From positions 44,465-108,464 of the forward strand of contig WYCW01000003.1 in assembly GCA_011392765.1 (NCBI GenBank): a DNA stretch of 64,000 nucleotides, read 5' to 3'. The notes beneath the pieces are model-generated. The model saw nothing but the letters and a program-made list of their open reading frames with translations, was not told the origin of the DNA and searched no databases. This stretch comes from Candidatus Thiosymbion ectosymbiont of Catanema sp. Cochon2018. Lineage in GTDB: Bacteria > Pseudomonadota > Gammaproteobacteria > Chromatiales > Chromatiaceae. Position numbers and translations under genes: made by a program. Position 1 is the first letter of the stretch, and every line of letters starts with the position of its first letter. Shown piece by piece: positions 1-64,000 of this stretch.

Positions 1-610
1 TCTGCAATACGTGGAAGACCTGGGTCTCATCCGGGCCCGTCCACAGCTTGCCATTGCCAACCCCATCTACCGGGAGGTAATCCCACGTACCCTGACCTGG
101 ACCACCCAAGTCCTGATCCCCCAGGAGACTGCTTGGTATATCAAGGAAGACAGACGGCTCGACCTCCCCAAGCTACTGGACGCTTTTCAGCAGTTCTTCC
201 GGGAGAATGGCGACAGCTGGGCGAATCGTTTCGACTACAAGGAGGCCGGTCCGCAATTATTGATGCAATCGTTCCTGCAGCGCATCGTCAACAGCGGCGG
301 GCGCATCGACCGGGAGTACGGGCTGGGGAGGCGTCGCACCGATCTGTTGGTGCAGTGGCCCTTGGATGAGAGCCGGGGCTTCCACGGTCCGGTCCAACGG
401 GCGGTCATCGAGCTCAAGCTCCTGCATAAATCCCTGGAGGAAACGATCAAGAAAGGCCTGGCCCAAACCGCCGATTACATGGATCGGGTGGGCACCGACG
501 AGGGCTATCTGATCGTGTTCGATCGCACCCCGGAGGTGCCCTGGGAAGAAAAGGTCTTGGCTCGGCAACAGCAGTATGAGAAATACCGGATCGGGGTGTG
601 GGGGATGTAA
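1..610 (+). CDS. C-terminal part of a PD-(D/E)XK nuclease-domain protein (AAA-ATPase-like family), 5' truncated by window edge
   Basis: Frame open from window start (LQYVEDLGLIRARPQ...); D...ExK-type motif RRRTDLLVQW...RAVIELKLLHK. Confidence 0.6.
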   Translation, partial: LQYVEDLGLIRARPQLAIANPIYREVIPRTLTWTTQVLIPQETAWYIKEDRRLDLPKLLDAFQQFFRENGDSWANRFDYKEAGPQLLMQSFLQRIVNSGGRIDREYGLGRRRTDLLVQWPLDESRGFHGPVQRAVIELKLLHKSLEETIKKGLAQTADYMDRVGTDEGYLIVFDRTPEVPWEEKVLARQQQYEKYRIGVWGM

Positions 611-715
611 GGCAATTTCGGGTTATCGTAGCCTTCATTACCGCGTTGGTGCTCGTTGTCGTCGTGTACGTTAATCGCCATGCATATCGTCGCATCGAAG
701 AGGTGGAGACACATC

Positions 716-778
716 ATGGAATGGCTTGTTATTGCTTCCCTCGCTGCCCTGGTCATCGCCACGGTGTTGGTTGCTTAG
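716..778 (+). CDS. Possible 20-aa hydrophobic micropeptide (MEWLVIASLAALVIATVLVA)
   Basis: ATG...TAG with AGGTGGAG-like upstream sequence; almost entirely hydrophobic; not in the ORF track. Confidence 0.25.
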   Translation: MEWLVIASLAALVIATVLVA

Positions 779-871
779 AAGTGGCCTCACACGGGCGCAA
801 GTAGATCGGTTTTCGAGCGGGTGTGTCACGCTTGGGACCTGTTGCGGGGAAGCTAACAAGAATAAGCAACC

Positions 872-3800
872 ATGCATCCACCACCGAGCGATCAGACTTT
901 AGATCCGGGTCAGGACTCGCCACAGCTCTTCATCAGCTACAACTCCCGCGACCATGAACAGGTGGCAGTCGTGCGCAGGCAGCTGTCCGCACGCGGCATC
1001 TCCAGCTTTCTCGATCGTGAGCACCTGATCAAGGGTCTGCCCTGGCCCCAGGCGTTGGAGCGGGCCTTGACCCAGGCCGCGGCGGTGGCAGTCTTTCTGG
1101 GTCCCCATGGCCCCGGTGACTGGCAGTGGATTCCGCCCTGGAGCGTCAGGCCCAGGAGAAAGAGGTTGGCAGGCCTTTTCCTGTTATCCCCATACTGCTT
1201 CCCGAAGCCGATCTGACTGCCAACCCCTTGTTTCTCCATACCTGGGTCGATCTGCGTCGGGATCTTCGAGATCCCCAGGAACTCGCCGGCATAGTCCGCG
1301 CCATCGTCGGAGAAATCAGCCAGATTCGACCGGGCACCTCACACACCGACCCGTGTCCCTATCGCGGATTAGAAGTCTTCCGCGAGGAGGACACCGCCCT
1401 CTTCCGTGGCCGCGAGAAACCTACGGACAAGCTCATCGAGATCGTACACGGCCGTAATCTGGTTGTTGTGGTCGGCTCCTCGGGCAGTGGTAAATCCTCC
1501 CTGGTCCAGGCCGGTCTGTTACCCAGGTTGGACCAACAAAAACCGCCAGCCGAGACCTGGGACGCGGCCATCTTTACGCCGGGGGAGCGTCCCAACCAGC
1601 ACTTGGCCGCCGCCTTGCTGTCATTCATCGAACCCGACCTCAGCGAAGTCAACCAGGAGACTAAGGCCACCAAGCCCGATAAAGACCTGGCCGGGGGCGA
1701 TGTCTCTTTGGAGTTCGTGATCGAGTGGCTCTTGCAAAAGACCAAGGGCATTAACCGCCTGTTGCTGGTGGCCGACCAGTTCGAAGAGCTCTTCACTACC
1801 ACCCCGGCCAACCATCGAGGCCCCTTCATCGCCCGGCTGTTGGAGGTCATTGATCGTACCCGGCTTACGGTAGTGATCACCCTGCGGGCGGATTTCTACG
1901 GCCAGGCCCTGGATCTCAGCCGGGAATTCGCCGACCGGATCGAGCAGGGGATGGTCAATCTGGGCCCCATGACCCGAAAGGAGCTGACGCGGAGCATCCG
2001 CGAGCCTGCTGCCCAGGTCGGCGTGCGGTTCGAGCCGGGCCTGGTGGACAAGATCCTCGACGATGTGACCGACCAGCCCGGCAATCTGCCCCTGCTCGAA
2101 TTCGCTCTTACCGAGCTTTGGGAGCAGCGGCAAGACAATGTGATGACCCACATCGAGTATCGGGCCATCGGCGGCGTTACCGGATCGATCACCAAGCGCG
2201 CGGAGTCTGTGTACGGGAAGTTCTCGGACGAACAACAACAAGTAACTCGACGCCTCTTTACCCGGCTGGTGCAGGTAGCAAGTGCGGAAGAAGACAATCA
2301 GGACACCCGCCGCCGGGTCGCACTCGCGGAGCTGGAGCCGGCCACGAGGCCCATCGTGCTGGCGCTGGTCCGGGCTAGGTTCCTGATCATCAACGACGAT
2401 ACCCCGGCCATTACCGCCGAACCGGAAACGGATGACATTCCAACCGAGCAACAACCGGCGGCCACGGCCAGGCAGGGCACCACGGTCGAAATAGCCCATG
2501 AGGCATTGATCCGGGGTTGGGACCAGCTGCGTGGCTGGCTCAATCAGGACCGGGAATTCTTGCTTTGGCGCCAGCGGCTGGATCAGGCCCAGACCCGCTG
2601 GGACCAGATGCAGCAAGACCCAGGCTCCCTGCTGCGGGGCGCCGCCCTCACCGAGGCCGAAGGCTGGCTGCACCAGCGACCTCAGGAGATCAATGCCGAT
2701 GAACGGACATTCATCCAGGCAGGTCTCACCGAACGCACCCGAGAGCAGCAAACATAGGAACGGCGCCGCCGGAATCTGATTTGGGGCTTGGCGACCGGAC
2801 TTCTGATCGCGGTTGGGTTGGCCCTCTTCGCATTCTTCCAATGGGACCGGGCAGAGACCCACGCGGATAATGCACGCAAGGCACAATCACAGGCCGAAGA
2901 GCAGACCCGGTTGGTGCAAAGGGGCGCCTGTAATGTCCAGTTGGAACGGGTTCAGGATCTGTGGCGACAGTATCCGAATCAGGCCCTAGAACTGTTGAAG
3001 GACACCGACCGCTGCCCGGTGGAGTTGCGCGATTTTACCTGGCGCTTCTTTCGCCGGCTGTGCACGCCAGATTACGTTATCCTCCGAGGCCACACCAATT
3101 TGGTTATCTCCGTGGCGTTCGCTCCTGACGGACAGATCCTGGCCTCGGCGAGCCAGGACAAAACCGTTAGGCTATGGGATGTCGAGACCGGTAAGCTACG
3201 CGCTACCCTTCGGGGTCACACTGGTGGGGTTAGCTCCGTGGATTTCTCACCCGACGGACGGATACTGGCCTCGGTGAGCGAGGACAACACCATCAGGCTA
3301 TGGGATGTCGAGACCAGTCAGCTGCGCGCCACCCTCACGGGCTACGCTGGCACGGTTGCCTCCGGGACCTTCGCTACGGTTGCCTCGGTAGCGTTCGCTC
3401 CCGACGGCCATATCCTGGCCTCGGCGAGCAAGGACCAGACTGTTAGGCTCTGGGATACCGAGACCGGTCAGTTACACGCTACCTTCCAGGACCACGCTGG
3501 CGCGGTTGCTCCTATCGCCTTCACTATTGTTGCTCCTTTGGCTTTCGATCCCGAGGGGCACATCTTGGCCTCGACGAGCGGGAACGAGACCATCAAGCTG
3601 TGGGATGCCAAGACCGGCCAGCTACACGCCACCCTCCAGAGTCATTTGTCCGTTACCTCGATGGCCTTCGCTCCCGATGGACGGATCCTGGCCTCGGCTG
3701 GCCTGGATACAACCATCAAGCTGTGGGATGTCGAGACTGGCCAGATACGTACCACCTTCCAAGATGATAACTATAAGGCTCCCCTCTCCATAGCCTTTGA

Positions 3801-4914
3801 TCCCGATGGCCGAATCCTGGCCTCGGCGAACCTGGACAAGACCATCAAGCTGTGGGATGTCGAGACCAGCCAGATACGCGCCACCCTCCAGGATCAAACC
3901 AGCTTGGTTACCTCCGTAACCTTCGCTCCCGACGGTAATACTCTGGCTTCGGCGGGTGGGGATACTATCAAGCTGTGGGACCTCGGCAGTAGTCATCTGC
4001 GCGACCCTCTTCGAGACCAAGCCATCATGAAAGTAACCTCGGTGGCCTTCGCTCCTGATGATCGTATTTTGGCCTCGGCAAGTTTGGATGGGACCATCAA
4101 GTTGTGGGATGTCGAGACCGGCCAGCTGGGTGCTACCCTACGGGGCCACTCCGTCGGGGTTAGCTCCATGGTTTTCGCTCCCGATGGCCGTAGCCTGGTA
4201 TCGGCGGGCTGGGACGAGATCATCATGTGGGATGCCGAGACCGGCCAGATACGCGCCACCCTCCAAGACCACACCGATATGGTTGAGGCCGTGGCCTTTG
4301 CCCCTAACGGTCGCATTCTAGCCTCGGCGAGCCGGGACCAGACTATCAAGCTATGGGATCTCAAAACCGACCGGGTGCGCGCCACCCTCCAGGGTCATAC
4401 CGGGTGGGTTAACTCCGTAGCTTTCGCTCCTGACGGCCTTAGCCTGGCTTCGGCAGGCGGGGACAACACCATCAAGCTGTGGGATGTCGAAACCGGCCAG
4501 CTACGTGCTACCCTCAAGGGCCACACCGACAGTGTTGGGTCCGTGGCATTCGCTCCCGATGGCCGTAGCCTAGCCTCGACGAGTCAGGACAACACGATCA
4601 AGCTGTGGGATGTCGAGCGCGGCCAGTTACGAGCCACCCTTCGGGGCCATACCAATGGGGTTTTTTCTGTGGATTTCGCACCCGACGGCCGCACCCTGGC
4701 CTCGTCGAGCTCGGACAGTACTATCAAGTTGTGGGATCCCGAGACCGGCCAGCTACGCGCCACCCTCCAGGGTCATACCGGATGGGTTGTCTCCGTGGCC
4801 TTCAGTCCTGATGGCAGTACCCTGGCCTCAGCGAGTAGGGACGGTGCCATCAGGCTGTGGGAGGCTGAGGGAAGTAGGAATGATGAACCGAGAAAAGGGG
4901 CCAGGCTCAATTAA
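872..4914 (+). pseudogene. TIR - STAND NTPase (nSTAND1-like) - WD40 protein, disrupted by a frameshift (about 1119-1126) and an in-frame TAG (2755-2757)
   Basis: TIR (LFISYNSRDHEQVAVVRRQLSARGISSFLDREHL) in 872..1216; Walker A VVVVGSSGSGKSSLVQAGLLPRL in 1126..2757; 14 WD40 units in 2788..4914. ORFs 1126 and 2788 share one frame, separated by a single TAG. Confidence 0.85.
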
Positions 4915-4942
4915 GTTTCCAGCCAATAAAAAGGGGAAAATC

Positions 4943-5170
4943 ATGGAATGGACCGATGTAATGCACAATCCTTTCCTTAAGGATCTGCCGTTCAAGATCG
5001 AGCTTGACAAGTGGGGCAAGATTCTCATGAGCCCTGCCGGCAACAATCACGGTAGACTCCAATACGAAGTCGGCTCGTTTATCGACAAGAATAAAGGTAG
5101 CGGCAAAGTCATTATGGAATGTGCCCTTTATTCCAATGCGGTTCAAACTATTCCGCGGTCAAGGAAAAAG
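4943..5170 (+). pseudogene. Truncated Uma2-family (DUF820) endonuclease N-terminus
   Basis: MEWTDVMHNPFLKDLPFKIELDKWGKILMSPAGNNHGRLQYEVGSFI matches the Uma2 N-terminal pattern, then homology is lost. Confidence 0.6.
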
Positions 5171-5174
5171 GAGG

Positions 5175-6104
5175 TCATACGCTGTAAGGAGCGTCGCACC
5201 AATCCTGCAGCACTGCGCTATCCCACGCCGGCAGATAGTCGAAGTCGCCCATCAGATCCGCATGCACCGCCGTGGCCAGTTCGTGGGAGACCTGCCTCCG
5301 GGTCAGCATGTGGAAGTACCAGGCAAAGTGGTAGCCGATGCGCCGGTCGAAGCCGTGGATCAGGTTGGCAAGGTCTGCACCGCGGGTGACGATTTCGGCG
5401 GGCAGGTTCGGGATCTCTCCGTTCGCCAGCAGGATCGGCTTGGCGCTCAGCCGGTCGTCGCCCTGGGTGTCCCGATAGTCGCGGATGCCCAAGATCCAAT
5501 GGTCGCAGAAGCAGGTGGATTCGCTGGCACTGCTGCGATCCCAATCGCCCAGGAAACGCCGGATGTTTGCGCTCGCGTCTTCCGAATCGATGAAGTCCGC
5601 CACCTGTACGAGGCGGCGGAACAGCAGGCGCGGCGGCGCCACCGGCTCGGAGGCCAGGCGTGGGAAATCCAGGGGATCGATGAAGTCTTCGAGATCCTCC
5701 GGCGTCCAGTCCGGGGTCCACAGGGGCCGTTCGATGACTTCCTGAACCTGCTCGACCTCGATTTGGATGTAGTCCCGCGCCCGTTCTCCGGTGACCGCCG
5801 TGAGGTAGTGGGTACGGCCTTCCAGTCTGGTCACGAAGCCGCTGCTCGCGGCGCACTTGTCCATTAGCCGCTCCAGGTCGCCACCGGACTGCTCCTGCGC
5901 CCAGGTGTCGATATGTTGGACTACGGGTCGGTAGTCCGCGTCCACGACGCCGCCGAGGCGGTGCCACCCGGTCCGGGTCATGGCGTGGCGTAGCACAAGC
6001 TCCGGGACCTGTTCCTGCAGCCGGGCCAGGATGGCCGGCGGCGAGACGGATGTCAGCTCCCGGTTACAGGCGTTAGCGATGCGCGACTGAATGGTGGTTA
6101 ACAT
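5175..6104 (-). CDS. Conserved hypothetical protein downstream of nif genes (309 aa)
   Basis: Long ORF co-directional with nif genes, coding-like composition; family not recognised. Confidence 0.55.
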   Translation of the reverse strand: MLTTIQSRIANACNRELTSVSPPAILARLQEQVPELVLRHAMTRTGWHRLGGVVDADYRPVVQHIDTWAQEQSGGDLERLMDKCAASSGFVTRLEGRTHYLTAVTGERARDYIQIEVEQVQEVIERPLWTPDWTPEDLEDFIDPLDFPRLASEPVAPPRLLFRRLVQVADFIDSEDASANIRRFLGDWDRSSASESTCFCDHWILGIRDYRDTQGDDRLSAKPILLANGEIPNLPAEIVTRGADLANLIHGFDRRIGYHFAWYFHMLTRRQVSHELATAVHADLMGDFDYLPAWDSAVLQDWCDAPYSV

Positions 6105-6143
6105 ATGAAATGAATCCGCAGATTGTTGGTCCCGAATGAGGGA

Positions 6144-6641
6144 TCACGGCTCACATTCTTGGGGTCCAAAGCGGATGCGTTCCTCGGGTGGCCGCCCCAT
6201 GATCTTGGCCAGCCACGGCGGTACCTTCGACGCCAATACCTGTCGCAGAGCAATGATGCGCTCGCGGGCAGGACCCCCTTGCGTATCCTTGATCGGGTGG
6301 ATGTTCGCCCTGATTACCTGTGCTGCCGCCGGACCGCCGATGGAGGCGACGTAGAGGATTTGGCAATCCCCGATCAGCCCTACCCGGTAGGCGGTCTTGT
6401 CCTCGGCATGCGCATCCTCGGGTACGCGGACCTCGATCAGTCGGTCCTCCTGGGCCGATACTTGGTAGATCAGGAAACGCTCGGCACGGCCGAAGTGTCC
6501 GTCGAGCAGGTCGCCGGTGTCCGACGCGCAGGCGACGCGGATCGAATCCGGCATGTCTCCTTCCGCGTAGGATTCGACCGGCGGCAGGTCCCGCATCTTC
6601 AGGGCGGCGGCGTGCCCAATGAGGGTGGATTTCAGGGTCAT
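6144..6641 (-). CDS. NifX/NafY-like dinitrogenase iron-molybdenum cofactor biosynthesis protein (165 aa)
   Basis: SIRVACASDTGDLLDGHFGRAERFLIYQV...HAEDKTAYRVGLIGDCQILYVASIGGPAAAQVIRANIHPIK; start trimmed to the ATG at 6641 because the upstream part of the listed ORF is repeat DNA. Confidence 0.75.
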   Translation of the reverse strand: MTLKSTLIGHAAALKMRDLPPVESYAEGDMPDSIRVACASDTGDLLDGHFGRAERFLIYQVSAQEDRLIEVRVPEDAHAEDKTAYRVGLIGDCQILYVASIGGPAAAQVIRANIHPIKDTQGGPARERIIALRQVLASKVPPWLAKIMGRPPEERIRFGPQECEP

Positions 6642-6673
6642 TGCCGTGGACCACATGGATGGCATGAGGGTAG

Positions 6674-6960
6674 CCCAATAGACAACATGGACAATATGGA
6701 CTGCATGGACTGGGGGGCATATGCAACCCCCGGTCCACACAGTCCACTTAGTCCATGTAGTCCACGGCGGCTGCCACCCCAGCTGGATGTCGGGCACGGG
6801 GCATACCGCTGCCCTGGACCGGAAGGACGGCATGAGGATAACCCAATGGACAACATGGACAATATGGACTGCATGGACTGGGGGGCATATGCAACCCCCG
6901 GTCCACACAGTCCATCTGGTCCATGTAGTCCACGGCGGCTGCCGCCATTGCTTTCGGTGA
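6674..6960. repeat. Two near-identical tandem units of GTCCA-phased hairpin repeat
   Basis: Units at about 6674-6775 and 6840-6945: ...ATATGGACTGCATGGACTGGGGGGCATATGCAACCCCCGGTCCACACAGTCCA... Confidence 0.85.
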
Positions 6961-6972
6961 ACACAGCCCACC

Positions 6973-7167
6973 CTACGCCGGGACGATGCAGTCGTCTTCC
7001 ATACAAGCATCGACGCATTGGGGCATGTCGGACTCGCCTTCGCACTCGGTGCAGGTCTCGGCATCGATCTTGTAGACGCCCTTGAAAGGCGTGATGGATT
7101 TGGTCGGGCAAAGCGGCTCGCAGTCGCCACAGGCGGTGCAGACATCGCGCACGATCTGGAAGGCCAT
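6973..7167 (-). CDS. 2x[4Fe-4S] ferredoxin, nif-associated
   Basis: MAFQIVRDVCTACGDCEPLCPTKSITPFKGVYKIDAETCTECEGESDMPQCVDACMEDDCIVPA. Confidence 0.85.
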   Translation of the reverse strand: MAFQIVRDVCTACGDCEPLCPTKSITPFKGVYKIDAETCTECEGESDMPQCVDACMEDDCIVPA

Positions 7168-7229
7168 GATGGATCTCCTGGTTTGACTGGCAGTCGGAAA
7201 ACCTGCGCCGGTATGGGTCAGGGTCGGCG

Positions 7230-7445
7230 TCAATCCCCGCGCCTGAAGCGCAGGGTGATCGGAAACTCGGGCCGCGGGTGTACCGGGTCGATGTACCACT
7301 TGGAGCCGTCCGCAAGTTCCACCGTCCCGCCCCAGGCGGACTTTGTGTCCACCTCCACCGCGGTGACGGTCTCTTCCAGGTCCTTCTTTGCGACATAGAA
7401 GAGCAGATCTCCGGCATCGTTGGTCCTGATCATTACGTTGGGCAT
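7230..7445 (-). CDS. nifT: Nitrogen fixation protein NifT/FixU
   Basis: MPNVMIRTNDAGDLLFYVAKKDLEETVTAVE...WGGTVELADGSKWYIDP. Confidence 0.85.
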   Translation of the reverse strand: MPNVMIRTNDAGDLLFYVAKKDLEETVTAVEVDTKSAWGGTVELADGSKWYIDPVHPRPEFPITLRFRRGD

Positions 7446-7516
7446 GTAACGTGCTCCCACATGTCTCTGTTCGGCGTTATTCGGCGTTGGTTGTGGGGTC
7501 TGACTGGATTGATTTG

Positions 7517-7777
7517 TTATGTTTCTGAAGCCTGATCAAAAGCTCTGAACTGATTGATGTGATCCCAACTAAAATCTAGTAGATTATCTGGTTTATAAAC
7601 TAATGGTTCAACAATATCAAAAAATTCAACAATAGCCCTCATAGACTTTTTCAAAAACTCTTCATTCATAGCCAACCTGTCATCATCTAGAATGATTAAG
7701 CCGGAGTTTTCTTCGGCTATTTTACGAACTTTAGTTTTTTGATCTGAATACGTTAAGTAACCATCGCAATGAGCTAT
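7517..7777 (-). pseudogene. 5'-truncated ORF remnant in a low-GC island
   Basis: Open frame IAHCDGYLTYSDQKTKVRKIAEENSGLIILDDDRLAMNEEFLKKSMRAIVEFFDIVEPLVYKPDNLLDFSWDHINQFRAFDQASET*, no start codon; clearly AT-richer than surroundings. Confidence 0.45.
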
Positions 7778-7957
7778 TCAGTTTCTTTGCATCCCCGACT
7801 GTTCGGTAGGATGCACAAAGCGAAGCGTGCCCATCAATAGATTGGTGCCACCTCTTAAGCCAAGCAGCGTGCCTGACCCGAAACATCGCATGTTAGGCAT
7901 GCCCGCCGTCCAAAGATGCGGTTCGCGCCGTCCCTGGCGTTCACCACATCCTACGGA

Positions 7958-9529
7958 TCACCGAATCAGGTCATAGTTGTAATCGGTGACGCCCATCTCT
8001 CGGGTCTCTTCATCGAGCCGCTCCAGCACGGCATTGACCAGGGTGGTCAACAGGTACATGGCGCCCTCGTAGCCCAGAGTGGTCATCCGGTGCAGGTGGT
8101 GGCGGTCGAAGATCGGAAACCCGATGCGGATCAGCGGGACTTCGTGCGCCTTGCCTTTATGCAGGGTGTCACGCTGGATGAACTTGCCGTAGGAGTTGCC
8201 GATCATGAAATCCGGCTTGTCGGTGAACATCAGCGAGCGAAAGTGCCACAGGTCCTTGCCGGTATGGACCTGGGTGTTGCGACCGTATGGAGATTCGGCA
8301 CACAGCTGCTCCAGGGCCTTCCTGTAGCGCTTATTGGCGTGATTGACCAGCACATGGGTCGGCTCGGCCCCCAGCTCCAGCAGGAACTTGGTAAGCCCCA
8401 AGGCGAAATCGGCATCGCCGTAGAGTGCGAACTTTTTGCCGTGCAGCCAGGCATGGCTGTCGGTCATCATGTCCACCAGGCGGCCGCGCTCCTTGGTCAG
8501 GGACGCGGGGATCGGCTTGCCCGTGAGCGCGGAGACCTGCATCAGAAAGGCGTCGGTCCAGGCCAGACCCATCGGGATATTGATTTCGGTGGCGGGCTGA
8601 CGCCAGGTGCCCTTGACGAACTTTCTGGACTTTACGGACTGCCAGGGCTGTAGAAACAAAGTGTCGATGGCGTTGGGCGCGTCCTTCATCTCCTCCATAC
8701 CGGTGCCGCCGTCGTACATGCGGTACTCGCCGTCCGCCGGTGTATCCAGCACCTCGGTAGGATCGCACAGCAGGCTGTAATCGACGCCCATTTCCCGCAG
8801 CATGCGGTGCATGACCCGGTAGTTGCCGAGATAGGTCTCGAAGCCGGGAACCAGGTTGAGCTTACCGTTGGAGCCTACCTCCTTGTCGTCCATCGCGTTG
8901 AGCGTGAAGTAGCGCTGAATCCCCTCGAACATATTGTCCCAGCCGGTGGTGTGACTGCCCACGAAGCTCGGGGTATGGGCAAAGGGGATCGGAAACTCCG
9001 GCTCGATGTGCCCCTCCTTCTTGGCATTGCCGATGAAGGCGTTGAGATCATCGCCGATGACCTCGGCCATGCAGGTCGTGGAGACCGCGATCATCTCCGG
9101 CTTATACAGGGCCTTGGCGTTCGCCAGACCCTCGAACAGGTTCTTCTGGCCGCCGAAGACCGCCGCGTCTTCGGTCATGGAGTCGGAGACGCAGGCCACC
9201 GGCTCCTTGAAGTGACGGTTGAAGTAGGTACGGAAGTAGGCCACGCACCCCTGGGAGCCGTGCACATAGGGCAGGGTCTTCTCGAAACCGAGCGCGCAGA
9301 GCACGGCCCCCAGGGGCTGGCAGGCCTTGGCCGGGTTGATGGTCAGGGCCTGGCGCTGGAAGTTGAGTTCCTGGTATTCCTCGGTCGTGGTCCACCGGAA
9401 CACCTCTTCCATCCGCTCCGGGTCGTGGCATTCTTCGACCCGGGCCCGCTTTTTGGCGAGGTCTTCCCGGTAGTCGTCGGCACGGAACAAGGGGTAGCTC
9501 GGCTTGATGTCTGCGACTGTCTGGCTCAT
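7958..9529 (-). CDS. nifK: Nitrogenase molybdenum-iron protein beta chain
   Basis: MSQTVADIKPSYPLFRADDYREDL...PAKACQPLGAVLCALGFEKTLPYVHGSQGCVAYFRTYFNRHFKEP; start set at the ATG at 9529. Confidence 0.97.
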   Translation of the reverse strand: MSQTVADIKPSYPLFRADDYREDLAKKRARVEECHDPERMEEVFRWTTTEEYQELNFQRQALTINPAKACQPLGAVLCALGFEKTLPYVHGSQGCVAYFRTYFNRHFKEPVACVSDSMTEDAAVFGGQKNLFEGLANAKALYKPEMIAVSTTCMAEVIGDDLNAFIGNAKKEGHIEPEFPIPFAHTPSFVGSHTTGWDNMFEGIQRYFTLNAMDDKEVGSNGKLNLVPGFETYLGNYRVMHRMLREMGVDYSLLCDPTEVLDTPADGEYRMYDGGTGMEEMKDAPNAIDTLFLQPWQSVKSRKFVKGTWRQPATEINIPMGLAWTDAFLMQVSALTGKPIPASLTKERGRLVDMMTDSHAWLHGKKFALYGDADFALGLTKFLLELGAEPTHVLVNHANKRYRKALEQLCAESPYGRNTQVHTGKDLWHFRSLMFTDKPDFMIGNSYGKFIQRDTLHKGKAHEVPLIRIGFPIFDRHHLHRMTTLGYEGAMYLLTTLVNAVLERLDEETREMGVTDYNYDLIR

Positions 9530-9632
9530 GCGTGGTCTCCTGCCGCCCCGCTGATCCGCGGACGGACGGCAACATCGATGGTCATGTCCATAGCGCGGGC
9601 GAAGTAGGTCGGGCAAAGGCACCAGGGACGGT

Positions 9633-9775
9633 GGCAGCCGCCGTGGACTACATGGACTAAGTGGACCATGTGGACTAGGGGTCGCTGTGTGCCCCCGAGT
9701 CCATGCAGTCCATACTGTCCATGTTGTCTATTGGGCTACCCTCATGCCGTCCATGCGGTCCACGGCAGCGTGCCC
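9633..9775. repeat. GTCCA-phased hairpin repeat in nifD-nifK spacer
   Basis: CCGTGGACTACATGGACTAAGTGGACCATGTGGAC ... GTCCATGCAGTCCATACTGTCCATGTTGTC. Confidence 0.8.
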
Positions 9776-9855
9776 AATATCGACCTTGCGTTGGGCACGC
9801 CGCACCGTCCCTGGCGCGTCTTTGCCCAACCTACATGTATGCGGTCGATCCACCT

Positions 9856-11322
9856 TCAGGCCCCGGCCGCCTTGTCCGCCCGTAGCCAGGGCGCCTGCAG
9901 CTCCTGCCAGCAGGGGTTGTTGATGGTCATATCCATGTCCCGAGCGAAGATGGCAAAGCCGTCGTAGCCGTGATAGGGACCGGAATAATCCCAGGAGTGC
10001 ATCTGCCGAAAGGGGATGCCCATCTTCTGGAAGATGTACTTCTCCTTGATGCCGGAGCCGATCAGGTCGGGCCTGATCTTGTCGGCGAATACCTCGAACT
10101 CGTAGGCGGTGAGGTCGTCGTAGAGCAGGGTCGCGTTACCCATCTCCTTGATGGTGCGGTCGTAGTCGTCGTTATGGGCAAACTCGTAGCCCGTGCCCAC
10201 CACCTCCATCCCCAGGTCTTCATAGGCACCGACGACGTGCCGCGGACGCAGACCGCCCACATAGAGCATGACCTTTTTCCCTTCCAGGCGTGGCAGGTAC
10301 TTCTCGATGACCGCTTCATACTGGGACCGGTACTTGGCGATGACCTGCTCGGCGTTGACCCGGATGGTCTCGTCGAAGCAGGCGGCGATCCTGCGCAGGG
10401 ATTCGGCGATTTTGGTCGGACCGAAGAAGTTGTACTCGATCCAGGGAATGCCGTACTTCTCCTCCAGATGCCGACTGAGGTAGTTCATCGAGCGGTAGCA
10501 GTGGATCAGGTTGAGCTTGACCTTGGGGGTCAGCTCGATCTCGGACAGGCTGCCGTCGCCGGACCATTGGGCGACGACGCGCAGACCCATCTCTTCGAGC
10601 AGGATGCGCGAGGCCCAGGCGTCGCCGCCGATGTTGTAGTCGCCGATAATGGCCACATCGTAGGGCGTAGTCGCAAAGCTGTCGTCGCCGTCGCGGTTGC
10701 CGATGACCCAATCGCGGATCGCATCGTTGGCGATGTGATGGCCCAGGGACTGAGACACGCCGCGGAAGCCCTCGCAGCGCACCGGCACCACCGGCTTGCC
10801 GAGCTCCTTGGCCTTTTTCTTGGCCACCGCCTCGATGTCATCACCGATCAGGCCGATCGGGCACTCGGACTGGATGGTCACACCCTTGCTGAGCGGGAAC
10901 AGCTGCTCGATCTCGGTGACGATCTTGTCGAGCTTCTTGTCGCCGCCGAACACAATATCCTTCTCCTGGAAGTCCGAGGTGAAGTTCATGGTGCCGAAGG
11001 TGTTCACGCCGGTCATACCGACGTAGTAATTGCGCCGTCCGGCGCGGGAGTACTGACCACAGCCCACAGGCCCGTGGGAGATATGGATCATGTCCTTGAT
11101 CGGGCCCCAGACCACCCCCTTGGAGCCGGCATAGGCGCAACCGCGGACGGTCATGACGCCGGGCAGGGATTTGCGGTTGGAGGTGATACATTGCTTGGAT
11201 TGCTCGATGGATTGATCGTTGGCCGTCAGGTGCTTGGCGCGATCTTTCCTCGCCTTATCCGGGTAGACCTCCAGGACCTCCTGAATGAGGTCCTGGATCG
11301 GTTCGCGTGTCGATGCTGCCAT
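9856..11322 (-). CDS. nifD: Nitrogenase molybdenum-iron protein alpha chain
   Basis: [50 protein letters not shown]. Confidence 0.97.
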
Positions 11323-11454
11323 AGAAGCTCTCCGGTTCGGGCGCCGCGGCCGCTCCGCCGTCGGTCACCCGGTTGTATGAATGGACCTGTCACCTAGCAC
11401 AGGTGGATGAAAAACAGGAAGCTATTTATGGTGCAATCCGAACTCGCCATGTTT

Positions 11455-11767
11455 TCACCACAGAGAACACAGAGGACACAGAAGTTCAGCTCGATAACGC
11501 TGGATGCCATCGACGAGATACCGGACGTTGAAGTGGATCAATCATTCGGTGTCTTTCTGGGCCGAACGCCTATCGGTAAGCCATTGTGCGGTCGGGATTG
11601 GACTGATTTGGTCTGTGCTTTTCAACAACCCGGCATGGATGATCGGCGGATTCCAGCCGCCTCGCACCAAGCTGGCGATGTCCCGCTCTGGCGCAGCCGA
11701 TCATCTTTTCCGTCGATGGAACGCTTTCCACTCTCTGTGTCCTCTGTGTTCTCTGTGGTTCCATGAT
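11455..11767. repeat. Inverted repeat with ACAGAG-rich arms in nifH-nifD spacer
   Basis: CACCACAGAGAACACAGAGGACACAGAAG (11459..) versus CTCTGTGTCCTCTGTGTTCTCTGTGG (11736..). Confidence 0.7.
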
Positions 11768-11858
11768 TCTTATCCACAGGGACTTATGACTCGTCGGTCT
11801 GAGGCGGAGCCTCGCTAGTAGGTTTCGGTCTTCCGCCACGCTGCATGCTTCTCATGCA

Positions 11859-12785
<927 letters not shown>

Positions 12786-12804
12786 TCACGTTCCCCTTTT
12801 TAGT

Positions 12805-12821
12805 TGCAAGCCCCGTGCCAA
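12805..12821 (-). promoter_or_regulatory. Sigma54 (-24/-12) promoter of nifH
   Basis: Minus strand TTGGCACGGGGCTTGCA matches consensus YTGGCACGrNNNTTGCW; about 65 nt upstream of the nifH ATG. Confidence 0.85.
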
Positions 12822-12841
12822 TCGCCGAAACAGCGGTCAAC

Positions 12842-13009
12842 TGCTTCAGGGTAAGAGACTGTCCGAAAAAGGACCGTAGGCCGTAGGCTGGGTTGCGGCC
12901 AGGGACGGCCAAAACCCAGCAATACTGCTTCAGGGTAAGAGACTGTCTGAAAAAGGACCGTAGGCCGTAGGTTGAGTTGCGGCCAGGGACGGCCAAAACC
13001 CAGCAATAC
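12842..13009. repeat. Two tandem 84-bp units upstream of the nifH promoter
   Basis: TGCTTCAGGGTAAGAGACTGTCYGAAAAAGGACCGTAGGCCGTAGG...AAAACCCAGCAATAC at 12842 and 12926. Confidence 0.9.
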
Positions 13010-13533
13010 CCAAAGCCGGGTTTCGTTCCTCAATCCAGCCTACGGTCTTTTCTTAGACAGCCTCTCACGTGATCACACACGTGGGCGCGCTGTTATGGTG
13101 CGGGGCCGGGTCCCTGTCGTCGTACTTACGTGATCGCGCGCGTGGGCACGCTGCACTGCACCTGGTCAGTGCCTGGGCAGACCCCGATTCGGTTGGTACG
13201 TCGAACGCGGCGCTTGCCTGTCGGTAGACAGGCAACTCGACACGACGCCAGGATTCCTTGAGGGACCCGAATCTTTACAAACAAGTCAAATTTGTGCGCG
13301 GCACAAAAAAATCGAATCGAAGGCGCAGAGTGACCCGGACAGAGTATCTACGGGCTCAATGGCATCGATGTGGACCCGAGGTTTTTGTCGGGTTGTCTGT
13401 CTGCCCTGCCGCAGGCGTTGCCGGTTCACCGAACTCCGGGGGCCTGTTATGATTTGTGCCGTGTCGCAAGCCCGACCGGTAATTGCCGAATCCTCGCCGG
13501 TAGTGGCTCGGAGCAACACTGGAGAACCAGGCC

Positions 13534-14508
13534 ATGCAAGTATTGGTGGGCGATATCGGCGGTACCAAGACCGTCCTGGCGATTGCCGAGACGGATGCCG
13601 ACGGTATCCGTCTGATCGGTGATCGGCGCTATGCAAGCCGTGATTTCGCCTCCCTGGAGGCGGTCGTCGCCCGCTTTTTCGCGGAGACGGGCAGGACTTG
13701 CGAGCGCGCGGCCTTTGCCGTGGCCGGACCGGTACAGGACGACCGCAGCGAGATCACCAATCTCCCCTGGGCCCCGAGTGCCCGTGACCTCGAACAGGCC
13801 CTGGGCCTGCGCACGGTACGCCTGCTCAATGATCTCGAGGCCGTGGCCTGGGGGATCGCCGCCCTGGCCCCCGCCGATTTCGAGGTGCTCCACCCAGGGG
13901 AGCCGAATCCGGCGGGCAACGCCTGTGTGGTGGCAGCCGGGACCGGACTGGGGGAGGCGGGCCTGTATTGGGACGGGACGGCCCACCGGCCATTCGCGAC
14001 CGAAGGAAGCCACGCGGATTTCGCCCCCCGCGACGATCGGGAGATGGCGCTGTTACGTTGGTTCCGGGGGCGTTACGGATATGTGAACTGGGATCGCGTG
14101 GTCTCCGGCATGGGCATCGCGGATAGCTACGACTTTTTGCTCGAACGGCGTGGCGCCGGCGGTTCGGACCCTTTGCGGGAGGCAGCGGTTGAAGATAAAG
14201 CGGCGGCCATCGCGACCGCAGCTGCGGATGGGTCCTGTCCCGTCTGCGTCGAGACTATGCAGCTTTTCATGGAGCTCTATGGGCGCGAGGCGGGTAACCT
14301 GGCCCTCAAGCATATGGCCGTCGGCGGCGTCTATCTGGGCGGCGGCATTGCCCCGAAGAACCTCGATCTGCTGCGCCGGGGCCCTTTTCTGGAAGCATTT
14401 TTCGACAAGGGCCTCATGACTGCATTGATGCGGCGCATGCCGGTCAAGGTCATCCTCGAACAGCGCGCAGCACTGTTCGGCGCGGCACGTTTCATGGCCG
14501 CCGCCTGA
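13534..14508 (+). CDS. glk: Glucokinase
   Basis: MQVLVGDIGGTKTVLAIAE...; CVVAAGTGLGEAGLYWDGTAHRPFATEGSHADFAPRDDREMALLR. Confidence 0.9.
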   Translation: MQVLVGDIGGTKTVLAIAETDADGIRLIGDRRYASRDFASLEAVVARFFAETGRTCERAAFAVAGPVQDDRSEITNLPWAPSARDLEQALGLRTVRLLNDLEAVAWGIAALAPADFEVLHPGEPNPAGNACVVAAGTGLGEAGLYWDGTAHRPFATEGSHADFAPRDDREMALLRWFRGRYGYVNWDRVVSGMGIADSYDFLLERRGAGGSDPLREAAVEDKAAAIATAAADGSCPVCVETMQLFMELYGREAGNLALKHMAVGGVYLGGGIAPKNLDLLRRGPFLEAFFDKGLMTALMRRMPVKVILEQRAALFGAARFMAAA

Positions 14509-14534
14509 GGCCCGTAGCATCTGTGGGTGGTGGG

Positions 14535-14640
14535 GGAACCCCACATCTGTCCACTGAGTCCATGTTGTCCATAGTGGTTGCCTCGAAGCTCGCGGTTCCC
14601 ACCATGGACCACATGGACTGAGTGGACAACATGGAGGTAG
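14535..14640. repeat. GTCCA-phased hairpin repeat downstream of glk
   Basis: CTGTCCACTGAGTCCATGTTGTCCATAGTGG ... CCATGGACCACATGGACTGAGTGGACAACATGG. Confidence 0.8.
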
Positions 14641-14669
14641 TGTTCTAATTTTGTTGCTCAAGGATTTCA

Positions 14670-14768
14670 GGGCACTTTGAAAAATACGATTTCCGTCAAG
14701 GGCATGCATGAATACTCAATGGCTTAGAGTCGCTTAAGTGGTGAAAACGCCTATTTTTCAAGGTGCCC
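14670..14768. repeat. MITE-like element (uninterrupted copy), TIR GGGCACYTTGAAAAATA
   Basis: GGGCACTTTGAAAAATA...TATTTTTCAAGGTGCCC; second copy at 22912-23137. Confidence 0.75.
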
Positions 14769-14822
14769 TTCAAACGGCGACGCCGAACTCATAACGATTT
14801 CCGAATACATACAGCCAACACC

Positions 14823-15291
14823 TTACCCGTGGCCCGACCAATAGCATGCCACAGCCATCTTTAGATTAGCTTTACTCCCGACATAACTCCACATCTCATC
14901 CATTTCAACGGTGGTGTCTTGCTCGCTAACATCATGATAATTCTCTACTTTTAGAATATCTACCACAATCTGCTCAGGCGTGTGGGTCACTAAAAAATCA
15001 TGATTCACGGCGTGCAGGTCGGGTTCTTTTTTTTAATTCATTGATAACTGTCACAGGACTGATGCCCAGTACCCGCGCGGTAGCACGAATGCCGCTGCCA
15101 TTCAGTGCCATTTCAATGATTTGTTGTTTCGTTTCCGGTAACCGCCCTTTCTCGGAATAATCCTGGATAAACGTTTTGCCCTCACAGGCCTGTTCTTTGC
15201 AAATAAAACGCTGTTTGCCATTGCTGGTGTTGCCATGTTTAGTAACATTAACACCATTGCAGACGGGGCATTTTACGGGTAGTAATACCAT
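14823..15291 (-). mobile_element. Degraded IS1-family element (InsA plus N-terminal InsB fragment)
   Basis: InsA-like VKCPVCNGVNVTKHGNTSNGKQRFICKEQACEGKTF; InsB-like TTVEMDEMWSYVGSKANLK in another frame, truncated. Confidence 0.8.
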
Positions 15292-15699
15292 AAGAGTTTC
15301 CTCGGTAAAATTTTGTTCGGTTAATAGCTTAAAGCTCAGGTAATTATATCAAGTGATTTATAATAAGCAACAAAGTAATAACACTACCAACCTCTATCAG
15401 ATCTAAAACCAAGGATTAAGAATCCCTCATAATACCCGAAAATATAATATGGTTTTTAAACGGGTACGATGAGAAGATCTAACCACCTGCATCAGTCTCC
15501 CACTTTTCCAGGGGGAGATCAAGTTCTCAATACAGATGCTCTCAACTATCGATAACACCGGGCGGACAGGATCTTCACGGAAAAATTAGCCGCAAATCAA
15601 CGCAAATGGACGCAAATAAATGCAATGAGATGAAGAATCGTCGAGGATGGCGAGTCGATTGCGACCGGTTTGCGTTCATTCGCGTTCATTTGCGGCAAA

Positions 15700-17547
15700 A
15701 TGACTGAACCGCGCCTTCGGCCTTGGTCTTGCCGTCCCGCTCTGCGTCCGGCCCTGCGACTCCTGCTCGCACTCTTGGTTCTCACCCTGACCCAGGGGGT
15801 GCCCGCGCTCGAGATCGAAGTGAAGGTCCGGGGGCTGAAAGATGATAAGCACGAGAAAAATGTGCTCGCGCTACTCGGGATCTACCAGGAACGCGAGGAC
15901 AAGGAGCTTTCGATACCGCGGCTCGAGGCCCTGCACCGGCGTGCCCCCGATCAGATCCGCAAGGCATTGGCACCCTTCGGTCTCTACCGGGTGCAGGTGG
16001 AAGCTACCCTGACCAGGCCGAAATCCGAGGATGGGACCTGGCTGGCCAAGTACAAGGTGGTTCCGGGCGAGCCTGTCAAGGTGGGGTCCATCGACTACCG
16101 TATCACGGGTCCAGGCAAAGACGATCCGGCTTTCCCCAAAGAGTTTTGCAAGGAACCCGAGAAGGAATCAGGGAAGGAACCGGGGTCAGAGTCAGAGCTT
16201 TGTATGAAACCGGGGGATGTACTGCTGCATCCGGAGTACGACAAGGCCAAGAAAAATATCCTCTATCTTGCTACCCAACACGGCTATCTGGATTATGAGT
16301 TGATTCGTAGCCGGGTGCTGATCGATCCGGATGCCTATGAGGCCAAAATCGAGTTCCACCTCGACACCGGTCCCCGTTATTATCTGGGGAAGGTGAGCTT
16401 CACCCAGGATTTACTCGACGACCGTTATCTCGGGAAGTTCGTCGGCTTCGAGCCCGGTGATCCCTACGATCCGGAAGCACTACTGACCCTGCAGGGTAAA
16501 CTGATCGGGATGGAGTATTACAAGAAGGTGGAGATCGTCCCGCACAAGGACCAGGCAGGGGCGAAGCGCGCCATCCCCATCGAGGTCATCGCTACCCCCA
16601 ACAAGGCCAATAAATACCGCTTCGGGTTGGGTTACGCCACCGACGTCGGTCCCCGCGTGACCCTGGAGTGGCGCCGCCGTTATCTGACCCGACGGGGCCA
16701 CACGTTCAAGCTGGAAACCAGTATTTCCGAGCCCTTTCAGGCGGTGAAGGGTGATTACCGGATCCCCATCGGTAATCCTTTGCGCGACTACATCACCATT
16801 CGTCCCGACCTGCGCGTCTTCGACATCGCAAGCCGGAAGGGAAACATCCAGACCCTGCAGGTCGCCCACTCGGTGGTGACTCCGAGCGGCTGGCGACGTA
16901 CCGCGGGCATCGACTACCGGCGGGAGCAATTCGAGATCAGCGCAGACGATAAAGAGCTGGTAAACGAGCTGGTGCCCAACATCAGCTGGTCCAAGACGGC
17001 CACCGATGACCCCGTTTACACCACCAACGGCTACAAGATCAAATTCGCCCTCCTCGGCACCCTGAAGGGACTGATATCCCCCACCTCCTATCTGGGCGGG
17101 AGCGCGCGCCTCAAGTGGATCAAGAGCTTCCTCGACGATTACCGCCTCATCGCCCGCTCGAACCTGGGCGTGACCTGGGCGAACAGCGTCTTCGACCTGC
17201 CCGCCAGCCGCCGCTACTTTGCCGGCGGTGACAACAGCATCCGCGGTTGGGCCTGGGATGTCCTGGGTCCCAACAACCCCGTCACCAACGAAACCGTCGG
17301 CGGGCGCTATCTGGCGGTAGGGAGCCTGGAGCTCGAGCGCCGTATCAGGGGTGACTGGAGCGGGGCGATTTTTACGGACTTCGGCAATGCCTTCGATCCG
17401 GATTTTACCCGCGAGGTCGAGGCCAGTGCCGGCCTCGGGGTGCGCTGGCGCTCGCCCATCGGACAGATTCGCCTGGATGTCGGCGTTGCGCTTACCAGGG
17501 AAGACCGCCCGGCCCGCCTCCATATCGTGATCGGTCCGGACCTGTGA
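15700..17547 (+). CDS. tamA: Translocation and assembly module TamA (Omp85 family)
   Basis: Signal peptide, POTRA-like region, Omp85 C-terminus (GGDNSIRGWAWDVLGP; VRWRSPIGQIRLDVGVAL); listed upstream start is inside repeat DNA. Confidence 0.85.
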   Translation: MTEPRLRPWSCRPALRPALRLLLALLVLTLTQGVPALEIEVKVRGLKDDKHEKNVLALLGIYQEREDKELSIPRLEALHRRAPDQIRKALAPFGLYRVQVEATLTRPKSEDGTWLAKYKVVPGEPVKVGSIDYRITGPGKDDPAFPKEFCKEPEKESGKEPGSESELCMKPGDVLLHPEYDKAKKNILYLATQHGYLDYELIRSRVLIDPDAYEAKIEFHLDTGPRYYLGKVSFTQDLLDDRYLGKFVGFEPGDPYDPEALLTLQGKLIGMEYYKKVEIVPHKDQAGAKRAIPIEVIATPNKANKYRFGLGYATDVGPRVTLEWRRRYLTRRGHTFKLETSISEPFQAVKGDYRIPIGNPLRDYITIRPDLRVFDIASRKGNIQTLQVAHSVVTPSGWRRTAGIDYRREQFEISADDKELVNELVPNISWSKTATDDPVYTTNGYKIKFALLGTLKGLISPTSYLGGSARLKWIKSFLDDYRLIARSNLGVTWANSVFDLPASRRYFAGGDNSIRGWAWDVLGPNNPVTNETVGGRYLAVGSLELERRIRGDWSGAIFTDFGNAFDPDFTREVEASAGLGVRWRSPIGQIRLDVGVALTREDRPARLHIVIGPDL

Positions 17548-20500
17548 ATGAGACGACCCGGGATACTACTGCTGCGCGGGAATCCGACCCGCCGGAGGCA
17601 CAGCCCCCCGTCGCGGCGCAGTCCGGTCGCCGTTCCTGGTTGCGGCGGGTCTTGGTCCTGCTCAGTGTCCCGTTGCTGGTCGTCCTGGTCCTCCTGCTGG
17701 TGGTACTTTGGGTGCTGGGCACCGAGAGCGGGTTACGGTTCTCCCTCTCCGTGACGGAGAAGCTGACGCCGGGCCTGCTCCGAGTCGAGCGGTTCGATGG
17801 CCACATCCTGGGGGATCTGCACCTCGAGGGCCTGAACATCCGGCCCCCTGGAGTGGAGCTGAAATTCAGCGACCTGGATCTGCGCTGGCGTCCCCTGGAA
17901 ACCCTGACCACCGGAACCCTGCGGATCTCCGAGCTCAGCACGCGCGCGCTGGACATTGCCATTGCCCCTTCCGAGGACAAGGAAACGGCATCCGGTCCCG
18001 TCAAGCTTCCGGAGATTTTTCTGCCTCTGGGGCTCAATCTGGAGCTGGAGCAGGCACGAGTCGGGCAGTTGAGCATCGGCACGCTGCATGAGGATTCCCG
18101 CTTTCGTATCGACCGGATTGCACTGGCCGCAAGCTGGTGGGGCAGTCGGGTCACCCTGCGGGAGCTTGCTGCCACCCTCCCGGAGCCGCGGTTGACGGCC
18201 AATGCTCAAGGTGAGGTAGCGCTGACCGGCGACTATCCGCTGGACCTCGAGCTGACCTGGGCCCTGTCCCGAGAACCGGCATTGGAGCTGAACGGCCAGG
18301 CGACGATCGGCGGCGATTTCAAGGCACTGCACCTGGAAAACGACCTCGGGGGTTCAGTGCGGGCCCAGCTCCGAGCCTCGGTGCGGGAGGTCCTGGAACA
18401 CCTCCGGTGGGAGGGCGAGCTCGAAGTCCTGGAGGTCGACTTGCCCGCGATCCACGCCGACCTGCCGGTGCTGGATCTGAATGGGGAGCTGACCACCAGT
18501 GGCGACCTGGATGAGGCCCGGATCCAAGGCAACCTGGTCGGCGCGGCCCCGGATCTACCCGACTTCGGACGGCTCCGGGCCATGCTGGACGTCCGTTGGC
18601 GAGATCGGGTTCTCGAGATCGCGGACCTCAAGCTGACCGAAAACAAGTCAGGCGCCCGGCTTGTCGCCGGCGGGGAGCTGGACCTCTCGGACCCTGGAGG
18701 CAAGGTCGATCTGGAGGCCACCTGGGATAAGCTACGCTGGCCCCTGGCCGGAAAAGAGTCCATTGCCGCGGCCGAGCAGGGCAAGCTCCGGGTCCGGGGG
18801 ACCCTCGATGAGTTCAGCTACCGGATCTCCTCCGAGGTTCGGGGCCGGGACTTCCCCGCGGCAAAGCTGCGGCTGACGGGGGAGGGGAACCAGGAAACCA
18901 CGCAGATCGAGAACTTAAGGATCGACACCCTGGACGGGAAGCTCGAGGCCGAGGGCCAGATTGCCTGGTCGCCGAAGCCGAGCTGGGCATTGACCCTGGT
19001 CGCGGACGGGGTCGATCCCGGTATCCGGTGGCCACAATTACCCGCCCGGATCGGGTTCGCGTTGACCAGCAAGGGCAATCCGGATGCCTTCGAGTATGAC
19101 CTAGAGGCCGGGGTAAAAAGCGAGACCCTGCCCGCGGCGACCCTCGCGCTGAGGGGCCAAGGCAATCTCGAGGGCACCCGGATCGAAGACCTGCGCTTGG
19201 ACACCTTGGGCGGATGGCTTCAGGGCATGGCGGATGTGACCTGGGCTCCGGCCGTGACCTGGGACGCGGAGCTCAGGGTCGCGGATATGGATCCCGGTAA
19301 ACAATGGCCCGAGTGGGGCGGTGTCTTGGATGGACGCATCCTCAGCGCAGGCGGGCTCAAGGACGGGAGTCCCGACCTCGGCGCCCAGCTAGTCTCCCTC
19401 ACAGGGGAACTGCGGGGCTATCCGGTGGACGCCGCGGCCAGGGTACGGATGCAGGGTACCGAGCTTACGATCGAGGAGCTGCGCGTCGCGTCGGGTCCCA
19501 GCAACCTGCAGGCCGCCGGCACGGTCGGCGAGCGGCTGGATCTGGCGCTGAGCGTCCGTTCGCCGGATCTCAAGAGCCTGCTCCCCGGCGCCGAGGGCAA
19601 CATCCAGGCGAACGGGGCCGTGACCGGCACTCTCGAGGCCCCGGCGGTAAGACTCGATCTGGTCGCCGCCGGTATCGCCATGGCCGGACAGCGTATCCAA
19701 AACCTGAGTGGTACCGCCCAGGTCGATCTCGCGCCGAATGGTCCGCTGAAGATCGACCTCACCGGCCAGGACCTGGTCGCCGGTGGGCTGGCATTCGACC
19801 GCCTGCGCATCCGGGGCAGCGGCGACATGGGCGCGCACCGCCTCTCCGCGCAGGTCGCCGGCGAGCCCTTGGCGCTGGACCTCGAGCTCGCAGGCGGCCT
19901 CAAAAGGGATAACGCCTACACAGGCCGGTTGGAAGAATTGGCGCTGCGGACCCGGGAATTCGGCAACTGGCAGCTCCGGAAGACTGCTCCAGTCTCTCTG
20001 GCCGGGACGCGGATCGGCGTGGGTCCGATCTGTATCCGCGAAAAAACTGGTGAAAAAGCCGGGTCGGGGGGCTGCGCACGCTTTGAGCAGCGGGAAAAAG
20101 GGACCTGGAATGCGGCACTCGATCTGGATCGCCTGGCCTTCGATCTGTTCAAAGGATTCATTCCGAAAGATTTCGTCTTAACGGGTGCGGCCAGGGCCAA
20201 GGCCGACTTCAAGGCGGCGGGCGGAGTACTCACCGGAAACGCCAGGGTGCGGATACCCGAGGGTGTGATCTCGATGGGGGGGGGTGAGGCGCTGCTGAAC
20301 TTCACGTCTGCGAACCTCGCCGTCGATGCGGGTGGGAAGGGCCTGCGGGCCAAGCTCGCGGTCCCCCTGACGGGACTGGGTAACCTATCCGCCGCGGTCT
20401 CCCTACCCGGTTGGAGCCTCGCGGAACCGGCGCGTCCGCAGCAACCCCTGCGGGGGGACGTGCAGGCGCGAATCGAAGATTTCGGCATCGTCTCGCGCCT

Positions 20501-21614
20501 GGTGCCGGATCTCACGCATCTGACCGGCAAGCTGAACGCGGATTTCAAGCTCAGGGGGACCCTTGCCGAGCCGAGACTCGGCGGCGGCGCCAAGGTAGCG
20601 GGCGGCGGGCTCCAGGTACCCTTCATCGGCCTCGAGGTCGAGGACCTGACATTCGACGCCCAGGCCAGGGGCCTCGACCGCATCGAGTACAGCGGCGGTT
20701 TCAAGGCCGGAAAGGGCCGTGTGAAGATTACCGGCCACACCCTGCTGGGAGGCGCCGAGGGTCTGAGTACGCGTATCAGCGCCAAGGGTAACAAGCTCAG
20801 GGTGGCGGATACCAAGGAGTATTTCGTCCTGGCCTCGCCCGACCTCGAGGCCGAGATCAAGCCGACCGGGATCAAGCTGACGGGTACGGTGAAAATACCC
20901 GAGGCCCGCATCCGGCCCCGCCACATCCCCACGGGCACGGTTTCGCCCTCACCGGACGTCGTCATCGCCTCCAAGGTCCGGGAAGAGGGTCTCGGTTACG
21001 CCAAGAGCATCGACCTGCGGCTGGTGCTGGGCAAGCGGGTAACCCTGGATGCCTTCGGTCTGGAAGGCACCATCCGGGGTGAGCTGGCCGTTCTGCGAAT
21101 ACCGGGAAAAGAAATTTCGGGGGACGGCCAGTTGGAAATCGTCGACGGCACTTATCGCATCTACGCCGGTGGGCCCCTGAGTGCCGCGATCGGAACCTCA
21201 CTGACCATCGAGCAGGGGTTCCTGAGCTACGCGAAATCACCCGTCACCAACCCATATCTGATACTCACGGCCCAGCGCGAGGGCGGTGACATCACCGCCG
21301 GCCTACGGATCTTCGGTACCATCAAGCATCCGAAGCTGACCTTTTTTTCCGCCACCGATCCCGGTATGTCCCAGTCGGAAGTCACCAAATATCTGCTGAC
21401 CGGAATTCCACCCAGGCGCGGCGGGGAGCAGCAGGACCAAGCCATCTCGCTGGGCACCTATATCGCGCCCAAGCTGTTCGCGGAGTATGACCACAGCCTG
21501 GGGGACGAGTCCGACAAGATCAAGCTGCGCTATAACCTCAAGGACTGGATCGAGCTCCAGGCCGAGACCGGCGATGCCCAAGGCGGCGACATCTTTTTCA
21601 CGGTTGAGCACTAG
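17544..21614 (+). CDS. tamB: Translocation and assembly module TamB (DUF490)
   Basis: Long protein with N-terminal TM, beta-repeat body, 4-bp overlap with tamA; C-terminus ...DKIKLRYNLKDWIELQAETGDAQGGDIFFTVEH. Confidence 0.9.
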   Translation: MNETTRDTTAARESDPPEAQPPVAAQSGRRSWLRRVLVLLSVPLLVVLVLLLVVLWVLGTESGLRFSLSVTEKLTPGLLRVERFDGHILGDLHLEGLNIRPPGVELKFSDLDLRWRPLETLTTGTLRISELSTRALDIAIAPSEDKETASGPVKLPEIFLPLGLNLELEQARVGQLSIGTLHEDSRFRIDRIALAASWWGSRVTLRELAATLPEPRLTANAQGEVALTGDYPLDLELTWALSREPALELNGQATIGGDFKALHLENDLGGSVRAQLRASVREVLEHLRWEGELEVLEVDLPAIHADLPVLDLNGELTTSGDLDEARIQGNLVGAAPDLPDFGRLRAMLDVRWRDRVLEIADLKLTENKSGARLVAGGELDLSDPGGKVDLEATWDKLRWPLAGKESIAAAEQGKLRVRGTLDEFSYRISSEVRGRDFPAAKLRLTGEGNQETTQIENLRIDTLDGKLEAEGQIAWSPKPSWALTLVADGVDPGIRWPQLPARIGFALTSKGNPDAFEYDLEAGVKSETLPAATLALRGQGNLEGTRIEDLRLDTLGGWLQGMADVTWAPAVTWDAELRVADMDPGKQWPEWGGVLDGRILSAGGLKDGSPDLGAQLVSLTGELRGYPVDAAARVRMQGTELTIEELRVASGPSNLQAAGTVGERLDLALSVRSPDLKSLLPGAEGNIQANGAVTGTLEAPAVRLDLVAAGIAMAGQRIQNLSGTAQVDLAPNGPLKIDLTGQDLVAGGLAFDRLRIRGSGDMGAHRLSAQVAGEPLALDLELAGGLKRDNAYTGRLEELALRTREFGNWQLRKTAPVSLAGTRIGVGPICIREKTGEKAGSGGCARFEQREKGTWNAALDLDRLAFDLFKGFIPKDFVLTGAARAKADFKAAGGVLTGNARVRIPEGVISMGGGEALLNFTSANLAVDAGGKGLRAKLAVPLTGLGNLSAAVSLPGWSLAEPARPQQPLRGDVQARIEDFGIVSRLVPDLTHLTGKLNADFKLRGTLAEPRLGGGAKVAGGGLQVPFIGLEVEDLTFDAQARGLDRIEYSGGFKAGKGRVKITGHTLLGGAEGLSTRISAKGNKLRVADTKEYFVLASPDLEAEIKPTGIKLTGTVKIPEARIRPRHIPTGTVSPSPDVVIASKVREEGLGYAKSIDLRLVLGKRVTLDAFGLEGTIRGELAVLRIPGKEISGDGQLEIVDGTYRIYAGGPLSAAIGTSLTIEQGFLSYAKSPVTNPYLILTAQREGGDITAGLRIFGTIKHPKLTFFSATDPGMSQSEVTKYLLTGIPPRRGGEQQDQAISLGTYIAPKLFAEYDHSLGDESDKIKLRYNLKDWIELQAETGDAQGGDIFFTVEH

Positions 21615-21817
21615 CGAGGCTGCGCCTCAGACCGACGAGGCGTGACCAACCGCACCGAAGAACCACGGAGGCAGACACGGATAAACACGGATCACAATCC
21701 GTGTTCATCCGTGGTTCAAAGGATTTGCGATTCCTGCCCAACAAGAGGCAGAACTATTTTTGTGCAGCGCACAAACTTGACTCATTTGTAAAGATTCGGG
21801 TCCCTCAAGGATCCTAG
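21611..21817 (-). mobile_element. CTAG-ended asymmetric non-autonomous element, copy E1
   Basis: CTAGCGAGGCTGCGCCTCAGACCGACGAGGCGTGA ... TTTGTGCAGCGCACAAACTTGACTCATTTGTAAAGATTCGGGTCCCTCAAGGATCCTAG. Confidence 0.8.
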
Positions 21818-22007
21818 CTGTGGATGTTGGGCTGTGAGGCGAGTAGGTTCGGTGGTAGCCGCCGTGGACCGAATAGACCAGACCCAGTGGACCTAGCCCG
21901 TAGGCTGGGTTACGGCCAGGGACGGCCAAACCCGGCACACTCAGTCCATTGTCCACAAAGTCCACTTTGTCCATTCAGTCCACCCACGAACGCAAATAGA
22001 GCACCTA

Positions 22008-22910
22008 ATGAACCGACGGCTTCTGCATCCCCGCCATTGGCCGAGCTGGGTCCTGGTGGGAATCTTCTGTCTTTTCGGACTGCTGCCGTTCCCCCTGCTG
22101 TGGGCCCTGGGTATGAGCATCGGGTACCTGGGTTATCTCCTTGCGGGTACCCGTCGGCGGGTGGTCCTGCGCAACCTCGCGCTCTGTTTTCCGGACCTGC
22201 CGGAACCAGCGAGAAGACGGCTTGCGGTCCTGCACTTCGGCTATCTGGGAGTCGCCGCCTGCACCCAGGGACTCGTGTGGGTAAGCTCCCGGCGGAGGTT
22301 GAGGCGCATCGTCGAGCTCCGTCACCGGGAACGGGTCGATGAGCCGCTCCGCAACGGGCGCAACCTCATCATCATGGTGCCCCACTTCGTGGGATTGGAG
22401 CTCGGCGGTGCCGCCTTCACCGCCTTGGTTCATCCCGGCCTGTACATGTACCAAAAGATCCGCAACCCCGTCATCGACGACCGGATGCGCCGTAGCCGTT
22501 CGCGTTTCGGCGCGGTCTCGGTAGAGCGCAACACCGGTCTGCGGCGGATGGTGCGGGAGATCCACAAGGGCATCCCTTTGTTCTACCTGCCCGATCAGGA
22601 TCCGGGCCGCCGCGGCATCTTCGTGCCCTTTTGCGGCACAGCCACCGCAACGGTCCCCATGCTGAGCCGGTTCGCGCGCCTCGGCGCGGCCCAGGTGATC
22701 CCGACCTATGCCCGCTACCTGCCCTGGGGGCGGGGCCTGGAACTGAGCTTCCACCCACCGCTGGAGCCCTTTCCCACGGACGATCAGGAGGCGGACACGG
22801 CCTTGATGAACCGGACCATCGAGACCCACATCCGGACCATGCCGGCACAGTATTTTTGGGTACACCGCAGATTCAAGACCCGCCCGCCGGGGGAGCCGCC
22901 GATCTACTGA
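22008..22910 (+). CDS. LpxL/HtrB-family lipid A acyltransferase
   Basis: LRNLALCFPDLPEPARRRLAVLHFGYLG; IPLFYLPDQDPGRRGIFVPFCG; AQYFWVHRRFKTRPPGEPPIY. Confidence 0.9.
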   Translation: MNRRLLHPRHWPSWVLVGIFCLFGLLPFPLLWALGMSIGYLGYLLAGTRRRVVLRNLALCFPDLPEPARRRLAVLHFGYLGVAACTQGLVWVSSRRRLRRIVELRHRERVDEPLRNGRNLIIMVPHFVGLELGGAAFTALVHPGLYMYQKIRNPVIDDRMRRSRSRFGAVSVERNTGLRRMVREIHKGIPLFYLPDQDPGRRGIFVPFCGTATATVPMLSRFARLGAAQVIPTYARYLPWGRGLELSFHPPLEPFPTDDQEADTALMNRTIETHIRTMPAQYFWVHRRFKTRPPGEPPIY

Positions 22911-22911
22911 A

Positions 22912-23137
22912 GGGCGCCTTGAAAAATAGAGGTTGTCTAAAAACTAACACATTGATTTTAAACAGGTAGGCTGGGTCGAGCTCGTAAACTGGGTTTCGTT
23001 CCTCAACCCAGCCTACTCCAGGCCCTGGCCTACGGCCCTTTTTAGACAGCCTCTAGGCGTTTTCACCACTTGAGCGACTCTAAGCCATTGATTATTCATG
23101 CGTGCCCTTGACGGAAATCGTATTTTTCAAAGTGCCC
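22912..23137. repeat. MITE-like element, copy split by a second MITE (22929-23053)
   Basis: Same terminal sequences as 14670-14768; inserted GAGGTTGTCTAAAAA...TTTTTAGACAGCCTC flanked by TA. Confidence 0.8.
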
Positions 23138-23974
23138 TTAAGAATCGACCTCAACCGTTTCCACCGCACCCCGTGTTACCCAGGCATCCCGGCCGTTGGC
23201 GAGGACGATGTGAACCCAGTGTGCGCGGGCTTCGCGGATTCCGACTTCGGTGCCGGCGGGCAGGGGTTGGGCGAAACGCATGGGGGCGTTGGGGGAGTCG
23301 GCGGCACGGGCGATGGTTTCGTCGGTGATGAGTACGGCCTGTTTGGTGCCGCCGGCGCGGACCTGGGTTACCGCCGAGAGCAGCAGGCCCAGCCAGACCA
23401 GCAGGGGCAGGAGGGCGAGGTTGCGGGCAAGCGGGGAACGCCGGTAGATGGCGACCGCGAGCAGCAGGGCGGCAAGAAGGAATGAAAGGGCAGCGATGGC
23501 GGCCTGTTCGGCGGGGTTGAGGAAGTGACGCCAGATGAAGAAGCTTTCCAGAGCGCCTGCGGGCTCGGGTTTGGGGACCCAGGCCGGCAAGAGGGTGCGG
23601 GCGTGGCGGAGGTTCTGCCGGGCCCGCGCCTGATCGGGGTCGAGCACCAGCGCGCGTCGGTAAGCCAAAATAGCCGGTCCCAGTCGCTCGGCCTGGAGTG
23701 CGGCATTGCCGAGGTTGGTGTAGAGGTCCGCAGAGCGCGCGCCCTGGGTCGCGGCGTGCTCGAACAACCGTTGGGCCTGGTGGAAGCCGGCCAGGCGCTC
23801 GCCCCGAGCGGTCACTGCTTGGGCTTGGGTGTAGGCGTCGATCGCCTGCTCCAGGGTTGCGTCGGGGGTGGTCGCGATTACAGGTGGTACGAGGCAGAAC
23901 CAGAGGACAGCGAGCCATGCCCTGGTACGGATGTGCGGATTGAATGGAAACATCTGATTCCTCATTTGAACCAC
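23138..23974 (-). CDS. batE: BatE-like TPR/SH3-type protein
   Basis: Signal/TM, TPR region (DLYTNLGNAALQAERLGPAILAYRRALVLDPDQARARQNL), two TM, SH3-like C-terminus; part of bat set. Confidence 0.7.
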   Translation of the reverse strand: MVQMRNQMFPFNPHIRTRAWLAVLWFCLVPPVIATTPDATLEQAIDAYTQAQAVTARGERLAGFHQAQRLFEHAATQGARSADLYTNLGNAALQAERLGPAILAYRRALVLDPDQARARQNLRHARTLLPAWVPKPEPAGALESFFIWRHFLNPAEQAAIAALSFLLAALLLAVAIYRRSPLARNLALLPLLVWLGLLLSAVTQVRAGGTKQAVLITDETIARAADSPNAPMRFAQPLPAGTEVGIREARAHWVHIVLANGRDAWVTRGAVETVEVDS

Positions 23975-24044
23975 GAATACACACGAATGGACACGAATTT
24001 GTGTTTATTCGTGTTCATTCGTGGTTCCTATCCGATATAGTGTT

Positions 24045-24195
24045 CAATGCCATTAAGTTAAGCGTTGCCAGTCGGCAAACCAGAGGAAAAACTACGAATC
24101 ACGCGAATCCCCGCGAATCGGATTCGCGCCGATTCGCGTGATTCGTAGTTTTCTCTTCCGCACTGGTAAGCAACCAGCGACTAACTTAATGGCAT
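24045..24195. mobile_element. MITE with CAATGCCATTAAGTTA terminus and 12-bp TSD CGATATAGTGTT
   Basis: TSD at 24033-24044 and 24196-24207; internal palindrome ACTACGAATCACGCGAAT/ATTCGCGTGATTCGTAGT. Confidence 0.9.
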
Positions 24196-24275
24196 CGATA
24201 TAGTGTTGGGCACGCTGCTGTCCAAAGATGGGGTTCGCTACGCTCACCGCATCCCACAGGCTTTGGCCCATCTAC

Positions 24276-24578
24276 CTAGCGAGGCTTCGCCTCAGACCGA
24301 CGAGCCGTGATCATCGCTCTATCGCTATCGAAAGCGGAACCGTGATCGTGGTCGTGATCGTAATCGGCGACGCAAGGCAAAGCGGGCACAGAAAACCTGA
24401 TGGCTACGGGTTTCGACCCGCTACCTGGCCGGGACCTCCGGAGACCACGAACAGCGAAAGAATGCGGTCCCTCCTACGGCGGCTTCGACTACGATCACGA
24501 TCACGACTCACGAGAGGGGTTAGACGTTGGCGAAATTTGACTCATTTGCACAAAATCCGGTCATTCAAGAAATCCTAG
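24276..24578 (-). mobile_element. CTAG-ended asymmetric element, copy E2
   Basis: Near-identical (inverted) to 43030-43325. Confidence 0.8.
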
Positions 24579-26391
24579 TCAGTCGTCGCTCGGTCTCCTT
24601 CAATAGCTGGTCGGCCAGGAGTGCGGCCCGGGCCCGCATGGGTCCGTCCAGGGTGCGGGAGGCACCGCCGGGGGCATAGGCAACGGCGTCGCATTCGGCT
24701 AAAAAACGGTCCAGGTCGGGAGGCGGCCGGATACCGGCGGTGGCGACCATTTGCCGCAATGCGGCGCTCGCTTCGGTGATGGTGTGGGCCTCGGTCACGG
24801 CCGCCCGGTGGGCACGCAGGGCCTTGGTGCGCGCCAGCTCGGCGGGATCGGTCCGGGCGCGGCGTCTGGCCGGCAGGGCCAGGAGGATAGCCAGCAGGCC
24901 CAGACCATAGACGCCGACCTGGGCGCCGGTGCTGGTCAGCAGAGAGCCGCTCGGCCGCAGTAGGGTGTCGATGTCGGTGGTGATGGCAAGATCGGCCCCG
25001 GTGAGGCTGAATACCGAGTGCTGCCGGGCCTTGGGGTCGATCGCTGCAGCAGTCGTCGGCTCGCGTTCGGGCTCGCGCGGCTCCTCCTCGGGCACGGCGC
25101 TCATTACGTCTGCGGCCGAGATGACTTGGGCGGGGCGCACGGACAGGGCAACGGGCTCGGAGCGGGTGGTCCGGTATTCCTGTCGTTCGGGGTCGTACCA
25201 GGAGAAGGCGAGGGGCGGGATGGCGGTGACCCCTTCGTGGAGCGCACGCACGGTCACCTCGAACCGCTTGGCGCCGTCGGCATAGATACCGGCGATCTTT
25301 GCGCTCTTTTCGCTGGGGATGCGAAAGTCCCGAGACGAGAGTCCGCCGTCGGCGGTGAGGGGCGGGAGCGCCGCGGTCTCGATGGCTGCGTCGCCCCGGA
25401 GGGTGAGGGTGAGGCGGATCGGGTCGCCGACCTGAACTACCGAGCGGTCCGCCGCGACTTCCAGCCGGTAGCCGGGGCCGACGGTGCCGCTAAAACTCTC
25501 GGGCCGACCCGCCCGAGGCAGGGCCTGGACGATCAGGGTGCGCGGCTCGTCTTCTACCCGACGTTTCCGGGCGTGGGTGGGGATCCGCTCGCCGAAGAAG
25601 TCACGGCGCCAACGCACTACCTCGTCGACTACCAGGCTGGCGGGGGTGAACTCGTATTCGCCGGTCCGCAAGGGGGTCAGTCGGCGGGTGAGGGTGTGTA
25701 CCAGGTACTGCTCGCCGTGCTGAAACTCCGAGCGCGTGGTGGCGGCCAGCTCGATGGGGCCGGAGGCGGTGTCGATGGTCAAGGCGATGTCGGCGGTGGG
25801 GTCCTCGGGGTCATGAAAACGGAAGGCGTCGAGCCGCTCGAAGAGGGGGACGGATAGAAACGGGTCGAAGAGAGTGCCGCGTAGGTCGGCGGGGACCCAC
25901 CATTCGAGCCGCACCGGTACGCGCTGGCCGACGATCAGCGGGCTTTCGGGCAGGATGAGCCGCAGCCGTTGCCGGCTGCTGACCGGGATCTCGCCGATCA
26001 TCAGGCGCAGCTTGCCGGTGCTGGTCTGCCGGCCGTTCTGGGTGACCCGGAAGGGTCCGATGACCTGTTCGCCGCGGGCCTGGGCCAGGAACTGGTACTC
26101 GAAGACGAACCGGACTCGTCTGGACTGGCTCATCCGGCCATTGATGATCCGGATGCTGGTGCTGACGCTGGGGCTGACTCCGGTCAGCTCCAGGCGCCCC
26201 TGGGGTGGGTCTGCGACCTCGACCTGGGGTTGGGGGGTCTCCTCGAACCCCTCTACGATGACTTGCAGGTACACGGGTACGCCGACGAAGTGGGGGCCTT
26301 CCTCGGCGTGTAGCCGGGCCTGTCGGGCCGCCGCCGGGGGGCTTACAAGCTGGATGACGGCGATCAGTGCCGGCAGGAGTATCCGGCGCAT
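24565..26391 (-). CDS. batD: BatD-like protein
   Basis: MRRILLPALIAVIQLVSPPAAARQARLHAEEGPHFVGVPVYLQVIVEGFEE...; C-terminal TM; 3' end lies in element E2. Confidence 0.75.
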   Translation of the reverse strand: MRRILLPALIAVIQLVSPPAAARQARLHAEEGPHFVGVPVYLQVIVEGFEETPQPQVEVADPPQGRLELTGVSPSVSTSIRIINGRMSQSRRVRFVFEYQFLAQARGEQVIGPFRVTQNGRQTSTGKLRLMIGEIPVSSRQRLRLILPESPLIVGQRVPVRLEWWVPADLRGTLFDPFLSVPLFERLDAFRFHDPEDPTADIALTIDTASGPIELAATTRSEFQHGEQYLVHTLTRRLTPLRTGEYEFTPASLVVDEVVRWRRDFFGERIPTHARKRRVEDEPRTLIVQALPRAGRPESFSGTVGPGYRLEVAADRSVVQVGDPIRLTLTLRGDAAIETAALPPLTADGGLSSRDFRIPSEKSAKIAGIYADGAKRFEVTVRALHEGVTAIPPLAFSWYDPERQEYRTTRSEPVALSVRPAQVISAADVMSAVPEEEPREPEREPTTAAAIDPKARQHSVFSLTGADLAITTDIDTLLRPSGSLLTSTGAQVGVYGLGLLAILLALPARRRARTDPAELARTKALRAHRAAVTEAHTITEASAALRQMVATAGIRPPPDLDRFLAECDAVAYAPGGASRTLDGPMRARAALLADQLLKETERRLTRIS

Positions 26392-26504
26392 GGAGTCAGT
26401 GTTCAGGGATAAAACGGTGCACATTGGCAACTATTTGCGTTTATTCGCGTTCATTTGCGGCAAAAAAATGATTCTCATGTTATCGGTACTTCGGTGCCGC
26501 GGTA

Positions 26505-26722
26505 CTAGGATCCCTTGAGGGATCCGCATCTTTACAAATGAGTCAAGTTTGTGCACTGCACAAAAATAGTTCTGCCTCTTGTTGGACAGGAATCGCAAAT
26601 CCTTTGAACCACAGATGGACACGGATAAACACGGATCACAATCCGTGTTTATCCGTGTCTGCCTCCGTGGTTCTTCGGTGCGGTTGGTCACGCCTCGTCG
26701 GTCTGAGGCGAAGCCTCGTTAG
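26505..26722 (+). mobile_element. CTAG-ended asymmetric element, copy E3
   Basis: CTAGGATCCCTTGAGGGATCCGCATCTTTACAAATGAGTCAAGTTTGTGCACTGCACAAA...TCACGCCTCGTCGGTCTGAGGCGAAGCCTCGTTAG. Confidence 0.8.
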
Positions 26723-26893
26723 GGGGTGTTCTCAATTAATAAATTATCTAAGTGTTGTAGGCTGGGTTGAGGAACGAAACCCAGCTTTTCCGATCCGCAA
26801 TACCGTGTGCCGGGTTTAGCCGTCCTTGGCCGTAACCCAGCCTACGGGCTTGATTTTTATGATGATTTGGCTCAATTGAGAACGTCCCCTAGG
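26720..26893. repeat. MITE-like element TAGGGGGTGTTCTCAATT...CAATTGAGAACGTCCCCTA
   Basis: Terminal inverted repeats; related copy at 39936-40109. Confidence 0.7.
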
Positions 26894-26989
26894 CTGTCAT
26901 CAGGCTGGGTCGAGGAACGAAACCCAGCTTTGGTTATTGCTGGGTTTTGGCCGTCCCTGGCCGCAACCCAGCCTACCACTCGGTCGTCG

Positions 26990-27604
26990 TCAGCACTTTG
27001 CGAGTCTCGGCCGCCGAGGTGGCCAAAAGGTTTCCAGATCGAGGCTTACGGCCTCGAACGGTGGGGCAATCACCTGATCGGCATCGGTAAAGCGGCCGGC
27101 CTCGACCCAGACGCCGGCCTCGAGTCGGTAGGCCTCTAATGTGCGCTTGATCGGATCGATCAGCCAAGCGTATTGCACCCCGTAATGTGCGTACAGCGGC
27201 AGCTTGACCTTATGGTCTTTGCTCTTGGTGGACGGAGACAGAATCTCGCATATCCAGTCAGGAACCACCTCGAAACGTTGATCTTCCGGCGGGTAGGGCA
27301 TCCGTTCCCGTCGCCAACCGGCCAAGTCCGGGACTACGACCTCGAGGTTCCGCACGAAGTGGATCTCCGGTTCATCGATGATCCACCAGTCGCCGGGTCC
27401 TCCGTCACCGATCTGGAACGGATTGAGTAATTTGGCGCCCAGCACAGAGCCGGAAACCGCATGTGGTCCGGCGGGCCGCGATTGGGTGTAGAGCTGTCCG
27501 TTCAGGATCTCCCCGGTCAGGCCTTCGGGCAGGGCTTCCAGGGACTCGTAGAGGGTTGGTTGGATTGCCGGCTGCATGGCTTCGGATCTCTCATTCAAAT
27601 ACAT
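26990..27604 (-). CDS. Uma2-family endonuclease (DUF820)
   Basis: EVVVPDLAGWRRERMPYPPEDQRFEVVPDWICEILSPSTKSKDHKVKLPLYAHYGVQYAWLIDP; start may be 27577. Confidence 0.9.
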   Translation of the reverse strand: MYLNERSEAMQPAIQPTLYESLEALPEGLTGEILNGQLYTQSRPAGPHAVSGSVLGAKLLNPFQIGDGGPGDWWIIDEPEIHFVRNLEVVVPDLAGWRRERMPYPPEDQRFEVVPDWICEILSPSTKSKDHKVKLPLYAHYGVQYAWLIDPIKRTLEAYRLEAGVWVEAGRFTDADQVIAPPFEAVSLDLETFWPPRRPRLAKC

Positions 27605-27649
27605 AAAAATGCATAAAACGGAAGAACAGTTACCATAGGACCAAGTATC

Positions 27650-30223
27650 TCACCAGTCTTTCTCCACTGGCTCGTAGCCGTGGGGTCGCTGCTTGGCACG
27701 CTGCTCCCGGCGTTGGGCCTCCCGGTCGCGTATGCCCTGCAGGAGTTGGCCCGCATCGCCCGGCTCCGGTTGAGGTTGCGTGTCTTCTTGGTCTTGGCCG
27801 CCCGGTTGGGATTCCTCCTGTTCTTGCTGCCCCTCCTGGTCCTGTTGGTCCGATTGCGGTTGGTCCGGTTGTTCCTGCGGCGGTGGTTGCAGGGCAGCGA
27901 GGGCGGCGGTCAACGCCTCGATGGCCTGCCGCTGGTGGTCGCGGGCGGCCTCGAAGGTCGGGGGTTCCGCGGCGATGGCCTCGGCGGCCTGGTCCATGTG
28001 GTCACGGGCGCTCGTGACCTGACCGGCGGCCTGCCGCAGGCGCGTTTGTTGCTGTTGGGCCTGGGCCGCCTGTCCTTGGGGGTCTTTGGGAGCCTCCGGC
28101 GTGGTGGGGGCAGGCCGCTCGGCTTGTTGTTCCAAGGCCTCGGCGATGCTCCCGGCCGTTTCGGCCAATGCCCTTTGCTCCAGGGCGATGGGGCCGAGGC
28201 GACGGGCGATTTCCTCCGCAGGCTCGGTCGCGGCGAGCACGGATGTCTCCTCGGTACGGTCACCCAGGTCGATCTGACGGAGACGGGTCTCGCGCAGATG
28301 GTCGACCACCGAGAAGAAGAGACGGCGCAGCGCCTCCACCCGGCTCAGGGTACGGTCGACGGCTTGCCGTGCCCGGTCCATGGCATTTGTCAACCCCGGA
28401 TCAGCGGCCGGGAGGTCTTCCGCGGCCGTCAGGTTTTCTATGGCCCGTTGCATCGCTTTTTCCACTGCGACGCGCAGGGTGTCGGCCTGTTCCAGGTGGC
28501 GGCGCTCGGTTTCCAAAGCAGCAGGGTCCGGCGGAGCGGGGGTGGTCGGGTCCGGAATCCGGGGATCGGTGGTCGCCTGGGGATCCGGGGCTTGCGTCGC
28601 TTTGGCCTGCTCCTCCGCACCGAGCGTCGCGCCCAGTTGGTCGAGGATGGCGGCGCTGACACGTTGCGAGCGCTCGCGATTGCCGGTCTGAAGCTCGCGG
28701 GCGACAGGGAGGTATTCCGAGGATACCGCAGCCGGCTCATCCGGCGTCGAATTGCCTTCACGAGGCTCCGAATCCGGGGTTGCAGCGTCTTTCCCGGGCG
28801 CGATCAAGGCGGCGATGCGTTGCTGGTCCTGGTACAGGAGCTCGACCAGGCGTTCGAGGTCCAGAAAATGCTCGCGGGCGGCGACCAGCCTGGCCAGGCC
28901 GCGGCGTTGCGATTCCAGGGCCTTGCCCAGGCGTTCCGCCTCCAGATCGGCAAGCGCCTCCCGAAAGGCCTCCCGCGCTTCTCCGATCAGGGGCGCCGCG
29001 GCCTCCAGTCGGCGCCGGAGTTGGGCATCCGCAAGAGGGGTGGGGTCCATGTTCGCCAGGGTCTCCTCGGCCTGGGCCAGGCCCGCGTTCAGGCCCGAAT
29101 GGAGCTCGCCGATGCGTTCCTCCAGGACCTTTTGAGTCTCGCCCAGATAGTCCGCCGTCAGCCACTCGGGCGCGCGTTGTTCGGGTTGTGCCTCTAGCGC
29201 GAATTTACGGCCCGTTTGGCGCATCAGGTCCAGGCCGTCGGTGATGAGGGCATCCAGGCGCGCCACCGGGTCGAGCAGCTGATCGCGGGCGCGTTTTAAA
29301 TCGCCCAAAACGGCGGCGACCCGACGGTAGGCGCGCTTGGCCGCCAGGCGACGGAGCTGGCCACGGGCCTGGCCCATGCGTTCCCGCGCCCGGTGCAGAT
29401 GGCCCAACAACTGTTCGAGCTGGACCAGACGCACGGCCTCCTGGGTAATACGTTCCTCGTCCGGCTTTGCCCGTAAACCGGCCTGCTCTTGTCCCGCGGT
29501 CTCGCTCAGGCGTTCGGCCTGGGTGAGCAGCTCCAACTGGCCGGTGGCAAAGGTACGCAGGGTACGGCGGGCCTGCTCGGTAGCGTTGGGGTCGTCCTGC
29601 AGGGCGGCGAGGTCGATACCCCGTCCCAGATCGGTCAGAAAGGTACGTTGTCCTTCGATGAGCTGCTCCAAGCGAGTGGCGAGGTCTTCCTGGTCATGCT
29701 CGGCGAGGTGATCGGCCAGGACCAGCGCACGCCGCAGCACCAGCTCCAGATTACGACGCGACGCCACATGTTCCGGCCGCAGGGAAATGGCTTCGCGGAA
29801 CCAGTCGGCCGCTCGCTGCAGGGCCTGGAGCGCCGTCCGCGGCTCCTGGTCGAGATTCGCGTCGGCGCGTTTGACTTCTACCCAGCCCAGGTTGTAGGTG
29901 GCGCGAAAACGGGCCTCACCGTCGGTCCCGGCCCCGGCGCGCACGGTCTCGAAGCCGCGCGCCGCCGCGTCGAGCTCACCGGCCTCCAGGTGGGTCAGGG
30001 CCTGGTTGTAGCCGGCACGCGGGTCTTCCGGTTTTTCTACGATTTTTTCCACCGTGTTCGCGGCAGGCTCGGTTGCCTCGGTGGAGGCGGGCGCCGTCTC
30101 CGACGCCGCGGCGGTCGGTTCGGGATTTGCCGGTTGCGCCCGGACCTCGGCCGGGACCAGGGCGCTACCGAGACTCACCGCCAAGAGGCTCACGGCGGCC
30201 AGCATCTTAAAGCGGTCACTCAT
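27650..30223 (-). CDS. Large TPR/coiled-coil, Gln-rich C-terminus protein of the bat set (BatC-like)
   Basis: Signal peptide, TPR-like N-terminus, long coiled coil, C-terminal PQEQPDQPQSDQQDQEGQQEQEESQPGGQDQED. Confidence 0.6.
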   Translation of the reverse strand: MSDRFKMLAAVSLLAVSLGSALVPAEVRAQPANPEPTAAASETAPASTEATEPAANTVEKIVEKPEDPRAGYNQALTHLEAGELDAAARGFETVRAGAGTDGEARFRATYNLGWVEVKRADANLDQEPRTALQALQRAADWFREAISLRPEHVASRRNLELVLRRALVLADHLAEHDQEDLATRLEQLIEGQRTFLTDLGRGIDLAALQDDPNATEQARRTLRTFATGQLELLTQAERLSETAGQEQAGLRAKPDEERITQEAVRLVQLEQLLGHLHRARERMGQARGQLRRLAAKRAYRRVAAVLGDLKRARDQLLDPVARLDALITDGLDLMRQTGRKFALEAQPEQRAPEWLTADYLGETQKVLEERIGELHSGLNAGLAQAEETLANMDPTPLADAQLRRRLEAAAPLIGEAREAFREALADLEAERLGKALESQRRGLARLVAAREHFLDLERLVELLYQDQQRIAALIAPGKDAATPDSEPREGNSTPDEPAAVSSEYLPVARELQTGNRERSQRVSAAILDQLGATLGAEEQAKATQAPDPQATTDPRIPDPTTPAPPDPAALETERRHLEQADTLRVAVEKAMQRAIENLTAAEDLPAADPGLTNAMDRARQAVDRTLSRVEALRRLFFSVVDHLRETRLRQIDLGDRTEETSVLAATEPAEEIARRLGPIALEQRALAETAGSIAEALEQQAERPAPTTPEAPKDPQGQAAQAQQQQTRLRQAAGQVTSARDHMDQAAEAIAAEPPTFEAARDHQRQAIEALTAALAALQPPPQEQPDQPQSDQQDQEGQQEQEESQPGGQDQEDTQPQPEPGDAGQLLQGIRDREAQRREQRAKQRPHGYEPVEKDW

Positions 30224-30257
30224 TGCAGATCGGTTTAGGCTACGGCCTGGACCGAAC

Positions 30258-30827
30258 CTAATCGGCCCAACAGCCTTTCAGGTCGATCGATATCGCCTCG
30301 AATGGCGGTACGGCAACCTGATCGGTCCCGGTAAAACGGCCAATCTCGATCCAAGCGCCGGCGTCGAGTTGGTACACCTCCAGGATGCGTGTGGCCGGAT
30401 CGATTACCCAAGTGTACTGCACACCATACTGTGCATACAGTGGTAGCTTGACCTCACGATCCCTACTCACCGTGGATGGAGACAAGACCTCGCAAATCCA
30501 GTCGGGAACTACCTCAACACGGTGGCCCGTTGGAAGCTTCGGCATGTGCTCTCGTCGCCAGCCGGCTAAATCCGGTACGGCGACAGCGATATCATGCAGG
30601 AAATGGATCTCCGGCTCATGGATAATCCACCAGCCGCCGGGACCACCTTTGCCTTTGTGGAAAGGACCTACTAATTCGGAACCGAGTACGGAGCCGACGA
30701 GTCCGTGCGGCATGGAAGGCCGTGATTGGGCATGGACCTGTCCATCTAGGATTTCTCCGGTCAAACCTTCCGGTAACTCCTCGATGCGTCTGTAAATCGC
30801 TGATGATGTCGGCTGGATTTCCGGCAT
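30258..30827 (-). CDS. Uma2-family endonuclease (DUF820)
   Basis: AVPDLAGWRREHMPKLPTGHRVEVVPDWICEVLSPSTVSRDREVKLPLYAQYGVQYTWVIDP. Confidence 0.9.
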   Translation of the reverse strand: MPEIQPTSSAIYRRIEELPEGLTGEILDGQVHAQSRPSMPHGLVGSVLGSELVGPFHKGKGGPGGWWIIHEPEIHFLHDIAVAVPDLAGWRREHMPKLPTGHRVEVVPDWICEVLSPSTVSRDREVKLPLYAQYGVQYTWVIDPATRILEVYQLDAGAWIEIGRFTGTDQVAVPPFEAISIDLKGCWAD

Positions 30828-31184
30828 GTCTTATCTCCTCAGGATGTTAAAGAAGCTGTTCCGCAATCCGAATTCCACCACCAGCGCATTTTCATAGGGC
30901 TTCTCCAGCAAACCATGTCCAAGGGTATTCAGTACCTCCATGGCGCACCCTACGACCTGGTATACTTCGTTCTGTAATAATAATTCGTGTTTATTTGTAT
31001 TCATTCGTGGTTCTATTCAAAAATCTGCGGAAAAGTGACCAGGCTCAATTTCTGCTCGATGTCGGGGTTCGTCCCTTACCATGGCCTACGCGGGCTAAAC
31101 TCACCGACGGCAATGAAACGTAGCGAACGCCATCGAATAGAGCGACTTGTCAGCCTAATGAATACAACCTCGATCTCCATGAAT

Positions 31185-31418
31185 TTATACCGGAACACCA
31201 CCGACAAACAGAGTTTCCGGTGCAATGTCTATATCGCCGGGCCAGGTTACCGTGCCGTAGTCGACCGCTGCCAACGCAAAAAAACCAGGGTTTTCCAATT
31301 TGCGAAAAACGGGGTAGTGGAGATAGGGCCGCATATCGAAATACTTGTTTTCACCACTTGAAAAAGTAACCAATAGTCCGTAATCGGGGCATGGTTTAAC
31401 GGCCGTAACCTTAATCAT
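31185..31418 (-). CDS. DUF2442 domain-containing protein
   Basis: MIKVTAVKPCPDYGLLVTFSSGENKYFDMRPYLHYPVFRKLENPGFFALAAVDYGTVTWPGDIDIAPETLF. Confidence 0.75.
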   Translation of the reverse strand: MIKVTAVKPCPDYGLLVTFSSGENKYFDMRPYLHYPVFRKLENPGFFALAAVDYGTVTWPGDIDIAPETLFVGGVPV

Positions 31419-31443
31419 TTTATCAGTCCGCTTTGGGCTAACG

Positions 31444-31653
31444 TCAGGCTTCGGACGCCGAGGAACCAGGTCGGCTGAAAGCCCCTGTTCGGTCTCTCCT
31501 GTCCACGAGTTTGCATCCTGGTCTTTTCTGGCGCGCCTGGAGATCGGCCACCATTTCGGCCAGGCTGTGGTGGTGCTGTTCGGTGTAAGCGTCTCGGTTT
31601 CGCCGGATTTCAGTGATTATTTCATCGATGTACATAGTCATCACTCTCGTCAA
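31444..31653 (-). CDS. Small hypothetical protein adjacent to DUF2442
   Basis: MYIDEIITEIRRNRDAYTEQHHHSLAEMVADLQARQ; helical antitoxin-like composition. Confidence 0.4.
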   Translation of the reverse strand: MTRVMTMYIDEIITEIRRNRDAYTEQHHHSLAEMVADLQARQKRPGCKLVDRRDRTGAFSRPGSSASEA

Positions 31654-31683
31654 GGAGTTCCATCCCTCAATGATAATTCGTGT

Positions 31684-32730
31684 CTATTCGTGTCCATTCG
31701 TGGTTCTATTCAGGGTTCGCTGCCCACCGGGGACCACCGCCGCGAGCAGGCATACCAGGGTACAGAACAGAGGCCACTGGAAGATGTCGTTGCGTATCCG
31801 GTAGCCGCCTCCGGCGAGGCGACCGCGGGTCAGGTTAGCAATATGGCGCTCGTAGATGGATTCCAGATCGATCATCCCCGTCCCGGCCGGGATGTAGGCG
31901 CCCTCCGTGACCAGGGCCATTTCGCGCAGCAGGTCGCCGTCCAGACGCGAGTGCACCAGGTTGCCGTCGGCATCCCGTACCAGGGTACGCGCCCCGGTCT
32001 TGGAGTTGGTGATGAGGATCTCGCTCCCGGCCTCGTCGCCGAAGCCGATGGAGAGGATGCGTACTCCCCGCTCAGCGGCCGCCTTGGCCGCTTCCAAGGG
32101 AAAGGAGTCATGGTCTTCGCCGTCGGTAATCAGGAGGATCGAACGGGACACCTCGCCTTGTCCCCCGCGGTCCCGGAATCCCGCCAGGGCCTTGCGGATG
32201 GGTTCTTCGAGCCGGGTGCCCCCGCGGGCAACGCTGTGGGGACCGGCCGCGTCGAGCACCAGGCGCAGGAAGCTGAAGTCCGGGGTCAGGGGAGAAAGCA
32301 CGGTGGCGCGGCCGGCGAAGGCGATGAGCCCTACCTGGTCCCCGTCGAGATAGTCCAGCAAGTCGCGGAGCTCGGCCTTGGCCCGTTCGAGTCGGTTGGG
32401 GGCCACATCCTCGGCCAGCATGGAGCGCGAGACATCCAGGCAGACCATGATCCGGGCCCCGACCCGGGGCGTGGCGACGAACTGTGCCCCCCACTGGGGG
32501 CGCATCAGGGCCAGGGTGATAAAAAACCCGCACAGCCCGAAAAAGATCAGGCGCAGGGCGCGACGCAGGGGGGTAGTACGCAGCACCAGCCGCGGCTGCA
32601 AAGGGGCGGCGACGAAGCGGTCCAGGTCGCCCTGGCCGCGGCGTTCGAGCCAGGCGAGCAGGGCGACGAAGGCCAATATCACCCACAGCAGATGGATCCA
32701 GTGTGGAGCATCGAAATGGAGCCCGGTCAC
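31684..32730 (-). CDS. batB: VWA domain protein BatB
   Basis: GTG start at 32730 overlapping batA stop (GTGA); MVCLDVSRSMLAEDVAPNRLERAK, LITDGEDHDSF. Confidence 0.85.
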   Translation of the reverse strand: MTGLHFDAPHWIHLLWVILAFVALLAWLERRGQGDLDRFVAAPLQPRLVLRTTPLRRALRLIFFGLCGFFITLALMRPQWGAQFVATPRVGARIMVCLDVSRSMLAEDVAPNRLERAKAELRDLLDYLDGDQVGLIAFAGRATVLSPLTPDFSFLRLVLDAAGPHSVARGGTRLEEPIRKALAGFRDRGGQGEVSRSILLITDGEDHDSFPLEAAKAAAERGVRILSIGFGDEAGSEILITNSKTGARTLVRDADGNLVHSRLDGDLLREMALVTEGAYIPAGTGMIDLESIYERHIANLTRGRLAGGGYRIRNDIFQWPLFCTLVCLLAAVVPGGQRTLNRTTNGHE

Positions 32731-33746
32731 GGCAACCTCCGCAGCAGAGTCCCCGAGGCCAGCCCCGCCAGGGCGATCAGCACCAGGGCAGCGAGCGCGA
32801 ACCCGGCATAATGCTCGCGATAGCGCAGGTAGCGGACCTCGGTGATCTTGGTGCATTCCAGGTCGTCGATCGCCCGGTAGGTTGCAGCCAAACCTTCGGC
32901 ATCGCGGGCATGGAAGTAGGTCCCCCCGGTGCGCTGGGCGATCTCTTGCAGGGTCTTTTCATCCATCTCGACCAAGGCGCGCCGCAGATACCAGCGGCCG
33001 TCCGGTCCGGTTACGGGCACCGGGGCGTAGCCGTTACCGCCGGCGCCGATGGTGTAGACCTTGATGCCGTGCTCGGCAGCCAGCTCCGCGGCCTGCAGGG
33101 GAACGAGCTCACCGGCGTTGTTGACTCCGTCGGTGAGCAGGATGACGACCCGCGATTGGGCCTCGGCGTCGAGCAGACGCTCGATGGCCAGCCCCAGGCC
33201 CTCGCCGATGGCCGTCGCCGCCTCCGAGCGTTCCTGCGCCACCTCGATTTGATCGAGGATGTTCAATAAGTTGCCGTGATCCAGGGTGAGTGGACAGGCG
33301 CCGTCGGCATAGGTCCCGAACGCCACCAGCCCGATCAGATCGTCCGGCCGACCTTTGCCCGCCTCGCCGCCGAGTACGAACTCGCGAAAGACTCCTTTCA
33401 ACGCCTGTAACCGGCTGACGCTGTAGTCCCCGGCCACAAAGTCGCGTGCATCCATCGAGCCCGAACGGTCCAGGGCCATGACAATGGCGATGCCCTCCCG
33501 CTCGACCTCGGTGGTCTCGTCGCCGGTACGCGGACCGGCCAGGGCGACGGCCAGGGCCAAGGTCGCCAGCGCCAGCAGCCCGGCCGGCAGCGGTGCCAAG
33601 CGCACGAGAAGGGTCGTCGGGGCACGGTCCGGCAGCGCCAGGCTGGCATAAGTGATCCGGGAAGGAAGGCGGCCGGCCAGCAGATAGACCAGCGGCGCCA
33701 GCAGTCCGGCGAGCAGGAACAGGGGGTCGCGGAATTCCCAGGCCAT
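32727..33746 (-). CDS. batA: VWA domain protein BatA
   Basis: FRDPLFLLAGLLAPLVYLLA; IVMALDRSGSMDARDF; VVILLTDGVNNAGELVPLQAAELAAEHGIKVYTIGAG. Confidence 0.85.
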   Translation of the reverse strand: MAWEFRDPLFLLAGLLAPLVYLLAGRLPSRITYASLALPDRAPTTLLVRLAPLPAGLLALATLALAVALAGPRTGDETTEVEREGIAIVMALDRSGSMDARDFVAGDYSVSRLQALKGVFREFVLGGEAGKGRPDDLIGLVAFGTYADGACPLTLDHGNLLNILDQIEVAQERSEAATAIGEGLGLAIERLLDAEAQSRVVILLTDGVNNAGELVPLQAAELAAEHGIKVYTIGAGGNGYAPVPVTGPDGRWYLRRALVEMDEKTLQEIAQRTGGTYFHARDAEGLAATYRAIDDLECTKITEVRYLRYREHYAGFALAALVLIALAGLASGTLLRRLP

Positions 33747-33753
33747 GAGACTA

Positions 33754-34037
33754 CTAGGATCCTTGAGGGAGCCGAATCTTTACCATGAGTCAAATTTGTG
33801 CATTGCACAAAGGGAACCACGAATGAACACGAATCGACACGAATGATTATTGCAGGACGAGGTATACCAAATCGTAGGCTGCGCCAGGGAGGTACTGAAT
33901 ACCCTTGGGCATGGTTTGTTGGAGAAACCCGATGAAAACGCACTGGTTGTAGAATTGAGTAAATAATATTCGTGTCCATTCGTGGTTTTTGTCAACCGCG
34001 ACTCACGCCTCGTCGGTCTGAGGTGAAGCCTCGCTAG
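33754..34037 (+). mobile_element. CTAG-ended asymmetric element, copy E4
   Basis: CTAGGATCCTTGAGGGAGCCGAATC...TTTGTGCATTGCACAAA...CACGCCTCGTCGGTCTGAGGTGAAGCCTCGCTAG. Confidence 0.8.
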
Positions 34038-34084
34038 GGGCTGTTGACATTAATCAGCCGGGTACAGAGGCGAGTAGGTTCGGT

Positions 34085-34185
34085 GGTAGCTGCCGTGGAC
34101 CGAGTAGACCAAGTGGACTTGGTGGACGGGGGCAACCTCTGGTCCACAGTGTCCACTCGGTCCACCAAGTCCACGGCGACTACCC
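34085..34185. repeat. GTCCA-phased hairpin repeat
   Basis: GCCGTGGACCGAGTAGACCAAGTGGACTTGGTGGACGGGGGCAACCTCTGGTCCACAGTGTCCACTCGGTCCACCAAGTCCACGGCG. Confidence 0.85.
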
Positions 34186-34294
34186 CGCAATCGCCCACGT
34201 TCGCGTTCATTCCTGCCTGCCGGCAGGCAGGTGCGGCAAAAAATTTCCAGTGGAGGAACTGAACCGATGTTATCGGTACTTCGGCGCTGCTGTA

Positions 34295-34513
34295 CTAGGA
34301 TCCTTGAGGGACCCGTAGCTTTACAAATGAGTCAAGTTTATGCAGTGCACAAATCGGGATCGGGATCGGGATCGAAATTCCGATTGCGATCCCGATTTCG
34401 ATTTCGACCTACCCAGGTTCTCCAACGGCTGGTTGGGCGGAGGAGATGGGACCTTACGGGAGAGGGGCTTTGGGGGCATCATGCCTCGTCGGTCTGAGGC
34501 AAAGCCTCGCTAG
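34295..34513 (+). mobile_element. CTAG-ended asymmetric element, copy E5
   Basis: CTAGGATCCTTGAGGGACCC...TTATGCAGTGCACAAATCGGGATCGGG...GCCTCGTCGGTCTGAGGCAAAGCCTCGCTAG. Confidence 0.8.
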
Positions 34514-35661
34514 GGACTACCCGCGACGACCTGTACCTGTTTGCCCTCCGCGAGACCCGAAAAGCCCCGAGTGACCACCCGTTCGCCGGACTCCAGGCCC
34601 TCCAGAATCTCGATGCGGTCGGTGATACGCAAGCCCGTGCGGACCGGGCGGCGTGCGACCGTTTTCCCATCCTGCAGCAGCAGCCACAGAAACTCCCCGT
34701 TCCGGTCACGACGCAGAGCGCGGAAGGGCACCAGGAACCGATGGACGGCGGCGCTACTGAAGGTCGCGCGGACGAACTGACCGGCTCGGGCCCCCTCCGG
34801 GATGGGGTCCATGGCCATCTCGACGATGGCCTGGCGGCTGGTCCGGGCCAGGGTCGGGTGGATGCGCAGGATCTGGCCCTCGAAGCTTTTGGGACCCAGT
34901 GCGTCGATGCGGAGGTCCACCAGATCCCCCAGCGCGAGCTGGGGCAGTACCAACTCCGAGGCGGAGACCGCGGCGACCAGGGATGCGGGATCGGCCAGGG
35001 TCAACAGGTGGCTGTTCTTGGTGACGAAGTCCCCCGGCTCGACATGACGCTCGGTGATGACACCGGCGAAGGGCGCCTTGATGGTGGTAAAGGCCAGGCG
35101 CGTCTTCAGCAGTCGTTCCTCCGCTTGGGCCACGGTGAGGGCGGTGCGGGTCCGGGCGAGCGTATCCTCGGAGATGGCGTGCAGTGACTCCAGGCTCTCC
35201 TGGCGCCGCAGATCCGACTGCTTTTGCTGCTTGGTGGCGCGGGCCTTGTCGAGCTGAGCACGCAGCAGGCTGTCATCGAGCCGGACCAGAAGGGTACCCC
35301 GTGTAACCAGGTCGCCCTCGAAGACTTTAAGCTTGGTAATGCGTCCTTCTTCCTGGTTGTGGATACGCACTAGGCGGCGGAAGCGCAAAGAGCCAGGGCG
35401 CTCGTAATGGGCCGCGACCGGCGCGCGCTCGGCCGTAAAGACGGTTACCAGGTGATCCCTGGATAGCCGGTGCCTGCGGGTGTGACCGCTCCCGTCGTCC
35501 GTGCCGCAGCCGGTGAGGAGCAGGAGTAGAGTCAGGATCAGGTGGCGCTGACATTTAGTGTCATTTCGAGCGCAGTGAGAAATCTTGTGCCCTTTTGCGT
35601 TCATTTGCGGCAAAAAAGAATTTCCAATGTCAACACGACCTAGGCTCGACCTCAATGCCAT
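34510..35661 (-). CDS. RND efflux periplasmic adaptor (MFP) lipoprotein
   Basis: LTLLLLLTGCG lipobox; RITKLKVFEGDLVTRGTLLVRLDDS; APFAGVITERHVEPGDFVTKNSHLLTLADP. True start uncertain (listed N-terminus is repeat DNA). Confidence 0.85.
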   Translation of the reverse strand: MALRSSLGRVDIGNSFLPQMNAKGHKISHCARNDTKCQRHLILTLLLLLTGCGTDDGSGHTRRHRLSRDHLVTVFTAERAPVAAHYERPGSLRFRRLVRIHNQEEGRITKLKVFEGDLVTRGTLLVRLDDSLLRAQLDKARATKQQKQSDLRRQESLESLHAISEDTLARTRTALTVAQAEERLLKTRLAFTTIKAPFAGVITERHVEPGDFVTKNSHLLTLADPASLVAAVSASELVLPQLALGDLVDLRIDALGPKSFEGQILRIHPTLARTSRQAIVEMAMDPIPEGARAGQFVRATFSSAAVHRFLVPFRALRRDRNGEFLWLLLQDGKTVARRPVRTGLRITDRIEILEGLESGERVVTRGFSGLAEGKQVQVVAGSP

Positions 35662-35794
35662 TAAGTTAGCTGTTGGCCACTTAGAGAAAACTACGAATCA
35701 CGCGAATTTCCGCGAATCGATTCGCGAGGATTCGCGTGATTCGTAGTTTCTTCTCTTACTTTGCCGACCGGTAGCGCTTAACTTAATGGCATTG
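35655..35794. mobile_element. MITE, second copy, with 12-bp TSD GGCTCGACCTCA
   Basis: TSD at 35643-35654 and 35795-35806; ends CAATGCCATTAAGTTAAGCG / ATGCCATTAAGTTAG as in 24045-24195, opposite orientation. Confidence 0.9.
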
Positions 35795-36144
35795 GGCTCG
35801 ACCTCATACCGGTAATGCTTGACCCGGCGTCGGATGTTGCGCTGGATGATGATCCCTATGAGTTTCCACTCCAGACCCGTGAGCTCGATCTCGGGATACC
35901 GCCGGTTCAAGGCGAGCAACCACTCCCTGCCGTGCTCGTCCACCCGGTATTGCCTGAACCAGCGCACACCCTCCACCTCCACGAAGACATACATGCCGTG
36001 GCCGCACCGTTCGGCCTGTTCGATGATAACGACACATTTATCCGGAAACTCGGGTTCCATGCTGTCACCGAGGACCTGTAGGGCGAAGGGCTCACACCAG
36101 GCGCAACCGGTTTCTTTACTATCGAGGATGGTGGGGTTGGACAT
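35698..36144 (-). CDS. S24/LexA-type peptidase-domain protein with C-terminus rewritten by MITE insertion
   Basis: FALQVLGDSMEPEFPDKCVVIIEQAERCGHGMYVFVEVEG; residues after RYEVEP are encoded by the MITE. Confidence 0.7.
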   Translation of the reverse strand: MSNPTILDSKETGCAWCEPFALQVLGDSMEPEFPDKCVVIIEQAERCGHGMYVFVEVEGVRWFRQYRVDEHGREWLLALNRRYPEIELTGLEWKLIGIIIQRNIRRRVKHYRYEVEPNAIKLSATGRQSKRRNYESRESSRIDSRKFA

Positions 36145-36917
36145 AGGTTGTCCTTCGCGCGCATCCGCCGGCGACGCTCAAGGAGGCGATGGCAGCCATC
36201 GAGCAGCGCACCAGACTCAAGTGCAGCCCCAGCGCCGTGGGAAAGTTCCTGAAGGCGATGGGTATGGGCCCGCGAAAAGTGGGAGCGATCCCGGGAAAAG
36301 CGGATCCGGAAGAGCAAGAAAGATTCAGAATCAAGGAGTTAGAGCCACGTCTCGAAGAAGCCAAGGAGGGCAAGCGCGCCCTTTTTTTGTCGATGCTGCC
36401 CATTTCGTATTCGGACCTTTTCTCGGTGTGCTGTGGTCATTTACGCGCCTCTTTGTAAAGGCTTCCGTCGGACGCAGACGTTTTAACGTTCTTGGCGCGC
36501 TGAATGCCATTACCCATGAGTTGGTGTTAATCACGAATGACACCTAGATCAATGCCGAAAATGTTTGTGAATTGCGCCGAAAGATCGCATCGGCAACGAG
36601 TGGAATACCGATCACTCTGGTCTTGGATAACGCGCGTTACCAGAACTGCAAAATCGTCGCAGCCCTTGCCTCAAAACTCAACATCGAGTTGCTTTTTTTT
36701 GCCACCCTATTCACCGAACTTAAACCTCATCGAGAGAGTATGGAAGTTTGTCAAGAAAGCGGTTCTCTATTCCAAGCATTATTACGATTTTGGCAGTTTT
36801 AAACGTTCAAGATCGGCGTGTTTAAATCAAACACACACAACGCACAAGAAGGAGCTTGATTCGCTCCTCACGCTGAGATTCCAAGTGTTCAAGAAATGCA
36901 ACATTATGCCAGTATGA
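36130..36917 (+). pseudogene. Degraded IS630-family transposase
   Basis: Fragments in different frames: CSPSAVGKFLKAMG; DNARYQN; PPYSPNLNLIERVWKFVKKAVLYSKHYYDF. Confidence 0.75.
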
Positions 36918-37101
36918 AGTATATCGTAGTTTGTACCTGAATCCGTGATCTGAATGATCTGACGATTCGCTTTGTGGCCGGCAACCGGCTCGTTGTCAAT
37001 TCCACGGTATCAAATGAGTCGAAGTGATCACGAATGAGCTGAAAACGCTACGATTTACCCGGCGAACGCGGTGTTTGCGGGGCAACTGAGCTCAACCGGC
37101 C

Positions 37102-37807
37102 CTAGAAAACCCACGCGGCCCAGTGTACGCGTCGCTGGCCCGGCCCGGCAGAGATTGCGATTAGGTGGCCGCCAAGCGGGCGTACAGTCGTCGAAAGATG
37201 GGCACCACCCGACAAGCCATAGCCGAAGGCGAGCTGCCACCGCCGTCCGCGGTAAATCAGTCGCGCCGCGAGGTAGATCAGTTCCTGCATCACGGTGCGC
37301 AGGCGCCGCCGCTTGGCGCGGTGGCGCAACGGGGCATCCGGGCCCAACAACCCGTTCTGCCCGAGCCAACGCAGAGATTGTAGGCGAGTTGGGCACAGGC
37401 AAGAATCAGTGCGTTGGTGGCAAACTTCCCGGACGGCAGACGCTCGATGTCCAGGTCGGTCTTGAAATTCACTGTGGTACTGTTCGGAGGTGCCGTGGTC
37501 GGCATAAAGGGCAATGATCGTTTCCGCCTCGAACCCCAGGCTGGTCCACCAGCCTTCGATCTTGATCTCGGGGACCAAGAGTTGCTGGCCGTACTTATCA
37601 GTCGCTCTTACCCAGGCACAGCAGCGCGACATAGACCGAGAGGATATTCGCGTGACCCAGGGCATCGCTGCGCAGGGGCGCTATCGCTTCGGCATCCGTT
37701 GCCAGATTGGTACGTTCATTCAATGCGCCACCAATGAGCCCAAGCCCGGCGTGGGAGGTCAGATCCACCTCGGATTCAGTGATGATAAACCGCTGCAACT
37801 TACTCAC
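37102..37807 (-). pseudogene. Degraded IS1380-family transposase
   Basis: ADHGTSEQYHSEF and NFKTDLDIERLPSGKFATNALILACAQLAYNL in shifted frames. Confidence 0.7.
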
Positions 37808-38363
37808 TTGCTGAGTGATTCAAACGATACTCAGATTTTAATCCTATCCTTCTGTTCATGCTACAGATTCACTCATTCAGCTTCCATTTAGTTCACGGGC
37901 TCAGGTTGTAATGATGGCTTCAATCATTGGATTGCGATTTTTTTCACTACCGCCCACATGATAAAAATGTTCTCGTGTCAGCCACCTATGTGGTCCACGG
38001 CAGCAGCGTGCCCAACCCCCGGTTCCGTTGGGCTCGCCGCCATCCTAAAGATGCGGTTCGCGGTCAGAATTGGTGTAATCCTGCCACGGTATACCACGCT
38101 CACCGCATCCTACGTCCATCCTACGGGCTTTGCCTGGCCTGCGGCTCCGTCCGTGGAAATTCTGCTCGCCCGAGGTATCGGTAGAGGTATACCCGTTGCA
38201 TGTGAATATTTCGCCGCGATGCACGCCTCTCGCACCCGATAGCAGCGTTGCGACTCGTCGCAGAGGGCTTGCTATTCCTCCTCGTCGCGCCTTGCTCTCG
38301 GGCACGATAGACGCACCTCGCTTACCAAACTATTCACGTGCGACGGGTATAAGAGCATCCGTG

Positions 38364-39185
38364 CTAGCGATGCGGCTTCGGCCCAGGCGTGGCCGGCGCG
38401 TTTGCCGGATTTTCGAGTGCCTGCCGCAGTTGCCGGGCCTGGTCGTTCCATGCCTGGTTCCGGGAGATTTGCAGGAATCGGTCCAGATCGGCGATCGCGC
38501 CTTCCTTGTCCCCCAAGGCATCCTTGACCGATGCCCGGTTGAAGTAGGGTCCGGGCAGGTGGGGGTCGAGGGCGACGCAGCGGTCGAAATCCTCCAGGGC
38601 GCCCCGGTAATCGCCGGTGCCGTAGCGGATGGCGCCGCGATTGAAGCGGGCCGCCAGGAGGTCAGGGGCGATTTCCAGGGCACGGTCGAGGTCCGCCAGT
38701 GCCGGGTCGATGCGGCCGAACCGGCGGTAGGCCTGGGACCGGTTGGTGAGCGCCTCCGCATCGTCTGGGTCGAGCTTGACCGCCCGTTCCAGGTCCGCCA
38801 AGGCTGGGGTGATGCGACCGGCCTCCAGCAGCAGACTGCCGCGCACGGCATAGAGTCGCGCCTGATCCGCGTGTCCATCGATGGCCATGGACAGGACGTT
38901 CAGCGCCTCCCGCGGACGCCCCTCCGCCTTGTGTCTGAGTGCGATGCGGATCTGGGTCTCCGGGTCGAGCCGGGCGTGGGGGTCGTAGGCGCTTCCATGG
39001 GGACGGCCTGGGGTGACCGGTACCGCGGGTTGCAGTGCGGCGGGGGGGGATGGCTCCGAGTTTACCGGTTCTTCGGCAGGGGTGGCGGCGACTCGGCCTG
39101 CCATGGCCAAAGTGCCGGCCAGCAGCAGGGGTTGTATGGAGGAGGCGCGCATGGGAACTGCTTTTCGCTCAGGGGCCGTGGGCAA
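38364..39185 (-). CDS. TPR repeat protein, exported
   Basis: Repeated A.LADLDRALEIAPD / YRGALEDFDRCVALDPH units. Confidence 0.85.
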   Translation of the reverse strand: MPTAPERKAVPMRASSIQPLLLAGTLAMAGRVAATPAEEPVNSEPSPPAALQPAVPVTPGRPHGSAYDPHARLDPETQIRIALRHKAEGRPREALNVLSMAIDGHADQARLYAVRGSLLLEAGRITPALADLERAVKLDPDDAEALTNRSQAYRRFGRIDPALADLDRALEIAPDLLAARFNRGAIRYGTGDYRGALEDFDRCVALDPHLPGPYFNRASVKDALGDKEGAIADLDRFLQISRNQAWNDQARQLRQALENPANAPATPGPKPHR

Positions 39186-39213
39186 AAATCATTTGCGCCT
39201 TAAACGATTAATA

Positions 39214-39840
39214 TTACCAGCGCTTCGGCTCGAAACCCGGCTGGTTCTTGACCTCCATCAGCTCATCGCCGACCGCCAGCACCAGAAAACCCTGCCTCTC
39301 CGCGTAGGCGAGTACGCTCCTCTCCACGGCGAGGCTGGCGAGGATCCCCACCAGGGGTAGGGCTTTATACTCGGGAAAGAAGGTTCGGAATTCAGTGATG
39401 TCGGCCACGAAGCTGTCCACGTCGGTATTGCGTAGGGTCGCCTTGGTGCTGTTGAGACAGACGCAATCGGGGGTCACCAACACGGCGTCGAACTCCTTCA
39501 TGCGCCGGCCATCGGGCGAACGGCGCTTGGGCCTCTGCATAAAGAGGTTGTAAGTGGGCTCGTTCAGCCATTCCTCGATTATCCGGGGCAGACTCGGGGC
39601 AATCAGGTCTTCGACCAGAGTGCCCAGCTTGTTGGAGAGTTCCCCCCACTTCTTGTTCATTTCCCGATGCTGTCGGTGTGTCTCGTCCTTGAACTCACGC
39701 ATCTCGTCCTTGAACAGGCGCAGCTCCCCTTCCGTCTGCAGCTGCGAGTTGTAAAGCCGGTTGAACTGGACCTCGGTATTCCTGACGAAATCCTGCACGG
39801 TCTGTTCGAGGCTAACGACGCGTTCGATGACGGCGGCCAT
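39214..39840 (-). CDS. DUF3782-like coiled-coil protein with PD-(D/E)XK-like C-terminus
   Basis: N-terminal coiled coil (MREFKDETHRQHREMNKKWGELSNKLGTLVEDLIAPSLPRIIEE) followed by EFDAVLVTPDCVCLNSTKATLR. Confidence 0.55.
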   Translation of the reverse strand: MAAVIERVVSLEQTVQDFVRNTEVQFNRLYNSQLQTEGELRLFKDEMREFKDETHRQHREMNKKWGELSNKLGTLVEDLIAPSLPRIIEEWLNEPTYNLFMQRPKRRSPDGRRMKEFDAVLVTPDCVCLNSTKATLRNTDVDSFVADITEFRTFFPEYKALPLVGILASLAVERSVLAYAERQGFLVLAVGDELMEVKNQPGFEPKRW

Positions 39841-39935
39841 AATCGGGTCCGAAAGGTCAGTGGCGAAACCGGAGGAAAAATAACCGGCTCAGGGCTTGGA
39901 TGCAAGCGGGGTCGAGGTCGATTGCCGGGCACTAG

Positions 39936-40109
39936 GGGGCGTTCTCAATTGAGTCAAATCATCATAAAAATCAAGCTCGTAGGCTGGGTTACGGCCAGGG
40001 ACGGCCAAACCCAGCACACGGTACTGCGGATCGGAAAAGCTGGGTTTCGTTCCTCAACCCAGCCTACAACACTTATGATGATTTATTGATTGAGAACGCC
40101 CCCTAGACC
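39936..40109. repeat. MITE-like element TAGGGGGCGTTCTCAATTGA...TTGAGAACGCCCCCTA
   Basis: Terminal inverted repeats; related to 26720-26893 in inverted orientation; contains GTAGGCTGGGTT palindromes. Confidence 0.75.
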
Positions 40110-40185
40110 ACCACCAACAACGGCACGCCCCCGCATCATGCGAGGGCGCGCCGGTTTGTCGCACTTCAAGTCGGGGACGACCCGG

Positions 40186-42597
40186 TTATTCCTTCTCCTG
40201 CACCGGGTCCACCTCGGCCTTGAACATCTTGTTCATCAGCTCGAGATGCTCCTCATCGGTCAACTGGCCCTCGGTTGCGATCTTGGACCAGAGCTCGGTA
40301 CCCATCTCGCGATGGCAGCCTTTGCATAGGCCCGTGCGCTCCATGCCCATGCGCATTTCCTTGGTCAAGGCGCGGGACAGCGGCCAATGGGTGCCGACGG
40401 TCTGTACCTGCTGGTCGTCCTTGATGATGGTGGACCAGTCGTAGTCCAGGTCGGGGATCCCGGGGATCTGGATCTGGTAGTGGCCGGGGATCGGCTGGCC
40501 GTTCTTCTGGTCGATCAGGTCCTCGACGATGTCCTTGGGGTAGCGGGCCTGGAAGACGCCGCCGGAGATCCCGTAGCCCAAAGCCTTGGGGTTGTTGTGA
40601 CAGGACTCGCAGGTGCGGGCCTTGCGCTGGACCGAGTGGGGCTGTACCGGGGCCATATCGATGGCGTCCGGTATCCGCTCCTGGCCGAGCTCGATCCGCT
40701 CATCCGGCGACTTGCCGAGCCGGTTGAGTGCCACCGCCTTGCCCTTCCGATTGATGATGGTGTAGACGATCTGGCAGCCGGGCATCAGCGGGGTCACACG
40801 GCCCTCGCCGTTGATACCGAGTACTGGCTCCTCCCACCGCAGATAAGAGCGCTTCTCGAACACCTTGCCCGGCCGCTTGTAGCCATGGGTGCCCAGGGGG
40901 GATTCGGCGGTCTGGCCGTCGTCGAACCGCTCGCTGCCGCCGGCGATCCAGTCCGTATCCTGGTACGGCTTGCCGTCTTTATCCCTGCCGTAGTTGACCT
41001 GCACGTGGCAGCCGTAGCACTGGGGTACCCAGGAGGCGTGGCAGGCGTAACACTCCATGCTTTCGGCGTGCTTGGTCACATCCTTCATGGCGACTTTGGC
41101 GTCCGGGCTCTTCCAGCCGTCGTCCTGGGCCAACTGCTTCAGGAGCGGCACCTGGAAATCCAGACCGGTGGCGGAGTGCAGTGTTACCTTTTTGCCGTCC
41201 TTCACCACGTTGCCCAGGGGATTGCCGCGGGTGGAGAGCAGATAGCCCTCCTTCTTGTCATACTGGGTGGCATAGGCCTGGGTCTCGGCGAGCAGTGCAT
41301 CGCCCAGCCCTCGGGACTCGGGGGCGAGCTCCTTGGCGAACTCCTCGGAGTAGCCCAGCGGCAGCTCCCAGGGGAATGCCTTGGGGGTACCGTGGCAGTC
41401 TTGGCACTCGATCTCGACCTGGGCCAGGGTGGTACCGAAGATGTTGCCGTCACCATGCACGTCGATGGTAGTGTGGCAATCCTGGCACAGCATACCGCCC
41501 TTGGGGTTCTCGGGCCGACTCTGGCTGTACTGGTGGTGCAGGTCGTCGGAGATGAAGAGGTACTGCTTGGTGTGCAGCCTGGGCTGGGTCTTGCCCTGTT
41601 CGTCGAACGGCGAGCCGTAGGGGAACTCCATCAGGCCCTGATAGGTGACGCCGATCCGCTTGCCGCGGTTGTGACAGGAGTTGCAGGTCTCCACCGGGAT
41701 ACCCGAATACTCCATCTCTTCCCGTACCTTGACCTTGGCCTCGCGGGTGGCCTGGATGCGATGCACCAGCATGTGGCCCTGCTCTTCCTTGTCGATGGTC
41801 GGGTCGCCGCCCTCGTAATAGCCCTCGTTACCATAGGGGATATGGCAGGCGGAGCAGCCCATGCCGCGGTAGTCACCGCGCTTTTCGCGCCCCTTGATGC
41901 CCACGTGGCAGCGCTGGCACTGCTGGCGCTGATAGGTGAAGCCCGCCAGCTTCGGATCGGCCTCGATCTCTTCCACCGAGGGCAGGGGGATCTGGTCGAG
42001 CTTGGTCGGCAACTGGTCCGGGTACTCCTCGATCAGCTTGGCCATGTAGGTTTTATAAGCATCGGTGCCGACGATCGGTGTCGGCCCGTCCGTGTCCGCG
42101 ACGGCGTAGTTACCCCAGGGTACTTTGTGGTTTTGGACCTCTTCGACGCCCCAGGTGTGCAGGTTGCCCTGAATCTTGCCGGCCTCGGTACTCATCAGGG
42201 CGCGCTCCAACCGATAGGGATAGCCTTGGTGACAGCCGGCCTGGCCGCAGGTGTGGTCGGCGATCCAGATACTGCCCGGGTCCGGATAGAAGGTCTTGGG
42301 ACCCGTTGCCGCTACCTTCTCGGGCACGCCTTGGTGTGCCTTCTCGGCCGTCAGGCCCTGCGGATTGCCGCCATGGCAGACGACGCAGCCCTCCGGGTCG
42401 CCTTGGGAGTTACCCAAAGACCTGATGGCGGCCAACATGGCGCTGGTCTCCTCGCGGATCGACTCGATGCCCTCATGGCAACTCATACAGCCCTTTTCCG
42501 CAGCGGTTTTCGACGTGACCTTGTCCGGAACGGCGGCCGCAAGGGGGCCTGCTATCCCGAGGGCCAAAAACAGTGCAAGCGAAATCAACCGTCTCAT
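40186..42597 (-). CDS. Large multihaem cytochrome c (803 aa)
   Basis: Signal peptide MRRLISLALFLALGIAGPLAAA; 11 CxxCH plus one CX4CH (CGQAGCH). Confidence 0.9.
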   Translation of the reverse strand: MRRLISLALFLALGIAGPLAAAVPDKVTSKTAAEKGCMSCHEGIESIREETSAMLAAIRSLGNSQGDPEGCVVCHGGNPQGLTAEKAHQGVPEKVAATGPKTFYPDPGSIWIADHTCGQAGCHQGYPYRLERALMSTEAGKIQGNLHTWGVEEVQNHKVPWGNYAVADTDGPTPIVGTDAYKTYMAKLIEEYPDQLPTKLDQIPLPSVEEIEADPKLAGFTYQRQQCQRCHVGIKGREKRGDYRGMGCSACHIPYGNEGYYEGGDPTIDKEEQGHMLVHRIQATREAKVKVREEMEYSGIPVETCNSCHNRGKRIGVTYQGLMEFPYGSPFDEQGKTQPRLHTKQYLFISDDLHHQYSQSRPENPKGGMLCQDCHTTIDVHGDGNIFGTTLAQVEIECQDCHGTPKAFPWELPLGYSEEFAKELAPESRGLGDALLAETQAYATQYDKKEGYLLSTRGNPLGNVVKDGKKVTLHSATGLDFQVPLLKQLAQDDGWKSPDAKVAMKDVTKHAESMECYACHASWVPQCYGCHVQVNYGRDKDGKPYQDTDWIAGGSERFDDGQTAESPLGTHGYKRPGKVFEKRSYLRWEEPVLGINGEGRVTPLMPGCQIVYTIINRKGKAVALNRLGKSPDERIELGQERIPDAIDMAPVQPHSVQRKARTCESCHNNPKALGYGISGGVFQARYPKDIVEDLIDQKNGQPIPGHYQIQIPGIPDLDYDWSTIIKDDQQVQTVGTHWPLSRALTKEMRMGMERTGLCKGCHREMGTELWSKIATEGQLTDEEHLELMNKMFKAEVDPVQEKE

Positions 42598-42911
42598 AGC
42601 GTCCCCCTGGTTCGGATAGCGCCGCGCTCGTGATGAAAAGGCAACGGCTGCGCGGCTTTGCGACCGGCCGGAATCCGTACCAACAACAACAGCCTGGTTT
42701 TCTACGCGCCTCGAAATAATAGTACGTCGGAGGGGAGAAAACCTTTTCAAAACGCTAAGGAATTGCGCTGGCTCAATAACTAACCGAAAACCTCGGGTTT
42801 CGATTTTCCGACCGGGGCGGCAAATCCGGCTGGTTCTTGAGAGTAGGGCGGGTACGGATAAATCTCTTTGGACCGTATCGGAATTTCGATTTCGATCCCG
42901 ATTTGGGCTTT

Positions 42912-43018
42912 TATACTGCCACACGGCACAATCTGCGCATTTCACTCCCTCTCCCTCCGGGAGAGGGCAGGGGTGAGGGAGGAATTCAAAAGCTCGGATT
43001 GTGCCGTGTGGCAGTATA
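42912..43018. repeat. MITE-like palindrome with perfect 22-bp TIRs
   Basis: TATACTGCCACACGGCACAATC ... GATTGTGCCGTGTGGCAGTATA. Confidence 0.85.
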
Positions 43019-43029
43019 CGACACTCTCC

Positions 43030-43325
43030 CTAGGATTCCTTGAATGACCGGATTTTGTGCAAATGAGTCAAATTTCGCCAACGTCTAACCCCTCTCGTTG
43101 TCGTGATCGTAGTCGAAGCCGCCGTAGGAGGGGCCGCATTCTTTCGCCGTTCGTGGTCTCCGGAGGTCCCGGCCAGGTAGCGGGTCGAAACCCGTAGCCA
43201 TCAGGTTTTCCGTGCCCGCTTTGCCTGGCGTCGCCGATTACGATCACGACCACGATCACGGTTCCGCTTTCGATCGCGAGAGAGCGATGATCACGCCTCG
43301 TCGGTCTGAAGCGCAGCTTCGCTAG
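43030..43325 (+). mobile_element. CTAG-ended asymmetric element, copy E6
   Basis: CTAGGATTCCTTGAATGACCGGATTTTGTGCAAATGAGTC...CACGCCTCGTCGGTCTGAAGCGCAGCTTCGCTAG; near-identical to E2. Confidence 0.8.
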
Positions 43326-43462
43326 GAACGGGACAGGCAGGCGAACCGCATAACCCTTTAGAAACACCAGGTTTCGTGCCTATAATGGATGACTTGAATT
43401 TTTCAGGTCGAACACCGCATTCTTGGGTTCAGACCCGAATCGAGACCAGGAGACCCTTGCCA

Positions 43463-43804
43463 ATGAAAGACCCGCGTAAGCTCACCGCCGCGGTTATCAC
43501 CGCTGGCGCCACCTTCTTTACCCAGCCGGCATCCGCCTTTTTCGGCATGATGGATGATTTCTTCGGCGGTAACAACGATGATTACTACGATGGCTACGGC
43601 CCCCATAGATACGGCGGCGGACCCTGGGGTTACGGAGGGGGGCCCTACGGCTGGGGTGGCGGTCCCTATGGTTGGGGCGGTGGCCCCTATGGTTGGGGCG
43701 GCGGTCCCTATGGCTGGGGTGCTCCCTATGGTTACGGCGGCTACCCCGGCGTCCAACAGGCCCCGGCCCAGTCTACCCCGACGCCGCCGCCCGCCCCGGA
43801 ATGA
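43463..43804 (+). CDS. Exported Gly/Tyr/Trp/Pro-rich protein resembling sulfur globule proteins
   Basis: Signal peptide; FFGGNNDDYYDGYGPHRYGGGPWGYGGGPYGWGGGPYGWGGGPYGWGGGPYGWGAPYGYGGYPG. Confidence 0.65.
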   Translation: MKDPRKLTAAVITAGATFFTQPASAFFGMMDDFFGGNNDDYYDGYGPHRYGGGPWGYGGGPYGWGGGPYGWGGGPYGWGGGPYGWGAPYGYGGYPGVQQAPAQSTPTPPPAPE

Positions 43805-43915
43805 TCTTCGCGTGACCTCCGCACGAGAGGGGCAGAATCCGGGGGCCTGTCCGACCTTTCATGTTCACGAGCGGTATTCGAGATACAATGTATCTCATAC
43901 AGGCGGGAGATTGTC

Positions 43916-44185
43916 ATGGCCACGACAACGATGATCCACGTCCGGGTGGAAGAGCAGGTCAAGAAACAGGCTTCCGATGCCCTGGAGACCATGGGGTTGT
44001 CTATCTCCGATGCCGTGCGCGTCTTTTTGACGCGTGTCGCTACGGAGCAGCGGATTCCGTTTGCGCTCCGGGTGCCGAACGCAGAAACACGTGCCGCGAT
44101 GGAAGAGGCCCGTGCCAAAAGCAGCGCTCGCTTTGCCCGTCCTGACGAACTATTCCATGATCTCGAAAAGGCCGCGCGGTCGTAA
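43916..44185 (+). CDS. RelB/DinJ-family antitoxin
   Basis: TTMIHVRVEEQVKKQASDALETMGLSISDAVRVFLTRVATEQRIPF. Confidence 0.85.
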   Translation: MATTTMIHVRVEEQVKKQASDALETMGLSISDAVRVFLTRVATEQRIPFALRVPNAETRAAMEEARAKSSARFARPDELFHDLEKAARS

Positions 44186-44486
44186 ACGGGCGGTTCTGCC
44201 GAGGGCTTCGGATCATACCAAGGCGTTTGCCAAGGACTGGAAAAGGTTTTCCCACTCTGGCCGCTTCGATCTGAAGCGGCTCAAGGAAGCGATGCTGTTG
44301 CTCATCGCCAACGATGGCCCACTGGAACCCCAGTGGTTGGATCACCCGTTGACCGGCGACTGGACCGACCATCAGGAATGCCATATTGGGGGTGATTTCC
44401 TCTTGATTTATCGGCTGGAAAGTCGGGGATCGGTAGAAAACATCGTCTTCGTGCGAGCCGGAACTCATGCCGATCTGTTCAAGTGA
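44157..44486 (+). CDS. YafQ-family mRNA interferase toxin
   Basis: DHTKAFAKDWKRFSHSGRFDLKRLKEAMLLLIANDGPLEPQWLDHPLTGDWTDHQECHIGGDFLLIYRL. Confidence 0.85.
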   Translation: MISKRPRGRKRAVLPRASDHTKAFAKDWKRFSHSGRFDLKRLKEAMLLLIANDGPLEPQWLDHPLTGDWTDHQECHIGGDFLLIYRLESRGSVENIVFVRAGTHADLFK

Positions 44487-44598
44487 GTACGCAGGGTGGA
44501 GTGAAGAATGGACCACGCCAAATTGACCGCAAAGGCGCAAAGTTGAGCGAAAGTAGCTTTGCCCCTTGGTGCCTTTGCGGTTTCCCGGCGCGGTACAC

Positions 44599-45060
44599 CT
44601 ACTCCGAGCTGTGCAATAGCTGACCCTGCTCATCCTCCACCGAAACCTTGATGGGAATGCCCTTGCGGATGCTGGCGCTCACGATGCAGAAGTCCTCGAA
44701 CAGGTCCTTGCAGCGGTCGAAGCGCTTAGCACCGGCCAGCTCGTCGTTGACGATCAGTTTGACCTCCAGGCCGCCGATGCGCAGGCGGTTTTTCTCGCTT
44801 CGGACCATGATGCAGGTGGCCTCGGTCCGCAGGCTGTTGGCGGGCGGTTCCTCCTTGGCCAGGCAGTAGAGCAGACTGGCGCTCATACAGTTGGCGGCGG
44901 CCGCGGCGAGCAAGCGGGATGCATTGGGACCGGCCGTCTCGCCCAGCGGCGGTGGCTCGTCCATCAGGAGATCCGCCGCCTTTTTCCAATCGAAGCGGAC
45001 ATTGATCTCATAGTTTTCCCGTTGCTCCAGGTGGATGGTGAAACGACCTTCTTCGGACAT
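44599..45060 (-). CDS. OsmC family protein
   Basis: GPNASRLLAAAAANCMSASLLYCLAKE; VSASIRKGIPIKVSVEDEQG. Confidence 0.8.
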   Translation of the reverse strand: MSEEGRFTIHLEQRENYEINVRFDWKKAADLLMDEPPPLGETAGPNASRLLAAAAANCMSASLLYCLAKEEPPANSLRTEATCIMVRSEKNRLRIGGLEVKLIVNDELAGAKRFDRCKDLFEDFCIVSASIRKGIPIKVSVEDEQGQLLHSSE

Positions 45061-45157
45061 GGGGCTTCCTCTCGTGGTTGAACCTTGCGGGTTGCTCGGG
45101 TTCTATCGATTTTCACAAAAAGCCTTGGCTACGCCAGCTATCGTATACAATGGCCTT

Positions 45158-45427
45158 GTGAAGATTAAATTCGACAAGAATAAGGATGCCAAGAACATTG
45201 CCAAACATGGTGTCTCCTTGGCGCTTGCCGAGTCATTGGAATGGGATCTTCCTCTGGCGACTGAAGATACCCGCGAAGACTACGGAGAAACCCGGCCGGT
45301 TGGTTTCGCCCCCAGCGGCAGAACGGTCTACTGCGTGGTCTTCACTGAAAACGATAGCTTGTACCGAATCATCAGCCTGCGCAAGGCGTTACCGCGAGAG
45401 GTGAGGGCCTATGCAAGTCGAATCTAA
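45158..45427 (+). CDS. brnT: BrnT-family toxin
   Basis: KIKFDKNKDAKNIAKHGVSLALAESLEWDLPLATEDTREDYGETR...RIISLRKALPREVRAYA; GTG start. Confidence 0.85.
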   Translation: MKIKFDKNKDAKNIAKHGVSLALAESLEWDLPLATEDTREDYGETRPVGFAPSGRTVYCVVFTENDSLYRIISLRKALPREVRAYASRI

Positions 45428-45692
45428 GCAGGGGCGAGTCTTCGATCTGCCGTCCACCCAAGAAGAGGCCGAGATCCGCGCCGGGATTGCCGACGATCCG
45501 GCCACCTACGAGTTGTCGGATGAGACGCTCGAGACGCTCCGACCTGTTGGTCGTCCAAAGGCGGCCGTAACCAAACAGCCGGTGTCCATTCGACTGTCGC
45601 CGGAGGTAGTGGAGTATTTCAAATCTACCGGCAAGGGCTGGCAAACACGCATGGACGCAGTGCTCATGGCGCATGTCAATTCGCAGCGGTAG
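45411..45692 (+). CDS. brnA: BrnA-family antitoxin
   Basis: Overlaps brnT; VTKQPVSIRLSPEVVEYFKSTGKGWQTRMDAVL. Confidence 0.8.
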   Translation: MQVESKQGRVFDLPSTQEEAEIRAGIADDPATYELSDETLETLRPVGRPKAAVTKQPVSIRLSPEVVEYFKSTGKGWQTRMDAVLMAHVNSQR

Positions 45693-45842
45693 CTTGAATG
45701 TTGGGCACGCCGCCGTCCCTGGCGGCTTTGCCCAACCTACACTGTCGGAGCAAGTTCTTGATCGAAAAGAAATTTATACGCGCTCGCCCTGCGTAGAGCG
45801 GGAAAGCGTAGCGCATCCCGCCTTTAGACTTGTGCTCCGGAT

Positions 45843-46679
45843 TCAGATCGCGCGTTTGGCTTGCCGGTTCTTTGCTTGCTCAATCAGGTTGTGCGTGGCC
45901 TGATAAGAACGCTCACAAAAGGTGCGAAAGACGGCGTCCGATGCGCGGGTCGGCCAGACACCAGTCGCGGTTGTGAGTTGACCGGTCTCCTGTTCATAGC
46001 TCGCCAGGGTGTCGATGTATTCTTTGCGATCCCGGCTATCGATCACCAACGGCAGATGACCGGAGCTCAGTAGCGGGATGTTACTCAACAGTCTCGCCAG
46101 ACGTCCGTTTCCATCCCAGAAGGGGTGGACATGCACAAAGCCCAGGTGCAACTTGGCGTAGGCGCTGATCGCTGCGGTTTCGGATAGCTCCGTACCGAGC
46201 GGCCGATTCAATTCCGCCAACCACTGCGCCATCAGCGCAGGGACGTGTTCAGGGGCCGCATACTCGATATAGGTCTGTCTGCCGTCCTCGGTGACCGCAT
46301 AGGTACCATTCGGCTCGACCTTCCAGGTCCCATACGGCCTGTAGATATCCACGACGAATTCAGACTGCACGGCCCGGTGGAGATCGAACAGACGCGACTC
46401 GGTGACTTCCTCTTCCAACCCCGCATAGATCAGGTCGATGGCGCGCGCATGCCCCATGACCTCTTGGTGGTCCTTCACGGGCTTGCCGGCTACGGTGAGT
46501 CCCTCCTCGATGACGAATTTAGTCTCGCCCAGAGTAAGGGTATTGCCCTCCAACGCCGTAGAGGTGTGGGTCCAGAGATCGCGGATCTGATTCAGCAGGG
46601 ATTGCCGGATATCCCGGTCGAGGCCATGCAGGGCATGGAACTTAGCCGTGTTCACTAGGATCCCTTGACGGACCTGCAT
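45843..46679 (-). CDS. Fic family protein (AMPylase-type)
   Basis: Fic core HPFWDGNGRLARLL; N-terminal inhibitory-type motif STALEGN. Confidence 0.9.
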   Translation of the reverse strand: MQVRQGILVNTAKFHALHGLDRDIRQSLLNQIRDLWTHTSTALEGNTLTLGETKFVIEEGLTVAGKPVKDHQEVMGHARAIDLIYAGLEEEVTESRLFDLHRAVQSEFVVDIYRPYGTWKVEPNGTYAVTEDGRQTYIEYAAPEHVPALMAQWLAELNRPLGTELSETAAISAYAKLHLGFVHVHPFWDGNGRLARLLSNIPLLSSGHLPLVIDSRDRKEYIDTLASYEQETGQLTTATGVWPTRASDAVFRTFCERSYQATHNLIEQAKNRQAKRAI

Positions 46680-46924
46680 CTTTCAACAAGTTACTACCAG
46701 CCGTGTCGATTGGGCAAAGCCGTAGGATGGACGTAGGATGCGGTGAGCGCGGTATACCGTAGCAGGATTACACCAATCTCGACCGCGAACCGCATCGATG
46801 GTGCGGTGAGCGCGGCAGGTTTTACAGGATGGCATCACGAAGAGGCGCGAACCGCATCAATGGATGCCCGACCAGTGGCGAACCGCATCTTTGGACGGCG
46901 ACGAGCCCCACGAAATGGGTGTTG

Positions 46925-47165
46925 GGCACACCGCTGCCGTGGACCACACGGACGACATGAGGGCAGGGCAAGCGCGTATAAATTTCTTATCGACCAACAA
47001 GTTGCTACCGGCAGTGTAGGTTGGGCAAAGCCGCTAGGGACCTGCCTGTGGCAGGCAGGCAGCGGCGTGCCCAACATCCACAGCTGCATGGACCGGGGGA
47101 CACACAGCAACCCCTGGTCCACGTAGTCTACTTGGTCCATGTCGTCCACGGCGGCTGCCGCCGTC
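46925..47165. repeat. GTCCA-phased hairpin repeat
   Basis: GCATGGACCGGGGGACACACAGCAACCCCTGGTCCACGTAGTCTACTTGGTCCATGTCGTCCACGGCGG. Confidence 0.75.
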
Positions 47166-47275
47166 CCTGGAGGCTTCGTCCATCCTACGGCTTTGCCCAA
47201 CCTTCTATGAGGCCCTGCTTGTCAACCCCTAGGGCGTTGGTTTGTTCGCCGGCTCAATCCGGCGGTCGGTGTCCT

Positions 47276-47810
47276 TCACATGGTTTCGTTCACGAGCACG
47301 CTGTCCCCTCCCGATCTCCTGGAGCCGGTGGGCCACGGTAGGTCACACCCACTCCGTGTGGTTCGACACGGCTGCGGTTCGCACCGTGTCTGCGTCGGGC
47401 GTCGTTCTGGGCGAGCACGAGCCATGCCGCGACCACCTTCTATCCGTGCCGGCCCGTAGCCGGTCACCTCATCATGCATGCGCCCCTTGGCGCCGGTGAC
47501 ACCCGCTGTGAGCACGCCCCATCTACGAACTCGGTTCGGTTCTCGACCCGGTTGGGCAACGGGCGTGTTCAACCGCAGAAGGCGCCGGCACCAACCCGGC
47601 CAGACTTGCCAGTTGCCGGCGGTTGGCCAACTCCCGCCAACCAAACAGCTCCATCACCAGCGTCCCGGCACCGACCCAGCCCACCCCGGTCAGCAGCATC
47701 AGCGTGCGCATCGCCTGGGTGCGGTCAGCACTCTCGATCAGCGCCCTCATCTCCTACTTGATGACCCGCAGCTGCGCTGGCACCCCTTGCAAACGTTCCC
47801 ACTCCCGGAG
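47276..47810 (-). pseudogene. IS110-family transposase remnant
   Basis: MRTLMLLTGVGWVGAGTLVMELFGWRELANRRQLASLAGLVPAPS; frame upstream (LREWERLQGVPAQLRVIK) closed by in-frame TAG. Confidence 0.7.
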
Positions 47811-48890
47811 TGTCGGGTCCCGGATGATTACGCGGGCTTTTTTTAAACAGCTGGGGCTGCTGTGCGTACCATTGTTGGAGTGTCTGAAGGGGCGTTTTGT
47901 GGTGCAAGTTTTTCTGCGGGATGTGTTGATTATACAGGTAGACGAAGCGTTTGAGAGTGGTCTGGAGGGAGGCAGAGGAATCGAAGCGGTGGGTGCGCAG
48001 GACATCGGCGATGCGGCCGTTGAAGCGTTCGATCATGCCATTGGTTTGAGGGCTGCGGGGCTTGGTGAGGCGATGTTGGATGCGGTGGTCGGCACAAACC
48101 TGATCGAAGGCATGGGCGCCGGTGGGCGAGCGCTCGCCAGTGGCGCAGAAGCGGTCGGTAAATTCCTTGCCGTTGTCGGTGAGGACGGTGTTAATCGTGA
48201 AGGGAGCGTGGTCGATCAAGCGTTTGAAGAAGCCGCTCGCGGCGGTTGCTGACTTGTCCTTGAGGATCTCCACGTAGACCCAGCGGGTGGCCCGATCAAT
48301 GGCTGCAAACAGATACGTGCGTTGGTCTTCGTCCGGCATCTGAGGCAGGTACTTCACGTCCACGTGGACAAAGCCGGGGGCGTAGTCTTTGAAGCGTTTG
48401 TGTGGGGGTTTCTGTGCCCCTTCCTCCTGCGGCAGCAGGGTCTTGAGGTTGGCGACCCCATGGCGCCGCAGGCAACGGTCCAGAGCGGACCGGGAGAGCG
48501 CGGGGTGGATGAACTCGTGGGTTACCACCAGCAGGTCATCGAGCGGCAGCAGCAACGTCTTACGCAGCTCCACGACCACGAGTTCCTGGGCCGGGGTGAG
48601 GGTGGTCTGCAAGCGATGGGGCGTATGGGAACCGTCGGCAACCCCGTCACGGCCCTTCCAGCGGCGGATGGTATCCTCACTCACGCCCAGCTCATCGGCC
48701 AGTTGCGGGACGGACTGGTTGGAGGCCTGAATGTACTGGCGGGTCTTGGGGGTCGTGGTCGCATTGGCGTGCAAGTGGATGTTCATGGTGCGTTCTCCGC
48801 TATCGACAGGGCTACAAGCCGCTCCATAACCTCTCGGGCACGCAACAATGAACCAATTTTAGATCCTATGCAATCATCCGGGACCCAACA
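47811..48890 (-). mobile_element. IS481-family insertion sequence (transposase ORF 47725..48786)
   Basis: DDE integrase core (VHVDVKYLPQ; LTDNGKEF; PQTNGMIERFNGRI); ends TGTCGGGTCCCGGATGATTAC / TGTTGGGTCCCGGATGATTGC. Confidence 0.8.
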
Positions 48891-48997
48891 CCTACCCAAG
48901 CTCTCCAACGGTTGGTTAGGTGTAGGAGATGGGGCCTTACGGGAGAGGGGCTGTTGGGGTCTTCATGCCTCGTCGGTCTGAGGCGAAGCCCCGCTAG
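48891..48997 (+). mobile_element. Truncated CTAG-ended element, right part only (E5-type)
   Basis: CCTACCCAAGCTCTCCAACGGTTGGTTAGG...GCCTCGTCGGTCTGAGGCGAAGCCCCGCTAG, same as 34411-34513. Confidence 0.75.
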
Positions 48998-49182
48998 GTT
49001 TGGTTTACCCTTTAAGGTTAACCCGCTGCGGGCCTTCATAGGATCTACGTGCCGGCGACTGGAAGCTGGAAGCAATTTATTGACCGAAAAGAAGTTTATA
49101 CGCGCCCGCCCTGGCCGCTCGATGGATCACGTACTGGATGCCCTGGAATGACGAGGCGTGGGAAACTTAGCACAACATCAAG

Positions 49183-49629
49183 TCACTCCGGCCAGAAATC
49201 GCTATCGACAATCGTTTCAAAGCTGAATGGACATATCTCAGGGAAAGTCGATTCGTCCAGATTGGTCTCTCTGGTAGCTACGAGTACCGCCGTAGTAAAA
49301 GCATCCCGGAGGATCGTATCGAGATGCGACTTCAAGCCCGGATTGGACTCCAGCACCCGACGGACACGGTAACGCTGCTCCTTGATGGTCGCCTGCCAAC
49401 TCCTTCCGCGCCCCTCGGCCTGGTATTGCCACTTCAGCAGATGAGCCAAGAGGACAATCAACCGACTTTCGAGTTCCCTCCATTCGCTTTTCCCCACCGC
49501 TTCGATCTCCTCGGCAACATGTTCCCAGTCCACTTCGCTGAAGCGGTGGGTACGAATCAGCTCCGCATTCCGCAATGCCCAGGTGTAGGCGTCTTGCTCA
49601 TATAACAGCGACAAGGAAGTGTCAGACAT
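49183..49629 (-). CDS. DUF29 family protein
   Basis: LYEQDAYTWALRNAELIRTHRFSEVDWEHVAEEIEAVGKSEWRELESRLIVLLAHLLKWQYQ. Confidence 0.9.
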   Translation of the reverse strand: MSDTSLSLLYEQDAYTWALRNAELIRTHRFSEVDWEHVAEEIEAVGKSEWRELESRLIVLLAHLLKWQYQAEGRGRSWQATIKEQRYRVRRVLESNPGLKSHLDTILRDAFTTAVLVATRETNLDESTFPEICPFSFETIVDSDFWPE

Positions 49630-50359
49630 TGTTTCGTCTTGAGAATTTACCACTACCGAATTCTAACGAGGCTTCACCTCAGACCGACGAGGTGTGAGCC
49701 CCTCTCCCTTGAGAGGGTGTCGCAAAAACGGTGGCGTCAGCTGCCAGTCTGTGAAGTTTAAACCAGTAGAGTAGAGAGCAGGTTCCCGTGTCCGTAGATC
49801 CAGCCTATCCGTTTCCGCCCCTTTCGTCTGGCGGTGCCTCACGAGCTGAATCCTAGTCGCGTTCGCCGGCTCTCCCTCATCAAACGCAGCATGCGGTTTT
49901 CCCGCACTGCGCTTTCCGGTTGCCTTCACATCCGAGCTGTCGCAGGGGACACCAACCATCATCGCCGCACTCCGCCAACTTGCTGCCCGCGATGTGCCTG
50001 CCCTGTCACCCCTTCTCGGTGGCCGATCCGGGGGCTGGCTCCAACGTTTCCGGTGCCGTACCATCCCTTACAGGAGATGGGCACCGCTTGCGAGCACTGG
50101 CGTTTCCGCTTGGGGGGTTGTGTTGATTCGAGTGGGAAAGGGCGGATTCATATCGAAGCAGTCGCCGAACGGCTTCGGTCTGTTCCTCGTCCTCTCCCAA
50201 CAGGTATTCCTTGAGGTTTGTGGCCGGAACCGGCCGCATCTCAACCCCCTCGGTTGCGCTCCGCATGCAGGCTGATATTGCCCCCCACAATCAGGATCAG
50301 GATCAAGATACGGGTATCACGTCTGGCCATGGCTCGCTACCGTCTGCTCCTTCCAAACC

Positions 50360-51898
50360 TCAATCCTGGGTCATGAGGGCGATGTGGGCGTCCCGGATCT
50401 CCACGTCCCTACCCCCGATGGGGACCAGAGTCAAATGCAGGTTATGCCCCATGTCGATGAATTGCTTGGCCTGATGGGTAATGTCCAGGATCACATTGTC
50501 CATATCCGTGGTGAAGCGCTTGCTCACTGTGCCCAAATAGGTGGGAATATCCTCGGCCGTGGCTTCCTTGGCATCCGGCTCGTCCAGATAGAGCTTGAAA
50601 TCCAGCCGTCCACGCCGGCCATCACTGGTCTTGATGCCCAGCAGGCGCAGGAAGGCCCTGATCAATCGCTTCTCCTTGTAGGGAGCATTGCCCTGAAGGT
50701 GACCCTGGAATACATCCCCATCCTGTTCCAGAGTAAGGGGACCGTCCTCGTCCCGAAGTACCACGGGCCAACCGTTGTCGGTGTCCGCCTCCGCGGGCCG
50801 GAAATGGACGTTGTAGATGCTGGCCCGCTGCTCGCCGCGCAGGTCGAGCTGCATCATATCCGCTACGTCACGAGCACTTTTGAGCCCCTTGCCCAAGACC
50901 GTGCCCATCTTGGTCAGGGCGGCCTCCGGGGTCATATCCAGACCGCCGATGACTCCGGCGGTGAGCAGCCCGGCACTGACCTCGTACAGGCCCTGCTCCA
51001 CCTCCCCCTGCATACACTGGGTGACATTGACCATGAGCAACCCTTTCTCCCGCACCCCGTATTCGATGGCGTCGAGGAACTCCTTGGTGGTCGGCGCGTT
51101 GCCGGTGCCGAAGGTCTTGAGGACGATACCCTTGAGATCGGGTGTATCGAAGAGGGTACGCAGGACCTCCGGCTTCATACCGGGAAAGATGTCCAGGGAC
51201 ATGATGTCCATATCCAGTTCCATGGCGACATTGAGCCTGGTCGGTTTCTCGGGGGGGCGGCGGACGACGGCACTGTTGACCTCGATGTGCTCACCGGCCT
51301 GGCCGAGGTGCAACAGGTTGGGGGAACTGAAACCCTCGTAGCCGCTGGCGCTCACCTTACGCAACCGGCAACCCCGGAAGAGCTGGTTGTGGAACAGGAC
51401 GCTCACCTCCGGGACTATCGGGTGGCCCAGGGTGCGGGCAACGGCGAACTCGATGGCGGTGACCACATTCTGCACTGCGTCCGATCGCGTCTCACCGATG
51501 GGGAGCTGGGAACCGGTGACGATCACCGGCTTGGCCAGGTCCTCCAGCATGAAGGCCAGGCAGGAGCTGGTATAGGCCATGGTGTCCGTGCCATGCAGGA
51601 TGACAAAGCCCTCATAGTCATCATAGTGCTCCTTGATCAGGCGGGCCATCTCCTGCCAGTCCTTGGCCTCGATATTGGACGAGTCGATGGGTTCATCGAG
51701 AGAGATGGCCTCGACCCGGACCAGCTTGCCCTTCAAGGCGATCTTCTTGTCCCTCGGCAGATAGCCGGGCAGGGATTCCAGGATCTGGTCCATGCTGCCC
51801 GGCACCAGGGGACTCAGGGGGTCCTTCGGGTCCTCATGGACCGAGCCGATGGTGCCCCCCGTGTAGATGATCAATACCCCATCTGCATACGCAGACAT
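50360..51898 (-). CDS. Asparaginase-family protein with about 150-aa C-terminal extension
   Basis: LIIYTGGTIGSVHED; VILHGTDTMAYTSS; KPVIVTGSQLPIGETRSDA; GIVLKTFGTGNAP. Confidence 0.9.
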   Translation of the reverse strand: MSAYADGVLIIYTGGTIGSVHEDPKDPLSPLVPGSMDQILESLPGYLPRDKKIALKGKLVRVEAISLDEPIDSSNIEAKDWQEMARLIKEHYDDYEGFVILHGTDTMAYTSSCLAFMLEDLAKPVIVTGSQLPIGETRSDAVQNVVTAIEFAVARTLGHPIVPEVSVLFHNQLFRGCRLRKVSASGYEGFSSPNLLHLGQAGEHIEVNSAVVRRPPEKPTRLNVAMELDMDIMSLDIFPGMKPEVLRTLFDTPDLKGIVLKTFGTGNAPTTKEFLDAIEYGVREKGLLMVNVTQCMQGEVEQGLYEVSAGLLTAGVIGGLDMTPEAALTKMGTVLGKGLKSARDVADMMQLDLRGEQRASIYNVHFRPAEADTDNGWPVVLRDEDGPLTLEQDGDVFQGHLQGNAPYKEKRLIRAFLRLLGIKTSDGRRGRLDFKLYLDEPDAKEATAEDIPTYLGTVSKRFTTDMDNVILDITHQAKQFIDMGHNLHLTLVPIGGRDVEIRDAHIALMTQD

Positions 51899-52761
51899 TA
51901 GGTAACCTCTCCGACAGAGCTGATCTTGAATCTACAACCCAGGTTGGGTTTTCCAGGAGTGTGTAGGTCACATGCGATGTGGCTGACGTTAATCTCCCGA
52001 TTATGGCGGTTGGTAATTCGGTTCAAGACACCCTCGACGTAACCTCCCATGAAATCGCAGAGGCTTTCGTCTTCTACGGACCGATCTTCCGTCAGAAACG
52101 AGTGGAGGAGGTGGATCTCTCCTGAAAAATCGATTCCATCCACTAATACCTTATTCGAAAATACACCGAACCCTGCATTCTTATCGTATTCGCACCAAAT
52201 ATCGAGTTGTCGATCCAACTCCAGGTCTGTTGTTGGGTACTCCGCTTTAAGGTATCGCCGAAACGACATCCCGAAGGCCCAATCCACATGATAGCCGACA
52301 TCTTTAAGAAACTCGGGTGATTTTTCTTTTATCATGGAAAACACGGACTGCATCGTATCGCTGCTCATGAGAAGGCAGCGCTTATCTTCGTACTTCAAAT
52401 GTCCGGTCGCGTCGTTGAATTCAGAGACCATGAAAGAGTGTTTTCCTATTGTCATGAATCCACGAGCAATGTTTTCTCGTGAGGCATCGAGGTCGGCCTT
52501 CAGCTCCTCGATTTGCTGCCGGATGAGCTTATTTTCCCGGTACATGCCTGCAACCCATGTCGCCAATAGCAGGGTGATGATCGAAATAACGTTGAATAAG
52601 GAAAAATACCCCAGCGTTTGGATGCCCCACAAATGAGGGAACAGTTTTACATAGCTTGCGGCAATCCCGAAGAACGCGTTCATCAGGAATAAGAATGCAG
52701 ACCAAATTTTAAAACTCATCTTGAAGCTGGACTCAACATTCCGCCCTATCTTATCCATCAT
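51898..52761 (-). CDS. Two-TM protein with V4R-like C-terminal domain
   Basis: N-terminal TM pair and coiled coil, then IWCEYDKNAGFGVF...LCDFMGGYVEGVLNRITNRHNREINVSHIACDL...GCRFKI; TAATG overlap with downstream asparaginase. Confidence 0.6.
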   Translation of the reverse strand: MMDKIGRNVESSFKMSFKIWSAFLFLMNAFFGIAASYVKLFPHLWGIQTLGYFSLFNVISIITLLLATWVAGMYRENKLIRQQIEELKADLDASRENIARGFMTIGKHSFMVSEFNDATGHLKYEDKRCLLMSSDTMQSVFSMIKEKSPEFLKDVGYHVDWAFGMSFRRYLKAEYPTTDLELDRQLDIWCEYDKNAGFGVFSNKVLVDGIDFSGEIHLLHSFLTEDRSVEDESLCDFMGGYVEGVLNRITNRHNREINVSHIACDLHTPGKPNLGCRFKISSVGEVT

Positions 52762-52898
52762 ATATTGACCTCGCTTGAATCACTCATATCATTCAATATA
52801 AATTAGTGTGATTCAAATCAACAACTGTGGACTGAAAGTAAAGAGACTGAAAGTTAGCATAGGGTCCGTTGCGCGGACCTTCTAAATGTCAACACGCC

Positions 52899-53114
52899 CT
52901 AGTACCTCGTTTCGCTTGATATTGCAGAAATACTCTATTCACCACAGAGACACAGAGGGCACAGAGAATACACCGAGGAATGTTTCTTCAGACCTGACGA
53001 GCATGGAGAAAGCACGAAGGAAATTCTCTGATTTCTCCGTGCTCTCTGTGCCTTTGTGGTGAATAAAAAATTTTCCCCGTGTCTTCCGCAATATCAAACG
53101 AAATGAGGTACTAG
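52899..53114. repeat. MITE-like element with 27-bp TIRs
   Basis: CTAGTACCTCGTTTCGCTTGATATTGC ... GCAATATCAAACGAAATGAGGTACTAG. Confidence 0.85.
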
Positions 53115-53145
53115 TCCAGGAGTACCCTCAGCCATTCCGCGGGTG

Positions 53146-54240
53146 TCAATTTCCCCTTGGCGCTTCGGTGGGTGTCATCTCCTCGACGTAGAGCCTGCCC
53201 ATTTTCTCTCTGACACGTGTCAGCTTGTCCGCGGGCGACAGGCGGCCTTGGTCAATGGCCGTCTGCACCTGGTGCAGGACCCAGCGGAACTTGGCGGTGG
53301 CCGCCGCGTTGGTCATATTGCCGGTGGGGATGGCCCCAGCCTCCAGGGCCTCCTGGCCGGGGGCATAGTGGGAGGCGAGGGTGGAGTTGGCAGGGAACTG
53401 GCTGGTGATGATCACCGGCTTGTCGAGATTTACGGCTTCCTGGATGAAGCCCTTGAAGGAATAAATCCCCCCGTTGGGCACATTGCCGGCACCGAAGGAT
53501 TGGAGGACCACGCCTTTGCAGAGCTCGCTATGCAGCACCGGACGCAAGGCATCGGGCTCCAGGCCGGGAATCAGTGAGAACTGGACCACCCCGTCCGAGA
53601 ACTCGGGCCGAAAGTCCAGTGGCTCCGGTTGACTGGGGCGCGTCCGTATCTGTCCGGCCGCCAGCAGTATCTCCTCGGTGATAAAGCCGATGGGAAACTC
53701 CGCCGGGGACTCGAAGGCATCGAAGCACCGCTCGTCCTTCTTCTGCACCCGACAGCCGCGAAAGACGTATTCGCCGAAGGCGACCACCACCTCCGCCAGG
53801 TCCTCGCAGGCGACCCTGATCGCCCGCAGCAGATTGACCCGGGCATCCCCATGGGCAATCTCGGGGGTGGTCTGGGCACCGGTAAAGACAACAGGCAGAT
53901 GCAACCGATCGCCGAGGGCAAAGGCCAGGGCGGACGATGAAAAATGCATGGTGTCCGTGCCGTGGGCGATGACAAAGCCTTGGTATCCCCGGTCCAAACG
54001 CTCATAGATGGCCTGGGCCATTTTTGTCCAATCCGCGGGCACCATATTGGTGCTGTCCTTGTTCAGCAGATCCACGAAATCCAGCTCGGCGGTCTCCTGG
54101 ATCTCGTCCTCCGCCTTGAGATAACGCAGAAACTCGCTCGGATCTTCCGGGGGGCGCAGGACATATTCCTGGCCCTTGCGCTCCCGGATCATGCCGATAG
54201 TGCCCCCGGTGTAGATGAGGCAGATTTTGGGTTTGCTCAT
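53146..54240 (-). CDS. Asparaginase-family protein
   Basis: ICLIYTGGTIGMIRERKGQ; FVIAHGTDTMHFSSSALAF; LPVVFTGAQTTP; GVVLQSFGAGNVPN; start at ATG 54240. Confidence 0.9.
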   Translation of the reverse strand: MSKPKICLIYTGGTIGMIRERKGQEYVLRPPEDPSEFLRYLKAEDEIQETAELDFVDLLNKDSTNMVPADWTKMAQAIYERLDRGYQGFVIAHGTDTMHFSSSALAFALGDRLHLPVVFTGAQTTPEIAHGDARVNLLRAIRVACEDLAEVVVAFGEYVFRGCRVQKKDERCFDAFESPAEFPIGFITEEILLAAGQIRTRPSQPEPLDFRPEFSDGVVQFSLIPGLEPDALRPVLHSELCKGVVLQSFGAGNVPNGGIYSFKGFIQEAVNLDKPVIITSQFPANSTLASHYAPGQEALEAGAIPTGNMTNAAATAKFRWVLHQVQTAIDQGRLSPADKLTRVREKMGRLYVEEMTPTEAPRGN

Positions 54241-55847
54241 GATCGACTCAGATGATCGGTACAATACGAATAATAGGTTGCCCTTGCGTCCGAAACCAGG
54301 CGTTTCGCCTGCGAAGTACGCACGGATTCCGGCAGGTCATCCCCTTCCATTTCATTGACCTGGATTCTCCCTGCAGGTCCGTCGCCGAATTATAGATTCC
54401 ACTCAGGACCCCCTCTACATAACCTATGAAGAAACCCTTGAGATCTCTGCGTTGGTCGGACGGAAATCCGTCCTTGGCAAAGGGGTCGCCTACGACCCTC
54501 AAATAACCACGCGGCGAGCCGGATTGAACTGGTACTGCATGAATCGTACCGAATCCGGCGCCCGAGTCGAATTCAGCCCACGAATGGACTCGCGAGATAA
54601 CATCCTGTAGCTCGGACGCGGTATCGAAGATTTCATTCAGCTCGTCCGCAAAATCCTCACCACCTCGCCTTCCTGCATCCCTGAGTGCCTCGTACTGGCT
54701 ATCGGAGTCCCTAGCAATACGTTGCAGCAGCGCGTCGAGCATGAGATGGAAGGTTTCGACACGCATGGCGATATTCGGGCGGTCATCATCCACATTCCGC
54801 ATGGCTCCGAGATGAATATGGCGTTCAAACCGCTTGGTCAGGATGCGGACCTGGGGATCCATACCCCGTTTCTCATACCACCATTTTTCACTTTCCCCTA
54901 GGTCGGATACCGCCAGCGGTGGAGCCAAACGCGCACAAAGCGCGAGGTAATCGTGGCTGAGCTTCAGACTGGAGTCGCGATTATGGCTATTTACGTACAA
55001 AATACGCTCCTTCAATTCGATCTCTTCCGTTTCGGAAAGTATCACGAAATTATCCGGCCTGAACATCGATTCGGCAAGGGCCTGATTATCCAGGTCATTT
55101 GAGAAATCCGCCCAACGTTCAGCAACATCCTGTCGCGTTTTTTCTGCCTCTTTCTGTGTCATATGATCGGGGGCACGTGTGATCACCGGAACAAAGGAGC
55201 TCTTTCCCTTCCATTTCATGGATGATGAGCGCAGCAACGCCTGTGCTGTAGAGAGTGCGTGATAAATGCCTTCCTCATTCGGTGGAAAAAATGCGCAATA
55301 GTATCGGCCCAGTCAAGCAATAGGAATGCGCTGGATCCAGTGCTCGTCTTGCAGTCCACCAACAAAAAATCCGGCGTGAATTGTGTCTCGATCAGTTTTT
55401 GGTCTTCCCGGAAGGCTCGGATATTCAGGTCCAGCCACTCCATCGAGAAGGTGCCGGGGTTGAGTCCGATGATCTCGGATCTTGCCTGATAGAACAGCCG
55501 GTGGAACTGATAGGATGAGATGAACTCCCAATAGGCCCCCGGGTCTCGTCCCCGGCCCGCAGCAGGTAGAGGTTTTTGCCGACCCGTTTGATGTTCCGGC
55601 CCAGCTCATGCCAGCGGTCCGCCGCGGATTTCCCGCCTGCGCGATCTTCGATGCTGAAGTGTTCCAGATACTCCAGATATCCGCAGCCGGATGGCTTGTT
55701 CCATTTATGGTGGAGTCCCGGCGCTAGATAATCGAAATCGAGCATCAATACCTTTCGGCCAGTCTCGGCCAGGGCCTTTGCCACATTGCACAGGGCCAGG
55801 GTACGCCCCACGCCGCCCTTGACCGAATGGAATACCAGTGTCTTCAT
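54237..55847 (-). pseudogene. KGGVGR-motif ParA-like ATPase fused to V4R-like domain, three apparent frameshifts
   Basis: MKTLVFHSVKGGVGRTLALCNVAKALAETGRKVLMLDFDYLAPGLHHKW...; continues in other frames (YWEFISSYQFHRLFYQARSEI...; PPNEEGIYHALSTAQALLRS...; AGRIQVNEMEGDDLPESVRTSQAKRLVSDARATYYSYC), aligned to intact paralogue 59009-60655. Confidence 0.8.
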
Positions 55848-56026
55848 GGGTGTCTGGCCGGTTGCAGGCGAATCGTCTTGTGCTCGTAAGAGGCATCCTC
55901 CCGCTGACCCTTACGCTCTTGCTTATGACCCATAGCCGCAGCCCTTTCGACGGCCCAGATGAGGACAGCAAATAGAGGGACGATGAATAGCGTGGAAATC
56001 GCAGCGCTGATCAGGAATTCTTTCAT
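55844..56026 (-). CDS. 60-aa single-TM protein
   Basis: MKEFLISAAISTLFIVPLFAVLIWAVERAAAMGHKQERK...; ATGA overlaps with both neighbours. Confidence 0.65.
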   Translation of the reverse strand: MKEFLISAAISTLFIVPLFAVLIWAVERAAAMGHKQERKGQREDASYEHKTIRLQPARHP

Positions 56027-56292
56027 GTCGATATCCTCACGAATTCGTTATGGGTGGATTCACCGATTTTTTCTTGCTGTTTGGAGAGGTAGCCTCGTAT
56101 CCAGACAGCAAAGATCGATGCGCCAAGTGCAAGGGGATAACCAAAACCGAAGAGATGGTTTTTCTGCACGGCTGAAAGGAAATCACCCACATCCAGCGCG
56201 TAGGGGAGCGCATAGAGAAGCGCCGCTATCAGACCAGACAGCAGGCAGATCGCGCTGACAAGGCGACAGTTTGCCATTATGCTCCTTTTCAC
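56023..56292 (-). CDS. Small multi-TM protein, equivalent to the C-terminal half of the 282-aa protein at 60825-61673
   Basis: LVSAICLLSGLIAALLYALPYALDVG versus HAVSALCLLIGLFAALLYALPYIADM. Confidence 0.7.
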   Translation of the reverse strand: MKRSIMANCRLVSAICLLSGLIAALLYALPYALDVGDFLSAVQKNHLFGFGYPLALGASIFAVWIRGYLSKQQEKIGESTHNEFVRIST

Positions 56293-56313
56293 CGGGCTGT
56301 CAGCGCAGATTTC

Positions 56314-56760
56314 CTACCTGAAATCCTCGATCTCGGTTTGCAACAGGATAAAAATCGTCGCCACTACAACCATGAGGCTATAATAAGTAGGAAAAAAGTA
56401 CACGGTGAAACTATTCTGTGATTCCCCCGTTTCTTTAGCGAAAAAGATAGCGGCGAATATGGGGGGAAGTAATATAAAGGCTATCGGTAAGATATAATTT
56501 AAAATTGTCCAGTGGGCAACCGTAATCCATTTCCTAACCCAGAGAATCGAAATTCCGAATAAAAAAGATGACAAGGTCAGTCCCAAGATAGCTAACGATC
56601 TTACCCGTAATCCCCATCCCATGAGCCATGATGTGACTGTAAATGCCACCGCAGCCAGAAAGAAAATTCCGATAGAAAGCGGCAGCCACTTATAGAATGG
56701 TCTCTTTCCATGCATATGCGGGTACTCGGACATCCTTTGTTTCTCCTCAAAGTCTGACAC
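56314..56760 (-). CDS. Multi-TM protein, equivalent to the N-terminal half of the 282-aa protein at 60825-61673
   Basis: YFFPTYYSLMVVVATIFILLQTEIEDF versus YVFYPTYYSLLVVVSTIFFNLQTEVEEW. Confidence 0.7.
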   Translation of the reverse strand: MSDFEEKQRMSEYPHMHGKRPFYKWLPLSIGIFFLAAVAFTVTSWLMGWGLRVRSLAILGLTLSSFLFGISILWVRKWITVAHWTILNYILPIAFILLPPIFAAIFFAKETGESQNSFTVYFFPTYYSLMVVVATIFILLQTEIEDFR

Positions 56761-57029
56761 TCAAAACAAAGCCGTGTTGTGTCCGCTTGTAAACCGACAA
56801 TGTAAGCGCGACCTCAGGCTCCTTTTCAGGGATCTTGCTGCCAAAGACCTGCCCCCATACCGGCCGACAGTCCGGCTCCGCCCCAACAGGACAACCTCCC
56901 AAGTCGTTGGGTTCCGAAACGGCGGGATGTATCTCACCCCATGGCTGATACCGCAGGCTTGGGCCGGAAAGGATAATCCCGCGGGCTAATCTCTGTCACC
57001 TCGAATGGGGTTTTCCCTTTGGCAAGCAA

Positions 57030-57644
57030 CTAGCTGACTACGCCCGTCAGGTACCCAACGAGAAACTGTCGAATGCTCGCATTCACCGGATTGTCGCTAG
57101 TCGCGAGAAAGCCATTCTCGATAATGACCTGGCCGCGGAGCGTCTTCGAATCGACCTGGGCCTTGATATTGCCGAAGCCCGCGGCCGAGTCGAACTCGCA
57201 CCACCCGTCGAGTCTGGCCTGGAGGTCTTCCGGCGGACCCGCGGACCAGATCGAGTCCGTTTCCATCATCTCGCGCCCGAAGCTTTCGCCCGCGGCGAAC
57301 CCGCAGCGCCATAAGCCTTGTGCCGCTGTCCGGGAATGCTCCGGGGAATCGCCGGACGCCGCAGCAACCAAGTCGGCATGGATCTGTTCCAACATCCGCT
57401 GCAGACTCTCGGTGCGCAGGGCGATATTCCGTTGGCGATCGACGTTGATCAAGTCGCTTCCATGCCGGCGAAAGCGTCTCTCGGTCTCCCGGATGTCTTC
57501 CGGCATACCGAGCAGTGATTTCCAGGACCGTCCGGCAAGAGTGTACCGGACGCCTGGGTCATCGCCGAGAATGACCTCGAACAGGGCCAGATAGTCATGG
57601 GCCAGCGGTACGTCCAAATCGCCCTGGTCCCCTTCTACCGCCAA
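57030..57644 (-). CDS. Stand-alone V4R-like domain protein (start uncertain)
   Basis: LAHDYLALFEVILGDD...NIALRTESLQRML...WCEFDSAAGFGNI...FLVGYLTGVVS; homologous to C-terminal half of the ATPase fusion. Confidence 0.6.
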   Translation of the reverse strand: MAVEGDQGDLDVPLAHDYLALFEVILGDDPGVRYTLAGRSWKSLLGMPEDIRETERRFRRHGSDLINVDRQRNIALRTESLQRMLEQIHADLVAAASGDSPEHSRTAAQGLWRCGFAAGESFGREMMETDSIWSAGPPEDLQARLDGWCEFDSAAGFGNIKAQVDSKTLRGQVIIENGFLATSDNPVNASIRQFLVGYLTGVVS

Positions 57645-58453
57645 AACCAGGCGCTCCTGATACCTGAGCTTTCGTTGCTACCGCCGTTTCGCTGCAATGC
57701 GGCTGCAATCGCTCCTGCGGCATCCGGGTTTTTTGTCAATCCCACCAGCCTTTGAGTGAGCCGAGGCGTGGCCGGTACGCGCCGCATCAAGGCGGCGATT
57801 TCCATCGTCGCCCTCCGGCCCGTGGCGGAGTCCGACCAGTCGAGGACCGAGAGCAGACTCAGGGCGGCGGCAGGATCCGTAGTGGCCAAGCCACGGAAAC
57901 AGGGTGCGAAATACGCGGGTGGGTTCGGCTCCATGAGCTGCCGCCAATGAGTCTCACCCAATCGGCAATTCGCGTCGTCCCGCCCTTGGAGCACGGACAG
58001 AGCAGCCAAGGCCTGGAAGTAAGGATCCCGTGTGCGCTTGGTAGCGGATAGCCCGACTCTATTGGGTGCCAACCGCCGGGCGATTGCCAACACATCGGAG
58101 GCACAGTGTCCTACCCCGAGGTCTCGGATCAGAAAGAAGAGTCCGCTCAGGGCCTCTCCAGTCCAATCCTTTCCTGTGGCCGAGTGGTGTAGTGCGGCGC
58201 AAATGCCGAGTTTGGCGGTTTTCCGGGCAATGCCCAGCTGCGGGATCAGGTCGAGGAAGAGGTATTCCGGGCCATCGCCCTGCCGGGGATCGGGCCTGGG
58301 AAACGGGTCGCGCCGGTGCAATCGATCATGGACCCATGCCGCCCAACGCGGTGTGGTGAGCCGCTGTAGGCTGTCCAGGTCGAAACGACCGTCCACGTAT
58401 CCAATGTGGTCGGCATAGTCTTCCCCCTCTTCTGCTCTTTTGTTCACTACCAT
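57635..58453 (-). CDS. Unknown protein (272 aa), helical-repeat-like
   Basis: ATG at 58453 overlaps the end of the upstream gene; co-directional in cluster. Confidence 0.6.
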   Translation of the reverse strand: MVVNKRAEEGEDYADHIGYVDGRFDLDSLQRLTTPRWAAWVHDRLHRRDPFPRPDPRQGDGPEYLFLDLIPQLGIARKTAKLGICAALHHSATGKDWTGEALSGLFFLIRDLGVGHCASDVLAIARRLAPNRVGLSATKRTRDPYFQALAALSVLQGRDDANCRLGETHWRQLMEPNPPAYFAPCFRGLATTDPAAALSLLSVLDWSDSATGRRATMEIAALMRRVPATPRLTQRLVGLTKNPDAAGAIAAALQRNGGSNESSGIRSAWFWR

Positions 58454-59012
58454 AGGTGCCATACCTCGAATAGATCGCCGATCCGGATCGATTCGTGGAT
58501 CGCCTCCAGGTGCTGTCGGTATCCCGGCCCCAGGTTGCCCACATGTGGAAGGCACCCAACCGATCCTCGTGCCGGATGAGGGTCCAGCTCCAACCGGTGG
58601 GTGGTTCGGGCAAGTTCAGGGTTGAAATCAGTTCTTGGATGGCCTCGGGGGGCCAGTAGCACTCCTTATCCAGGTGCCGAGTGAGACTTTGTGGACGAAC
58701 GGCGCGCCAGAGCATCCTGTTCCGAGGGATGTGCCCACATTCGCTGCCCTGCAAGAGGTAATTCAGGCAGGCCGCGTCGTAGGCGGCCTTCAGACTCGGC
58801 CAATCGGCGGGTGTATTCGGATATTCGGCAATGGTTCTCAAAAGTTCGGCACGAGCGGAAAGGCCAAGTCTAATGTCGGCACACAGGTTATCGATAATCT
58901 TTTTCACGCTGCCGTGGGACCGGCGCCATTGCTCCAGCACCCGTCCGACGCGGTTGGCTTCAGCCGCCGTGAAGCGACCGTGGTCGGCCAGGATCTCGTT
59001 ACACGGTATCAT
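58447..59012 (-). CDS. Unknown protein with a probable frameshift near 58535
   Basis: ATGA overlap with the ATPase stop; after the shift the frame continues PGYRQHLEAIHESIRIGDLFEVWHLW* and ends overlapping the next ATG. Confidence 0.5.
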
Positions 59013-60655
59013 CGGGGGTGGTCCGCTGCCACTCGGGCAGGATGGTCAACAGGCGTTCCTGTGTTGGCCGCCGAGACGCGATAATAATTGATCGCGTCCG
59101 ACCGTATGCTGCTACGAAGCTCCGGGGGCAACTTGTCCTCCGCGATGGTCCGGACCTTCAACTCATGATAATCACCCGCGGCCACTGCCTTAAAAATGTC
59201 TCCGATGACGCCTTCCAGATAGCCTTCGAAGAAGCTGCGCAGGTCGTGGCCCTGATCGTCGGGAAACCAGTCCGGGTGCAATCCGAAGGCGTCGCCGATG
59301 ACCCGCAACCACATTTCCCCGGAGGTTTCGTCGATCTCCAGGGGATGGATCACGCCGATACCGACCCCCGAGTCGAACTCGGCCCAACGCTTGATCCGCT
59401 TGGAAAACGACACCTCGACCCCTTCCTGCCTGAAAATGTCGTTGAGCTCAGCGGCAAAGTCCCGACCACAGCGCTGGCCGACTTTGACCAGAGTGGTCCG
59501 TTGGGCGTCCGGCCCGCCGGATTGACAAGCATCCAGAAGCCCTTCGAGCAACAGGTGGAAGGTTTTGACCCGCATGGCGATGTGGGGCTGCTCGTCGACG
59601 TTGAGCAGGGTCCCCAGATGGAGGTAGCGGTCGAATTGCTTGGCCAGGATGCGTTCCCCCCGGTCCATGCCGAGCTGCTCGTACCACCAAGTCTCCGCGG
59701 CGGCCGGGTCCTGCGTGTACCCTTCGGGCGGCACCAACCGGGCGCACAGGCCGAGATAGTCGTGGCTCAGTTGCCAGAAGATGTCTTTCTTATCCCGCAT
59801 CTCGAACAGGATGCGTTCCTGGCCTTCGAGCTCCCTGGTCTCGGAGAGGATGACGAAATCCCGTTCCCGAAACAGCCCGGCGGCATAGCCCTGCTCTCCG
59901 TCGGACCAGTGCCTGCGGCGCCAGGTATCCCCGATCGTCCGGATACAGTCCGCATCCCCGGTCTCGCTGCGATGATCCGGCACACGGGCGATAACAGGCA
60001 CGAAGCCGATGGGGCACCGTTGGCGCGCCATCTCCCGCACGACGGCTTGCGCGGTGCCGCAGGCGTAGTAGATACCTTCGGGATTCGCCGGCAGAAAATG
60101 GGCGATGGAATCCGCCCAGGAAAGCAAGATGACCGCGCTCGGCTCGGTCGTGGTCTTGCAGTCCACGAGCAGATAGTCCGGTGCGAAGCGCTCCGCGATC
60201 AGTTGCTTGTCCATGTCGAAGGCCTCCCGGTTGCGATCCAGCCATTCCAGTGGAAAGACTTTGGGACTGAGGCCATTGATCTCCTTGGGGGCGAAGTAGA
60301 AGAGACGCTGAAAACGGTAGGAGGCGATCAGGCGCCAATAATCGGGGCTGGTCTCGTCCCCCGCCCGCAGTAGGTAGAGGTGTTCGTCGATGGGCTCGAT
60401 CCGGTCCTGGAGCAGGCCCCAACGTTTGCGCGCCGAGACGCCGCCGGCGCGGGCCTCGACGTCGAAGGCGTCCAGATACTCCAGGTAGCCGGGCCCGGGC
60501 GGCCGCTGCCACTTGTAGTGGAGTCCCGGCGCGGTGAAATCGAAATCCAGCATCAGGACCCGCTTGCCGGCCACTGCCAGGGCCCGGGCCAGATTGCACA
60601 GGGCCAGACTGCGCCCGACGCCGCCCTTGACGGAGTGAAAGACCAGTGTCTTCAC
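59009..60655 (-). CDS. KGGVGR-motif ParA-like ATPase fused to V4R-like C-terminal domain (548 aa, intact)
   Basis: VFHSVKGGVGRSLALCNLARALAVAGKRVLMLDFDFTAPGLHYKW; YLLVDCKTTTEPSAVILLSWADSI; RWAEFDSGVGIGVI...FFEGYLEGVIGDI; GTG start. Confidence 0.85.
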   Translation of the reverse strand: MKTLVFHSVKGGVGRSLALCNLARALAVAGKRVLMLDFDFTAPGLHYKWQRPPGPGYLEYLDAFDVEARAGGVSARKRWGLLQDRIEPIDEHLYLLRAGDETSPDYWRLIASYRFQRLFYFAPKEINGLSPKVFPLEWLDRNREAFDMDKQLIAERFAPDYLLVDCKTTTEPSAVILLSWADSIAHFLPANPEGIYYACGTAQAVVREMARQRCPIGFVPVIARVPDHRSETGDADCIRTIGDTWRRRHWSDGEQGYAAGLFRERDFVILSETRELEGQERILFEMRDKKDIFWQLSHDYLGLCARLVPPEGYTQDPAAAETWWYEQLGMDRGERILAKQFDRYLHLGTLLNVDEQPHIAMRVKTFHLLLEGLLDACQSGGPDAQRTTLVKVGQRCGRDFAAELNDIFRQEGVEVSFSKRIKRWAEFDSGVGIGVIHPLEIDETSGEMWLRVIGDAFGLHPDWFPDDQGHDLRSFFEGYLEGVIGDIFKAVAAGDYHELKVRTIAEDKLPPELRSSIRSDAINYYRVSAANTGTPVDHPARVAADHPR

Positions 60656-60835
60656 TCAAATACGATCGGTAGGCAGGAACCAAGTGTCTTTCCGGCCCGG
60701 AAGGTCGGTCGGGTCCGGCGGCCGTGCCGGTCGTGGCGGCCGCGGCGAAAAGGGCGTGCTCCAGGCCAGGGCCCCCAAGAGAGGCAGTCCGAGGATCAGG
60801 CTCACGCTGATCCCCACGATAAGGTCAATAGGCAT
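60656..60835 (-). CDS. 59-aa single-TM protein (not in ORF track)
   Basis: MPIDLIVGISVSLILGLPLLGALAWSTPFSPRPPRPARPPDPTDLPGRKDTWFLPTDRI*; same position as the 60-aa TM protein of the other module. Confidence 0.6.
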   Translation of the reverse strand: MPIDLIVGISVSLILGLPLLGALAWSTPFSPRPPRPARPPDPTDLPGRKDTWFLPTDRI

Positions 60836-61673
60836 AGATGGTCTCTTTCGTCGGCTTGGTCTTCGCCATCACTTTGGTCTGGGCCTCTTCCAGCTTCATG
60901 CGGATCAGGATGGCGATCAAGGGCAGAAACAGGGCAGACGCCAGGGCGATGTAAAACAGGGCGGCGCGTTGGCTCGGGTCCTTGATGCCTTCCTGCATGT
61001 CCGCGATATAGGGTAAGGCGTAGAGCAGTGCGGCAAACAGACCGATGAGCAGGCAGAGGGCGCTGACGGCGTGCCAGCGGTTTGCTTCCCGGTCGCCTTT
61101 CTCGAGGGTCTTCATCCATTCTTCGACCTCCGTCTGCAGGTTGAAGAAGATGGTACTCACTACGACGAGCAGACTGTAATAGGTGGGGTAGAACACGTAC
61201 GAAACAAGAATGGTACTGCGGTTACCAGCGTCCCGCGTCGGGTCCGTCTCCGAGTCCGCTGTCGGCCCCCCGACCTCCCGCGCGTCCGCCCCGCTCGTTA
61301 TCTCCTGGCAGGGGCCGGCCTGCTCAGGGAGGGTGACATTGAGCAGCAATCCGCCGGCAACCGGGGGCAACAACACGAAGATCAGGGGGAATTGGTGATT
61401 GAGCAGGGTCCAGTGGATGCTCGCATAGCGACGCCTTGCCCATAGCAGCCAGAGCCCCATGATGGTGACAAAGAAGGTGATGGTGAGGATCCAGGCGATG
61501 ATTGCCTTGTTGTAATATCCGGTTGCCCACAGCCAGTAACTGACTCCACCCAAGAAGAGGGCCGAGGAAACGGCTATCAGCAGCAGCGGGCCGCCCATCC
61601 GCCCGCCGGCGGATAAATCGTCACTCGCTTTCTCCCCGGAACGCGGGGTTTGAACTCTTCTCGTGCGCGTCAT
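60825..61673 (-). CDS. Multi-TM protein (282 aa) of the ATPase/V4R-like cluster
   Basis: Several hydrophobic segments; homologous to 56314-56760 plus 56023-56292. Confidence 0.75.
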   Translation of the reverse strand: MTRTRRVQTPRSGEKASDDLSAGGRMGGPLLLIAVSSALFLGGVSYWLWATGYYNKAIIAWILTITFFVTIMGLWLLWARRRYASIHWTLLNHQFPLIFVLLPPVAGGLLLNVTLPEQAGPCQEITSGADAREVGGPTADSETDPTRDAGNRSTILVSYVFYPTYYSLLVVVSTIFFNLQTEVEEWMKTLEKGDREANRWHAVSALCLLIGLFAALLYALPYIADMQEGIKDPSQRAALFYIALASALFLPLIAILIRMKLEEAQTKVMAKTKPTKETIYAY

Positions 61674-61768
61674 CGCAGTATTTTCTCCTGTCCTGGTTCT
61701 TTGGCAAAGTAGCCGGTGGAATCATATTGCAATCGTCGCCCGTGTGTCCCTGTGGATAAAATCGGGAA

Positions 61769-61931
61769 CTAGGGGGTGTTGACATTTAACATACCTGCGG
61801 ACGCGGGGAACACGAACCACGAAGGCAGACACGAATCACACGAATGAGGGTTCGTGTCTGCCTTCGTGTTCATTCGTGGTTCCATTGCGTTTGAAATCAG
61901 TCGCTCAGCTTTATATGTCAACACGCCCCAG
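61769..61931. repeat. MITE-like element CTAGGGGGTGTTGACATTTAA...TATATGTCAACACGCCCCAG
   Basis: Terminal inverted repeats; single ends also at 34034, 35625, 52885. Confidence 0.7.
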
Positions 61932-61956
61932 TTTCCAAGCAACCGAGGACCCTTGA

Positions 61957-62937
61957 ATGACAAATCAGCTTCGTGTTGCCGTTGTTGGCGTCGGTTACCT
62001 TGGACGCTTCCACGCCCTGATTTACTCCCGCATGCCCGATGTGTCGCTCGTGGGGGTCGTGGACCCGGATGCCGACCGGGCGCACGCCGTAGCGGCCGAG
62101 GCGGGTTGCGCCGCGTTCACGCACGCAAGGAAGCTCCCCGAGCGGGTGGATGCCGTGAGTATCGTTGCCCCGACGGGGGTCCATCTGGAGGTTGCGGCAC
62201 CCTTTCTGCGGTGCGGCGTTCACACGATGCTGGAAAAACCGATTGCCGCGACATGTGAGGAAGGCGAGGAGATTGTGCGTCTCGCGGAGCAGTCCGGTGC
62301 GATCCTGCAGATCGGCCACTTGGAGCGCTTCAATGCGGGAATCATGGCGTTGGCCCGGAGAATCTCCGCGCCCCGTTACGTGGAAGCCCACCGCATGGGG
62401 GAATTCACAGCGCGGGCGACGGACGTGGACGTTATCTCCGATCTTATGATCCACGACCTCGATATCCTCCTTTCGCTTATGGGCTCGCAGATCCGGCAGA
62501 TCGCGGCGGTCGGCACGCCGGTGCTGACCGAGCACATCGACATTGCCAGTGCCCGTCTGGAGTTCGCCGACGGGGCGGTGGCAAACCTGGTCGCCAGCCG
62601 GGTCTCGGACAAGAAGATACGGCGTATTCGGGTGTTTCAGCCCAGCGGCTACTTGTCCCTGGATTTCGTCGCGCAGACGCTCGACCTCGCCTATCCCAAA
62701 CCGGCTCAGGGTACGGAGCAACCCGAGATCGTGCGTGAACGCATTGAGGTCGAGCCCGTCAAGCCTCTGGACCGAGAGCTCGAAGCATTCGTGCAATGTG
62801 TTCGAACCTCCCGTCCCCCACTCGTCGATGGCCGGGCCGGACTCGAGGCCCTGAAGGTAGCCCTCGCGGTGCAATCGGGTATCCGGACCAACCGGCGGCT
62901 GGCTGTTGGCGACCGGAAGCCGGAAGCAACCGGTTAA
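61957..62937 (+). CDS. Gfo/Idh/MocA family oxidoreductase
   Basis: LRVAVVGVGYLGRFHALIYSRMPDVSLVGVVDPDADRA; LEKPIAATCEEGEEI; QIGHLERFN. Confidence 0.92.
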   Translation: MTNQLRVAVVGVGYLGRFHALIYSRMPDVSLVGVVDPDADRAHAVAAEAGCAAFTHARKLPERVDAVSIVAPTGVHLEVAAPFLRCGVHTMLEKPIAATCEEGEEIVRLAEQSGAILQIGHLERFNAGIMALARRISAPRYVEAHRMGEFTARATDVDVISDLMIHDLDILLSLMGSQIRQIAAVGTPVLTEHIDIASARLEFADGAVANLVASRVSDKKIRRIRVFQPSGYLSLDFVAQTLDLAYPKPAQGTEQPEIVRERIEVEPVKPLDRELEAFVQCVRTSRPPLVDGRAGLEALKVALAVQSGIRTNRRLAVGDRKPEATG

Positions 62938-63036
62938 TCGCAAAGAAATCTATATGCGCCCACCCTGGTTCAGGTAGAATTAAGAAATTTAGGTTTCGGG
63001 ATAGCAAGGTTCTCGTCCCCGAGGAGGTGGTGTGTC

Positions 63037-63276
63037 ATGTCCAAAGTCTGTCAGGTGACCGGTAAGCGGCCTCTCACCGGTTGTAATGTCTCCCATGCCC
63101 ACAACAAGACCAAGCGGCGGTTTTTACCCAATCTCCACTATCATCGTTTTTGGGTGGAAAGCGAGAAACGCTGGGTGCGTCTTCGCGTATCCGCCAGTGC
63201 AATGCGCCTCATCGACAAGAAGGGCATCGACCAAGTGTTGTCCGAGATGCGCGCCCGCGGTGAAAAAGGTGTGTAA
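63037..63276 (+). CDS. rpmB: 50S ribosomal protein L28
   Basis: [65 protein letters not shown]. Confidence 0.98.
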
Positions 63277-63288
63277 GGAGTAAAGCCC

Positions 63289-63456
63289 ATGGCTAAAGCA
63301 GCACGTGAAAAGATCCGGTTGAACTCCAGTGCCGGTACGGGCCACTTTTACACCACGACCAAGAACAAGCGCAATCAGCCCGGCAAGATGGAGATCAAGA
63401 AATTCGATCCGGTGGCGCGTAAACACGTCACCTACAAGGAAGGTAAGATTAAGTGA
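63289..63456 (+). CDS. rpmG: 50S ribosomal protein L33 (not in ORF track)
   Basis: [55 protein letters not shown]. Confidence 0.97.
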
Positions 63457-63480
63457 TCTTTGTTTTTTCTCGGCACGTAA

Positions 63481-63506
63481 AACCCGCCACCGGCGGGTTT
63501 TTTTTA
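63481..63506 (+). terminator. Rho-independent terminator after rpmBG
   Basis: AACCCGCCACCGGCGGGTTTTTTTT. Confidence 0.9.
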
Positions 63507-63508
63507 AG

Positions 63509-64000
63509 CTAGAGAGCCGGTGCAAGGGTATAGCTACGCAGCCTGCGGGAAAAGGTCTCCAGCGCCTGGATGCCGGTGGCCTCCGCCTGCTGGCACCAGT
63601 CCTGCAGCGAGCTGAGAAGGGCTTCCTGGTTGGGTGCGGTTTGCTCCCACAGGTCCCGCAGACGTTCGCGGAACCGGTAGACGGTCTCCAACGTTTGGCT
63701 CTGGGCCAACACCTGTTCCAGGCGTTGTTTTGCGCGTTCGTCCAGCCTCGGCCCTTCCATAACCAGCAAGCGCCGTGTGCGCCTGAACAAACGGCGACAA
63801 TGGTGTTTGCTGTGACACAGCTCGGCACGGGTGACCGGCGTGAGCACCTCGCGTGCATAACGGGCGGCAATGTGCATGCGCCCGGTGACTACCGCACGCA
63901 CCGTATCCATGTCGATGTTGCCCTTGCCTTGGACGATGCGCGGCTTGGGTGCGATCTTTTTCACCCTGGCCAAGCCGAGAATGCACAGCAGCCGCACGTA
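63509..64000 (-). CDS. C-terminal part of a protein resembling the ISL3-transposase-like tail of DesA-type fatty acid desaturases; 5' end beyond window
   Basis: ARYAREVLTPVTRAELCHSKHHCRRLFRRTRRLLVMEGPRLDERAKQRLEQVLAQSQTLETVYRFRERLRDLWEQT. Confidence 0.45.
   Translation of the reverse strand, partial: YVRLLCILGLARVKKIAPKPRIVQGKGNIDMDTVRAVVTGRMHIAARYAREVLTPVTRAELCHSKHHCRRLFRRTRRLLVMEGPRLDERAKQRLEQVLAQSQTLETVYRFRERLRDLWEQTAPNQEALLSSLQDWCQQAEATGIQALETFSRRLRSYTLAPAL

Follow-up and report, generated by a model that had tools for sequence, protein, structure and literature searches.

A three-gene Thiosymbion cassette encoding a KGGVGR ATPase with a divergent V4R/Bet3-like domain

In the present study, a window comprising the whole 64,000-nucleotide stretch of DNA analyzed from the Candidatus Thiosymbion ectosymbiont of the marine worm Catanema sp. 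was found to carry a three-gene core, TM282-TM59-ATPase, which occurs in the same order in T. oneisti (locus L021) and in a third Thiosymbion species (G003, locus L003), with a further, paralogous occurrence in the window, module 2. One of the two copies in the window is intact and the other is decaying. The intact ATPase, in which the P-loop lysine is replaced by arginine, carries a C-terminal domain that we regard, with moderate confidence, as a divergent V4R/Bet3 fold, and it is best read as a KGGVGR MinD/ParA-like ATPase of the kind known from conflict-type loci, in a new domain variant. We tentatively favor the view that the unit is an accessory membrane-associated nucleotide switch that senses a hydrophobic ligand and has exchangeable downstream genes.

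Table 1. Features of the gene run, with window coordinates.
Feature	Coordinates	Strand	Description	Basis
TM282	60825..61673	-	Multi-TM, 5 strong TM segments; first core gene	ORF, hydropathy, orthologues
TM59	60656..60835	-	Single-TM small protein; 11 bp overlap with TM282	ORF, hydropathy
ATPase-V4R 1	59009..60655	-	ParA/MinD-like domain with KGGVGR P-loop and putative C-terminal divergent V4R/Bet3-fold domain, 548 aa	NF047398, Foldseek, GxxxG motifs, dN/dS
Gene 4a	58447..59012	-	No assigned family; ATGA start overlaps ATPase 1; one apparent frameshift near 58530	Frame reading
Gene 4b	57635..58453	-	No assigned family; helix-rich by eye; overlaps 4a stop	Frame reading
Stand-alone V4R-like protein	57030..57644	-	In-frame TAG cuts off last strands	29% to ATPase-V4R C-terminus (E 3e-13)
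Module 2 TM gene	56023..56760	-	ORFs 56760-56314 and 56292-56023, in-frame TAG between	33-35% to TM282
TM60	55844..56026	-	Single-TM small protein, counterpart of TM59	ORF, hydropathy
ATPase-V4R 2	54240..55847	-	Disrupted in the assembly by three apparent frameshifts	45-67% to ATPase 1 in pieces
Asparaginase, 372 aa	53146..54240	-	372-aa ORF from 54264, likely start 54240, stop 53146	PF00710/PF17763, alignment
TM-V4R	51898..52761	-	Two TM segments and V4R-like domain, GC 47%	Hydropathy, alignment, GC
Type I asparaginase, 512 aa	50360..51898	-	C-terminal extension of ~150 aa	Family matches, alignment

The minus-strand gene run at 50360-61673, in which the core is located, was confirmed in the window by ORF reading and Pfam/NCBIfam searches (Table 1). 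Its coordinates and gene order agree with the preliminary description, whereas four genes are interrupted and the GC content is uneven, with 43% in TM2a, 47% in TM-V4R, and 53% in ATPase2-C against 60-63% in the larger genes of module 1 and both asparaginases. Given these GC differences, the genes do not make up a single uniform operon. Four of the 4-bp ATGA overlaps previously noted at the junctions were verified (ATPase1/4a, TM2b/TM60, TM60/ATPase2, and ATPase2/asparaginase); the last is in the ancestral ATPase2 frame, with the asparaginase start at 54240. The two proteins initially listed as unknown, 4a and 4b, are both present and gave no Pfam/NCBIfam match, although the first needs one frameshift to be read through; neither was found in other Thiosymbion genomes. 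PDB sequence searches with gene 4b and TM-V4R gave nothing significant. Repeats and a transposase-like gene were also observed near the run.

The interrupted genes are ATPase2, the module 2 TM gene, the stand-alone V4R gene, and gene 4a; TM282, TM59, and ATPase 1, which form the core of module 1, are intact. The second ATPase-V4R fusion, originally presented as a gene, is not open, and its apparent frameshifts are at about 55540, 55285, and 54350. The multi-TM gene reported as split in two does comprise two ORFs, but the break is one in-frame TAG, and the stand-alone V4R gene, the similarity of which to the ATPase-V4R C-terminus stands, is cut short by the other in-frame TAG, ahead of its last strands. 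Of the ATPase2 frameshifts, two sit in homopolymer-like runs (CCCGGGGG and TTTTTT), as would be expected if frameshifts and stops were assembly errors and all 12 genes were intact in the organism. This explanation, which is compatible with the other readings, is unlikely in view of the two lesions that are in-frame TAG codons and of the neighboring housekeeping genes MocA, rpmB, and ftsZ, which are open. Stop-codon reassignment was also considered for the two in-frame TAG codons, and was set aside because TAG terminates other genes of the run.

The KGGVGR P-loop of ATPase 1 (MKTLVFHSVKGGVGRSLALCN) is located at the N-terminus of its ParA/MinD-like domain, and is kept as KGG(V/L)GR in the T. 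oneisti and G003 orthologues. The same P-loop change in a ParA/MinD-like N-terminal domain characterizes NF047398 (KGGVGR-motif variant AAA ATPase), the members and relatives of which likewise have exchanged C-terminal domains (TIR, TPR, and ORC-CDC6-like) in accessory loci, on plasmids as well as chromosomes. However, ATPase 1 scored 85.3 bits and the ATPase 2 fragment 78.3 bits, both below the curated cut-off of 90 bits, and neither a V4R-type C-terminus nor TM partners were seen in the inspected members. Most matches in the wide NF047398 scan were ordinary ParA/MinD proteins; the inspected members above the cut-off had HEPN-like and P-loop-type neighbor genes.

Conflict systems are known to include MinD/ParA-like domains that are predicted to be inactive (Kaur et al., 2020; PMC7159879). 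The cassette resembles these NTP-dependent systems in combining a degenerate MinD/ParA-like domain with variable partner domains, but differs in that no Pfam/NCBIfam match to MoxR, vWA, AP-ATPase, VMAP, or effector-associated domains was obtained in the 10 main proteins; conversely, V4R and asparaginase are absent from the main text of PMC7159879. Another comparison is offered by the dyads of HEPN and ParA/Soj-like ATPases (Anantharaman et al., 2013; PMC3710099), which likewise join a ParA-like ATPase and its partner gene into an accessory unit of toxin-antitoxin-like character. The same genome has another KGGVGR unit with a HEPN-like neighbor, on contig C13, which is similar to these dyads, whereas no HEPN gene was recognized in the window cassette. 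Defense genes of known type were not recognized beside the cassette, and PADLOC gave no whole-gene match, with only the P-loop stretch of PDC-M28B matching.

The V4R identity of the C-terminal domain was tested by fold because the Pfam V4R HMM matched nowhere in the genome, including the proteins of the run. Nearly all of the top 50 Foldseek matches were TRAPP-Bet3 or PoxR/MopR/DmpR sensory domains, with a probability of about 1.0 and modest E-values from 6e-4 (best) to 4e-2. The predicted model of ATPase 1 has a whole-protein mean pLDDT of 49, and the V4R segment is its best-modelled part, at moderate confidence. Glycine pairs three residues apart in helices alpha2 and alpha5 are the M1 and M2 motifs of Bet3/V4R (PMC2253512). 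The corresponding GxxxG pairs in ATPase 1, G-QRC-G in the second V4R helix (M1) and G-YLE-G in the last helix (M2), are kept in most homologues; the second glycine of M1 is missing in TM-V4R and the first of M2 in the G003 homologue. The domain is, thus, similar to V4R domain proteins (PF02830; the DmpR/PoxR/MopR sensors and TRAPP-Bet3) in fold, order of secondary structure, and paired GxxxG motifs, but the Pfam HMM misses it and its ATPase partner belongs to another class than sigma-54 activators. The V4R-like label given earlier accordingly rests on Foldseek and the motifs rather than on the HMM. That the domain might be an unrelated housekeeping fold, which had been set beforehand as the refuting outcome, is not what these matches indicate, and the membrane-linked KGGVGR ATPase with a V4R-type sensor domain, as proposed in the preliminary description, is supported.

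TM282 of the window shows 73% identity to its orthologue in T. oneisti and 48% to that in G003, and the TM59 counterparts have 58 and 59 aa, respectively. With dN/dS of 0.38-0.47 for TM282 and 0.25-0.30 for ATPase-V4R, the three-gene core is under purifying selection. The cassette fits an accessory element because its genomic location in T. oneisti differs from that in the window and the genes beside MocA differ in three relatives. The contigs of T. oneisti and G003 end just after the ATPase, leaving the downstream genes outside the sequence, and the cassette ATPase was not found in the Thiosymbion genome G001. Beyond Thiosymbion, the cassette was not found among 212 genomes of the order and 399 of the phylum. 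A search for module relatives gave only T. oneisti and one P-loop-only match among genome contigs, the ATPase half only among plasmids, and no match among viral contigs or phages. The cassette, therefore, looks new and limited to the genus Thiosymbion among the genomes searched. A role in MinD-like positioning, linked to the unusual way in which the ectosymbionts divide or are polarized, would suit the MinD/ParA-like fold and the longitudinal division or cuboid shape described for Thiosymbion species (PMC8760462 and PMC7999549). Nevertheless, the replaced P-loop lysine, a C-terminal V4R domain in place of a membrane-targeting helix, the accessory location, and the absence of the ATPase from G001 within the same genus make this highly improbable.

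Both asparaginases match PF00710 and PF17763, and their catalytic core contains TGGTIG, HGTDT, and the catalytic lysine, with invariant motif columns. They resemble the type I (cytoplasmic) L-asparaginase AnsA in this core and its intact motifs, and differ from it in adjoining V4R genes here and, for the 512-aa form, in the C-terminal extension, for which an AlphaFold model from four sequences (pLDDT 40) gave no more than a hint of beta strands. A 98% identical copy of the 512-aa gene is present elsewhere in the genome; the two differ by 11.5 nonsynonymous versus 17.5 synonymous changes (dN/dS 0.21, p about 1e-4), which places this asparaginase under purifying selection since its duplication. 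The T. oneisti orthologue of the 372-aa asparaginase is 80% identical (dN/dS 0.28). Both asparaginases are probably functional, having become joined to V4R genes within this lineage; although they may serve as outputs, they are not an obligate part of the system.

The ATPase-V4R and asparaginase could alternatively form one system, with the asparaginase as the regulated effector, acting by amide depletion or signal cleavage in defense or stress. Consistent with this, this genome has three places where an asparaginase directly follows a V4R-domain gene, via ATGA or TAATG junctions, and the two different asparaginases concerned are 33% identical to each other; their catalytic motifs are intact, and the ATPase and one asparaginase co-occur in three Thiosymbion genomes and are both absent from G001. 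However, two of the three junctions are duplicates of one segment, and a sharp GC gap separates TM-V4R and ATPase2 from the asparaginases. Moreover, in T. oneisti the ATPase-V4R and the 372-aa asparaginase are on separate contigs with unrelated neighbors, the latter beside an LRR-GTPase, the extended asparaginase of G003 is alone without a V4R neighbor, and other KGGVGR ATPases across the class have no adjoining asparaginases. We consequently consider a single system to be improbable. Across T. oneisti, G003, and the other KGGVGR ATPases, recurrent adjacency of ATPase-V4R and asparaginase was not observed, with the relatives' contigs ending behind the ATPase; of the family association proposed in the preliminary description, TM282-TM59-ATPase recurs and the asparaginases do not, so that the refuting outcome it had named beforehand has largely come about for the asparaginases. 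Its functional proposal, a ligand-gated ATPase controlling an amidohydrolase effector, remains plausible in its first half and is weak in its second because the asparaginase link fails to recur across relatives and KGGVGR ATPases.

The selection on the duplicated asparaginase also bears on whether the locus is a decaying mosaic accessory island, the cassette being a relic with an accidental order and no present function apart from that of two ordinary cytoplasmic asparaginases. Four interrupted genes, mixed GC, a truncated V4R fragment on contig C1, and the nearby repeats and transposase-like gene are in line with such decay. This purifying selection post-duplication, together with the integrity of TM282, TM59, and ATPase 1 across three species at dN/dS values far below 1, speaks against it, and we regard the relic reading as doubtful.

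For the accessory nucleotide switch that we prefer, ligand binding, switching, a membrane effector role, and a conflict/defense purpose are what we infer. The V4R domain would bind a hydrophobic or small ligand and dimerize, perhaps pairing with the stand-alone or the TM-anchored V4R proteins, and the ligand-bound form may shift the ATPase to another nucleotide or dimer state. Because its P-loop lysine is arginine, the ATPase may work more as a binding switch than as a motor, and the switch would act on the TM282/TM59 membrane partner as an effector or anchor. The cargo behind the core would be exchangeable, being 4a-4b-V4R in one copy and asparaginase in the other. A more elaborate version, in which a V4R sensor and a lysine-less ATPase form a ligand-gated switch controlling a multi-TM effector, with asparaginase as the output in this lineage, for phage conflict or dialogue with the animal host, appears rather improbable.

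The combination had been put forward as unrecognized, and our literature search, which gave no KGGVGR and no V4R domain with asparaginase, agrees with this. A TRAPP/V4R-fold sensor joins the list of domains fused to KGGVGR ParA/MinD-like ATPases, a class that recurs in accessory loci and for which no biochemical role was found described in the literature. With one copy intact, another decaying, and two orthologues, the cassette is a small, testable three-gene system, which poses the question of whether a P-loop ATPase lacking the usual lysine can be a ligand-gated membrane switch.

The combination of a multi-TM protein (TM282), a 59-aa TM protein (TM59) and a KGGVGR ATPase fused to a V4R-like domain (ATPase-V4R; 548 aa, 59009-60655) is real and appears to be an undescribed domain combination in a genus-restricted cassette. 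The order of these three core genes is common to the window (contig C10 of a 5.0-Mb genome, G000), Candidatus Thiosymbion oneisti (G002, locus L021) and a third Thiosymbion species (G003, locus L003). The window ATPase was 85% identical to the T. oneisti protein (G002:C811), the only named full-length relative found, which assigns the window to a Thiosymbion-type symbiont, and 71% identical to that of G003. The ATPase had a dN/dS of 0.25-0.30, and TM282 one of 0.38-0.47. Since the T. oneisti core sits elsewhere in the genome, adjoining an Fe-S oxidoreductase-like gene, and the site beside MocA holds other genes in G001 (another Thiosymbion genome), G002, and G003, the core is accessory. Searches of 56 relatives with all module parts gave matches in Thiosymbion only, and no V4R-type relatives outside this genus turned up in viral contigs or in the genomes searched, of which 212 were from the order and 399 from the phylum.

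Regarding the C-terminal domain of the ATPase, the suggestion of a V4R-like fold was supported despite the lack of a match to the Pfam V4R profile in the genome and proteins searched. The predicted structure was poor overall (mean pLDDT 48.7); in residues 381-530, ten-residue blocks averaged 62-89, except for 451-470 (49-56), and the modeled elements followed the order helix-helix-helix-strand-strand-helix-strand-strand. In V4R/Bet3 proteins, helices alpha2 and alpha5 carry glycine pairs with three residues between the two glycines (Podar et al., PMC2253512). We accept a predicted divergent V4R/Bet3 domain because Foldseek matches of the model in the PDB were almost all TRAPP-Bet3 subunits or PoxR, MopR, and DmpR sensory domains, and because the window's ATPase fusion, in an alignment of seven V4R-like sequences, has both glycine pairs (GQRCG, GYLEG).

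With the profile of the KGGVGR family (NF047398), the window ATPase reached a score of 85.3 bits, slightly below the cut-off of 90 bits. Across the class, KGGVGR ATPases above this cut-off mostly adjoin a small HEPN-like gene and an approximately 480-aa gene, and neither V4R nor asparaginase was found beside them. This common arrangement is also present on contig C13 of the window's genome (L025:5672-7437), where a HEPN-like gene of approximately 135 aa lies upstream of a separate KGGVGR ATPase and a P-loop-type gene of 533 aa lies downstream; both labels were assigned by reading the sequences, and one such pair had no Pfam match. Two giant KGGVGR ATPases of about 1700 and 1050 aa were also observed in this genome (L024:7051-12201 and L026:3389-6550). 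On plasmids and chromosomes, ATPase relatives are joined to TIR, TPR, or ORC-CDC6-like domains. A Sinorhizobium plasmid locus (L103:5992-8196), which encodes a KGGVGR-type ParA domain and a TIR domain in one protein and contains further TIR genes, is a candidate conflict system. Conflict systems include predicted-inactive MinD/ParA-like domains (Kaur et al. 2020, PMC7159879), and HEPN-ParA dyads have been described as putative toxin-antitoxin units (Anantharaman et al. 2013, PMC3710099). Among the publications searched, none contained "KGGVGR" or "V4R domain" together with "asparaginase".

Module 2 repeats the core order with paralogues (TM about 33-35% identical, ATPase 45-67% in pieces). All genes of the preliminary description were found at their positions by ORF reading, and its ParA-like P-loop and two asparaginases agreed with Pfam and NCBIfam matches; reading all frames revealed lesions that it had not reported. 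In the ancestral frame, an ATGA overlap joins the end of ATPase 2 to the asparaginase start at 54240. An open transposase/integrase-like gene lies downstream of the cassette (47725-48786). Near the window start, a protein with a TIR-like N-terminus followed by a large gene (872-4914) is possibly a separate TIR-based system.

Lesions and corrected limits in the gene run
Feature	Position or lesion	Strand	Basis
ATPase 2 frameshifts	near 55540, 55285, 54350	-	all-frame reading
Module 2 TM gene	one in-frame TAG	-	all-frame reading
Stand-alone V4R gene	one in-frame TAG	-	all-frame reading
Gene 4a	one shift required near 58530	-	all-frame reading
Two unknown genes, corrected limits	59012-58447 and 58453-57635	-	all-frame reading

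The GC contents of the first part of the module 2 TM gene (43%), TM-V4R (47%), and the C-terminal part of ATPase 2 (53%) versus those of the asparaginases (61-62%) and module 1 (60-66%) point to a mosaic gene run. Asparaginase motifs were intact in both enzymes. A second copy of the 512-aa asparaginase on contig C1 (L023:8110-10094; G000:C1:~1003109-1005093; 98% aa identity, 95.5% over 1.9 kb) directly follows the end of an ATPase 2-like V4R gene, and purifying selection was kept in this pair after duplication. The V4R fragment is chimeric, its 5' part resembling ATPase 2 and its 3' end TM-V4R, and, judging from the sequence, its joint represents recombination or gene conversion at the conserved GYVEGVL motif.

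A recurrent association between the ATPase and asparaginase was not borne out: the T. oneisti 372-aa enzyme (80%) adjoins a divergent LRR-GTPase gene (LRR-Roco-type; L105, G002:C1413), and the extended enzyme of G003 (72%) has no V4R neighbor. Recurrence thus gives no support to asparaginase as the effector. A functional link is possible because both genes are present together in three Thiosymbion species and both absent from G001, and because the window's genome contains three V4R-asparaginase junctions.

V4R/Bet3 domains dimerize. Beyond the gene and domain anatomy, all steps of the mechanism are ones that we infer: most likely, the V4R domain would sense a hydrophobic or small ligand and dimerize, the ATPase, with arginine replacing the P-loop lysine, would act as a nucleotide-binding switch, and the two TM proteins would anchor the ATPase and carry the output, while the slot downstream of the core would have variable content. 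Taken together, the cassette ATPase belongs to an already known class, and its combination with V4R is what appears to be new.

Follow-up and report, generated by a model that had tools for sequence, protein, structure and literature searches.

Predicted V4R-fold domains paired with asparaginase-family genes in Candidatus Thiosymbion and Clostridia: a possible modular sensing system

V4R domains are mostly known from transcription factors, where they sense aromatic compounds, and from their kinship with Bet3, a tethering protein of eukaryotes. Partners of the TIR and KGGVGR kinds typically belong to signalling and defence, and bacterial TIR domains are mostly NAD-degrading or signalling effectors. 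At the structural level, V4R and Bet3 are alpha/beta plaits in which two helices each carry a pair of glycines with three residues between them (Podar et al., PMC2253512), and the zinc ion of the DmpR sensor is held by C151, E172, C177 and C185 (PMC7264223). Here we describe a 64,000-nucleotide stretch of DNA (the window) from contig C10 of the 5.0 Mb genome of the Candidatus Thiosymbion ectosymbiont of Catanema sp., in which one domain predicted to have this fold occurs four times (copies A to D) together with the following features:

60825..61673, minus strand: multi-pass membrane protein of 282 aa with 5 predicted TM helices, first gene of the A operon
60656..60835, minus strand: small 59-aa ORF located between the genes of the TM protein and the ATPase-V4R protein, with a single hydrophobic stretch
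59009-60655, minus strand: copy A, an intact ORF; KGGVGR-type P-loop ATPase plus V4R-fold domain (about residues 340-530)
57635..59012, minus strand: gene split over two frames, overlapping the stop of A (ATGA)
57030..57677, minus strand: copy C, what is left of the 3' part of an ATPase-V4R gene, its domain tail interrupted by a TAG
56314..56760, minus strand: operon B copy of the multi-pass membrane protein, frameshifted/interrupted, its second half running on to ~56040
55844..56026, minus strand: small one-TM ORF of operon B
54248..55847, minus strand: copy B, KGGVGR ATPase (frameshifted) plus V4R-fold domain (~54976-54377 in frame)
53146..54240, minus strand: type I asparaginase of operon B (PF00710, 6e-51), its ATG overlapping the last-frame stop of B (ATGA)
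51898..52761, minus strand: copy D, 2 TM helices (residues 23-41 and 53-71), a linker and the V4R-fold domain (residues 96-287)
50360..51898, minus strand: type I asparaginase of pair D, 512 aa (PF00710, 5e-53; TIGR00519 above cut-off)

With the V4R/XylR_N sensors of DmpR, PoxR and MopR, the domain shares its predicted fold, the helix-helix-helix-hairpin-helix-hairpin order and the glycine doublet, as well as a cysteine-bearing tail in copy D and in clostridial relatives. It differs from them by a motif of its own (W[AC]E[FY]D-x3-G-x-G), by its fusion to a KGGVGR ATPase, to TM helices or to TIR, and by the lack of a Zn-type tail in A and B; profile searches (Pfam, NCBIfam) found neither the sigma-54 AAA+ GAFTGA domain nor the C-terminal HTH of XylR/DmpR-type regulators. 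The fold and the glycine doublets are also those of TRAPP Bet3 and of the archaeal V4R protein MJ1460, but the present domain is bacterial, fused to signalling parts and linked to asparaginases. Similarly, the window enzymes match TIGR00519 like the type I asparaginase/GatD family, from which enzyme D departs by a C-terminal extension of ~150 aa and the clostridial partners by the absence of the catalytic lysine. The clostridial TIR_2 domain, with its weak ThsB-like matches, resembles TIR-based defence (Thoeris ThsB and others), but its partner is an asparaginase-family enzyme, its scores fall far under the Thoeris family cut-offs and inspection of the ORFs in the clostridial loci showed no ThsA-like neighbour. 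A known defence system was discarded as an identification: in copy A, PADLOC recognized only the KGGVGR P-loop of PDC-M28B, and the TIR of the Clostridia matched ThsB or SAVED-TIR weakly. The domain, the ATPase, the TIR and the asparaginase are each of a known kind, and no description of their combination or of the coupled gene pair turned up in the open-access literature. Indeed, searches of that literature (most subscription papers lying outside it) returned no paper on V4R with asparaginase, on V4R with a TIR domain, on KGGVGR, or on asparaginase with TIR domain and operon; on asparaginase and defence, they returned single passing mentions.

That the four segments are copies of one domain had been proposed in a sequence-only reading of the window, and this proposal is borne out: all four are present on the minus strand, the quoted segments of B and C lying within 55237-54248 and 57644-57030, and their profiles match mutually. 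Pairwise BLAST within the set gave 2e-59 for A-B, 1e-18 for B-C, 2e-10 for C-D, 5e-6 for B-D and 1e-3 for A-D, and leave-one-out HMMs regained every omitted copy (E at Z=1e6 of 2e-37 for A, 9e-41 for B, 1e-19 for C and 1e-6 for D). An HMM made from clostridial sequences only, thus built without the window, recovered C (3e-16), B (2e-14), D (6e-12) and A (5e-8) from the six frames of the window, with no match beyond the frames of these copies. Since A and D are only weakly alike as single sequences (phmmer E of 15 at Z=1e6, slightly above shuffled decoys), the set is joined by profiles and by copy C. The proposal was to fall if the segments displayed no mutual profile similarity; this similarity is significant in all directions. 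Concerning the fusion partners, the ATPase part of B proves to be frameshifted, and the copy taken to stand alone does not: C keeps the ATPase-side linker (...QERLVLAVEGDQGDLDVPLAHDYLALFE) and its similarity runs on through its TAG, which lies within the domain, so that an independent single-domain protein was rejected in favour of a remnant. That earlier reading had picked up neither the coupling to asparaginases nor the TIR fusions, nor that two copies are decayed.

The repeated domain is almost certainly a divergent member of the V4R/TRAPP-Bet3 fold. The AlphaFold2 model of D, made from 15 sequences (pLDDT 74, pTM 0.71), gave 36 Foldseek matches against the PDB at E<=1e-3, every one of them a DmpR, PoxR or MopR sensor or a TRAPP/Bet3 chain. 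For copy A, the V4R part alone was used, as the ATPase part of the full-length model was mostly below pLDDT 50 (pTM 0.45), and its best matches were the PoxR and MopR sensors. Foldseek probability to V4R-fold chains reached 1.00 for both copies, and an alpha/beta plait with a four-stranded sheet is seen in both predicted models. Moreover, two of the four motifs aligned in the sequence-only reading contain the two V4R/Bet3 glycine doublets (GxxxG, helices 2 and 5): the second (GY[LV]xG) is found in all window copies, and the first (G-x3-G) in A, B, C and the Clostridia, D having Asp for the second glycine. At the sequence level, the domain profile matches a bona fide V4R protein (E=2.4e-4), itself recognized by Pfam V4R at 1.8e-14, and the best PDB sequence match is MJ1460 (E=0.06). 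No window copy matches Pfam V4R (PF02830) even at E=1; the clostridial relatives display weak XylR_N and V4R Pfam matches in the correct order, at 11.8-15.7 bits for V4R against a gathering threshold of 31 bits, and we therefore class the domain as a divergent V4R superfamily member and not as a Pfam V4R member. The initial guess of a V4R-like domain thus agrees with predicted fold, glycine doublets and profile match alike. As also noticed at that time, D is the only one of the four copies with the cysteine-bearing V4R tail, which the clostridial relatives carry too. Candidate Zn ligands are C235, H261, C264 and C276 in D and four Cys at places comparable to the DmpR Zn site in Clostridia, their equivalence to DmpR sites being a reading of alignments; A and B are devoid of this tail.

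In its ATPase part, copy A matches AAA_KGGVGR (NCBIfam NF047398) over residues 1-192 with E=6e-24 and 85.3 bits, under the curated cut-off of 90, and its orthologue in Candidatus Thiosymbion oneisti scores 85.6 bits. Both carry a KGGVGR-type motif and match the profile of the AAA_KGGVGR ATPases at about 6e-24, with scores under the cut-off, and a V4R fusion was found in no record. The order TM gene, 59-aa ORF and ATPase-V4R gene is the same in unit A and in Ca. T. oneisti, where the membrane protein is also kept, and the 59-aa ORF is retained in oneisti and in operon B, with a hydropathy score under the cut-off used. Downstream of A, the split gene is not an asparaginase and has no match in Pfam, NCBIfam or PADLOC. 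Unit B repeats the gene order of unit A with interrupted ATPase and membrane genes, the ATPase part of copy B being read in frames 1, 0 and 2 in turn and its domain tail being shifted too, and ends with a type I asparaginase. In pair D, the last of these three related units, the asparaginase start overlaps the stop of the domain gene by one base (TAATG). A fifth copy is located outside the window in the same genome (G000:C1:1003115-1003555, locus L004). It is a 5'-truncated chimera, in which 325 bases 85% like B are followed by 1876 bases 95% like D and its asparaginase, the switch point being the GYVEGV motif. The intact members are under purifying selection, with dN/dS of 0.20 between the two D-type asparaginases and, against oneisti, of 0.22 for copy A, 0.26 for asparaginase B and 0.35 for the membrane protein of the A operon. 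IS transposase, BrnTA and Fic genes are found near the cluster.

Candidatus Thiosymbion is a symbiont of marine worms, and a close relative of copy A, on a 5307-base contig of Ca. T. oneisti, is 79% identical to it over the domain. Beyond Thiosymbion, a pattern scan of 84,980 species genomes, which required W[AC]E[FY]D and which relatives without this motif therefore escape, retrieved nine clostridial genomes, mostly from herbivore gut samples, and the domain is fused to TIR in all of them. The domain family is rare: 399 genomes of the window's phylum gave one borderline match apart from the genome itself, and among 391 genomes from the class of the Clostridia, the matches were the query genome itself and an ordinary V4R protein. 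Among plasmids, no homologue of D was found and the clostridial protein was matched in its TIR only; viral contigs contained no homologue.

Besides its fusions, the domain has asparaginases as gene partners in two phyla, with different enzymes. In the window's genome, a type I asparaginase directly follows B, D and the fifth copy, and these three are all the asparaginases of this genome; similar enzymes were detected in 3 of 55 genomes searched, its own included, and are rare in the family. The window enzymes are assigned to type I on the basis of their Pfam Asparaginase domains and catalytic residues (T16, T104-D105 and K181 in enzyme D numbering), and group with AnsA of a relative in the asparaginase tree. 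In Clostridia, a gene of the asparaginase family comes next after eight of the nine TIR-V4R genes, at a distance of -1 to +50 bp and with overlap at three junctions (TGATG/TAATG), and no asparaginase lies next to locus L030; as the clostridial loci are mutually related, these eight cases do not count as eight independent events. The catalytic lysine column holds A, S, Q, G or T in all eight clostridial partners, which makes them asparaginase-like rather than confirmed type I asparaginases. Since the enzymes of the two phyla fall into separate clades (100/100), the transfer of one cassette was rejected. Either each phylum came to the pairing independently or the pair persisted through an exchange of one partner, and both scenarios favour a working link. 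A functional coupling of the V4R domain with the asparaginase is very probable. This coupling is one-directional. Indeed, only one of 23 full-length clostridial asparaginase homologues from 345 genomes is V4R-linked (in the query's own genome), which refutes a subfamily always accompanied by V4R, and a V4R domain of this kind is absent from the 22 other genomes with such a homologue. In the same vein, no V4R gene adjoins the B-type asparaginase of Ca. T. oneisti, and V4R-linked enzymes are interspersed with unlinked ones in the clostridial tree, indicating that the V4R gene has been gained and lost.

The best explanation, which we hold to be probable, is that V4R-fold sensors and an amidohydrolase form a modular sensor/output system. 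The analysis itself shows the homology of the domains, their predicted fold, the gene coupling in two phyla and the constraint on intact copies. The ligand binding, the physical or signalling coupling and the biological purpose that we infer may be pictured as follows. The V4R-fold domain would be the sensing and dimerising half and the asparaginase-fold amidohydrolase from the next gene the other recurrent member, with an output part that would vary between a KGGVGR P-loop ATPase with membrane partners, a two-TM anchor and, in Clostridia, TIR. By analogy with DmpR, PoxR and MopR, the pocket of the V4R dimer may bind a small non-polar molecule; alternatively, the ligand may be a substrate or product of the amidohydrolase. 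Once bound, it would switch the fused output and/or the co-made asparaginase.

Which purpose such a system would serve is a matter of balance. A purely metabolic control, in which the V4R protein is dedicated to regulating the asparaginase (for asparagine/nitrogen supply or tRNA-dependent amidation) and TIR, ATPase and TM parts only place or oligomerise it without any immune role, appears unlikely, while being the best placed of the alternatives. The window asparaginases are conserved and keep all tested catalytic residues, and the gatB neighbourhood of the clostridial relatives leans towards amide metabolism: gatB is often the gene just ahead of relatives of the clostridial enzyme (L072-L075), the TIR-V4R gene of L026 sits between gatB and the asparaginase, and the L025 enzyme has GatD profiles as best NCBIfam match. 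However, a mere placing role fits poorly with bacterial TIR domains as generally known, the loss of the catalytic Lys makes simple asparagine hydrolysis doubtful for the clostridial enzymes, and most such enzymes manage without V4R. For the sensor/output system, a stress- or immune-like response is somewhat more likely than housekeeping nitrogen metabolism, because of the TIR and KGGVGR partners, the decay of copies and the patchy distribution. An immune-like role proper is a tentative proposal, towards which the TIR and KGGVGR partners, the decay and recombination of copies and the BrnTA and Fic genes nearby lean. We give a little under even chances to a broader view, that of a so far undescribed system of prokaryotes, for sensing or of an immune-like kind, whose V4R-fold sensors, carrying TIR, KGGVGR ATPase or membrane parts, would work with an asparaginase-fold amidohydrolase separately recruited from different clades in Gammaproteobacteria and Clostridia.

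Two further explanations fare worse. The V4R and asparaginase genes might adjoin through duplication history in a decaying array of mobile genes, without any joint work, as the broken B and C, the truncated chimeric fifth copy and the nearby IS transposase, BrnTA and Fic genes could suggest; this is quite improbable, since the gene order recurs in another phylum, where the junctions are again tight or overlapping but the asparaginase clade is a different one, and since intact members are under purifying selection. Finally, that the domain is an alpha/beta domain unrelated to V4R, whose motifs only look similar, a view for which the missing Pfam V4R match of the window copies at E<1 and the sub-threshold matches of the clostridial relatives could be invoked, is hardly credible given the Foldseek probability of 1.00 to V4R-fold chains for two copies, both glycine doublets and the profile match to a true V4R protein (E=2e-4).

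To conclude, V4R domains fused to TIR or KGGVGR ATPases and coupled to asparaginases provide a new setting for this fold. Besides, they offer a small testable system, where one may ask which ligand is bound and how the TIR or ATPase output is tied to asparagine, and the lysine-less asparaginase-like enzymes are candidates for a new activity.

A fifth copy of the V4R-fold domain is found together with an asparaginase on C1, another contig of the window's own genome (locus L004). It is chimeric, with a half like copy B joined to a half like copy D and the crossover at the GYVEGV motif. The same locus carries a second copy, 98% identical, of the 512-aa asparaginase of the window. Between genes, palindromic stretches and short dispersed repeats of ~60-240 bp occur (window 52899-53114 and others), several of which are common to the C1 locus. 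Features of this locus and of the window are listed below.

L004:10110-12272, chimeric V4R copy and asparaginase
Window 45035-46679, BrnT/BrnA toxin-antitoxin pair and Fic protein (PADLOC PDC-S04/SoFic)
Window 47725-48786, IS-type transposase, close to the BrnT/BrnA and Fic genes
Window 50360-50830, C-terminal extension of the D-type asparaginase, ~150 aa past the canonical core
Window 57635-59012, frameshift-split gene that shares an ATGA overlap with the copy A stop codon

Searches of Pfam, NCBIfam and PADLOC gave nothing for this last gene, and no family matches the C-terminal extension. In the clostridial asparaginase-like clade (L054-L075), the Thr nucleophile and HGTD are kept, the catalytic Lys is absent, and gatB lies directly 5' of four of the enzymes. 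At the clostridial locus L026, the TIR-V4R/asparaginase pair is followed immediately 3' by another TIR protein, which carries Sel1 repeats (9920-12007). As for the P-loop ATPase type fused to V4R in copies A and B, more KGGVGR-type matches are present in the window's genome (frames of 1734, 506 and 1062 aa), and Ca. T. oneisti encodes an additional KGGVGR ATPase of 965 aa with putative partner genes (L052:1661-4558).
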